Assembly (NCBI GenBank): GCA_027006175.1
Contig: JALTKS010000028.1
Location: 28,268-70,481, forward strand
Direction of reading: 5' to 3'
From: Gammaproteobacteria bacterium
Lineage (GTDB): Bacteria; Pseudomonadota; Gammaproteobacteria; AKS1
DNA: 42,214 nucleotides
Shown here: positions 1-42,214 of the stretch, piece by piece
How the letters are laid out: each line of letters opens with the position of its first letter
How positions within the stretch are numbered: the stretch's first letter is position 1
Made by a program: the position numbers and the translations under genes
The notes under the pieces: model-generated
The model's input: the letters and a program-made list of their open reading frames with translations, nothing else
The model's database searches: none
What the model was told of the DNA's origin: nothing

Positions 1-620
1 GCACGTGTCATCACACCAAAACCGATATTAACAACCAATAATGATGCAATAACCGGTAATGCCATCAAAACAGCACCTGAAAATATATATTTAGACCAGG
101 ATAATAATTTCCAAATAGCATCAACACTTAAACCTGCTTCAGCTATAGGTAAATCAATGAAACTATTAGCCAATACTTCAATCATAATAAGATGCCCATT
201 CATTGCTAAAAACAACAATGTAATAAATATCGTATAAAACTGACTCACTGAAGGGACAACGACACCTGTAACAGGATCATTTAATGATGCGAATCCCAAG
301 CCCATGGTTAAGGCAATAACCTGCCCTCCTAAAACAAATATCCCAAAGACTAACTGTAAAGCAAAGCCCATTGCCAAACCGATTAAGACTTGCTGCATCG
401 CTACAATGCCACCGTTGACGCTAAATATTTCAACCTGTTCAATGGGCGGAATATGCGGTGCTATTGCCAAGGTCAAAACAAGTGAAAATATAACTTTTAG
501 TCTGATCGGTAATAATCTTGAACCAAAAACAGGAACTGCGCTTACCATCGCTGATATTCTAAACAATGGCCAAATCATTACCCCAAGTTGTGACATTAAT
601 TCAGAACCGGAAAAAATCAT
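1..620 (-). CDS. fliR: Flagellar export gate protein FliR (C-terminus cut by window edge)
   Basis: Inner-membrane component of the flagellar type III export gate, which assembles with FliP and FliQ. The reading frame begins at an ATG 12 bases after the fliQ stop and runs off the left edge, so about 206 N-terminal residues are visible of a protein usually near 255-265. Several long hydrophobic segments and the family-like stretch GLGFASLNDPVTG, about 120 residues in, support the call. I see no good Shine-Dalgarno sequence before the ATG, so translation is probably coupled to fliQ. It is the last visible gene of the fliLMNOPQR unit; flhB and flhA commonly follow beyond the edge. Confidence 0.93.
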   Translation of the reverse strand, partial: MIFSGSELMSQLGVMIWPLFRISAMVSAVPVFGSRLLPIRLKVIFSLVLTLAIAPHIPPIEQVEIFSVNGGIVAMQQVLIGLAMGFALQLVFGIFVLGGQVIALTMGLGFASLNDPVTGVVVPSVSQFYTIFITLLFLAMNGHLIMIEVLANSFIDLPIAEAGLSVDAIWKLLSWSKYIFSGAVLMALPVIASLLVVNIGFGVMTR

Positions 621-632
621 TGTTAATTACAC

Positions 633-902
633 TCAGCCAATCGCATAGGGGATATTCTGATATAGCTGTGTCGTATAATTTACCAACATATCCAGCAACC
701 AGGAACCGGCAAAAGCAAGCACCATTAACGTAATGAGTAATTTTGGAATAAAACTTAATGTTTGTTCATTAATTTGTGTCGCTGCTTGAAACATACTCAC
801 TAACAAACCCACGCCTAATGCAGGCAACAACACAACTGAAACCATTAAAATGATTACATGAAGCGCACTTTGCATAATTTGAAGTACGTCTTGTGGAGCC
901 AT
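633..902 (-). CDS. fliQ: Flagellar export gate protein FliQ
   Basis: Small two-helix membrane protein of the export gate, acting with FliP and FliR in the MS-ring pore. The frame is open further upstream to 956, but I chose the ATG at 902: it gives MAPQDVLQIMQ, the usual FliQ beginning, and the usual 89 residues, and it lies three bases after a strong AGGAAGG ribosome-binding site. Two hydrophobic segments (roughly residues 13-38 and 50-75) are visible. It starts 8 bases after the fliP stop and ends 12 bases before fliR, consistent with one transcript. Confidence 0.96.
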   Translation of the reverse strand: MAPQDVLQIMQSALHVIILMVSVVLLPALGVGLLVSMFQAATQINEQTLSFIPKLLITLMVLAFAGSWLLDMLVNYTTQLYQNIPYAIG

Positions 903-910
903 GATCCTTC

Positions 911-1657
911 CTATATATAGAAGCTGGTCGCTAAAGTGCCTAACACCAGCGTCCAACCATCTGCTAATACAAACAACATTATTTTAAATGGCAATGAAAT
1001 AATTAACGGTGACAACATCAACATCCCCATCGACATCAAGACACTTGCCACGACAAGATCGATGATCAAAAATGGTACGAATAATAAGAACCCAATCTGG
1101 AATGCTGTTTTTAATTCACTCGTAACAAAAGCAGGAATTAAAATCGTAAATGGAATATCATCAGGAGATTCTATATTTTCAATTCCCGCAATACGTGCAA
1201 ATAAATCTATGTCTGATTCACGTGTCTGTCTCATCATGAATTCACTAATTGGCGCCTGAGCCATTTCAAGTGCTTTACCAGACGTAATCGTTTCATTCAG
1301 ATAAGGCTGTAGTGCATCATTATTTATTGTGTTCAACACTGGCGACATAACAAATATTGTCATAAACAAACTAAGACCAATGATAATTTGATTAGTTGGT
1401 GTTTGAGCTGTACCAATAGCTGTTCTGAGTATCGCCAGAACAATTACTATTCGTGTAAAAGCAGTCATCATCATTAGTGCCGCAGGCAACATCGTCATGA
1501 TGGTCATAATAATGAGTACTTGAATACTCAACGTGTAGGTTTGACCACCATTAGAATCAGTCACTACTGACATCGCAGGAATACCCACTTCTGCGAAACT
1601 GTTTACAGGAATTAGAAGCCCGGCTAAAACGAGGATAAAAGGTGATACGTATTTCAC
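911..1657 (-). CDS. fliP: Flagellar export gate protein FliP
   Basis: Core membrane protein of the flagellar type III export channel (five FliP, four FliQ and one FliR in known structures). The 248-residue product is of normal length. A cleavable N-terminal signal peptide typical of FliP is visible (hydrophobic stretch ending near NSFAE). The family block around [20 protein letters not shown] follows at about residue 65, and the C-terminal half is hydrophobic. The ATG overlaps the fliO stop by four bases (ATGA), which indicates translational coupling. Confidence 0.97.
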
Positions 1658-2094
1658 TTCGATTTACCTCGTAATACTTCTGATAATTTATTTGCGAAAT
1701 TATTATCGACTATTTTCTTTGGCTGTATATCAATTGGATTCTTTAGTACATGTAATTTCTGAATGCGTCCTGGTGAAAGACCAATTAGAAGCTGTTCTTC
1801 ACCAACCTGTAATAAAACCACGCGTTCACGAGCACCCATCGACATTCCGCCAATAATGCTCATCACGCCGCCACCCACCATGGTTACACCACCTACACGA
1901 CGAACCAACCACGCCACTAAAATGACAATAAAAAGAACCAGTAATAAACCACCTACCATTTGGAAAATATTTGTTCCTGAAAGTGGATCGATAACGGGTT
2001 TCATTTTTGGTAGCTCAGTGCTATCGACTAAGGCAATCAGTGGCATTGAGTACAATAATGATGCGGTAAAAAAGGTAAATGCTTTGAGCTTCAT
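1654..2094 (-). CDS. fliO: Flagellar assembly protein FliO
   Basis: Small membrane protein that helps FliP assemble in the export gate. The 146-residue product has an N-terminal hydrophobic segment (residues 5-22, possibly a signal sequence) and one strong transmembrane helix at about 45-66, ending in LVRRVGG. A cytoplasmic domain follows with the FliO-like run [20 protein letters not shown]. FliO is poorly conserved, so position between fliN and fliP carries much of the weight. It overlaps fliP by four bases and starts 14 bases after fliN. Confidence 0.92.
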
Positions 2095-2108
2095 TATAAC
2101 AACCTGAC

Positions 2109-2600
2109 TTAACGTAACTTCTTAAGACGTTCTGAAGCACTAATAACATCTGTCAAACGAATACCAAACTTATCATTAACCACGACGACTTCGCCGTGCG
2201 CAACAAGGGTTCCATTTACCAATACATCCATTGGCTCACCCGCCAAACGATCTAATTCCACCACAGAACCCTGGTTCAACTGCAACAGGTTTCTAATGCT
2301 GATGGTGGTACGACCAATTTCCATTGCGATCGTGACAGGAATATCAAGAATGACATCTAGATTAACGTCTTCTCCAACCGGAGCGCTATCATCCTTCAAT
2401 GGATCAAGTGGTGCTGTTTGCACATCTGCTTGTGGTGCTGTCTCTTGTGCACCTGCCAATATTTCATCGGCATCTACGCCGCCTGCTGCGGCAGCACCTT
2501 CTACTTCTGCCTGTTCTTCAAGCGCTGCTGCCCAGGGATCTTCCGCTTCACCCTCATCGGCTGCTGCCTCATTCTCATTGACTTCAGTTTCATCATTCAT
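2109..2600 (-). CDS. fliN: Flagellar motor switch protein FliN
   Basis: C-ring component that binds FliH and takes part in switching rotation direction. The C-terminal 80 or so residues form a typical SpoA/FliN domain (LDIPVTIAMEIGRT, LNQGSVVELDRLAGEP, DVLVNGTLVAHGEVVVV, ending GIRLTDVISASERLKKL). The N-terminal 75 or so residues are acidic and alanine-rich without visible fold, longer than the short leader of enterobacterial FliN (137 residues in total, against 163 here). The start follows a GAAGGAGA site and overlaps the fliM stop by four bases. Confidence 0.96.
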   Translation of the reverse strand: MNDETEVNENEAAADEGEAEDPWAAALEEQAEVEGAAAAGGVDADEILAGAQETAPQADVQTAPLDPLKDDSAPVGEDVNLDVILDIPVTIAMEIGRTTISIRNLLQLNQGSVVELDRLAGEPMDVLVNGTLVAHGEVVVVNDKFGIRLTDVISASERLKKLR

Positions 2601-3622
2601 TGCTTATCTCCTTCTGGATTCACTATCTCCAAAGACTGTTTTGTTTCAGGACGAGAAATCGAACTTATTATTTTCACCGCTTTATTCCCATGTGCTTCAC
2701 CAAACGTACCGCGTAATACGGGAATATCGCCTGAGCGCAATAACACTGTTTCAGGTATCTCTATAGGGATAATGTCACCTTCTTTCATATTCAAAATTTC
2801 GTTTAAACTGATTTCTGTTTCTGTTAATAAACAACTTAAATCAACTTCAGCACTTTTTACTTCATCTCTTAATGCCGTTATCCAGCGCTGATCTATTTCA
2901 GAACGATCACTTTGAACTCCTGCATCCAGTAACTCTCGAATAGGTTCGAGCATTGAATAAGGCATGGTGATGTGTAAATCACCGCCACCACCATCAAGTT
3001 CAATAGTGAATTTAGTAACGACAACGACTTCTGTAGGGCTAACAATATTTGCAAACTGAGGATTTACTTCTGAATTTATATATTCAAATTCTACATCAAT
3101 AACAGGTTGCCATGCTTCATGCAGGTTTTTAAATATATCGGCTAACACTATCTGAACAATTCGCAGTTCTGTTGGTGTAAATTCACGCCCTTCAATTTTT
3201 GCATGGAAACGACCATCTCCACCAAAGAAGTTATCGACTAAAATAAAAACCAACTTAGGATCAAGTACAAATAACCCAGTTCCACGCAACGGATGTATCT
3301 TGACTAAATTTAAGCTCGTAGGCACAAATAATTGATGCATATACTCAGAAAACTTAAGCATCTGTACACTACCAACGGATATTTCTGCCGTACGTCTTAA
3401 TAAATTAAATAGGCTTATCCGAAAATGACGTGCAAAACGCTCATTAATCATTTCCAGTGTTGGGAGACGACCTCGAACAATACGGTCTTCTACGGCAAAA
3501 TCATAATTTCTTGTTTCACCATCATCGAGCCCCTCATCACTTTCCGTTTCAACCTCACCACCTGATACACCGTGTAACAAGGCATCGATTTCTTCTTGTG
3601 ATAATAAATCGTTGACTGACAT
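2597..3622 (-). CDS. fliM: Flagellar motor switch protein FliM
   Basis: C-ring protein that binds phosphorylated CheY and transmits the switching signal to FliG. The extreme N-terminus carries the CheY-binding motif LLSQEEIDALL (residues 6-16), followed by a central CheC-like domain (about 50-230) and a C-terminal SpoA domain (LSEVEVDL-type region to the NKAVKI run). Its 341 residues are the normal length. It starts 2 bases after the fliL stop with no separate ribosome-binding site of note, suggesting coupling, and overlaps fliN. Confidence 0.97.
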   Translation of the reverse strand: MSVNDLLSQEEIDALLHGVSGGEVETESDEGLDDGETRNYDFAVEDRIVRGRLPTLEMINERFARHFRISLFNLLRRTAEISVGSVQMLKFSEYMHQLFVPTSLNLVKIHPLRGTGLFVLDPKLVFILVDNFFGGDGRFHAKIEGREFTPTELRIVQIVLADIFKNLHEAWQPVIDVEFEYINSEVNPQFANIVSPTEVVVVTKFTIELDGGGGDLHITMPYSMLEPIRELLDAGVQSDRSEIDQRWITALRDEVKSAEVDLSCLLTETEISLNEILNMKEGDIIPIEIPETVLLRSGDIPVLRGTFGEAHGNKAVKIISSISRPETKQSLEIVNPEGDKQ

Positions 3623-3624
3623 AA

Positions 3625-4182
3625 TTATTGAACCACAAAGCCAGTAAAGAAAACTTCATCGATACCTACCTTACCGATATTTTCTTTTAGAATTGTTTGA
3701 ATTTCTTCTCTTGTTTGTTGACGCAGCGTCTCTTTTCCTTCTTGACTATTTAATTCAGCTGCTGTCTTACTGCTGTATAAGAGAACCAGGTTATTTCGAA
3801 TAACCGGCTCATGCTTTGTCAGTTCTTCAATTATTGATGGATTCCTGGTGGATACACTTAAGTCTATTTGCAAGAAACGCAATTTTCCCTTGTCTTCAAA
3901 ATTAACAACAAATGCTGGTTTGAATTTATGGTAGATAGTTTCTGTTGCGAGCTCTTCTTCGCTTGACTCCTCTTTTGCCACTTCATCAGCAACACCATCT
4001 TCACTCGCCTCCGAAGATGAAGATCCACCACCAATAATCCCGGTAAAATAAAGACCCGCACCCACAGAAATAGCGAGCACAACAACACCCGCTATTATAA
4101 ATATCATTTTTTTAGATTTAGCCGGCTTTCCGTCTTTTTCAGACTTATCATCTAACTCTAAATCATCATCACTGATCGCCAT
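3625..4182 (-). CDS. fliL: Flagellar basal body-associated protein FliL
   Basis: Single-pass inner-membrane protein that surrounds and supports the stator at the basal body. The sequence shows an acidic cytoplasmic N-terminus, a Lys-rich patch, one transmembrane helix (about residues 26-50), a Ser/Glu-rich periplasmic linker, then the FliL domain (KFKPAFVVNFEDKG to the C-terminal DEVFFTGFVVQ). The length of 185 is typical. An AGGAG site lies 8 bases before the ATG. It is the first gene of fliLMNOPQR and sits about 23 bases after the start predicted from the sigma-54 promoter. Confidence 0.95.
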   Translation of the reverse strand: MAISDDDLELDDKSEKDGKPAKSKKMIFIIAGVVVLAISVGAGLYFTGIIGGGSSSSEASEDGVADEVAKEESSEEELATETIYHKFKPAFVVNFEDKGKLRFLQIDLSVSTRNPSIIEELTKHEPVIRNNLVLLYSSKTAAELNSQEGKETLRQQTREEIQTILKENIGKVGIDEVFFTGFVVQ

Positions 4183-4431
4183 AAATGTGACTCCTGTTAA
4201 TTACCTAATACACATAGCAAAAGCCATGCCACTGGATTCTATTCAGGAATAACACCGCAAATCATGTGAACTTAAAAGAGGAAAATTAAGTTAATTCAAT
4301 TAATACAGTAACTTAGGAGGAGGTAAATCAATAAGCTTTTAAATATAATCAATCTCGATCGTATCGGAATAACGACATTTTTCCGACACATCTGTTATTT
4401 TGACTGCTATCTCATTGATTTTGACACTTGC
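4183..4431. other. fliK-fliL intergenic region with repeats
   Basis: This 249-base non-coding stretch holds the fliL sigma-54 promoter. About 150-200 bases upstream of that promoter lie a 23-base imperfect inverted repeat (4364-4386, arms TCGGAA/TTCCGA) and two copies of GTCAAAAT (minus strand, 4397-4404 and 4418-4425) exactly 21 bases apart. I see no hairpin followed by a T-run, so no clear intrinsic terminator for fliK. Confidence 0.6.
4215..4231 (-). promoter_or_regulatory. Sigma-54 promoter of fliLMNOPQR
   Basis: On the minus strand the site reads TGGCATG-N4-TTGCTA, with GG (4229-4230) and GC (4217-4218) exactly 10 bases apart, against the consensus TGGCACG-N4-TTGCW. Transcription would begin near 4205, about 23 bases before fliL. 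The -24/-12 spacing and location are seen directly; activation by FlrC is inferred. Confidence 0.82.
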
Positions 4432-5631
4432 TTAGACGTAATAATCAACTACATCCTCATTAAATGTTACTTGGCTTACGAAGACATCGTTATCAACTTG
4501 CTCTTGCTCCTGTGAACCTGACCAAAATGAATTCTCTGATTCTTGTTGAGAAGAACTGTTTTCATTCCCCGCTTGTTGTTGATTAAAACTATCGTGGAAT
4601 ATGTCCACATTCTCTAAATCGACACCTTGTTCAGCAAGCATGTCTCGTAATCGTGGCAAGGCTTGTTCAATGACGTCTTTAACACTGCCCTGCTGTGTTG
4701 TAAAAACCACATTTGCTTTATCGTTATCTACATTTAATTGTATGTCGATTCTTCCTAGCTCAGCAGGATTAAGGCGTAATTGTGCTGATTGAACGTTCCC
4801 TACCGACCATACAACCCTCTGAGAAAAGGCTTTTTGCCAACGCGGATCCTGTACTGGAACATCAATGCTCAATTGTGCTGTTGCCGCTGTTCCCGTTGCA
4901 CTGAGTGGTGTCGAATTAACTGTTGATGGGACTGACGCTGCAGGAGCAACAAGCTGCTTTTGATTAAGCTCTGTGAACTTTTCCAATACCCGACCAAGTT
5001 GCCCTGCCTCAATGCCTGCTTCCGCTTGGCGGGTTAAGGGTGAGAATATTTTTTGTAATTGCAGTGTCTCTTTAAATTGCGTGACTGCCTGTGTTTCAGC
5101 ATCGATACCTGCTTCACTAAAGGGCAACAATGAAATAGTCTGGTTCACCGTTTCTGCTTTTACTGGTTGCAACGACGTACTATTAATAATCCTTATTGTC
5201 TCTGTTGAGGTTGGTACGGAAAGACGCGTGGAAAGAACCGGATCTTTTTCTACCGATGCTGAAACAGATGCTTTAATTTGTGATTCAATCACAGGAATAT
5301 TTATCCCTAAAACATCAACCGACTCCTCAGTTAATGAGAGCTCCTGGCTAATATCATCAGAAATCTCTGCAATATCAGCCTGAAGTTGTGTATTAATCGC
5401 GAGAGGCAGACTATTGCCGTCTAACGGCAAACTAACGTTAGTCTTTTCTTCAACCGCCACAGCCTCCGTATTGGCCTCAGTCGCGTTTATCTCAGTACTA
5501 ACATCCGTTAAAACACCGCCAAAACCCCCTTTAGAATCAGTGTCAGATGATTCTGCTTGCGCTGAAGTGTTAGTCGCGCCCGTTTTTGAAGGTGAACTGA
5601 CTTGGATCGGAAAAGGCTGTGATGTCGACAT
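4432..5631 (-). CDS. fliK: Flagellar hook-length control protein FliK
   Basis: Secreted molecular ruler that sets hook length and switches export specificity from rod/hook to filament substrates through FlhB. The N-terminal 250 residues are low-complexity and rich in Ser, Thr, Glu and Ala, as in other FliK ruler regions. The conserved C-terminal domain is clear at about residues 270-350 (LRLNPAELGRIDIQL and the following LPRLRDMLAEQGVDLENV). A Gln/Glu/Ser-rich tail follows. Its 399 residues are within the family range. The ribosome-binding site AGGAG lies 7 bases before the ATG and is the right arm of a hairpin listed separately. Confidence 0.94.
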   Translation of the reverse strand: MSTSQPFPIQVSSPSKTGATNTSAQAESSDTDSKGGFGGVLTDVSTEINATEANTEAVAVEEKTNVSLPLDGNSLPLAINTQLQADIAEISDDISQELSLTEESVDVLGINIPVIESQIKASVSASVEKDPVLSTRLSVPTSTETIRIINSTSLQPVKAETVNQTISLLPFSEAGIDAETQAVTQFKETLQLQKIFSPLTRQAEAGIEAGQLGRVLEKFTELNQKQLVAPAASVPSTVNSTPLSATGTAATAQLSIDVPVQDPRWQKAFSQRVVWSVGNVQSAQLRLNPAELGRIDIQLNVDNDKANVVFTTQQGSVKDVIEQALPRLRDMLAEQGVDLENVDIFHDSFNQQQAGNENSSSQQESENSFWSGSQEQEQVDNDVFVSQVTFNEDVVDYYV

Positions 5632-5635
5632 AGTT

Positions 5636-5670
5636 TTGCTCCTAATTAGACTTACTTAGGTAAGGAGCAA
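5636..5670 (-). promoter_or_regulatory. Hairpin that hides the fliK ribosome-binding site
   Basis: A perfect 8-base inverted repeat, TTGCTCCT (5636-5643 on the plus strand) and AGGAGCAA (5663-5670), flanks a 19-base loop. In minus-strand RNA the arm nearest fliK contains AGGAG, the fliK ribosome-binding site. The distal arm overlaps the -12 element of the fliK sigma-54 promoter and so is absent from transcripts that start there. Confidence 0.65.
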
Positions 5671-5682
5671 GGACTGTGCCAA
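5665..5682 (-). promoter_or_regulatory. Sigma-54 promoter of fliK
   Basis: The minus strand reads TTGGCACA-N4-TTGCTCC, with GG (5679-5680) and GC (5667-5668) 10 bases apart, very close to consensus. It lies directly after the fliJ stop (5686). The predicted start near 5655 leaves a leader of about 24 bases before fliK. Confidence 0.88.
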
Positions 5683-5685
5683 TAA

Positions 5686-6135
5686 TTATATATCCAAATA
5701 CATCGGGCGCACACGTTGCGCGCGCTCATCATTTTCATTTTGTTCCCGCTTATCCTGCGCGCGTATTTCCGCCGTACGATAACGATCTACCACTTTGTTC
5801 AATGCCTCACTACGCGTATGCATTGCCTGCCATTCACGCTGTTTCACCTCAAGCTGACGTACTGCTAATTCTATTTGGCTTCGTTGAAATACAATCGCCT
5901 CATCAAGTCGACGAATAAAGCGCGTGTAATCCTGCATCTGTCCTGCGCCTATTCCTGCACTACCCGCCGAAACCATCTTTTCCACATATTCAGAGCGGTA
6001 TTGAATTAATTCATCTAATTTATTTTTATGTTCTTGTAAAACATTTTGCTGTTGCCCCATATGCCGCGCGGCATCACGCTCATGTGCATGAGCAATTTCA
6101 GAGACAGGCTTTAAGCGTTGTGATTTATTCATCAT
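5686..6135 (-). CDS. fliJ: Flagellar export chaperone/ATPase stalk protein FliJ
   Basis: Coiled-coil protein that sits in the FliI hexamer and links it to the FlhA gate. The 149-residue product is highly charged and almost wholly alpha-helical in character (long Gln/Glu/Arg-rich heptads), as expected. A YTRFIRRLDEAI run at about residues 70-81 resembles the family. The first ATG shares one base with the fliI stop, and a second ATG follows immediately, so either could be used. Assignment rests on the coiled-coil character plus position after fliI. Confidence 0.93.
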   Translation of the reverse strand: MMNKSQRLKPVSEIAHAHERDAARHMGQQQNVLQEHKNKLDELIQYRSEYVEKMVSAGSAGIGAGQMQDYTRFIRRLDEAIVFQRSQIELAVRQLEVKQREWQAMHTRSEALNKVVDRYRTAEIRAQDKREQNENDERAQRVRPMYLDI

Positions 6136-7556
6136 TAATTAACCGGTTGCGAAGTAACAGACATTTGTTGCGGCGCAACTTGCTCTTGCGTTGGAATAAC
6201 AATTTGTTCAGATAACATTGCATCAAGTGTGGCACAACTGGTCTGGATGTCCACCGCACTATTCATATCCTGCTGCAAAAACTCTACTAATTGTGGTTGA
6301 ATTGCAACTGCCTCATCAAGGTGTGGATCATGTCCTGGTGAATAAGCCCCAACCGAAATAAGATCTTTGCTCTTCTCATAAGTAGAATATAATTTTTTAA
6401 ACCGTTGTGCTGACTGTTGCTGCTGCTGATCTGTGATTTCTGTCATGGCACGACTAATGGATGCTTCAATATCGATTGCTGGATAATGCCCGGCATCGGC
6501 AAGTTCGCGAGAAAGCACAATATGCCCATCTAAAATCGCTCTTGATGCATCTGCAACGGGATCATTTTGGTCATCGCCTTCTGCCAGTACCGTATAAAAA
6601 GCAGTAATAGAACCGCCACCCTTTTCACTATTACCTGCACGCTCAACCAATTTCGGTAACAGTGCAAAAACCGAAGGCGGATAACCTTTGGTTGCAGGAG
6701 GCTCACCTATCGCCAGCGCTATCTCACGTTGCGCCTGTGCAAAACGCGTTAATGAATCCATTAACAACAACACATTTTTACCTTTGTCACGAAAATGTTC
6801 AGCAATGCTGGTTGCTAACATCGCGCCATGAATGCGCATTAACGGTGGATGATCAGCCGGTGTTGCAACAACAACTGCTCGCTGCATACCTTCTTCTCCC
6901 AGGGTATTATCAATAAATTCTTTTACTTCCCGACCACGTTCACCAATCATTCCAACAACAATAATATCCGCCGTTGTATAACGGGTCATCATACCGAGCA
7001 AAACACTCTTACCCACACCACTACCCGCAAACAGTCCCATGCGTTGTCCACGACCGACCGTTAGTAATGCATTAATAGCGCGTACACCCACATCCAATGG
7101 TTCCTGTATGGGGTGGCGTTTCATGGGGTTAATCGTTTTACCTTCCAGCGACACCCTACTGTCACCACTCAGTGGTCCCTTACCATCCAGGGGATGTCCT
7201 GCACCATCAATGATACGACCTAGAATAGAATCATTAACAGGCACACCATGAACAGCAGTAGAAGGTATTACGCGTGCGCCGGGAACCAGACCTCGAATAT
7301 CTTCAGTCGGCATAAGAAAAAGTTTATCGCCAGAAAAACCGACAACCTCGGCTTCAACCTCTGAACCATTCGGGGCGATAATATTACAAATGGCACCAAC
7401 CGGTGCCTGACAACCCACGGCTTCAAGTGTCATACCTACCATACGCGTTAACTTGCCTTCCACAACAATAGGGATTGGCTTCTCAACTTCATCACTTATC
7501 TCCGACAACGCTGAGACCCAGGACTGTTGAAATTTACTCCTCTGCGCCGCGGTCAC
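6135..7556 (-). CDS. fliI: Flagellum-specific export ATPase FliI
   Basis: Hexameric ATPase homologous to F1-beta that energises delivery of export substrates. Walker A (GSGVGKS, about residue 180), the Walker B run [19 protein letters not shown] and the [20 protein letters not shown] signature are all present. The frame stays open to a GTG at 7571. I prefer the GTG at 7556 because it lies 9 bases after GGAG, but the choice is uncertain by five residues. The start lies inside the end of fliH, and the stop abuts fliJ. About 473 residues, normal for the family. Confidence 0.96.
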
Positions 7557-8193
7557 TTTGACGTTCTCCACCTAGCATACGCGCAATAATGCCACTTAAT
7601 CTTGCCTCAACACTGGCATCAATTTCTGAATAATCAGTTAAGACCTTACACCCCCCCTTACTTAGTAATGGCTCCTCAACAATCGTCCAGGATTTATCGC
7701 CATCCGCAATATTCATACTTTCTCTTAGTACTGCCGCATCGTCTGGATTCATAAAGACACGAATATTTTGTATGCCAGCCGGTAGTGCTGAAACCGTCTC
7801 TCTCACCACAGCAACAATTTGACCCGGATCGGTTTTTATTTCACGACGAATTAACTTTCTGGCAATACTTATTGCAAGTTGACTTAATTGCTCTATAACA
7901 GCCTCATCAACTTCTTGTAGTGGTTTTTGTAAAAATTGAGCAATGCTATCAATATTTCTCAGGCGTTCCTGTATTGCGCTCTCCGCATCTTGTATACCTT
8001 TCTGAAAGCCTTGAGAATAGCCTTCTTCAAATGCCTGTTTTTGTAGTACCTCAATTGATTCGGCGGTAATTAACCGCTGCCTTTCTTGCTCGGCAATATC
8101 TTTAGCCGTTGGTTTCTGTATTGAGGGAGGCTGCCATGATGCATACTCAGCATGATCGCCATCAATAATAGTTGGCTTAGGAGACGAACTCAT
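7534..8193 (-). CDS. fliH: Flagellar assembly/ATPase regulator FliH
   Basis: Stalk-like regulator that binds FliI and anchors it to FliN at the C-ring. The central part carries the FliH-typical helical run with an alternating small-residue pattern ([20 protein letters not shown]), followed by the V/F-ATPase E-subunit-like C-terminal domain. The frame begins with a GTG at 8205, but the ATG at 8193 follows GGAGG by 5 bases and gives MSSSPKPTI, so I chose that (219 residues). It overlaps fliG by 17 bases and fliI by about 23. Confidence 0.94.
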
Positions 8194-9208
8194 CAGCGCC
8201 TCCACCTAAGGAAATTTCACCCGACTCTGTCAACCTTCTGGCAACGGCAATAATTTCTTTCTGTGCTTCTTCTACTTCACTTAGTCTAACAGGACCTTTT
8301 GATTCAAGATCGTCACGTAACATTTCACTGGCACGTTTTGACATGTTTTTAAATATTTTCTCTTTTAATGCAGCATCCGCACCTTTTAATGCCAGCACCA
8401 GTATATCTGTTGATATTTCACGTAATAATAATTGAATTCCACGATCATCAATTTCGCTAATATTGGCAAACACAAACATGTTATCCATAATTTGCTGGCT
8501 AATTTCTTCGTTCACTTCTTTCATCTTGTCCATGATTTCATTCTCAATAGACGTATCCATCAAATTAAGAATATTGGCCGCCGTTTTAATGCCTCCAACA
8601 CTGGAAGATTTAATACTACTCGTCCCATCACCTGTAAATTGCTGTTCCAGAATATCGTTTAATTCGGCGATGGCATTAGGTTGTATTCCATCCAGTGCAG
8701 CAATGCGCATCACTATATCCATACGCACATTTTCTGCCATTTCAGCTAATACACCTGCGGATTGATCGCTATCTAAATAAGATAAAATAATGGCAATAAT
8801 TTGAGGATGCTCAAGACGAATTAGCTCAGCAACTTGTCGTGAGTCCATCCATTTTAATTGTTCCAGACCTTTACTGTTTTTACCTAATAAAATTCTATCA
8901 ATAACACCGGTTGCTTTATCTGAACCCAAAGCATTGACCAACACATTGCGGATATAATCATCATTACCAACACCTAGTGCTGTTTGGTCTTCGGCTATTT
9001 CTACAAATTCAGTCAGAACACTATTAACTTGCTGTTTCGATACTGAGCTCAATTCCGACATCGCGGTACCGACTTTCTGAACTTCTTTCGGCCCCATATG
9101 CTTAAGCACTTCTGAAGCACGGTCTTCACCTAGCGACATTAATAATATCGCTGCACGCTGAATCCCGCTTAAATCTGATTCTGCTGCCATAAGCCCATTA
9201 TCCGCCAT
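8177..9208 (-). CDS. fliG: Flagellar motor switch protein FliG
   Basis: Rotor protein that couples the MS ring (through FliF) to stator force. The three armadillo-like domains are recognisable: N-terminal LSGIQRAAILLMSLGEDRASEVL, the middle EHPQIIAIILSYLDSDQSA block at about residue 133, and the C-terminal charged torque helix near residues 285-305. Its 343 residues are close to the usual 331-340. The ATG lies 6 bases after GGGTGG and overlaps the fliF end by 11 bases, so the two proteins are probably made in a coupled way. Confidence 0.97.
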   Translation of the reverse strand: MADNGLMAAESDLSGIQRAAILLMSLGEDRASEVLKHMGPKEVQKVGTAMSELSSVSKQQVNSVLTEFVEIAEDQTALGVGNDDYIRNVLVNALGSDKATGVIDRILLGKNSKGLEQLKWMDSRQVAELIRLEHPQIIAIILSYLDSDQSAGVLAEMAENVRMDIVMRIAALDGIQPNAIAELNDILEQQFTGDGTSSIKSSSVGGIKTAANILNLMDTSIENEIMDKMKEVNEEISQQIMDNMFVFANISEIDDRGIQLLLREISTDILVLALKGADAALKEKIFKNMSKRASEMLRDDLESKGPVRLSEVEEAQKEIIAVARRLTESGEISLGGGADEFVS

Positions 9209-10835
9209 CAGTTGCCACCCATGTTTTTAATACTTGTGCAACAGTTCGAGGATCTTGATCGACCATTGCAATTGCTGAATTAATATTTGAATCGTGTGCT
9301 TGCTGCTGTACTTGTTGACCCGCTGCCTGCCCCGACAAGGTAACCTGAGCGCCATCTTCATCAACTATTTGAGTGCCTTGTGCTAATAATTGCTGCTGTG
9401 ACTGCTCTTTAAACTCAATACCCTTAGCGGCTAACTCTTTCATCACTGGACGTAAAACACCAAACACCAATACTAATACGGCTAGCCCACCGAGTGATTT
9501 TTTCGCGATATCCCACACCCATGCTTGCTCCCAAATAGGTGGCTCTGGTAATACTTCTGGTTCAGGAATAGGACTAAATGCAGCATTAATAACATTAACG
9601 CTATCTCCCCTGCGTGCATTAAAACCAACGGCATCACGAACTAATTGATTGAAAAGATTAATTTCCTGTTCACTGTACGGCGTTGATTCGCCATTACCAT
9701 CGGCTGAAGCTTTATTGTCAATAAGAACTGCAACAGAAAGTCGGTGTATATTTCCTGTTGCAAGCTTGGTATGGCTGATCGTTCTATCCAGCTCATAATT
9801 ACGCGTCGATTGTAGCATTTTGTCTACCACCGCCCCGGCAACCGATGCAGTCGAATCGGCTTCTCCCGTTAATGTTCCTGCTGCAGGTGGTTGATTCGTT
9901 AATGCACCTGGCACACCAACAGGACCAGAACCTGCACCACGTGACTCTTCGCTGGTCTTTTCACTTCTAATCGCTGCCTGATCAGGATTAAATGATTCCT
10001 GTGTTTTTTCTGTTACGGTAAAATTAATTTCTGCATTAACCTGTGCTCGTACTCGGCCATCACCAACAATAGGCCCAAGTATTTCTTCAATGCGTTTCAC
10101 ATAAGATCGTTCGATTTTATTTTTATAATCCAGTTGTTTACCACTAAATGCGATTGCTTCATCATTTTCATCTGTCAACATTTTTCCTACCTGATCCACA
10201 ACCGTGATCATACCCGCTTCAAGATCGGGGACACTCGAACTGATTAAACCAACGATAGCTTGCACTTGCGCCTTTTCAAGATAACGGCCGGGATATAAAC
10301 CAACTGTCACTGATGCGCTGGGTTTCTTTCTGTTCCTGACAAATACAGATTGCTTGGGTATCGCAAGATGCACACGTGCCGATTTGATTGATTTCAATGT
10401 TGATATTGTTCTTGATAATTCGCCTTCTAAAGCACGTTGATAACGAATTGATTCAATAAATTGACTGCTACCAAAGGTATCCGTTTTATCCATTAGCTCA
10501 AAACCAATATTGCCACCTTCAGGTAGACCTTGTGAGGCAAGCAACATTCTTGCCTTTTGCGTAGAATCACCCCCGACCCATACTTGGCCAGACGCTTCAT
10601 CAACCTTATATTCAATCCCCCCTGCCTGTAATGCAGAGGCAATCTGTGCAGCATCTTGATTAGAAATATCACTGTACAACAACCGATAACCCGGTGTTTG
10701 TGCCCACATAACAATTGCCACACCGATCGCGACACTGGCAGCCAGACCGATCATAAGACCCAACTGCCTAAAAACAGGTAGACCACTCATACCGTTAAAT
10801 TGATTTTCTACATTTTCTGTTTTTACTAATGCCAT
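9198..10835 (-). CDS. fliF: Flagellar MS-ring protein FliF
   Basis: Forms the MS ring in the inner membrane, the first structure assembled. Two transmembrane helices are visible: about residues 26-46 and about 445-462. Between them lie the ring-building motifs (GYRLLYSDISNQDAAQIASAL, EGELSRTISTLKSIKSARVHLA). The cytoplasmic C-terminal segment binds FliG. Length 545, as expected. It starts 22 bases after fliE and overlaps fliG. Confidence 0.97.
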   Translation of the reverse strand: MALVKTENVENQFNGMSGLPVFRQLGLMIGLAASVAIGVAIVMWAQTPGYRLLYSDISNQDAAQIASALQAGGIEYKVDEASGQVWVGGDSTQKARMLLASQGLPEGGNIGFELMDKTDTFGSSQFIESIRYQRALEGELSRTISTLKSIKSARVHLAIPKQSVFVRNRKKPSASVTVGLYPGRYLEKAQVQAIVGLISSSVPDLEAGMITVVDQVGKMLTDENDEAIAFSGKQLDYKNKIERSYVKRIEEILGPIVGDGRVRAQVNAEINFTVTEKTQESFNPDQAAIRSEKTSEESRGAGSGPVGVPGALTNQPPAAGTLTGEADSTASVAGAVVDKMLQSTRNYELDRTISHTKLATGNIHRLSVAVLIDNKASADGNGESTPYSEQEINLFNQLVRDAVGFNARRGDSVNVINAAFSPIPEPEVLPEPPIWEQAWVWDIAKKSLGGLAVLVLVFGVLRPVMKELAAKGIEFKEQSQQQLLAQGTQIVDEDGAQVTLSGQAAGQQVQQQAHDSNINSAIAMVDQDPRTVAQVLKTWVATDGG

Positions 10836-10857
10836 TTTCTTTATTCCAAATTAAAAA

Positions 10858-11178
10858 TTAAATGGGCATATTCATAATATCTTGATATGCATTAACCAAT
10901 TTGTTTCGCACCTGAACCATTGCCTGAAATGAAATACTGGCTTTTTGTGCGGCAACCATGACTTCCGCAAGATCAGTACCCGGATCACCACGCTGAAAAG
11001 CATTCGTCAGCGCGCCTGATGCCTTTTGTGTTTCATTTACTTTGTCAATGGAGCTTTTTAACATCGATGAAAAATCAGCTATCCCATTCTCATTCGCCTG
11101 AGTTGGTGGCGTTCCCTGCGCTGCCTGCGTTAAGCCTCTCATCTGTGCTAATAGCTGGTTTACATTCATATCATTCAT
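10858..11178 (-). CDS. fliE: Flagellar hook-basal body adaptor FliE
   Basis: Periplasmic protein that joins the MS ring to the proximal rod. The 106-residue product ends in the family block (VMVAAQKASISFQAMVQVRNKLVNAYQDIMNMPI), and a TSMLKS-like DFSSMLKSSIDKVN run occurs near residue 31. The start has a good GAGAGGT site. It lies only 30 bases after flrC, and I found no sigma-54 promoter in the 250 bases upstream, so it may be transcribed with flrBC. Confidence 0.95.
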   Translation of the reverse strand: MNDMNVNQLLAQMRGLTQAAQGTPPTQANENGIADFSSMLKSSIDKVNETQKASGALTNAFQRGDPGTDLAEVMVAAQKASISFQAMVQVRNKLVNAYQDIMNMPI

Positions 11179-11208
11179 GTTTAATACCTCTCAACCTGTA
11201 CTGCTTAT

Positions 11209-12570
11209 TTACCCGGGAAAGACAACGCCATCGTCACGCATGCGTGCCAGCTTATAGCGTAGTGTCCGTGGGCTTATGCCCAGTGTTTCTGCCGCCACTT
11301 TTCTATTACCCATGCAGTTTTTCAATACATTAATAATTCTATTGTGTTCTGTTTTTTTCAAATCACTATCAAGTGTTTCATTTTCTGATTCGCTATTTTC
11401 TATTACTGCCTGTTGCTGTTTAGCAACACCATCAACCGGCTCGTTATGTGCTTGCTCATACATAATATCTCGAGCATCAATCACATTATCTTTATGCAAA
11501 ATAAGCGCACGCTGTAAAACATTATCTAATTCCCGAACATTACCTGGCCAGCTATGTTGCTCTAAACATTTTCCTGCTGATGAATTTATCTTAGGTATCT
11601 TTTTTCCTGATTTAATCGCATGTCTTGTTAGTAGTTGTTCCGCAATAGGAACAATATCTTCACGGCGAGCCTGTAATGGTGGTAACTCTAATGGGAAAAC
11701 ATTTAGGCGATAATAAAGATCTTCTCTAAAATTTCCTGCGGCTACTTCTTTACGCATATTACGGTTTGAGGTTGCCAGTACCCTGACATCCAATGCTATC
11801 ATCTCACTTCCCCCCAAACGCTCAACCTCTCTTTCCTGTAATACACGTAATAGTTTGGCTTGAAGCCCAGTATCCATTTCTGAAATTTCATCTAGCAACA
11901 AGGTGCCACCCTGCGCTTGTTCGAATTTTCCTGCTGAAGCTTTATAAGCACCTGTAAAAGCACCTTTTTCATAACCAAACAATGTCGCTTCAAGCATATT
12001 TTCAGGAATAGCGGCACAATTAATCGCAACAAATGGTTTTTCTGAACGAGGAGAATGTTTATGAATATAACGTGCTAATACCTCTTTGCCTGTACCGCTT
12101 TCTCCGGTAATCATGACTGTCGCTTCACTATCTGCTACTCTTTCTGCAATTCGAAGTACGTTGATTGTTTTTTCAGATATCGCAACAAAATCACTACCCG
12201 CCATGTCAACACCGACATACTGCTCTACGGTGTTAACCAACACCTCGGCATCAAATGGTTTAACCAGATAATCAACCGCACCCAAGCGAATGGCTTCAAT
12301 AGCCTTTTGTACATTGCCATGTGCTGTCATTAACAATACGGGTAGATTCATATATTGTTCTTTAATTACTTTTAATAACGCATGACCATCCATACGCTGC
12401 ATCTGTACGTCACTCACGACCATATCTACTTTTTCACGGCTCAACATATCAATTGCTAGCCTGCCATCATTCGCGGCCAAGGTGCTTATTCCTGCCAGAG
12501 ACAATGTCTCGCAAAGCGCATCTTGTAAATCCTGATCATCTTCAACTACGAGTACCGTTGCGTGATTCAT
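11209..12570 (-). CDS. flrC: Sigma-54-dependent response regulator FlrC (FleR type)
   Basis: Two-component activator of mid-class flagellar promoters. Domains in order: a receiver with Asp54 in VVSDVQMQRMDG, Thr82 and Lys104; an AAA+ ATPase with Walker A GESGTGKE at 156-163 and the sigma-54-contacting GAFTGA loop about 60 residues later; and a C-terminal Fis-type helix-turn-helix (RKVAAETLGISPRTLRYKLARMR). A GAGGT site precedes the ATG. It lies 9 bases after the flrB stop, so the sensor and regulator form a pair. NtrC-family relatives share this architecture; the flagellar context makes FlrC/FleR the best name. Confidence 0.95.
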   Translation of the reverse strand: MNHATVLVVEDDQDLQDALCETLSLAGISTLAANDGRLAIDMLSREKVDMVVSDVQMQRMDGHALLKVIKEQYMNLPVLLMTAHGNVQKAIEAIRLGAVDYLVKPFDAEVLVNTVEQYVGVDMAGSDFVAISEKTINVLRIAERVADSEATVMITGESGTGKEVLARYIHKHSPRSEKPFVAINCAAIPENMLEATLFGYEKGAFTGAYKASAGKFEQAQGGTLLLDEISEMDTGLQAKLLRVLQEREVERLGGSEMIALDVRVLATSNRNMRKEVAAGNFREDLYYRLNVFPLELPPLQARREDIVPIAEQLLTRHAIKSGKKIPKINSSAGKCLEQHSWPGNVRELDNVLQRALILHKDNVIDARDIMYEQAHNEPVDGVAKQQQAVIENSESENETLDSDLKKTEHNRIINVLKNCMGNRKVAAETLGISPRTLRYKLARMRDDGVVFPG

Positions 12571-12579
12571 ACTATTACC

Positions 12580-13806
12580 TCAAATTGCTGCACGACTGTT
12601 CGTGCATCCTAATGCCGTTTGTTTAAACTCTTCTATTGCGACCGCGTGTTGCGGTAATATGATGCTGAATGTACTTCCAACACCTTGTTCTGATTTAAGC
12701 TCGACAATGCCGTTATGTGCACTGGCGACGGCCTTAACAACGGCCAGTCCCAAGCCCGTGCCTCGTGAACCGGTTGTAAAAAAAGGCTCAAATATTTTGT
12801 TTTTATTTACATCGGGTATGCCCGGACCATTATCCTCCAGCGAAATACTCACCATCGGTAATCCATTTAATTGCAGTGGTTTTGCAATCAAGCGAAGTTT
12901 TGGTGATGATTCACATGCATTCAGCGCATTGCTTACTAAATTCTGAAATGCACCAAGTAGTGATTCATGTGTACCAAGAATAGACATATTCCTGTTCTCA
13001 CAAACTACCTCCATCACCGCATTATTCTGTTGCAACTGAATTTCCATTGATTGATAGATATCACGAACAAATTGGTCAACAGAAATATTTTCACCGCCAG
13101 CGCTGCCGCCTTTTGCAAACATCAACATATCATTCACCTGATTTTCCAGTTGCTGCATGCTGGAGCGAATTCGTTGTGTAAATTTAATTCGTTTATCCGT
13201 GTCTATTTCTTTTTGTAATAAGTGCGAGCTATAAAGTAAGGCGGATGACAATGGGGTACGAATCTGGTGAGCAAGACTAGCCGCCATTTCACCCATATCA
13301 GAAAGGCGTTTGCTACGATTTAAACTATCCTGAAGGGCTCTTGTTTCAGTCACATCCTGTAATAGCAGTATCTGACCGGGTTCACCGCCTAAAGCTTGCG
13401 TTGACAGACTGACTTTCCGCCCATCACACAAAGAAATATCATGTCCGTCATCACTTTGGGGAGAAAAAGCACGATGAATAATATCGATCCATGCAAGACC
13501 GACTAATGGTGTTCCTAATAGATCAACGGCAGCGGGATTACACTCAATCACTATGCCATCATTATCAAGAACAATAACGCCCGCAGGTAGAGCCTTCAGT
13601 AAGCTTTCCAGACGATTGGCAACACGTTCTTTTTCCGTTAGCTCACGAAGTCGATCATTATGCGCACTTGCTAATTCCTGATCGAGATGGACCACCTTAT
13701 CTTCCAATACACGATAAGAATCGGCTAATTGCTGCGACATCTCATTAAACGCCTCAAAGGCATTTTTAAGATCGGCTTGTTGTGAAGATAGTGCTTGTTG
13801 TGACAT
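12580..13806 (-). CDS. flrB: Sensor histidine kinase FlrB (FleS type)
   Basis: Soluble kinase that should phosphorylate FlrC. There is no transmembrane segment. Residues 1-70 form a probable coiled coil, 72-160 a PAS domain (LPAGVIVLDNDGIVIECNPAA), then a dimerisation domain with His180 in LAHQIRTPL. The ATPase domain shows its N box (NLVSNALNAC), G1 (DNGPGIP), F (FEPFFTT) and G2 (GTGLGLAVV). The lack of a membrane anchor suggests an internal signal, such as basal-body assembly state, but the ligand cannot be read from sequence. A sigma-54 promoter lies about 50 bases upstream. Confidence 0.94.
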   Translation of the reverse strand: MSQQALSSQQADLKNAFEAFNEMSQQLADSYRVLEDKVVHLDQELASAHNDRLRELTEKERVANRLESLLKALPAGVIVLDNDGIVIECNPAAVDLLGTPLVGLAWIDIIHRAFSPQSDDGHDISLCDGRKVSLSTQALGGEPGQILLLQDVTETRALQDSLNRSKRLSDMGEMAASLAHQIRTPLSSALLYSSHLLQKEIDTDKRIKFTQRIRSSMQQLENQVNDMLMFAKGGSAGGENISVDQFVRDIYQSMEIQLQQNNAVMEVVCENRNMSILGTHESLLGAFQNLVSNALNACESSPKLRLIAKPLQLNGLPMVSISLEDNGPGIPDVNKNKIFEPFFTTGSRGTGLGLAVVKAVASAHNGIVELKSEQGVGSTFSIILPQHAVAIEEFKQTALGCTNSRAAI

Positions 13807-13854
13807 TTAATCTTGCGCCTGTTCTATGACGATTAATTCGTTACAGAAACAAAG

Positions 13855-13870
13855 AGCAAGAAGCGTGCCT
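13855..13870 (-). promoter_or_regulatory. Sigma-54 promoter of flrBC
   Basis: The minus strand reads AGGCACG-N4-TTGCTC, with GG (13868-13869) and GC (13856-13857) 10 bases apart. Only the first base of the -24 box departs from TGGCACG. The predicted start near 13844 leaves a leader of about 38 bases. By analogy with Vibrio and Pseudomonas this promoter would be driven by FlrA. Confidence 0.85.
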
Positions 13871-13935
13871 GAAAAGGCGAATCGTTTTAATTCAATGACT
13901 TAGAAGTATAAAGCAAAAACAGCGACAATAATACG

Positions 13936-15375
13936 TCAGAAATTCGACGCCTCATCGTTACGTTGCAAGCCGTGCTTACGTAATTTCTCGACTAACGTTG
14001 TTCTACGCATGTTGAGGCGTTTTGCTGCGTGAGCAACAACGCCATTAGCCTCATCAAGCGCTTGTTTAATTAAACCGTATTCCAGTTTGAGTAAATGTTC
14101 TTTTAAATCAAAATTATCTTTCGGTAACTGCTGACTAGGATCACGATAACTGTCAACAGGAAATTCATTCAATTCCGCTTCAGGCGTAGATTCTGCAATT
14201 GCAATACCCTGAATACGAAATTTCTCAGGTAGATCAGGTAAATCAACCACACCATAAGGGTGCAAAATAACCAGACGTTCAACCAAATTAGCTAATTCAC
14301 GTACATTACCCGGCCAGTGATATTGGCAAAGCGAGATAATAGCAGCGGGTGTTAAACGAACTGAACCACGTTTCTCATTTTCAAAACGACTGATTAATTC
14401 ATTGGTTAATAATGGGATATCACTGTTTCGCTCACGCAATGGTGGCATTTCAATCGGGAAAACATTCAAACGATAAAACAGATCTTCTCGAAACTCACCG
14501 TCTTTAATCTTGTCTTCAAGATTTCTGTGCGTTGCGGCAATAATCCTGACATCTGCCTTAATACTCTTGTTACTGCCCACACGCTCAAAGGTTCTTTCCT
14601 GTAAAACACGCAGTAATTTAACCTGCATTGTCAGGCTCATATCGCCAATTTCATCCAGAAAGAGGGTGCCACCTTCCGCCATTTCAAAACGCCCCTGACG
14701 GGCAGTAATGGCACCCGTGAAGGCTCCTTTTTCATGTCCAAACAATTCACTTTCAAGTAAATCAGCGGGGATAGCGCCACAATTAATAGGCACAAAGGGT
14801 TTGTCACGACGTGGTGAGTTGTAGTGCAGATTACGTGCAACGACTTCCTTACCTGTACCTGATTCACCCAGAATAAGTACATTCGCTGTTGAGCTTGCCA
14901 CTTGTTCAACCAACTTGCGTACGTGACGAATTGCACGGCTATTACCAACTAAGCTACGAAATAATGTTGATGTGCGCCCTACATCACTGGCGCGCCGACT
15001 TTCGCGATAAATCCGTGCTTTCTGTAACATACTACTGAGTTGCGTATTGGATGCCGGCATGACAATACCGCCTAAAATACCTTCAGTTGAGTCTATGCTC
15101 CCGATTTCCTGCATAACTTCGCTATCACTCAACAACAAGACCGGTACATCTTCTTCAAGCTCTCTAATGGCGGTGAGTATTTCATTTCTATTCTCATCGC
15201 CCTGACAATCACCGACCAAAATGACTTGCACCGTTTCAACTGCTTTTAACTCGGTTTGCCAGGCATCACAGCCGACACTCACCACGTCATTTTGCTCAAG
15301 AAAAGTAAAAATGACTTTCAGATCACTGACACGCTGAACATTGTCATCAATAATCAAGATTCTACTGGTTATCAT
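13936..15375 (-). CDS. flrA: Flagellar master regulator FlrA (FleQ type)
   Basis: Sigma-54 enhancer-binding protein at the top of polar flagellar cascades; FleQ relatives also bind c-di-GMP and FlhG/FleN. The N-terminal 125 residues are a divergent receiver: the acidic pair Asp10-Asp11 is present, but the usual phospho-acceptor motif is replaced by VILVGDCQ. An AAA+ domain follows with GESGTGKE (about residue 170), [13 protein letters not shown] and [12 protein letters not shown], then a C-terminal Fis-type helix-turn-helix ([20 protein letters not shown]). Its 479 residues match FleQ (about 490). There is no good ribosome-binding site before the ATG. FlrC is the alternative reading, but the receiver type and gene order favour FlrA. 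Confidence 0.94.
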
Positions 15376-15657
15376 GCTGCTTTAAATCCCTAGGGTGTTT
15401 TAAACTTATTTTTGTTGTTTTTTTAACGCCTAACGTTAGAATCTAAAGTAAAGCAGCTGGCCAGCAATATGTCAAAATATTGTCGTGTGTTATTGGTAAA
15501 CAATTGTAACTTGCGTCATTTATTGGTCATAAAATCAAATACCACTCTATAATAATAGTTATATTGAAAAATAATGACCTTGTCATAATCATGACACTCA
15601 GGTGTGCTTAAGCGCTGAAACCTGCTTAAAAAGTAAGCATTGAAATGGAAATAAGCC
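15376..15657. promoter_or_regulatory. Palindrome-rich region upstream of flrA
   Basis: This 282-base gap holds several inverted repeats: CTAACGTTAG (15430-15439), GCTGGCCAGC (15456-15465), CAATAT-N6-ATATTG (15465-15482), TGTCAT-N4-ATGACA (15581-15596) and TGCTTA-N5-TAAGCA (15623-15639). I see no sigma-54 promoter. A weak sigma-70-like site on the minus strand may lie around 15555-15590. The region must contain the flrA promoter and the 3' end of the PilZ-gene transcript. Confidence 0.55.
15581..15596. promoter_or_regulatory. FleQ-box-like palindrome GTCA-N6-TGAC
   Basis: The 16 bases form a perfect 6+6 inverted repeat with a 4-base centre. The core GTCA-N6-TGAC has the same half-sites and spacing as the published FleQ consensus GTCAATAAATTGAC. 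It lies about 205 bases upstream of flrA, a position that would allow autoregulation. Binding is inferred, not shown. Confidence 0.45.
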
Positions 15658-16179
15658 TTAGGCTTGTTTGGATTGAGCGATTGCTCGTCGATGATGCAGG
15701 AAAATAAATTTTTCCAGTAATTGCTGTACGTCTGGTGATTGTGCGTCTAAATCAACAAAACATTCCTGCCCAACCAGTGATGTGACCACCCCTGTTAACC
15801 TCAATGGTTTTGGGTACAAGTCGTGTAGATAAATAATGATAACTAACTGAGTACCTATTTCAGGCAATACAGACGCATGCTGCCAACTGATTTCATGAGC
15901 GCCCAATTGAAAGGGCTTGGTAGCAGGCATATCAATCGAATTGCGTAGCAACATCGCCACCATTTCAAGCGTAATATCAACTTTGCGCTCAATCGCCGCG
16001 ATTTCTTCTGCGACATCAACACTATGACGCTCACTCAAGCTCAAGATGGTACGGAGACACTGTTCATTCTCCTCATCAACTTCTGTGGTGTTATCTATAT
16101 GAGCCCACTCCAGCGGAGCGGTGGCAGAATAGGTCAGTGCTTTGCCAAAATCACTTTCTTCTTTAGGGTGTTCAATCAT
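15658..16179 (-). CDS. Atypical PilZ-domain protein in the flagellar chaperone cluster
   Basis: A 173-residue protein, probably cytoplasmic, with no signal peptide or membrane helix. Residues 1-90 look helical (a run with EIAAIERKVDITLEMVAMLLR). Residues 90-173 look like a PilZ-type beta barrel with the typical C-terminal ending LEKFIFLHHRRAIAQ. The RxxxR and D/NxSxxG residues that bind c-di-GMP in canonical PilZ domains are not visible, so it may not bind the ligand or may act through partners. No clear ribosome-binding site precedes the ATG. Genes of this type often accompany fliS/fliT near fleQ. The role is unknown; modulation of flagellar assembly or motility is a guess from position. Confidence 0.68.
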   Translation of the reverse strand: MIEHPKEESDFGKALTYSATAPLEWAHIDNTTEVDEENEQCLRTILSLSERHSVDVAEEIAAIERKVDITLEMVAMLLRNSIDMPATKPFQLGAHEISWQHASVLPEIGTQLVIIIYLHDLYPKPLRLTGVVTSLVGQECFVDLDAQSPDVQQLLEKFIFLHHRRAIAQSKQA

Positions 16180-16197
16180 GGTTTAACTATAGCAGAA

Positions 16198-16219
16198 TGT
16201 TTCTAGCCTGATAGAAACA
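16198..16219 (-). repeat. Perfect hairpin between fliT and the PilZ gene
   Basis: TGTTTCTA (16198-16205) and TAGAAACA (16212-16219) form an 8-base perfect stem with a 6-base loop, 3 bases after the fliT stop. No T-run follows on the minus strand, so it is at best a weak terminator or a processing or stability element in the fliT-to-PilZ-gene transcript. Confidence 0.5.
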
Positions 16220-16221
16220 GC

Positions 16222-16551
16222 TTAAGCGGCAGCATGCTCTGAATAGGCTTGCTCAACTTGTTTACCTCGGTGAAGACCTTTTAACTTATTTACAACATCA
16301 TCTCGCATTGATTGGCTATGTTGCAGAATTTGCTGTTCCATCGCTTGTAATACATGAATCCTGTCTCTGAGTAATTCCGTATCAAGCGTAGGTGCTATGT
16401 TAGTAAAATAGTTTTCTAAAACAGGTTGACGTGATTCATTTAATTCAATCAATTTTTCCCAATCAGACTCTTTTGCTGCATCGAGCATATTTCCAACCAT
16501 ATCCTGCAGGCGAACCCACTCAATATCGCTGTTTGGCGTTTGATTAAACAC
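16222..16551 (-). CDS. fliT: Flagellar export chaperone FliT
   Basis: Small helical chaperone that binds the filament cap FliD before export and can inhibit export or regulators. The run NMLDAAKESDWEKLIELNESRQPVLENYF is FliT-like in pattern. The frame stays open to an ATG at 16632, but that part lies within fliS, is Lys-rich and looks like an off-frame shadow. I chose the GTG at 16551, which overlaps the fliS stop and gives 109 residues, the usual size. The ATG at 16506 is another possibility. FliT sequences are weakly conserved, so position after fliS matters. Confidence 0.8.
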   Translation of the reverse strand: MFNQTPNSDIEWVRLQDMVGNMLDAAKESDWEKLIELNESRQPVLENYFTNIAPTLDTELLRDRIHVLQAMEQQILQHSQSMRDDVVNKLKGLHRGKQVEQAYSEHAAA

Positions 16552-16990
16552 CGCCAGCAGCCTTTTTTTGTTGAGCTTCTTCAATTTCAGCGGCTTCTTT
16601 TGCGATACCATCCCAACCTGCTTTGATTTCACGCATCAAACTGGCAACTTCATCAAGCATTTCCGGATCGTTCTTAATATTAGCCATCAATAAACGTCGC
16701 CCCATGTATTCATAAAGTGCATCCAGGTTTTCAACTAACTCGCCACCAACACTTTTATCCAGACTGACCCGCAAGCCATCAATAATACTAATTGCCCACC
16801 CGATATATTGGCTTTTTTGACCTTTATCACCACGCTGTAAAAAGCCCTTTGCTGAAGCAATTTTTTCTAGCGCACCTGCCATCAACAATTGAATCAAGCG
16901 ATGTGGACTCGCATTTTCGATGCCACTTTGTACACCAACCTTCTTGTATTGATCTAATGCATTTTGCATTGTTGACATATTCATATTCAT
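16544..16990 (-). CDS. fliS: Flagellin export chaperone FliS
   Basis: Cytoplasmic four-helix chaperone that binds flagellin and prevents premature polymerisation. The N-terminus (ALDQYKKVGVQSGIENASPHRLIQLLMAGALEKI) and the central NLDALYEYMGRRLLMANIKND block are diagnostic. Its 148 residues include a short Lys/Ala tail. Several ATGs lie near the start; the first follows GAGG by 4 bases. A sigma-28-like promoter lies about 50 bases upstream, so it is probably a late gene with fliT and perhaps the PilZ gene behind it. Confidence 0.96.
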   Translation of the reverse strand: MNMNMSTMQNALDQYKKVGVQSGIENASPHRLIQLLMAGALEKIASAKGFLQRGDKGQKSQYIGWAISIIDGLRVSLDKSVGGELVENLDALYEYMGRRLLMANIKNDPEMLDEVASLMREIKAGWDGIAKEAAEIEEAQQKKAAGGV

Positions 16991-17042
16991 ATAACCTCAA
17001 ATGCCTAGTTAGCCCAGCACTATTTCCCAGGCTCTATAATTA

Positions 17043-17069
17043 TTATCGACTCAGCCTCATATAACTTAA
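17043..17069 (-). promoter_or_regulatory. Probable sigma-28 promoter of fliST
   Basis: The minus strand reads TTAAGTTA-N11-GTCGATAA against the consensus TAAAGTTT-N11-GCCGATAA. The spacing is exact, with two mismatches in the -35 octamer and one in the -10 octamer. The predicted start is near 17036, about 46 bases before fliS. Confidence 0.65.
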
Positions 17070-17104
17070 TAGACGAAACCACTGTTTTTATCTCAAATTA
17101 ACGA

Positions 17105-19144
17105 TTAATTACCCGATCGCCGTGCTCCAATAGGAGGAAGTGATGCCAACTGTGATGTTAAAAAACTACTCGTTGACTGTGACTGACTCACAAAAAGATC
17201 AAGTGCAATAAATTGATCTCGCAGACGTTGTTCCATTGATGCCAAGCGGCGACTAAGCACTTCCCTATCATCGCCAATACCATCAATTCTAGACTCAATG
17301 CTATCAATTGTTGACGAGAAAATACCTTCATCATCGAGTAAGCTGCTAACAAAACTATCAAAACGTTCAGCAAAACCACGGGCAAAAGAAATACTGCCCC
17401 TGTCGCCCAAGGCTCCACCATTAATTAATATTTTTAAACCTGATGCAGCACCGGTACCTGTTAGAAATTGGCCTGAGCCTGTTGCAGTAACTCCGCCAAT
17501 AGTGCCAACAACATCTTTTCCAATGGTGTTTGTTGGACTCGTGCCCAACAAATCGGCACTGCCATTTCCGCCAACAATCACGACATCTGATGCTGAACCA
17601 AACCGCTCTGAGGTAATAGATAAAACCCCACTTGTTTCTGTTACTACAACTGAAGAATTGGCCGTAGATAAAGCAGTCGAAGAATTAATTTGTGATTGAA
17701 CTTCAGCAATCAATGATGAAGCAGTGTAAGTGCCTGCTGTCAACGTGATATCAGCCGTAATACCATCGACTTTGATACTAATCGCATCATTAATACCAGT
17801 GGAAATAGTTAAATTTGCTGCTGCTGATCCGGTCAAACTACCTTTTGTGGCAAGACTTGTAATAGAGATATTATAATTTCCTTCTAACGTTGCATCGGTC
17901 GCACTATCAAAACTCACCAACGTATCCGTTGGACGGCCAAATGCAGCAAAAAGACCAATAACATCATCAACATTACCATTAATGGCATCAGCTAATTTAT
18001 CGTTATCAATATCAAGTAATCCTGTTGTTGCATTTGTTGTAATACCAATATCAGAAAGAATACTAAATGCACCATTACCAGCATCGACGGGGTTACCTAA
18101 TAAGCGCTTAACTTGACTCGCTAATCCACGCACAATGCCATCACCATTTAACTGTCCTGCCTGACCTGTATCAGGATCGTATGATGTTAAATCATTAATA
18201 TTTGAAATCAATCCATTATAACTCTCAACAAAACTATTAATTGCAGATGTCGCCGCCTCACTATCAACTGTAATATCTATCGTCGATGTTCCAGTGGTCT
18301 TTAAATTAAGGGTAATACCATCAATAACATTTTTTACCGATTTACTTTCGCTTGAAATAGAAATGCCATTAACGGTAAATAAAGAATCCTGAGCGGCCGT
18401 ATTTTGTGCCAGGTTTGTTGTCCCACCCACACCACCTGCATCATTAAATGCTAACAATGACAAACCACTTGCATCAGTATCATTGCCATCAGCATCATCA
18501 GTAACAACCTGAATACTGTTTGCCGCACCATCCTTTCCAGAGGAAAAAGTTAATCGTTGATACGTACCATCAAAAATGATTGCCGCTGTCACGCCAATAT
18601 CTGCTTCATTCACCGCATCACGTATGCCTTGCAAGCTACCATCTGTAATCTTAATTGTCTTCGATGCTGTATCCGGGTTTTGTGTAAATGAATTATAGGT
18701 ATCCGTTCCTGATGTATAATCTGTTGTGCCAAACTTAAAAGTCAACGTCCCTGTACCGATAACATCGGTTACATCGGTAAACCGTGCATTAACATTCGTC
18801 ACAGGATCAGTTGATAGGCGTTGCTTCTCTGCTAATTGTGTCACATTAAGATCATAACTCGCAGCTTGAGCTGAACTGGATGCTGTTGCCGTTAACACTG
18901 CTGAATCACTTGATGTTATTGATTTTGCTTGATAACCAGAAATATTTTGCAAACTAACTAACGACGTCTGAAATTGAGAAACAGCACCCTTCAAAGAGCC
19001 ATAGGCAGACAAGCGCACCTGAAGATCAGTTTCACGTCTATCTAGCCGAGCCGTTGGCGCTTGCGCCTCTGCTGCGACCAGTTGCGAAACTAATCCGTTG
19101 ATGTCTAGCCCTGAACCTAGACCTGGTGAAGAAATTGAACCCAT
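17105..19144 (-). CDS. fliD: Flagellar filament cap protein FliD
   Basis: Forms the cap under which flagellin polymerises. The frame is open to 19171, but the ATG at 19144 gives the classic MGSISSPGLGSGLDINGLVSQLV start and follows GAGG by 5 bases. The N-terminal FliD domain covers about residues 1-100. The central region contains at least one flagellin-IN-like module (around FTVNGISISSESKSVKNVIDGI and again around ISIKVDGITADITLTAG). The C-terminal domain is helical (ERFDSFVSSLLDDEG to SFLTSQLASL). At 678 residues it is clearly longer than the 460-480 of well-known FliD proteins. Confidence 0.96.
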   Translation of the reverse strand: MGSISSPGLGSGLDINGLVSQLVAAEAQAPTARLDRRETDLQVRLSAYGSLKGAVSQFQTSLVSLQNISGYQAKSITSSDSAVLTATASSSAQAASYDLNVTQLAEKQRLSTDPVTNVNARFTDVTDVIGTGTLTFKFGTTDYTSGTDTYNSFTQNPDTASKTIKITDGSLQGIRDAVNEADIGVTAAIIFDGTYQRLTFSSGKDGAANSIQVVTDDADGNDTDASGLSLLAFNDAGGVGGTTNLAQNTAAQDSLFTVNGISISSESKSVKNVIDGITLNLKTTGTSTIDITVDSEAATSAINSFVESYNGLISNINDLTSYDPDTGQAGQLNGDGIVRGLASQVKRLLGNPVDAGNGAFSILSDIGITTNATTGLLDIDNDKLADAINGNVDDVIGLFAAFGRPTDTLVSFDSATDATLEGNYNISITSLATKGSLTGSAAANLTISTGINDAISIKVDGITADITLTAGTYTASSLIAEVQSQINSSTALSTANSSVVVTETSGVLSITSERFGSASDVVIVGGNGSADLLGTSPTNTIGKDVVGTIGGVTATGSGQFLTGTGAASGLKILINGGALGDRGSISFARGFAERFDSFVSSLLDDEGIFSSTIDSIESRIDGIGDDREVLSRRLASMEQRLRDQFIALDLFVSQSQSTSSFLTSQLASLPPIGARRSGN

Positions 19145-19179
19145 CGTATCCTCGACTATATCGTGATACAAGTTACCTA

Positions 19180-19196
19180 TGCATGATTAATGCCAT
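19180..19196 (-). promoter_or_regulatory. Probable sigma-54 promoter of fliD
   Basis: The minus strand reads TGGCATT-N4-ATGCAT, with GG (19193-19194) and GC (19181-19182) 10 bases apart. Three bases depart from TGGCACG-N4-TTGCW. It sits directly after the flaG stop, with a predicted start near 19169, 25 bases before fliD. fliD is sigma-54 dependent in related polar flagellates. Confidence 0.62.
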
Positions 19197-19199
19197 ACA

Positions 19200-19652
19200 T
19201 TAAGCACGTGCAGAGATTATCAAACCTTCAATCTGTTGCTGATCGACTGAACCTATCTGTTCTTTCAACGAACGAGCCAAAGACAGTGCTTGTTCTGATG
19301 GAAACTCTCGTATAACTTCCTGTGTATCAGAATCAACCACCGTAACAACAGAACGTCCTAACGGTAGTGCTTCATCAACGCGAAATTGTAGCTCACGATT
19401 AACGGTTTGCACATAATCATTAATATCACTCACAGCCTTTTCAAGTTGTGATTTCTGTCCCAGATCACTCTGACCTACGGGTATAGAAGAAGTCTGACTG
19501 CCGGCAACTTCTTGCCGGTTAGTGACATTCTCTGAATCAACTTGTTCTGTATTTGCATTACTCACCACATTAAATGATGGCTTTGCAGCCTGCTCAATGG
19601 CCCTGGTCTGATTTAATGTTGTTGTGATTTGACTGCTAATTGGATTAGCCAT
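19200..19652 (-). CDS. flaG: FlaG family protein
   Basis: Small protein of unclear function linked to filament length control in polar flagellates. The C-terminal half matches the FlaG domain: INDYVQTVNRELQFRVDEALPLGRSVVTVVDSDTQEVIREFPSEQAL. The N-terminal half is a low-complexity Ser/Thr/Asn/Gln stretch. I chose the ATG at 19652 (MANPIS), 7 bases after GAGGTG, over the GTG two codons upstream. The gene lies between fliC and fliD, the usual place. No promoter is visible between the fliC terminator and the start, so it may depend on read-through. Confidence 0.92.
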   Translation of the reverse strand: MANPISSQITTTLNQTRAIEQAAKPSFNVVSNANTEQVDSENVTNRQEVAGSQTSSIPVGQSDLGQKSQLEKAVSDINDYVQTVNRELQFRVDEALPLGRSVVTVVDSDTQEVIREFPSEQALSLARSLKEQIGSVDQQQIEGLIISARA

Positions 19653-19684
19653 AACCACTCACCTCATAATTCAAGTTAAGAAAT

Positions 19685-19708
19685 GCACCCGGACTTGCAT
19701 CCGGGTGC
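19685..19708 (-). terminator. Terminator-like hairpin between fliC and flaG
   Basis: A perfect 9-base GC-rich stem, GCACCCGGA / TCCGGGTGC, with a 6-base loop lies about 20 bases after the fliC stop. On the minus strand it is followed by ATTTCTT, a short T-poor tail, so termination is probably partial. It could also protect the flagellin mRNA 3' end. Confidence 0.7.
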
Positions 19709-19726
19709 GGTCCCATTAACTGCCTA

Positions 19727-21568
19727 TTACTGCAGTAGGCTCAATGCCAACTGAGGCAATGAATTCGCCTGCGACAGAATAGAAATACCAGCCTGTTGCA
19801 AGATCTGAGCACGTGTCAGGTTCGCTGTTTCAGCAGCAAAGTCTGCATCTAAAATACGTGAACGCGCAGCGCTCAAGTTTTCAGAGGTTGTACTTAGGTT
19901 GGAAATAGTTGATTCAAAACGGTTCTGAACCGCACCTAAATCAGCTCGAATAGTTGAAATCTGACCTAGTGCACCATCTAAAACCGCAATCGCAGAGTTA
20001 GCACCAGCAACCGTTGAAATATCAACCGCACTTAATTGTGATAATGCCGCAGAAGCATTTGATAAGCCTACATAGGCTAAATCTGCACCGCCGAGGGTAA
20101 AGTTCTGATCAGAACTCAATGTCAAAGTACCACGTGTAGTAACACCGTTACCATCAGCTGCATCGGTACCCGTTGATTCTGTTCCTTCTACAATAACCGA
20201 TGCTGAAGCCAGATTTGTTTCAACATAGCCAACTGTTTCATTACCTAGCTTGGTCTGTGTTAATGTGACCGTACTCGTACCAGTTGCGGTCACAGTGGTA
20301 TTACCCGCAGTATTTTGTGCATTAATTGCATCACGTAGTGCTGCACCTGCAACTGATTCATCATCACCTGAAGTCAATGTTACCGCTACATTTGTTGAAC
20401 CACCGGCTGTCACTTGAGCTTGTGTTTCAGCTGTAAATTCATAAACAATACTATCAATAGTAATTGTATCTCCTTCTCGTAAATCTTGAGTTGCTGTGCC
20501 ACCGAGGAAATCCTGATTTGCATCAAAAACAAGATCTCGAGTATTCTGACCTGTTGCATTATTACCAGCAGAAATATCCAGACCAATCGCATTTTGCACA
20601 TTAGTTGCACTTTGAGCTGTAGTTGTACTCGATGTTAACGCAATATTACGTCCATCTGATGCCGTCAGTGTCAATGCACCCGTTGTGGCACTTGCAACTG
20701 CGCTCACGCCTGTTTGGTTAGTGATTGCATTAATAGCAGTCGCAGCATTACGACCTTGGGTCACAGCACTGGCATCTTTTGCAATGGCACCTACAGAAAC
20801 ACCGTTAATTACCAAGTCACCTGTGCTTAATCCAACACCCGCAATTGGAGCAATACCCGTTACGGAGTTTGTTGCCGTTGCAGAAACACCTGTATCAATT
20901 GTTTTACCATTAATAGCTGCGGCTTTTGCGGCGGCGCTGTCAGCAGTAAAGCCCGCTGCCGATGTACCAACAGACACACCAATTTCTACATCATTAATAG
21001 TGAAACCAGAACCGTCAAGCGCGCTTGAGGTTACCGCCGTACTCGTTGTCTGATATGCACCAAGTAAATTAGTTGTTGCACCCGTTACACCAAATGAAAT
21101 AGTTTGGTTAGCATTCGCACCGACCTGGAACTGTGCTGATGAGAAGGAACCATCAAGAATATTTTGTCCATTAAACTGCGTTGTTTGACCAATACGTTGT
21201 ATTTCTGAAAGCAACTGATCAACTTCCGCGTTAAGAGCCGCACGATCAGATGCAGAGTTGGTGGAGTTTGCAGACTGTAATGCCAGCTCACGAATACGTT
21301 GCAGTGAGTTACTTGTTTCTCCTAGCGCACCTTCAGCCGTTTGTGCCAGTGAAATACCATCGTTAGCATTTCGAATCGCCTGGTTTAAACCACGAATTTG
21401 AGTTGTAAAACGTTCAGAAATCGCAAGTCCCGCAGCATCATCTTTCGCACTGTTAATACGCAAACCGGTTGAAAGACGTTGTAAAGAAACACCCAGATCT
21501 GTTTGAGAGCGGTTGAGGTTACGTTGCGCATTGAGAGAGGCAACGTTTGTGTTAATAATTTGACCCAT
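19727..21568 (-). CDS. fliC: Flagellin (filament subunit) FliC
   Basis: Major filament protein, exported through the flagellar channel. Conserved N-terminal D0/D1 (residues 1-140: [39 protein letters not shown]) and C-terminal D1/D0 (about 525-613, ending [18 protein letters not shown]) flank a large, variable Ala/Thr/Ser/Gly-rich centre. The centre contains flagellin-IN-like modules (for example [29 protein letters not shown]). At 613 residues it is larger than most gammaproteobacterial polar flagellins (370-500). It is the only flagellin here. The leader has tandem ribosome-binding sites (AGGAG and AGGAGA) and a near-perfect sigma-28 promoter. Confidence 0.97.
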
Positions 21569-21864
21569 CGTAATTCTCCTATACTCCTCTGTACCATTCC
21601 TCGCTATCTGGCGGGTCAGTACTCGCGGAGTTCAAGGTTTATCTATGGCGGATATAGCTTCCCAAACAGGTAGGTATTTACCGCCTCCAACCACTTTATC
21701 GGTGCTGGCCAGAAAAACTTTAGGATTAAATGCAAATAAAATGAGGGATTAAGGAAATCAAATAAGAGAAACAAAAACAACAAGATATAACGCAGTTTAT
21801 TATATTAATGCACAAACATGAACAAATCAGAGTCACATAACTGGTTTATAATGATTTAAATTAC
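21569..21864. other. fliC leader and flgL-fliC intergenic region
   Basis: The gap of 296 bases contains the sigma-28 promoter at 21696-21722 and an unusually long predicted fliC leader of about 120 bases (21569 to about 21688). A small ACTC-GCG-GAGT inverted repeat lies in the leader near 21621. The part next to flgL (21723-21864) is very AT-rich, and I see no hairpin terminator there. Confidence 0.6.
21696..21722 (-). promoter_or_regulatory. Sigma-28 (FliA) promoter of fliC
   Basis: The minus strand reads TAAAGTTT-N11-ACCGATAA, differing from the consensus TAAAGTTT-N11-GCCGATAA at one position with exact spacing. The predicted start is near 21688. This marks flagellin as a late-class gene. 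Confidence 0.92.
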
Positions 21865-23760
21865 TTAAAGAAAATTAAATAAACTCAAACTTTGTATCCT
21901 TATAAAAGATTGTTGTGCTGCCTCCAGACTTATTCTTTGCTGTTCTAATTGACTAATCGCTTCAGCAAAATCTAAATCTTGTATATCAGATAACGTCGTA
22001 CGGACCTGTAACAGTGAAGACTCATTAATACTTGCCTGATCTTCTGTTGAATTTAGGCGAGCACCTACACGAGCACGTATTTCGTTTACATTTGAAAGGT
22101 TCCTGTCCAGATTATCCAGTACATTCGCCATCGAGCTATGAAATACCGTTGTATTACTTGGCTCAGCAGGAGAACCATTCGTTGCAGTCCCCTCAAGCCC
22201 CGTTAATGCCAACGGTGTTGCTGTTGTGTTTTGTGCAATAGCAATAACCAGATCAGTACCATCATCCTTTTGTAACACTAAATCATTCGTAGCAAAGGAA
22301 CCACTGGCAATACGATAACCCGAGTTAGCAGCAAGAAATGTACTCAAATCCGCATCAAATTGTGTCGCAGTACGTGTTGCACCACCTGCTAGTGCAACGT
22401 TAACAAGGTCAATTCCATCAATAGTGACTTGTAGCGTTTCACCACCGGTGGCTGCTACAGCCGTCGTAAAACCTGTTAATGTTGCCGTTGTAGGCACTGC
22501 AGGTATATTCGTTGTAGGCGACTCTAATTGTGTAATAAGTGTTTGTAATGTTGCAAATAGATCTTGTTCTGTATTCGATGTACTAGTAAAACGATCTCCA
22601 TTGCTTGGTGTTCCTGAAATAGACACGCGTTGGCCATTAAAATCTATGTTACCACCGCTTGTATAAGCACCCGACGACACAACCGCATTAGCACTATCCA
22701 ATACCACATAACCATTGGCATTATTATAAACAACGTTATTCGTTGGTGCAGCACCCGTTAAATTAGAACCAAAAAAACCTGTCAGTGTATCCGCCGCCCC
22801 ATCACTTGCACCCGTTAATGTTTCATTAACTGTTATCGCTGTCGAAGTAGGTGACGTATTTGCAAGATAGAGTCTTCCGGCATCAATATACGCCCTAACA
22901 TTTGTTGTACCAACCTGGCCATTAATATCAGATTGAATTTGCGCTAGTGTTCGAGAATCACCTTCATTTGCCGTATAAACCAATGTGCCATTAATTCTCA
23001 ATTCATACTGCAATGTATCATTCGTACCAATGTTGTCAGTAAAGGCAACTGTACCGCCAGTTACACTGGTTCGCTCGCCAAGTACAACCGTATAATCACC
23101 TGAGACATAAGCATTTTGATTAATAATACTACCTGTATCAATGACACCTGTTCCCGTATTTAATGCGCTTTCAGTTGTTGTAAATCCACCATTACCGCCA
23201 CCGACAAGCCCAAAAACATCGGCGCCAGAATCACCCGTTGCCACTTGCCTTGATGGTCCAATTTGAAGAAAACGTTGCCCTTCATCACCATTATATTGCA
23301 CTGTGCCATCAGCATTAACAGTGAAACTTTGTGTCGTTGACTGGAAGCCGGAAAATATATACTCATTATTTTCATCACGCGTATTTGACAATGACAATAA
23401 TTCATCAAATCGCTGACGTATTTCACTTGCAATGAGTGCTCGTGATGAAGAATCATTCGAGTCATTATTACCTTGCACCGTCAGTTCTCGAACACGCTGA
23501 ATAAGATTGGTTACGCTTGTTAAGCTCACCTCTTCAAATTGTAATCGAGATTCTGCAATATCAACATTCCTTGTGTACTGTGTTGATGATGATGCAGACT
23601 CAAGCAGGTTCAATGCTCTAGCGGCACCTGCCGGGTCATCAGCTGGCGTTAACACTCTACGCCCCGATGCAATTTGTAATTGCACCTTACTCAACTTCGC
23701 TTGTTGATCAAGAATAGAATTAATCGCTGATGCTTGTAATTGACTACTGGAAATACGCAT
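21865..23760 (-). CDS. flgL: Flagellar hook-filament junction protein FlgL (HAP3), enlarged
   Basis: Junction protein between FlgK and the filament. The N-terminus (MRISSSQLQASAINSILDQQAKLSKVQLQIASGRRVLTPADDPAGAARAL in pattern) and the flagellin-like C-terminus (NEIRARVGARLNSTEDQ, ISLEAAQQSFIRIQSLSLF) are clear. At 631 residues it is about twice the enterobacterial protein (317). The extra length is a Thr/Gly/Asn-rich centre with two flagellin-IN-like stretches, around LQYELRINGTLVYTANEGD and VTIDGIDLVNVALAGGATRTATQF. AGAGG precedes the ATG. It starts 5 bases after flgK. Confidence 0.95.
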   Translation of the reverse strand: MRISSSQLQASAINSILDQQAKLSKVQLQIASGRRVLTPADDPAGAARALNLLESASSSTQYTRNVDIAESRLQFEEVSLTSVTNLIQRVRELTVQGNNDSNDSSSRALIASEIRQRFDELLSLSNTRDENNEYIFSGFQSTTQSFTVNADGTVQYNGDEGQRFLQIGPSRQVATGDSGADVFGLVGGGNGGFTTTESALNTGTGVIDTGSIINQNAYVSGDYTVVLGERTSVTGGTVAFTDNIGTNDTLQYELRINGTLVYTANEGDSRTLAQIQSDINGQVGTTNVRAYIDAGRLYLANTSPTSTAITVNETLTGASDGAADTLTGFFGSNLTGAAPTNNVVYNNANGYVVLDSANAVVSSGAYTSGGNIDFNGQRVSISGTPSNGDRFTSTSNTEQDLFATLQTLITQLESPTTNIPAVPTTATLTGFTTAVAATGGETLQVTIDGIDLVNVALAGGATRTATQFDADLSTFLAANSGYRIASGSFATNDLVLQKDDGTDLVIAIAQNTTATPLALTGLEGTATNGSPAEPSNTTVFHSSMANVLDNLDRNLSNVNEIRARVGARLNSTEDQASINESSLLQVRTTLSDIQDLDFAEAISQLEQQRISLEAAQQSFIRIQSLSLFNFL

Positions 23761-23765
23761 AATAT

Positions 23766-25700
23766 TTAGCCTCTAACCGCTGCTAAAATCTCATCAAATA
23801 AACTATTTGATACAGTGATAACTCTCGCCGCAGCCTGATATGATTGTTGTAATTGTACTAATCTTGCTGCTTCTTCATCCAGATTAACGCCTGAGATTGA
23901 TTCACGTTCGGCCTCTGTTTGCTGTAATAATACCCGCTGCGTTTCTTCAGTAATTTGACCCTGTCGAGCTCTAACGCCTACATCTGCAACTAACTCACCA
24001 AATGAACTTTGGAACGTGTTATTCCCTAATAAAGTCACATTGTTTTGCAATGCTGCGATTAATAAGCCATTTCGATTATCGCCAATCGCATTTGTATTAT
24101 TAGCAATCGTAATCGAATCACCTGTGGCGGGGGTACCCGAAACATTAAAATTAATACCAGTAAACGGCGAAGTTAAGGTGAATTTTTTTCCTGCTGACTC
24201 TGTTGCTGGATCATAAGCCAACGTGCCACCCGGACCACCAGAAACAATAAAACCAGGTACACCTGTACCACCTGCATTTGGATCAAATACCAGCGTTATA
24301 TCTGAAGCAAGCGGAAATGTTGTTGCACTCGACACCGCGCCCAGTTCAAGCTCAAGACTACCTGTATTTGTTAACGCACTGGTACTTCTTATTGGTGCTG
24401 CATAGGCAAGCAAAACCGGATCAGTCAATGCGACACTAATATTCCTCGCTGAATTCCGCGTTGGTTGAACAAGAAAGCTATCCCCAGCAACAGCACCCGC
24501 TGTAACAGTTAATTGAAAACCGTCAATAGCTGTTGCATTTAACGTGGTCAGATTACCTGTAAACACGTTCATATTATCGCTTAATCGATTAACCCTGTAA
24601 TTAGAACCATCATATATCACCTCATAATCACTATTGGTTAAATTTGCGACGTTAGTCAGTGCAGCAGCAATTGTTCCAGTACCAGTATTATTATTGCTCA
24701 CCACTGCATCAATAGAATTAACATTAAAAAGCGCCACACCATTATTGCCATTTAAATCAATCCCTAGCTGTTGTTGAGCATTAACCGTAACACCAATACC
24801 AGTAGCGACTCTGCCCAATGAATTCAAACTGGGCTCAAGTATGTTTGTTCTAAAATCAACCACAGCGCTGAGTCGCCCACCTGTTAATTGTTGTGTTACA
24901 TCAACAAATGCTCCACCTTGAGAAATAACAATATCAAAACGCTCTGGATCAAATCTGTTTCTAATCGCTTGTAATTCATTCACTGTACTCCCAACCACTA
25001 AACCTTGTCCATTACCTATAAATACATTGACTGAACCATCAGTTTGATCAACTGTTTTCACACTGGTTAATTTTGCAAGTTCGCGTAATAAATTATCCCG
25101 TTCATCCAACAAATCGTTTGGCTGACCTGTACTGGATGTGCCACCTAAAGCAATTGATTCATTCACCTTAACCAATGCGCGACCTAAACCGTTTATTTCA
25201 TTTGTCAGATTAACCAAGTCATTTTCTGCATCCGCTGCCAGTGAACGCAAACGGTTATCGATACTCTTAAATCGTTGTGTTAGAGCTTCCGCATCGCTAA
25301 GAAAAACCTGACGTGCTGGTGTTGAACCAGGATCATCAATCGAATTTTGCAATGAGTTAAAGAAGTTCTGTATCGCAGGAGATAACCCAGCGCTTGGATC
25401 AGCAAGCAAATTATCCACCTGAGAAATAAGCCCTAAAAAATTCTCAGCCTGACTGTAATTTGAAGTATTGGTCTGCAAGCGATCAACAACAAATTGATCA
25501 TAGACTCTGGTAACATCTTCAACGCGCACGCCACTGCCAAAATAGCCTATTCCTGTGAACTGTGGTGTCTGTGTTGTAAAATCAACACGCTGTCGGCTAT
25601 AACCCTCTGTGCTCGCATTAGCAATATTATGACTAACCGCACTCAGCGAACGCTGAAAAGCGAGTAGTGCCGAAGTGCCAATGCCGTTAATATCCGCCAT
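23766..25700 (-). CDS. flgK: Flagellar hook-associated protein FlgK (HAP1)
   Basis: First junction protein on the hook tip. The N-terminal rod-type motif (ALLAFQRSLSAVSHNIANASTEGYSRQRVDF) and the C-terminal VNLDEEAARLVQLQQSYQAAARVI are diagnostic, with a long helical and beta-rich centre between. Length 644, within the family range (545-680). It starts 14 bases after flgJ and runs directly into flgL. I see no convincing separate promoter for flgKL, so they are probably read with the flg operon or from an element I could not recognise. Confidence 0.97.
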   Translation of the reverse strand: MADINGIGTSALLAFQRSLSAVSHNIANASTEGYSRQRVDFTTQTPQFTGIGYFGSGVRVEDVTRVYDQFVVDRLQTNTSNYSQAENFLGLISQVDNLLADPSAGLSPAIQNFFNSLQNSIDDPGSTPARQVFLSDAEALTQRFKSIDNRLRSLAADAENDLVNLTNEINGLGRALVKVNESIALGGTSSTGQPNDLLDERDNLLRELAKLTSVKTVDQTDGSVNVFIGNGQGLVVGSTVNELQAIRNRFDPERFDIVISQGGAFVDVTQQLTGGRLSAVVDFRTNILEPSLNSLGRVATGIGVTVNAQQQLGIDLNGNNGVALFNVNSIDAVVSNNNTGTGTIAAALTNVANLTNSDYEVIYDGSNYRVNRLSDNMNVFTGNLTTLNATAIDGFQLTVTAGAVAGDSFLVQPTRNSARNISVALTDPVLLAYAAPIRSTSALTNTGSLELELGAVSSATTFPLASDITLVFDPNAGGTGVPGFIVSGGPGGTLAYDPATESAGKKFTLTSPFTGINFNVSGTPATGDSITIANNTNAIGDNRNGLLIAALQNNVTLLGNNTFQSSFGELVADVGVRARQGQITEETQRVLLQQTEAERESISGVNLDEEAARLVQLQQSYQAAARVITVSNSLFDEILAAVRG

Positions 25701-25714
25701 AATTAATTACCTTT

Positions 25715-26641
25715 TCAACTATCCAGTTTGGATTTTGCTGATAGCAATGTTTCACCCTGCATAATTCCCTGTATCTTATTGGCATAAGCAGGATCAGTAG
25801 CATAGCCACCACGCTGTAAATTATTTAAGTATTCGACAGCATTACCACGACTATTTAATGCTTCGCTATAACGTGGGCTTGATTTCAAAAATGCAACATA
25901 ATCATCAAAACCTTGCTGTAGTGACTCGTATGAACGGAAATTTGCGCGTTCTTTTTGCACAACCCCGTCACGATATTCTGTTGTTTTCACTGAAACAACT
26001 TTACCGCCCCAGCGATTATCAGCCTTAATACCAAATAAATTATTACTGGGTTTACCGTCAGTGCTGCTCATCAAGTATTTACCCCAGCCTGTTTCGAGTG
26101 CGGCTTGAGATACCAGTGTTTCAGTTGGTATCCCTAATTCTTTCGCCGCCTTTTCAGCATAAGGCCAAATACTGGCAACAAAATCATCAGCTGATTTAAA
26201 TTCATTTTTCTTTATCTCAGTTGAAATCTTAGCGGAAGGCTGAGAGTCAAGATTTTGTATATTGTTATTAATTTTTGGTGCAACAAAACGAAATGGCTTA
26301 AATGGGTTTTCTGTGTCCATTGCACGACTTGAAAGCCCACCACCCAACTGATTCTCAATTAATCTGGCAATACCTAAACTACCGCTTTCAGATAAGTTCA
26401 ACGCTAATTGCTGATCGAACATGGCACGGTAACTGTCACCCGCATCACTATCAAATAACGGATCACCAAAACTTGATTCACGCATTTGTTTCAACATCAT
26501 ATTTAGAAAAATAGCTTCAAACTGTTTTGCAGTTTCTTTTAATGCCCCGGCTTCATCACCACGATTTGAACGTGCTTTCAGATTGGCTAGCCCGCCAAGA
26601 TCATTAAAAACAGCTGAAGATGTTGATGTATTCACAGTCAT
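25715..26641 (-). CDS. flgJ: Dual-domain rod cap / peptidoglycan hydrolase FlgJ
   Basis: Periplasmic protein that caps the growing rod and cuts peptidoglycan to let it pass. The N-terminal rod-binding domain (residues 30-100: AKQFEAIFLNMMLKQMRESS) is joined by a linker to a C-terminal glucosaminidase domain (about 155-305). That domain shows the catalytic Glu183 in ALETGWGK and the family runs SNNLFGIKA and FDDYVAFLKSSPRY. The two-domain form is typical of beta- and gammaproteobacteria. It starts 5 bases after flgI. Confidence 0.96.
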   Translation of the reverse strand: MTVNTSTSSAVFNDLGGLANLKARSNRGDEAGALKETAKQFEAIFLNMMLKQMRESSFGDPLFDSDAGDSYRAMFDQQLALNLSESGSLGIARLIENQLGGGLSSRAMDTENPFKPFRFVAPKINNNIQNLDSQPSAKISTEIKKNEFKSADDFVASIWPYAEKAAKELGIPTETLVSQAALETGWGKYLMSSTDGKPSNNLFGIKADNRWGGKVVSVKTTEYRDGVVQKERANFRSYESLQQGFDDYVAFLKSSPRYSEALNSRGNAVEYLNNLQRGGYATDPAYANKIQGIMQGETLLSAKSKLDS

Positions 26642-26646
26642 TGTCT

Positions 26647-27756
26647 CTAAATAATAATTAATTCAGCACTCAATGCGCCGGCTTGTTTTAAGGCTTCAAG
26701 AATAGCGACTAAATCACCCGGTGCGGCACCCACCTGATTCACTGCACGCACAATTTCATCCAGTGAAACCCCGGGATCAAACAAGAACATTTTGTTCTCA
26801 GGTTGTTCTATAGAAATGTCTGACTGAGGCACAACAACAGTTTGCCCTGCGGTCGCAAGCGGACCCGGCTGGCTAACAACCGGGTTGGCACTTATCGTAA
26901 CAACAAGTGAGCCATGTGAAATGGCAGCAGGTTTAACACGTACATTTTGACCAATCACCACCGTTCCAGTTCGGGAATTTACAATTACTTTAGCTGGCGC
27001 ATCACCGGTGCTGACATCCAGATTTTCGAGTAGAGAAACAAACGAAACGCGTTGCGCTCTGTCACGTGGTGCACTTACTCTGATTGATGTGCCATCAATT
27101 GCCTGAGCACTTGCCGCACCAATAACACGGTTAATTGCTTTCGCTGTTTGTGTCGCGGTAGTAAAATCTGCAGTGTGCAAATTTAAAATAATATCGTTAC
27201 CTAGTCCAAACGGTGTGCCGACTACTCGTTCTACCGTTGCCCCATTTGGAATGCGTCCAGCACTGGGGACGTTAACGGTAACACTTGAGCCATCGGCCGC
27301 TGCACCAAAGCCACTTACAACCAGGTTACCTTGTGCAACAGCATAAACTTTACCATCAGCACCCTTAAGTGGGCTCATTAACAAGCTACCTCCACGTAAA
27401 CTTTTAGCGTTACCGATTGAAGACACCGTAATATCAATGGTCTGACCTATTTTTGAGAATGCAGGTAATTCAGCATGAATAGATACGGCGGCAATATTTT
27501 TAAGCTGTGGATTGGCACCAGGAGGCAAGGCAATGCCGTTTTGCGCCAACATATTTTTAAGACTCTGAACGGTAAACGGTGTTTGCGTGGTCTGATCACC
27601 GGTGCCATTAAGTCCAACGACGATACCATAACCAACTAATTGGTTGGTTCTCACACCTGCAATCGATGCTATGTCTTTGATTCTTTCAGCATTTACATTA
27701 GTTACCACCCCGATAAGGGTTAAACCAAGTAAACATAAACTTAATAACTTTTTCAT
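26647..27756 (-). CDS. flgI: Flagellar P-ring protein FlgI
   Basis: Forms the peptidoglycan-level bushing for the rod. An N-terminal signal peptide is visible (cleavage likely after NVNA, about residue 23), followed by [31 protein letters not shown] and the C-terminal [23 protein letters not shown], both diagnostic. Length 369, normal. The ribosome-binding site is poor (GGGG 11 bases before the ATG), and a strong double hairpin lies between flgH and this start, so expression may be tuned there. Confidence 0.97.
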
Positions 27757-27775
27757 CTTTTTGTGCCCCGTTTAA

Positions 27776-27821
27776 GGCCGGTAGTCGGCCTTGCATTGTC
27801 TTACTAATAGACAATGCAAGG
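27776..27821 (-). repeat. Two overlapping hairpins between flgH and flgI
   Basis: A perfect 12-base inverted repeat, CCTTGCATTGTC (27789-27800) / GACAATGCAAGG (27810-27821) with a 9-base loop, shares two bases with a second stem, GGCCG (27776-27780) / CGGCC (27786-27790). No T-run follows, so this is not a standard terminator. The outer CAATGC arm can also pair with a second GCATTG further upstream in the RNA (GGCATTG near 27823-27829). Confidence 0.7.
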
Positions 27822-27846
27822 TCAATGCCAACTATTTATGATGTTA

Positions 27847-28566
27847 TTAGAATGGGAATAAAGAACTAATAAAGAAGCGTGCTAACCAACCAATCTTATT
27901 TGTATCAGCTGTTGATCCTGAACCTGTATAGGTAATCTGGGCATCTGCAACTTGCGTTGACAGAATGGTATTGTCAGGCCGGATATCGACAGGGCGAATA
28001 ATGCCCGACAGACGAACGTATTCATGCCCCTGATTTAAACTGGTGACCTTCTCGCCGCGAACAACTAAATAACCATTAGGCAAAACTTCTGCCACCGTAA
28101 CGGTAATGCTGCCACTAAGGCTATTGCTCTGACTGCTTGAGCTATCACCACTAAATTCATTGTTAGATGAAAGACCGACACCGAGATTATTATTTTGGTT
28201 ACTCGCCAGTGGTAAAATACCCGGTGTATTAAACTGCGGTGTTGAACCCAGAATAGTCGGGTTGGTTACATTGGTGGTATTGCTTTTATTCAATTCTGTG
28301 GCGCTTTGTTTGCTTGCAGTAGTCGTTTCTGTCAGGTTTATGGTCAACAAATCACCAACACGACGTGCCCGGCTATCTTCAAACAGACGAACATCATAGC
28401 CTGCTTGGTAAATAGAACCATTACTGGTCTGAGCAGGTGGCAATGCCACTGGCCGAACTGCCGCGTATGCCGGATCGCGCTCCGGTAAACTTTGGCAACC
28501 CGCCAGTGACAAGACACTTACACACAACAACACAACTCTTGAAATTAATTTTATTTTTAAATTCAT
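27847..28566 (-). CDS. flgH: Flagellar L-ring lipoprotein FlgH
   Basis: Outer-membrane ring of the basal body. The N-terminal signal ends in the lipobox LAGC (Cys about residue 24), followed by mature sequence containing the FlgH motifs (SIYQAGYDVRLFEDSRARRVGDLLTINL, GSITVTVAEVLPNGYLVVRGEK, LSGIIRPVDIRPDNTILSTQVADAQI). I chose the ATG at 28566, which follows GAGGTG by 6 bases, over the GTG three codons upstream (239 residues). The FlgG stop is 24 to 32 bases upstream, so it is in the same transcript. Confidence 0.97.
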   Translation of the reverse strand: MNLKIKLISRVVLLCVSVLSLAGCQSLPERDPAYAAVRPVALPPAQTSNGSIYQAGYDVRLFEDSRARRVGDLLTINLTETTTASKQSATELNKSNTTNVTNPTILGSTPQFNTPGILPLASNQNNNLGVGLSSNNEFSGDSSSSQSNSLSGSITVTVAEVLPNGYLVVRGEKVTSLNQGHEYVRLSGIIRPVDIRPDNTILSTQVADAQITYTGSGSTADTNKIGWLARFFISSLFPF

Positions 28567-28598
28567 TTTCGTCACCTCATTTATAAGAGCGATAGCAC

Positions 28599-29384
28599 TT
28601 ACAAATTGTTAGCTACATATTGAAGCATTTGGTCTGCAGTCGAAATACTCCGCGAGTTCATTTCGTAAACGCGCTGCGTCTCAATCATGTTGACGAGTTC
28701 TTCAACGACATTGACGTTCGAGCTTTCCAACGATCCCTGCAATAAAGAACCTAAGCCATTGAGACCCGGGTTACCTGTTTGTGCAGCACCACTTGACCCC
28801 GTTTCGGAGAATAAATTATCACCCAATGGCTGCAAACCTGCCGGATTAACAAAGCCTGCCAACTGAATCGTTCCGATTTGTGTTGGCGCAGCAGTACCCT
28901 GCGTTTGAGCTGATACTGTGCCATCACTGCCAATCGTTATACTGATTGCATCTGTTGGAACTGTAATCGATGGTTGAATATTTTCACCATTAGCTGTGAC
29001 TAATTGTCCTGTGGCATTTACTTGCATCGCACCGTTACGGGTATAAGCTAATGTGCCATCCGGGCGTAACACCTGCAAAAAACCATCCCCTTGAATAGCA
29101 ATATCCAATGCATTTTCTGTTTGCTGAATATTACCTTGTACATGCACTTTCTGTGTTGCCACTGTACGAACACCGGTACCTAAATTAAGCCCTGTCGGTA
29201 ACCGTGTGTTTTGAGTACTTGATGCACCTGTCTGTCTGATATTTTGATAAATCAGGTCTGCAAAAAGGGCGCGATCCTTTTTGAAACCTGTGTTATTCGC
29301 ATTCGCCAGATTATTTGCAACAACTGAAAGGCGTGTTTGTTGCGCTTCCAATCCTGTCTTGGCTATCCAGAGTGCTGGGTTCAT
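28599..29384 (-). CDS. flgG: Flagellar distal rod protein FlgG
   Basis: Main subunit of the distal rod. The N-terminal LWIAKTGLEAQQTRLSVVANNLANANNTGFKKDRALF and the C-terminal ESSNVNVVEELVNMIETQRVYEMNSRSI are textbook FlgG. Its 261 residues are the standard length. A good AGAGGA site precedes the ATG. It lies 30 bases after flgF. Confidence 0.98.
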   Translation of the reverse strand: MNPALWIAKTGLEAQQTRLSVVANNLANANNTGFKKDRALFADLIYQNIRQTGASSTQNTRLPTGLNLGTGVRTVATQKVHVQGNIQQTENALDIAIQGDGFLQVLRPDGTLAYTRNGAMQVNATGQLVTANGENIQPSITVPTDAISITIGSDGTVSAQTQGTAAPTQIGTIQLAGFVNPAGLQPLGDNLFSETGSSGAAQTGNPGLNGLGSLLQGSLESSNVNVVEELVNMIETQRVYEMNSRSISTADQMLQYVANNL

Positions 29385-29414
29385 GATTCTATCCTCTGTT
29401 GTGTGTGTTTATTG

Positions 29415-30158
29415 CTAGTTAATCCGCAGTAGCTGCGTTGTCGCAGCGTCATTTTCCTGCGCTGTACTCATTACTTTTATTTGCATTTCAAACTGGCGTG
29501 CTAATGCGATCATATTAACCAACGATTCGACTGGATTAACGTTACTGCTTTCCAGCACACCTGTTGCTATCGTTACTTTTGCATCAGGAACAACCTCAAC
29601 GCCTTCCTCAACACGCATCAGGCCATCTTCACCTTTATACATTGTTGAAGGATCAGGGTTGACTAATAAAATCCGATTAACATTTGCAACCGTTGTTGCA
29701 CTCTGACCTTTCGCTCGAAGCGAGATTGTTCCATCATCACCGATATCAAGTTTTTCAAATGGCGGTAAGGCAATCGGTCCACCATCACTACCAATAACCG
29801 GACTACCTGCCCCTGTTAATAACTGTCCTAACTCATTAATTTGTAAGTTACCTGCACGGGTATATGCCTTATTACCATCTGCTGCCTGTACCGCAATCCA
29901 CCCTTGCCCCTTTAAGGCAATATCAAGTGGATTGCCGGTAGCATTTAACGTGCCTTGTGTAAAATCAACACCTTTCCCTTCTGCAACAGCATAGATACGA
30001 CTTGCATGGCCAGGACCATCAAGGGGAAGACTACGAAACGCTTCTAAGTCGGCACGAAAACCGTTCGTGCTCGCATTCGCAAGGTTATTACTATTCACCG
30101 CTTGTGCTTTGCTAACCTGACTTGCGCCTGTCATTGCGACGTAAAGTAGTCTGTCCAT
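29415..30158 (-). CDS. flgF: Flagellar proximal rod protein FlgF
   Basis: Proximal rod subunit. It starts MDRLLYVAMTGASQVSKAQAVNSNNLANASTNGFRADLEAF, with FlgF-specific wording at the N-terminal helix, and ends with the rod/hook family block ESSNVNPVESLVNMIALARQFEMQIKVMS. Its 247 residues are normal. GGAGC lies 5 bases before the ATG. It lies between flgE and flgG, as expected. Confidence 0.97.
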   Translation of the reverse strand: MDRLLYVAMTGASQVSKAQAVNSNNLANASTNGFRADLEAFRSLPLDGPGHASRIYAVAEGKGVDFTQGTLNATGNPLDIALKGQGWIAVQAADGNKAYTRAGNLQINELGQLLTGAGSPVIGSDGGPIALPPFEKLDIGDDGTISLRAKGQSATTVANVNRILLVNPDPSTMYKGEDGLMRVEEGVEVVPDAKVTIATGVLESSNVNPVESLVNMIALARQFEMQIKVMSTAQENDAATTQLLRIN

Positions 30159-30183
30159 GATGTGCTCCGATTAAGCCTTCGTA

Positions 30184-31770
30184 TTACCGAATATTAATAA
30201 TGGTTTGAGTGATGGTGTCCGCAGTACTAATTACCTGTGAATTCGCCTGAAAATTACGCTGCGCCGTTATCATATTCACCAACTGTTCAGTGATGTCGAC
30301 ATTAGAGCCTTCCAACGCACCCGACTGAATCACACCAAGACTACCTGATCCTGGCGCAGCTACTAACGCAGCACCTGATTCAAAACTTTCTGCCCAGGAT
30401 GAATCACCTAACTGACGTAACCCCTCAGGATTTGAAAAATTTGCCAACGCAACCTGGCCAATAGTCCGTGATTGTCCATTCGTAAATCGTGATGTAATAA
30501 CACCGGTATCTGCGATATCAATACCACTTAAACGGCCTGTTGAAAAACCGTTCTGTACTAATGAATTAACACTAAAGTTTGAACCATATTGTGTTGTATT
30601 TGCATAATTAAGAGTCAAAGACAAATCCGCTGCGCCACCAATAGGGGTAAAAGGTGTTACTGTCAGCTGCGAGGGAGCAGCCGGTGTTGTAATCGTACCC
30701 TGCTGTGAGAACCCTAACGTAGAAGGGCCGTCTACTTGTGTGCCATCTACAAAAAGGTATGTTTCCCACACATTTGGCGTAGGCGTCTTACGATAATAAG
30801 TTGTAGCAAGGTGCGGAGAACCCAATGAATCAAAAATTGTTAATGATGTTGAGCTGTTATAAGAGTTAGCATCCGCAACATTAAAAGGTCCCTGAGTTTG
30901 TGTACTGGATGCAGTTACCGTTGTAGCCGTAGTGCTTCTTGCCACCGTTGATGTATCAATACTGACAGGAACAACGGGTTGAGCACCACTACCATCAGGA
31001 TCCCATGACACTGACGCATCAGGTGTCGCCCCAACCGTTACACCTGTTTGTGTTGCCGGTGGTACTGCTGGCGAGCCACCTGGACGTAGCTCTACATCCC
31101 ATACACCAGCAGTTGTTGTACTTGTAAAACGTACAACAGTATTTGGTACAGCGGTACCATTATTATCATATATCGTAAAGGGAGATGAGTTTGCAACCGT
31201 ACCGGCAGTGGTCGTATCTAATAATGTTGAACCAGTGAACTGAATATTAGTCGTTGTACTGGCTGCAGGGATAGAGGCAGAAGAATCCAGATTAATAGCG
31301 TAATTAACCGTAGCAGTTGCTTGTGGCGCGATATCTGCAGTATCTAATCTTAAGCTACCTTGTGCCCCGGTAATATTACCGCTAGTGTCTGCCTGAAAAA
31401 CGGTTAATTGACTTCCTGATGAATTAACAACAAAACCCTCTCTATCAACACCAAATGATCCAGAACGACTATATGAAGCAATACCATTATCGTTTAAAAC
31501 AAAAAAACCTTGTCCACTAATTGCCAAATCTAAATTATTATCAGTAAAACCAATATTGCCTTGTGAAAATTGCTGTGTAACTGCACCAACGCGTACGCCA
31601 CTACCCACTGCATTCGATGAAACACCTAAATTACTTACAGCAAAGATATCTGAAAATTCTGTACGTGATTTTTTAAACCCGGTTGTTGATGAGTTCGCTA
31701 CGTTATTACCAATGACCCGTAATTCGGCTGATGCCGCGTTGAGTCCACTAAGTGCTGCACGAAATGGCAT
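30184..31770 (-). CDS. flgE: Flagellar hook protein FlgE
   Basis: Hook subunit, polymerised under the FlgD cap. N-terminal FRAALSGLNAASAELRVIGNNVANSSTTGFKKSRTEFSDIF and C-terminal LEGSNVDITEQLVNMITAQRNFQANSQVISTAD are clear. The centre (about residues 150-400) is long, Thr/Ser/Pro-rich and variable. At 528 residues it is longer than the 400-460 common in gammaproteobacteria. AGGAGA precedes the ATG. It lies 30 bases after flgD. Confidence 0.97.
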   Translation of the reverse strand: MPFRAALSGLNAASAELRVIGNNVANSSTTGFKKSRTEFSDIFAVSNLGVSSNAVGSGVRVGAVTQQFSQGNIGFTDNNLDLAISGQGFFVLNDNGIASYSRSGSFGVDREGFVVNSSGSQLTVFQADTSGNITGAQGSLRLDTADIAPQATATVNYAINLDSSASIPAASTTTNIQFTGSTLLDTTTAGTVANSSPFTIYDNNGTAVPNTVVRFTSTTTAGVWDVELRPGGSPAVPPATQTGVTVGATPDASVSWDPDGSGAQPVVPVSIDTSTVARSTTATTVTASSTQTQGPFNVADANSYNSSTSLTIFDSLGSPHLATTYYRKTPTPNVWETYLFVDGTQVDGPSTLGFSQQGTITTPAAPSQLTVTPFTPIGGAADLSLTLNYANTTQYGSNFSVNSLVQNGFSTGRLSGIDIADTGVITSRFTNGQSRTIGQVALANFSNPEGLRQLGDSSWAESFESGAALVAAPGSGSLGVIQSGALEGSNVDITEQLVNMITAQRNFQANSQVISTADTITQTIINIR

Positions 31771-31800
31771 AATATTCTCCTATTGTGTATTACCGCTAAA

Positions 31801-32484
31801 TTAGCGGATTTCTTCTACTCGATTAAAATCAGTTGGCCCCAGTGAAGATAAATTCAATGTTGTCCCTTCGCCTGGGCGACCTAAAATAACGCTTTCAACG
31901 TTATCTTTAACCAATGTTCCTAATGCAACGGTTTCTCCATCAATCGCGGCGTTTGCAACAATTCTGTAAACACCTGCTGGTGCGCGTGTGCCATTACTAC
32001 CAAAGCCATCCCATGTAAATTGGGCAATGCCCTGACTCTGTGGGCCTAGTGGTAATTGTTTAACCAACTCACCTGCTGCGTTATAAAATTCAACATTTAC
32101 TTCGCTACTCGAAGTTGGAAGATTGATTGCCCCCTCAACTTTTCCAGCTGGCTGCAAAATGGAGGCGTCACTGTTTACCAACACTGAACGTCCCACTAGT
32201 GCTGATGCTTGCAATGCCTGATTTGAACTAATTGAACCCGCAAAGGATGAAAATGAATCTTGTAGATCCTGAATGCCGGTTACCGTACTAAACTGGGCAA
32301 TCTGTGATAGGAACTCACCATTTTCTAGTGGTTTGAATGGATCCTGATTGCGAATTTGTGCTGTCATTAACTCAAGAAACTGTTCTTGACCTAATTCTTT
32401 ATTCGCTTCATTGGTCTTATTCACATTATCACGATTAGCCGTTAACCCCAGGCTTTGTAATGCTTCATTGTTAATATTACTCAT
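31801..32484 (-). CDS. flgD: Flagellar hook capping/assembly protein FlgD
   Basis: Cap under which FlgE polymerises; removed when the hook is complete. The N-terminal QEQFLELMTAQIRNQDPFKPLENGEFLSQIAQFSTVTGIQDL is diagnostic. The C-terminal half has the FlgD Ig-like/tudor folds (FTWDGFGSNGTRAPAGVYRI). Length 227, normal. AAGGAGAG precedes the ATG. It lies 11 bases after flgC. Confidence 0.97.
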   Translation of the reverse strand: MSNINNEALQSLGLTANRDNVNKTNEANKELGQEQFLELMTAQIRNQDPFKPLENGEFLSQIAQFSTVTGIQDLQDSFSSFAGSISSNQALQASALVGRSVLVNSDASILQPAGKVEGAINLPTSSSEVNVEFYNAAGELVKQLPLGPQSQGIAQFTWDGFGSNGTRAPAGVYRIVANAAIDGETVALGTLVKDNVESVILGRPGEGTTLNLSSLGPTDFNRVEEIR

Positions 32485-32495
32485 AAAGACTCTCC

Positions 32496-32909
32496 TTACT
32501 GCCCTAGGCTTAGTGTGCGCATTAACAGTTGTTTAGAAGTATTCATTACTTCGACATTCGACTGGTATGAACGCGATGCTGAAATCATATTTGCCATTTC
32601 TTCGATAGAATTAACACTTGGCAGATAGATGTATCCCTTGTCATTCGCCATAGGATGTTCTGGTTGATATTGTTTGAGTGGGGCAGTATTGCTCTCTAAA
32701 ACATTTCTCACTCTTACACCCACGTTTTCACGGTTTTGCATTGCATCGCTAAAAATTGCTTCAAACTGTGGTTGGCGTGCCCGATAAGTACCTTCAGCGG
32801 TACTGCTTACCGTTTCTGCATTTGCCAGATTAGAGGCAACCGTATTAAGTCGAATAGACTGAGCCGTTAATGCTGACCCTGCGATATTAAAATTTCCGAG
32901 TAAAGACAT
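32496..32909 (-). CDS. flgC: Flagellar proximal rod protein FlgC
   Basis: Proximal rod subunit of 137 residues. Diagnostic parts are the N-terminal FNIAGSALTAQSIRLNTVASNLANAETVSST and the C-terminal MANDKGYIYLPSVNSIEEMANMISASRSYQSNVEVMNTSKQLLMRTLSLG. It starts 2 bases after the flgB stop, with AAGGGTG inside the end of flgB as ribosome-binding site, so the two are translated together. Confidence 0.98.
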   Translation of the reverse strand: MSLLGNFNIAGSALTAQSIRLNTVASNLANAETVSSTAEGTYRARQPQFEAIFSDAMQNRENVGVRVRNVLESNTAPLKQYQPEHPMANDKGYIYLPSVNSIEEMANMISASRSYQSNVEVMNTSKQLLMRTLSLGQ

Positions 32910-32911
32910 AA

Positions 32912-33316
32912 TTATTCACCCTTTAGCGCGGTTAACATGCCCTGCACACGACCTGTAATGAATCGTAGTGTTGCCATGTAACGCATTGAGTTATCTGCAA
33001 AAGCAGCCTGTTCTTTTTGAACTTGAACAGTATTACCATCAAGAGAAGGTTGATCAGGTTGGCGGTATAAACGGTCTGCAAAAAATGCTGTGTTCGAGCT
33101 AGAACCAAAATGCCCTGTTCGTGTTGCTGTCAACTGTGATGCATCAGACTTTTTATTCTCTGCACGATTCAAAATACTTTTGAAATCAATATCACGTGCT
33201 TTGTAGTTAGGTGTATCTGCATTCGCCAGATTTGCCGCGAGTACCGTGCTGCGTTGTGAATAAACTGATAAAGCCTTTGCATGAATGCCGAATACATTAT
33301 CGAGACTGATGACCAT
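32912..33316 (-). CDS. flgB: Flagellar proximal rod protein FlgB
   Basis: First rod subunit and first gene of the flgBCDEFGHIJKL unit. The N-terminus (FGIHAKALSVYSQRSTVLAANLANADTPNYKARDIDF) and C-terminal VQKEQAAFADNSMRYMATLRFITGRVQGMLTALKG fit the family; 134 residues, normal. GGAGC precedes the ATG by 7 bases. A consensus sigma-54 promoter lies about 60 bases upstream. Confidence 0.97.
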   Translation of the reverse strand: MVISLDNVFGIHAKALSVYSQRSTVLAANLANADTPNYKARDIDFKSILNRAENKKSDASQLTATRTGHFGSSSNTAFFADRLYRQPDQPSLDGNTVQVQKEQAAFADNSMRYMATLRFITGRVQGMLTALKGE

Positions 33317-33375
33317 TGTTTTGCTCCGTTCTTACTTGTGTATCTGCCACAAAATGTGACTGTGTATTTGTATAA

Positions 33376-33393
33376 GAGCAAACAGCGTGCCAG
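33376..33393 (-). promoter_or_regulatory. Sigma-54 promoter of the flgB operon
   Basis: The minus strand reads TGGCACG-N4-TTGCTC, a full match to the consensus, with GG (33390-33391) and GC (33378-33379) 10 bases apart. The predicted start near 33366 leaves a leader of about 50 bases before flgB. It is the strongest sigma-54 site in the window. Confidence 0.93.
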
Positions 33394-33484
33394 TTATATA
33401 AATAACTTTAATAACAATATGTTATGTATGATTTGTGTGATTTTAGACGTGACAGCGGCAAGGCAATGCCTGTAAGTGGCAAAC

Positions 33485-34312
33485 TCAGGAAATGAGTTGG
33501 TAGTACACAGCGCCACCACTGCGTACCATTTTAAAGGCATCGGTATAACCCGTAATAGATTCAGATGAGCCGAGCACAAGATAACCATTGGGTTTTAATT
33601 GCTTAGCCATACGATTGAGGATATCGCTTTTTAATTCTGCAGAAAAATAGATCAGTACATTACGGCAAAAGATAATGTCAAACTTACCCAGTGTTGCAAA
33701 ACTCTGCATTAAATTTAATTCCGTAAAACGTACCCGACGTTTGATTTCATCATTAAGCTGCCATACATCGCCTTTCTTCTGGAAATAACGATTACGTCTT
33801 TCTGTTGATATACCGCGCACTAATGACATTTCGTCATAACACGCCTCACGCGCCTGCTCTAAAATTGTTTTGGATATATCTGTTGCAACAATTTCAACAT
33901 CTCTAGTAAGCGAGCCTGGATTTGACTTTATATATTCTTGCGCAACCATGCTCATTGAATAAGGCTCTTGTCCTGACGAACAAGCTGCCGACCAAATCCG
34001 CACCGGTCGCATACGTTGTTGTGATGCTTCAGGGAAAAGCTCTTTTTCCAGAATAATATAGGGATGACTATCTCGAAACCAGAGAGTTTCATTGGTTGTC
34101 ATCGCATCGACTATTTTACCCCGTAATTGCGTATTTCCTCTTTGCAACTGTTGAACCAACTCACCAAGACTTGCAATATTAACGCTATCCATGAGTTTTT
34201 GTAATCGACTCGCAATTAAATACTGTTTGTTTTCACCCAAAGTAATGCCACAAGCCTTTTCCAGAAAAAGGCTAAATGATTTATACTCTGTATCACTGAT
34301 TGCACTACTCAA
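33485..34312 (-). CDS. cheR: Chemotaxis receptor methyltransferase CheR
   Basis: Methylates glutamates on chemoreceptors using S-adenosylmethionine. It has an N-terminal helical domain (residues 10-80: FSLFLEKACGITLGENKQYLIASRL) and a methyltransferase domain with IWSAACSSGQEPYSMSM as the SAM-binding motif, then GKFDIIFCRNVLIYF and LKPNGYLVLGSSES. Length 275. The start codon is TTG at 34312, with AGG about 10 bases upstream. No in-frame ATG lies close, and the N-terminus aligns in style with CheR (SSAISDTEY), so the rare start is likely real. It lies 65 bases after cheV and is probably co-transcribed. Confidence 0.95.
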   Translation of the reverse strand: MSSAISDTEYKSFSLFLEKACGITLGENKQYLIASRLQKLMDSVNIASLGELVQQLQRGNTQLRGKIVDAMTTNETLWFRDSHPYIILEKELFPEASQQRMRPVRIWSAACSSGQEPYSMSMVAQEYIKSNPGSLTRDVEIVATDISKTILEQAREACYDEMSLVRGISTERRNRYFQKKGDVWQLNDEIKRRVRFTELNLMQSFATLGKFDIIFCRNVLIYFSAELKSDILNRMAKQLKPNGYLVLGSSESITGYTDAFKMVRSGGAVYYQLIS

Positions 34313-34377
34313 AAATTACGACCTGTTTATTTGTATTACGTTGTATTTATGCAATATATACGACTCACCAGCCTAAA

Positions 34378-35307
34378 TCACGCCGTCTTTAGCTGTTCCA
34401 ATACGGTGTTAGCAAGATCATCTGCACTAAATTTTGATATAAATTTATCTGCACCTACATTTTTAATCATTGATTCATTAAAACCACCACTCAATGATGT
34501 ATGCAAAATAATGTACAAATCTTCTAACCCCGGTGTTTTGCGAATTGTTTTCGCCAGGGTGTATCCATCCATTTCGGGCATTTCAACATCTGAAATAATC
34601 ATATCAATCTGATCCAAGATAGGCCCCTTCTTCGCAAGCTCACATAAGATTGCATATGCCTCTGCACCGTCATTGGCAGTGATATATTCAATACCCAACT
34701 GTTCCAGAGTGCGTACAATTTGTTTTCTGGCAACCCTTGAATCATCGGCAACTAATACCTTAGGTTGACGTTTTTCCAGATCACCGCCAAAACTATGCCC
34801 ACCAATCACTTCACTCGAAACAAGCACTGTATCACCGACAACTTCTGACAATACTTTCTCAACATCAATGATTTCAATCATTGATCCATCATAGCGAGTT
34901 ACCGCAGTTAAATAATTATTCTTACCCGCACTAAGGGGAGGTGGATGTATATCTTCCCAATTTAAATTAATAATACGGTCAACGCAGCGCACCAAAAAAC
35001 CTTGAACCTTACGATTAAATTCACTCACTATAATATAGGTTTCATCCAGGTTTTCTAATGGTCTTCGCCCAATCGCCGCACCAAGATCTAATATAGGTAT
35101 GGTCATACCACGCATGTTCGCCACTCCCCGAACAACATTATGTGCTTCCGGAAGTTGGGTTAGAGATGGGCACTGGATCACCTCCTTAATTTTAAAGACA
35201 TTGATCCCAAACTGTTGGCGCCCACGTAAATGGAACAACAACAACTCCAGTCTATTTTCACCAGCTAATCGCGTTCTTTGATCAACCGTATCTAATACAC
35301 CTGCCAT
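34378..35307 (-). CDS. cheV: Chemotaxis coupling protein CheV
   Basis: Receptor-kinase coupling protein with a regulatory receiver. The N-terminal CheW-like domain (residues 15-165: LELLLFHLRGRQQFGINVFKIKEVI, VRGVANMRGMTIPILDLGAAIGR) is followed by a receiver domain (about 180-309) with the acceptor Asp in IISDVEMPEMDGYTLAKTIR and a KFISKF lysine region. Length 309, as in Vibrio and Pseudomonas CheV. AGGGG precedes the ATG. A sigma-28-like promoter lies about 55 bases upstream. Pairing with cheR next to flgA is common in polar flagellates. Confidence 0.96.
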   Translation of the reverse strand: MAGVLDTVDQRTRLAGENRLELLLFHLRGRQQFGINVFKIKEVIQCPSLTQLPEAHNVVRGVANMRGMTIPILDLGAAIGRRPLENLDETYIIVSEFNRKVQGFLVRCVDRIINLNWEDIHPPPLSAGKNNYLTAVTRYDGSMIEIIDVEKVLSEVVGDTVLVSSEVIGGHSFGGDLEKRQPKVLVADDSRVARKQIVRTLEQLGIEYITANDGAEAYAILCELAKKGPILDQIDMIISDVEMPEMDGYTLAKTIRKTPGLEDLYIILHTSLSGGFNESMIKNVGADKFISKFSADDLANTVLEQLKTA

Positions 35308-35360
35308 AGGAAACCCCTATTATAAAATGGTAATCCAAATTTCATCGCCTATATCTCATT

Positions 35361-35387
35361 CTATCGGCACAAAGTGATTTTCCTTAA
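35361..35387 (-). promoter_or_regulatory. Probable sigma-28 promoter of cheVR
   Basis: The minus strand reads TTAAGGAA-N11-GCCGATAG against TAAAGTTT-N11-GCCGATAA: seven of eight in the -10 octamer, TTAAG in the -35 core, exact spacing. The predicted start near 35354 leaves a leader of about 47 bases. Only 12 bases separate it from the oppositely directed flgA sigma-54 promoter. Confidence 0.66.
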
Positions 35388-35398
35388 GCTATGCATAG

Positions 35399-35415
35399 TC
35401 GGCACAGCTATTGCA
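35399..35415 (+). promoter_or_regulatory. Sigma-54 promoter of flgAMN
   Basis: The plus strand reads TCGGCACA-N3-TATTGCA, with GG (35401-35402) and GC (35413-35414) 10 bases apart; the core GGCAC and TTGCA match consensus. The predicted start near 35426 places the promoter inside the longest open frame, so the real flgA start must be downstream. Confidence 0.84.
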
Positions 35416-35466
35416 TTATATTTATCCAGAATGTTCGATTTAACTGAATATATTGGAGAATCTGAC

Positions 35467-36210
35467 GTGGTCAGTGTTTTAAACAAAGCAAATAAACTTG
35501 GCGATTCCGTATTCCGGCAAATGCTCGCCGTTCTTCTCGGGTTGATGACTGTTTCCGCTCAAGCCGCTGAATATCATGACCTCCAGGACATCCGGCTCAG
35601 TAGTGAAAATTTTCTTCGTGCCCAACTCGGTGTTGATGCAAACGATGAAGATATTCAAGTAAAAGCGGACAGCATGGATTATCGATTACGCCTGGCGCAA
35701 TGTGGCAGCGAACTAAAAACCAACCTACCACAAGGGCGTAAGCTTCAAGGCCGCGTTGCTGTTGGTGTACGTTGTACCGATGAAAAACGTCGCTGGTCAA
35801 TTTTTGTGCCCGTGACGATCACTCAATTTGCAGATGTTATTGTGACAACTGAAATGGTATCCCAAGGTGAATTTCTCAAAGCGAGTCAAGTTAAACTCGA
35901 AAAACGCTCACTGAGTCTTTTACAAAATGGCTATCTAAAGTCATTAGATCAAGCCGTTGGTCAACAGTTAAAAACAACCTTGGCAAAAGGACTCGTTATC
36001 AAACCTAACCAGTTAAATCGACCTTATGCAATCAAATTTGGACAAAACGTCAATCTTTTGGCGAAAAGTAAGCTGATTTCCGTCAGAATCAAGGGGAAAG
36101 CATTATCAAATGCCCGAATAGGCGATAGAATTAGGGTTAAAAACACCTCAACAAACAAAATAGTAGAAGGAACAGTAACTTACAACGGGTTTGTTGAAAT
36201 TAAGCTATAA
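35467..36210 (+). CDS. flgA: Flagellar P-ring assembly chaperone FlgA
   Basis: Periplasmic chaperone needed for FlgI to form the P ring. The frame is open from 35374, but the sigma-54 promoter lies within that stretch. I chose the GTG at 35467, which follows GGAG by 8 bases and gives 247 residues, including a signal peptide ending near SAQAAE. The mature protein shows the FlgA C-terminal SAF-like domain: SQGEFLKASQVKLEKRSL, then LAKGLVIKPNQLNRPYAIKFGQNVNLLAK, and the end RIRVKNTSTNKIVEGTV. It is the first gene of flgA-flgM-flgN. Confidence 0.94.
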   Translation: MVSVLNKANKLGDSVFRQMLAVLLGLMTVSAQAAEYHDLQDIRLSSENFLRAQLGVDANDEDIQVKADSMDYRLRLAQCGSELKTNLPQGRKLQGRVAVGVRCTDEKRRWSIFVPVTITQFADVIVTTEMVSQGEFLKASQVKLEKRSLSLLQNGYLKSLDQAVGQQLKTTLAKGLVIKPNQLNRPYAIKFGQNVNLLAKSKLISVRIKGKALSNARIGDRIRVKNTSTNKIVEGTVTYNGFVEIKL

Positions 36211-36235
36211 AAGGCATTTTTTTGACTAAAATAAC

Positions 36236-36262
36236 TAAAGTTTTATCAATAGCGGTCGTTAC
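36236..36262 (+). promoter_or_regulatory. Possible sigma-28 promoter of flgMN
   Basis: TAAAGTTT (36236-36243, perfect -35) is followed after exactly 11 bases by GTCGTTAC, which matches GCCGATAA at five of eight positions. The predicted start near 36269 is about 29 bases before flgM. A sigma-28 promoter for its own anti-sigma factor is known in enterobacteria. Confidence 0.58.
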
Positions 36263-36297
36263 ATAAGACATAGAAATGAGAATTGGAGTAAATAGCA

Positions 36298-36618
36298 ATG
36301 CCAATTGAAATTACAGGTCAGAATAATAAACCGGTACAAACGGATCGAGGGACTCGCCCTGAGAATAATGTGGGTCGTTCTGAGCCCACTGTTGCTCAAC
36401 AAAACAGCAGTGGGAGATCATCGACTGCCGATACCGTTAGTTTAACGGAAACATCTGCTCAGTTAAGAAGCATCGAAAGTAGTCTAGCTGCACTGCCCGT
36501 TGTAGACACACAACGTGTTGAGTCCATCAAACAAGCTATCGCCGATGGAAGTTATCAGATTGATGCACAAACTGTTGCCGATAAACTCATCGACTTTGAA
36601 GCAACACTGGATAGATAA
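36298..36618 (+). CDS. flgM: Anti-sigma-28 factor FlgM
   Basis: Binds and holds FliA (sigma-28) until the hook-basal body is finished, then leaves the cell through the export channel. The 106-residue product has a disordered, Asn/Gln/Ser-rich N-terminal half and the conserved C-terminal sigma-binding region ([32 protein letters not shown]). GGAG lies 9 bases before the ATG. It lies 87 bases after flgA and 2 bases before flgN. Confidence 0.95.
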
Positions 36619-36620
36619 AG

Positions 36621-37109
36621 ATGACAAATACACTCAGTACTGATTATTTAGCGGACTACCTTGAAAAGGGACTTGAGCGAGCACAGCATTTATTATCATT
36701 GCTGCAAGATGAACGTAATGTGCTCTCTAAGAATGATAGTTCTGCACTTGAAAATATTACGAACAGCAAGGAAGAGCTTGCTGAAGCAATTCAAATCAGT
36801 ACTCGACAGTGTAGACAATATTTACAACAAGCTGGCTTCGGTGATAACAGTCAGAGCTTAAGTGAGTATATCAAGATGTGTTCCGAACCCTTTGCAACAA
36901 AATTCGAACCAATGTGGCATAACCTGCAATCAATACTAAAACAATGCCAGGAAGAAAACCGTATTAATGGAAAATTAATCAATAGTTCACAGCGTAGAAT
37001 AAAACAAGCCCTTTCTATTTTACAGGGACAGCCAGTTGACGAAGATCTTTATGGTAGTGGTGGAAAATCGGTTACTAGCTCTTTAGGTAATTCACTTACT
37101 CACGCCTGA
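36621..37109 (+). CDS. flgN: Flagellar export chaperone FlgN
   Basis: Cytoplasmic helical chaperone for the junction proteins FlgK and FlgL. The 162-residue product is rich in long helices (LEKGLERAQHLLSLLQDERNVLSKNDSSALENITNSKEELAEAIQ in pattern) and has the C-terminal NRINGKLINSSQRRIKQALSILQG region typical of FlgN. It starts 2 bases after flgM with little ribosome-binding sequence of its own, so it is probably coupled. The sequence family is loose, but position after flgM settles the call. Confidence 0.93.
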   Translation: MTNTLSTDYLADYLEKGLERAQHLLSLLQDERNVLSKNDSSALENITNSKEELAEAIQISTRQCRQYLQQAGFGDNSQSLSEYIKMCSEPFATKFEPMWHNLQSILKQCQEENRINGKLINSSQRRIKQALSILQGQPVDEDLYGSGGKSVTSSLGNSLTHA

Positions 37110-37143
37110 CAACTGCGCGGAAACGATGCGCCTACTATAAACA

Positions 37144-37860
37144 ATGATAAACGAACAGTCCGACGATAACATATCAAAACCTAGCCTTATGGCCGCACAT
37201 CTGGGGCGACTACAACGCGAACACCTCCTTGTGAGTATTGGTATAAGTGGCACAAAAAACGCTTTTAATAGTATGCTTGTCGATGTTGATGCAAATAATC
37301 ACACGATGTTACTCGATGTATTACATCCTGAACCAGCGCACCAACAACTCATGAAGAAAAGAAACTTTGTATTTAATGTTATTCATGAAGGTGTGAAAAT
37401 AAGTTTTAAGGGTGCTGTCAAAAAACTTGTCGAAGATGATGGTAAACCTGCTTATCTTATCGACTTTCCCGATAACCTTGTTTATCAACAGCGACGACAA
37501 TATTTTCGTGCACCTATATGTAAAGATATGATATTACCCATCACTCTAACTGATACAGAAAATGAAGTTAATTTTGAAGGAATTATAAATAATGTATCGC
37601 GAGGTGGGTTATGCTTGCAGTTTGATCATAATGTAAAATTTGACTTTAAAAAATTCGCGCTATTGTCCGGAAAATTTCACACTGATGCAAACATCGAGAT
37701 TATTTGTGATCTTGAGATACGCAATATAACAAACGATTCTGTTCATCGACATACAATAGTTGGGGTACAGTTCAAAAACCTGAACAAATTACATAAACGT
37801 CATATTCAACATTTTGCATTAAACATGGAACGTCGGATGCTAAAACGAAAACGAGCGTGA
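37144..37860 (+). CDS. ycgR: c-di-GMP-binding flagellar brake protein (YcgR type)
   Basis: PilZ effector that slows the motor when c-di-GMP is high. An N-terminal YcgR-N domain (residues 15-110) is followed by a PilZ domain (112-230). The ligand-binding residues are intact: Arg118 and Arg122 in QQRRQYFRAP and the Asn150-Val-Ser152-Arg-Gly-Gly155 motif. Length 238, normal. No clear ribosome-binding site precedes the ATG, though a TATAAA lies six bases upstream. It follows flgN by 34 bases and probably shares its transcript. It ends one base from the convergent efflux gene. Confidence 0.94.
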   Translation: MINEQSDDNISKPSLMAAHLGRLQREHLLVSIGISGTKNAFNSMLVDVDANNHTMLLDVLHPEPAHQQLMKKRNFVFNVIHEGVKISFKGAVKKLVEDDGKPAYLIDFPDNLVYQQRRQYFRAPICKDMILPITLTDTENEVNFEGIINNVSRGGLCLQFDHNVKFDFKKFALLSGKFHTDANIEIICDLEIRNITNDSVHRHTIVGVQFKNLNKLHKRHIQHFALNMERRMLKRKRA

Positions 37861-37861
37861 C

Positions 37862-40800
37862 TTAACTGGATTTATGCTGTCTGTACAAATATGCGTAATA
37901 TAGAATCGGTATCACTATTAACGTTAACAGCGTTGAAACTAGAATACCAAAAATAAGTGCCACCGCTAATCCACCAAAAATAGGATCATCAATAATAAAT
38001 AATGCACCCAACATAGCGGCGAGCCCGGTTAAAATAATGGGCTTAGACCGTACCGCACCGGCATTAATAACGGCCTCGTCTAATGACAAACCCTCAGCGA
38101 TTGTTTCATTTATAAAATCAACTAATAGAATAGAGTTACGCACAATGATCCCGGCAAGCGCAATCATTCCTATCATTGATGTAGCGGTGAACTGAATACC
38201 TAATAAGGCATGTCCTGGCATAACACCAATAATCGTCAATGGGATCGGTGCCATAATAATCAATGGCACAACATAAGAACGAAATTGCGCAACAACCAGT
38301 AAATAAATTAATATCATTCCAACAGCATAGGCAATACCCATGTCCCTGAAGGTTTCATAAGTGATCTGCCACTCGCCATCCCACTTCATACTGTAATCAT
38401 GCGGATGCTCAGGTTGTTGCACCAGGTATTGCTTAACACCTTTGTCCTTCAGTGTTTCAAAAATTTCAAACATCCCATATAAAGGGCTATCTAATTCACC
38501 AGAAACATCTGCCGTAACATACACAACTGGCAACATATCTTTATGATAAATAGCATTTTCGAGCCTTACTTTTTTAAACGTGACAACTTCAGATAAACTA
38601 ATCAGCACGCCGTTTGTATTACGAACCTTTATCGCGGCTATTTCTGCAATATCTGATTTGCTTTGTCTGGAAAATTCAACGCGAACAGGAATCGGATATT
38701 TAGCGTGATTATCATGTAAATAACTGACGTCCTCACCCTGTAGCGCAGCGCGAATTGCTGTCACTATTTGTTTTTGAGCAAGACCTAATTGTGCCGCTCG
38801 CGCTCGATCAATATCGACAGACCAACGTAAAGTATCCGCTTCAATAGAATCATCGATATCCGTAATATTGTTAGTTGCCGAAAAACTCTCTCTAATTTTT
38901 TTTGCCATCTTGATTTGACCGGCATAATCAATGCCATACACTTCTGCAACCAGTGGAGAATAAACCGGTGGACCGGGCGGTACTTCAACAACTTTTACAT
39001 TTGCGTTAAAGCGCCTTGCTATAACATTTAATGGCTCACGTAAATCGGATGCTATATCGTGACTTTTCCTGTCACGCTGTGATTTATCAACCAGGTTAAC
39101 CTGAATGTCGGCAACATTATCACCACTACGTAAATAATACTGTCTCACCAGGCCATTAAAGTTTATGGGTGAAGCCGTACCAACATAGGCCTGAAAATCA
39201 CTCACCTCAGGCACTACTCTGATTTCATTACTTAACTCTTTTACGACACGCGCTGTTTGTTCCAGGCTCGTGCCTTCTGGCATATCAATAACAACCTGAA
39301 ATTCAGATTTATTATCAAATGGTAGCATCTTCAAAATAACGAATTTAAACCCAACCAATGAGATAGAGATACCGATTAAGACAATAATCGTTAACCATAA
39401 TTTATTTCGATTCTTGCTCCCTGCAGATTTATTCAAGAACGGACCTAAATAACGTTCGAAAAGAAAATATACTTTGTTCTTACTGGTGTCATCTTTAGGC
39501 TGATGTATCTTTCCATCTTTTAAAATCAGATGTGTTAGCCAGGGTGTTAAAACAAAGGCAACCACTAAAGAAATTAGCATACCAATACTGGCGTTAATCG
39601 GTATTGGGCTCATATAAGGTCCCATCAAACCAGTGACGAACGCCATTGGTAACAGCGCGGCGATCACGGTAAAGGTTGCCAGTATCGTAGGGCCACCGAC
39701 TTCATCAACAGCGACAGGAATCGAGTCAACCAATGAGCGTTTACCCATAACAATATGTCGATGAATATTTTCTACAACAACAATGGCATCATCAACCAGG
39801 ATACCAATTGAGAAAATCAACGCAAACAGAGAAACACGGTTAAGCGTAAAGCCCCATGCCCATGATGCAAATAAGGTCATTGCAAGTGTAATAATAACTG
39901 CTGTACCGACAATAATGGCTTCACGCCAACCTAGCGTCAAAAGAACCAATAAAACCACAAAGGCGGTTGCAAACATTAACTTACCAATCAGGGTTTGCGC
40001 CTTATCATTTGCAGTCGCACCATAATTTCGCGTTAAGGTTCCATGAATACCCTCAGGTACAATGGCTCCTAGCAAACTATCAAAACGCTTAATCACCTGC
40101 TCTGAAATATCAACCGCATTTGTGCCTGATTGTTTCGCAATCGCAATCGTAACGGCTGGAAAATCTCCTTGCGCTGTTATTCCTTTACTTGCAGAGGCTG
40201 CCGCCGTACCAAACCACACATATTGGTTTGGGTCGTCTGCTCCCAATGAAATATTTGCTATATCTTCAAGATAAACCGGCGAACCATTTCGCATAGAAAC
40301 AATTAATTTTTTAACTTCTTCTATGTTGGTTAACCACTTTCCAGATCGAACCGGAATGCTAATATTATTGTTGGTAATAGTACCGACATTATCAGCACTG
40401 TTCGCTGCTAACAGCGCTTGCCGGAGATCTTGTAAATCAATGTTATAAGCAGCTAACTGTTGTGGTTCTATTTTTATATTAACGACACGGGGAGCACCGC
40501 CAATCGTATAAATATCACGCGTACCCGGCACACGTTTTAATTCTGTTTCAACACTGTGTGCGATACGTAACAACTCTTCTGATGTTATATTTTTATCTTC
40601 ACTCCATAATGTACCTGTCACAATCGGTACATCATCAATTCCCTGTGGTTTAATTAATGGTTGTCCTACCCCGAGGTTCGCAGGTAACCAATCTCGATTT
40701 GAATACACCGCGTTATACAAACGAACAATCGCCTGCGTTCTATCCTCCCCAACCTTAAATTGGACTGATAACACAGCCATTCCATCACGAGACACGGAAT

Positions 40801-41062
40801 AGATATGTTCAACGCCTTCTATTTCAGATAGAACCTGCTCTGCCGAGGTTGTGACTAAATGCTCGACTTCTGTGGCAGTGGCACCGGGATAAGGAATAAA
40901 TACATCAGCAAACGTCACACTTATTTGAGGCTCTTCTTCTCGTGGTGTAATAGAAATAGCAAATATCCCTAATAACAAACCAACCAGGCCAAGTAACGGC
41001 GTAATCTCAGACAATAAAAAACTACGCGCAATACGCCCAGAAATACCGAGTTTCTCGCTCAT
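37862..41062 (-). CDS. RND efflux transporter, inner-membrane pump (AcrB/HAE1-like)
   Basis: Proton-driven exporter of hydrophobic or toxic compounds. The 1066-residue product has the twofold RND layout: a helix at 20-40, a large periplasmic loop, a helix bundle around 365-520, a second helix near 560-580, a second loop, and a final bundle. The proton-relay aspartates Asp424 and Asp425 are present in GILVDDAIVVVENIHRH. The periplasmic motifs FIPYPGATATEVEHLVTTSAEQ and EGTSLEQTARVV fit hydrophobe or multidrug members rather than heavy-metal types. The substrate cannot be read. It overlaps the adaptor gene by four bases; no outer-membrane partner is in the window. Confidence 0.94.
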   Translation of the reverse strand: MSEKLGISGRIARSFLLSEITPLLGLVGLLLGIFAISITPREEEPQISVTFADVFIPYPGATATEVEHLVTTSAEQVLSEIEGVEHIYSVSRDGMAVLSVQFKVGEDRTQAIVRLYNAVYSNRDWLPANLGVGQPLIKPQGIDDVPIVTGTLWSEDKNITSEELLRIAHSVETELKRVPGTRDIYTIGGAPRVVNIKIEPQQLAAYNIDLQDLRQALLAANSADNVGTITNNNISIPVRSGKWLTNIEEVKKLIVSMRNGSPVYLEDIANISLGADDPNQYVWFGTAAASASKGITAQGDFPAVTIAIAKQSGTNAVDISEQVIKRFDSLLGAIVPEGIHGTLTRNYGATANDKAQTLIGKLMFATAFVVLLVLLTLGWREAIIVGTAVIITLAMTLFASWAWGFTLNRVSLFALIFSIGILVDDAIVVVENIHRHIVMGKRSLVDSIPVAVDEVGGPTILATFTVIAALLPMAFVTGLMGPYMSPIPINASIGMLISLVVAFVLTPWLTHLILKDGKIHQPKDDTSKNKVYFLFERYLGPFLNKSAGSKNRNKLWLTIIVLIGISISLVGFKFVILKMLPFDNKSEFQVVIDMPEGTSLEQTARVVKELSNEIRVVPEVSDFQAYVGTASPINFNGLVRQYYLRSGDNVADIQVNLVDKSQRDRKSHDIASDLREPLNVIARRFNANVKVVEVPPGPPVYSPLVAEVYGIDYAGQIKMAKKIRESFSATNNITDIDDSIEADTLRWSVDIDRARAAQLGLAQKQIVTAIRAALQGEDVSYLHDNHAKYPIPVRVEFSRQSKSDIAEIAAIKVRNTNGVLISLSEVVTFKKVRLENAIYHKDMLPVVYVTADVSGELDSPLYGMFEIFETLKDKGVKQYLVQQPEHPHDYSMKWDGEWQITYETFRDMGIAYAVGMILIYLLVVAQFRSYVVPLIIMAPIPLTIIGVMPGHALLGIQFTATSMIGMIALAGIIVRNSILLVDFINETIAEGLSLDEAVINAGAVRSKPIILTGLAAMLGALFIIDDPIFGGLAVALIFGILVSTLLTLIVIPILYYAYLYRQHKSS

Positions 41063-42114
41063 TGTTTGCTACTGCCCTTCAGTAAAATACCTGCGGCAAC
41101 AGGATCAAGTGCGACCTGTTCTCCTGCTTCAAGTCCAGCATGAATTTCAATATGCCCATCACTGTATTGTCTTCCTGTCTTCACATAGCGAAATGAAATA
41201 TCGGCTCCCTTAACAACAAAGACACCGGTAACTTCACCCCGATATACCAGTGCACCGGCAGGCAGAATTAATCTTTTTTGTGTGCCAATATCGAGTTCCA
41301 GTTTTACAAACATGCCCGGATATAAACCATGTTGCCCTTCGTCTAATTCAACACGAATCTTAAAGCTATGCGCCTGATTATCGGCAATAGGAAAAATCGT
41401 CAATTGCTTGCCTGCGACAGGCGGTTGTTCCACATTAGGTAGAATAACCCGCGCCGGACAACAACCATTACGTAGTAATGAAATTAAATTTTGCGGCACC
41501 GTTGCAACAACACGTAACTGGTTCAAGGATATCCCTGTCATCAATGCTGCACCGATAGAAGGTGTTTCACCTAATTCCACATAACGTTTCGTCACAATAC
41601 CACTGTATGGTGCACGAACAATGGTTTGCTCAATTTCCTGTTTTGCCTCAACGACTCGACTTTGGGATTGTTTTTTTCTTTCCAGCGTCCCTTTATAAGC
41701 TGCTTTTGCCTTATCCAGGACAGCCTTGGCAACTAGTTTTTTAGCATATATGTCTCGAATACGATTAAATTCAATTTCTGCATCCTTACTCGCCACCACC
41801 ATTTCACGTAACTGTGCCTGAGCCTGTGCAAGGCGGGCGCGTTGCTTGGTATCTTTAAAGCGAAGTAGCACAACGCCCTGTTCAACATAATCATCTACAT
41901 CAAAATTAATCTCAATAATTTGCTCAGAAACCTGCGCGGCAATCGTTGACTTGTTAACGGCTTCCACTGTTGCATCAAAACGGCGTTGAAGTGGGATGTT
42001 TTTATACTCAACCTCTTCTAGTAATAAGGCTGCTGCATTACCCTGAGCAATACCTACCGATGGAGAGAGCAAGGAACTAAGAAAGACAAACAAGCAATAT
42101 TTTAATCGCCACAT
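41059..42114 (-). CDS. RND efflux periplasmic adaptor (membrane fusion protein)
   Basis: Bridges the RND pump and an outer-membrane channel. The 351-residue product has an N-terminal signal peptide (likely cleaved after GIAQ, about residue 24) without a lipobox. It then shows a split lipoyl domain (TIAAQVSEQIIEINFDVDDYVEQGVVLLRF and VRAPYSGIVTKRYVELGE), an alpha-helical hairpin at about 85-155, a beta-barrel domain, and a C-terminal membrane-proximal domain. It starts about 30 bases after a predicted sigma-70 promoter and is coupled to the pump gene by an ATGA overlap. Confidence 0.93.
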   Translation of the reverse strand: MWRLKYCLFVFLSSLLSPSVGIAQGNAAALLLEEVEYKNIPLQRRFDATVEAVNKSTIAAQVSEQIIEINFDVDDYVEQGVVLLRFKDTKQRARLAQAQAQLREMVVASKDAEIEFNRIRDIYAKKLVAKAVLDKAKAAYKGTLERKKQSQSRVVEAKQEIEQTIVRAPYSGIVTKRYVELGETPSIGAALMTGISLNQLRVVATVPQNLISLLRNGCCPARVILPNVEQPPVAGKQLTIFPIADNQAHSFKIRVELDEGQHGLYPGMFVKLELDIGTQKRLILPAGALVYRGEVTGVFVVKGADISFRYVKTGRQYSDGHIEIHAGLEAGEQVALDPVAAGILLKGSSKQ

Positions 42115-42150
42115 GTTTTTGATTTCCGATGAAATATAAAATAAGCGCTA

Positions 42151-42180
42151 ATTATACGCGGTGAAAATAACCTAACACAA
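42151..42180 (-). promoter_or_regulatory. Probable sigma-70 promoter of the efflux pair
   Basis: On the minus strand a perfect TATAAT (42151-42156) lies 18 bases after TTGTGT (42175-42180). The -10 is strong and the -35 modest. The predicted start near 42144 leaves a leader of about 30 bases. No operator-like palindrome is obvious in the remaining bases. Confidence 0.6.
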
Positions 42181-42214
42181 TTAATACCTGAAATAGATAC
42201 CACACATAAAAAAA

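Follow-up and report, generated by a model that had tools for sequence, protein, structure and literature searches.

A sigma-54 promoter that may double as an anti-ribosome-site in front of fliK in a Sulfuriflexus-like gammaproteobacterium

Results

Organization of the fliJ-fliK region

The analysed window is a stretch of 42,214 nt (GCA_027006175.1, contig JALTKS010000028.1, positions 28,268-70,481 of the forward strand) from the Gammaproteobacteria (GTDB AKS1). Judged by its sequence, the source organism is a Sulfuriflexus-like gammaproteobacterium, a sulfur bacterium, and its FliI shares 92%, 84% and 77% identity with the proteins of the other three Sulfuriflexus genomes. The flagellar genes on the minus strand are arranged in the order fleQ-like, fleS/fleR-like, fliE, fliH-I-J, fliK, fliL and fliM, with frames of fliF and fliG size between fliE and fliH. 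Two genes for sigma-54 activators are present, one FleQ-like (13936-15375) and one FleR-like (11209-12570). The fliJ stop codon (5688-5686) and the fliK ATG (5631-5629, both on the minus strand) are separated by a gap of 54 nt, which together with the adjoining genes contains the following features:

5686..6135, minus strand: fliJ (Pfam PF02050), the proposed source of read-through RNA
5666..5682, minus strand: sigma-54 promoter core TTGGCACAGTCCTTGCT (-24/-12), with the predicted start at 5655
5663..5670, minus strand: 5' arm TTGCTCCT, the -12 box plus 3 nt, read directly
5644..5662, minus strand: loop of 19 nt, including the predicted start site
5636..5643, minus strand: 3' arm AGGAGCAA, the fliK Shine-Dalgarno (SD) sequence plus spacer, with AGGAG 7 nt from the ATG
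4432..5631, minus strand: fliK, hook-length control (Pfam PF02120, E 5e-23)

A sequence-only reading of this DNA had described the AGGAG of fliK as part of a perfect 8+8 inverted repeat, and direct inspection of TTGCTCCT and AGGAGCAA bears this out in coordinates and description. The same reading had placed the other arm on the -12 box of a near-consensus sigma-54 promoter. Indeed, TTGGCACAGTCCTTGCT shows one mismatch to the consensus TGGCACGNNNNTTGCW and has the GG-N10-GC spacing, with GG and GC 10 nt apart as in TGGCAC-N5-TTGCW. Counting from 5667, where the C of the -12 GC lies, we arrived at the same predicted start, 5655. As TTGCTCCT lies upstream of this position, it would be present only in read-through RNA. 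Neither an intrinsic terminator in the gap on the minus strand nor a match above the gathering score in an Rfam 15 search of the whole window was found.

Some additional elements were observed in the region. A second helix, CCUAA/UUAGG (5639-5662, minus strand), lies partly in the loop and represents an overlapping alternative way of pairing the SD, part of which it covers. The sequence AGGCACGCTTCTTGCT is located at 13855-13870 (minus strand), upstream of the fleS/flrB-like kinase gene; since the gaps between the genes from there to fliJ are short, it may drive fliEFGHIJ and feed read-through into fliK. A sigma-54-like site, TGGCATGGCTTTTGCT (4216-4231, minus strand), stands directly before fliL and is kept in the three other Sulfuriflexus genomes, with no obvious pairing to the fliL SD.

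To estimate how often such a stem arises, we took as background the window plus about 310 kb from elsewhere in its genome (about 350 kb altogether) and considered only genes with a good SD. A perfect stem of at least 8 bp over the SD was found in 1 of 109 SD-led genes, namely fliK, and no other gene reached 7. Shuffled upstream DNA produced such a stem in 0.18% per gene, which corresponds to about 0.1 expected in the window. Because the window holds about 45 genes, the fliK stem alone is only moderately significant: it is rare, and for one locus not decisive.

Predicted folding of the fliK leader

Folding of both RNA versions gave the outcome that the sequence-only reading had anticipated: the read-through RNA is predicted to close the SD, and the RNA from the predicted sigma-54 start is not. 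The calculated cost of opening the SD was 10.5 kcal/mol in read-through RNA versus 3.6 kcal/mol in RNA beginning at 5655. In the minimum-energy fold the helix grows outwards to AGU/ACU and UUGGCA/UGUCGA, and by this extension the start codon is also taken in. The 121-nt RNA overall is not unusually stable (z -0.82); according to these models, the specific point of the fliK leader is the position of the helix and not its overall stability. The predicted fold shares two hallmarks of the phage T4 gene e type of leader, as the SD pairs with sequence upstream of the proximal start and the 5' strand is encoded by the proximal promoter, with the -12 box inside the 5' arm.

Conservation in Sulfuriflexus

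The order and family of the window comprise four genomes only, so that conservation within the lineage is thin. The sigma-54 promoter before fliK is kept in all four, identical or nearly so. The SD arm AGGAGCAA is identical in two relatives (G002 and G003) and changed in the third (G001). In the former two the other arm reads TTGCTCTT, by which one C-G pair becomes U-G; apart from this C-to-U, the arms are the same in all three pairing species. Predicted SD opening in read-through versus sigma-54 RNA amounted to 7.1 versus 3.9 kcal/mol in G003 and 8.0 versus 1.4 kcal/mol in G002. The minimum-energy form in G003 is the CCUAAGUA/UAUUUAGG helix, an extended form of CCUAA/UUAGG.

In G001, the most distant genome, the promoter is intact and the hairpin is absent; TTGGAGAACGACC precedes the ATG, and SD opening costs 3.4-3.6 versus 2.7 kcal/mol. 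The arms are kept as a pair in two of the three other genomes, with the one C-to-U change giving G-U, and not in G001. Including the window, the pairing is present in 3/4 Sulfuriflexus genomes, and its absence from G001 implies that it is not essential for fliK. A search of plasmid records returned distant fliI matches only.

Class-wide analysis of fliK leaders

If the hypothesis is right, a promoter should be more complementary to the SD that it precedes than to the SD of another genome. The sample consisted of fliJ-fliK gaps from Gammaproteobacteria genomes, with Sulfuriflexus excluded. A sigma-54-like site was detected in about half of these gaps, with the predicted start mostly 20-60 nt before fliK. 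As score we took the duplex energy between the start-site segment and the SD region, in comparison with segments permuted among genomes of similar GC content.

In the first fliK set, segments from -20 to about +7 stood out, and no signal was seen in segments farther upstream or wholly downstream of the start. The segment pair -14..+2 by -20..-1 was fixed after this first set and then tried on later loci and on flgB. The later-fetched fliK loci gave p 0.005 (n=23) and family f81 alone p 0.003 (n=13). For fliK overall, the GC-stratified permutation resulted in z -3.84 and p 0.0002 (n=68); after stricter removal of relatives z was -2.9 (n=61), and with one locus per family the median z ranged from -2.8 to -4.2. 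An earlier, narrower pair (-16..0 by -16..0) yielded p 0.013 for the first fliK set and p 0.0004 for flgB, and was not significant for the new fliK set (p 0.29).

flgB leaders and controls

The sigma-54 leader of flgB, which heads the rod/hook operon, had played no part in forming the hypothesis. A site was present in 82 of 90 flgB loci, 68 of which were left after removal of similar leaders. These leaders, again without Sulfuriflexus, served as an independent test, which the hypothesis passed (n=68, z -5.6, p 0.0002, the lowest p that the test can return). The effect persisted after stricter removal (n=50, z -4.8; fliK and flgB combined, z -5.5), when each family contributed a single locus (median z -4.3) and when the five strongest loci were left out (z -3.1).

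For leaders of at least 25 nt, in which the two segments are unable to overlap, z was -5.4 (n=94); the strictly untranscribed part paired against the SD gave z -3.35 in leaders of this length. Helices of at least 6 bp occurred in 32 of the 94 leaders versus 17.9 expected. Averaged across the class, the energy shift is about 1-1.5 kcal/mol; many leaders lack a helix, and the pairing is a statistical excess in the class and not universal.

No effect was detected for DNA upstream of the promoter (z +0.6), for RNA after the start (z +1.1), for distance-matched segments of other, non-sigma-54 genes (z -1.2 to +0.9) or for fliK loci that lack a sigma-54 site (z +1.5), and a reversed-SD control resulted in z -1.6 (p 0.05). 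The flgB position map displays hairpin geometry: the farther upstream the first segment, the farther downstream its partner. Moreover, the own promoter segment closes the RNA more than swapped ones do (p 0.001 for flgB, p 0.03 for fliK). The helix of some leaders extends to +1 to +3, and the sigma-54 RNA would therefore retain a portion of it.

A comparison of co-directional and divergent genes upstream of flgB had no power, with 3 divergent loci after removal of similar leaders, and fliE, a further test, and pspA, a control, offered 4 and 0 loci with a usable strict sigma-54 site. The class-wide tests cover the flagellar sigma-54 genes fliK and flgB, and show complementarity, not function. 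The predicted start of many flgB leaders frequently carries a small palindrome, YTG/CAA or CTG/CAG, at +1.

The flgB leader of the window itself has the following elements:

33377..33392, minus strand: sigma-54 promoter of the flgB operon, TGGCACGCTGTTTGCT, an exact consensus match, downstream of a co-directional cheR-like gene
33376..33382, minus strand: 5' arm TTTGCTC, containing the -12 box
33320..33326, minus strand: 3' arm GAGCAAA over the SD, a 7 bp complement of the -12 region; the ATG starts at 33316

SD opening was calculated as 6.6 kcal/mol in read-through RNA versus 3.9 kcal/mol in sigma-54 RNA. In the other two Sulfuriflexus flgB leaders found, 6-7 pairs are kept, with G-U changes, and the corresponding values are 4.0 versus 2.6 and 9.3 versus 1.6 kcal/mol.

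Covariation and strongest leaders

Twelve fliK leaders of the f81 genus can be aligned with little gapping, and a helix joins about -4..+2 to the SD. In this register 72% of the cells are paired, versus 25-44% when it is slid by 1-3 columns. Pair 15-39 is U-A in five leaders, C-G in three and U-G in one, and pair 17-37 is C-G, U-A or U-G. Column shuffles matched the covariation score in 6/500 cases. Given the relatedness of the sequences, these apparently compensatory U-A/C-G changes in one genus are suggestive but fall short of proof. At loci L222-L239 of this genus, the fliK promoter often starts 3 nt past the fliJ stop; a ribosome terminating on fliJ would then leave the 5' arm just outside its footprint.

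Near-continuous hairpins over the SD are predicted for flgB of L353 and L377 and for fliK of L051 and L254. The two flgB leaders are the strongest, with 16.8 (L353, family f90) and 13.4 kcal/mol (L377, family f81) in read-through RNA and about 3 kcal/mol in sigma-54 RNA.

Discussion

With moderate confidence, based on predicted folds, we propose that the sigma-54 promoter doubles as an anti-ribosome-site and may act as a read-through filter for fliK. RNA arriving from fliEFGHIJ would carry the fliK promoter sequence, and its -12 region would pair with the fliK SD and, by extension, with the start codon, so that translation is shut. A sigma-54 RNA begun at about 5655 would be without the 5' arm and leave the SD open. 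The stretch that is melted but untranscribed at the promoter would be the SD-pairing strand when transcribed from upstream, and fliK translation would follow the firing of its own promoter and not transcription of the upstream operon. Here, we infer the read-through RNA, its poor translation, the start at 5655 and the physiological purpose. Two things could prevent the fold: ribosomes that complete fliJ 16 nt upstream, and fast ribosome loading on the emerging SD. The interpretation put forward by the sequence-only reading is partly supported overall, and its structural half holds in the models.

A coincidence at the fliK locus, which we regard as rather unlikely, would mean that sigma-54 forces TTGCT and the ribosome forces AGGAG, leaving few further bases to match. 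The chance frequencies given above (0.18% per gene, about 0.1 in the window) agree with such a view, as do the fourth Sulfuriflexus genome without the pairing, the 121-nt fold that is not unusual overall and the arms that differ by one C-to-U only among the three pairing species. However, the class-wide trend for fliK and flgB survives controls for GC, position, family and overlap, and the flgB leader of the window shows the same arrangement.

It is improbable that the hairpin serves the upstream message, as protection or definition of the fliEFGHIJ 3' end or as an RNase processing site, with the SD overlap as a side effect. The hairpin does follow directly after the fliJ stop, and the gap lacks a detectable intrinsic terminator on the minus strand, but the position maps centre the second arm on the SD, which a 3'-end element does not need, and the feature is absent from fliK loci without a sigma-54 site and from other genes. 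Least probable is a symmetry that acts in DNA, either as the binding site of a regulator or as a property of the region melted at sigma-54 promoters (about -12 to +2): the enriched segment coincides with the expected open-complex bubble, and in Vibrio activators can bind downstream of the start (PMC6504787), but the ribosome dictates the sequence of the SD, which is the partner, and the arms differ between species and change in concert, so that there is no common binding site.

For the preferred reading, the promoter as a filter of read-through RNA, a wider form can be put forward tentatively: flagellar sigma-54 promoters of Gammaproteobacteria may commonly carry an anti-ribosome-site in the melted, untranscribed DNA, so that only sigma-54-initiated rod, hook and hook-ruler messages would be translated, which would add a translational checkpoint on top of the transcriptional hierarchy.

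A comparable arrangement is known from the leader of T4 gene e (lysozyme), and also from soc, 49 and I-TevI, where the SD/AUG is paired in a long early RNA; RNA from the promoter just upstream lacks the 5' strand, which the promoter region encodes, and is translated (PMC3014915). The gene e leader and the predicted fliK leader have in common a closed long RNA, an open proximal-promoter RNA and a promoter that encodes the 5' strand. They differ in that gene e uses a phage late promoter and fliK a bacterial sigma-54 promoter in place of the late factor; gene e is proven by RNA and translation data, whereas the fliK case is a prediction, and the fliK design, unlike that of gene e, recurs in flagellar operons. 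In IS10/Tn10, the ribosome site of the transposase message is hidden in RNA that runs in from flanking DNA and not in RNA from the element's own promoter. Unlike fliK, this system belongs to a mobile element, has a sigma-70 promoter as well as an antisense RNA, and serves to keep transposition low.

In Vibrio, the fliK operon has its own class III sigma-54 promoter, and the accessible parts of the two reports describe neither an RNA hairpin nor read-through control for fliK (PMC6504787, PMC8753867). Transcription from an own sigma-54 promoter is a likeness between Vibrio fliK and fliK of the window; the link of fliK to the sigma-54 class, which the sequence-only reading had suggested, is not new in itself, since fliK was already known in the class III set, and what is new here is the RNA layer. 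Searches of the openly accessible literature turned up no account of a sigma-54 promoter built in this way. The sequence test is straightforward and lends itself to any sigma-54 regulon for which start sites have been mapped.

Flagellar assembly needs ordered parts. Since class II and III genes are often directly adjacent, this order should suffer from leaky read-through. A promoter that silences messages it did not start would keep the order without a terminator. If true, the design could be reused, as an insulator against read-through that the promoter itself encodes.
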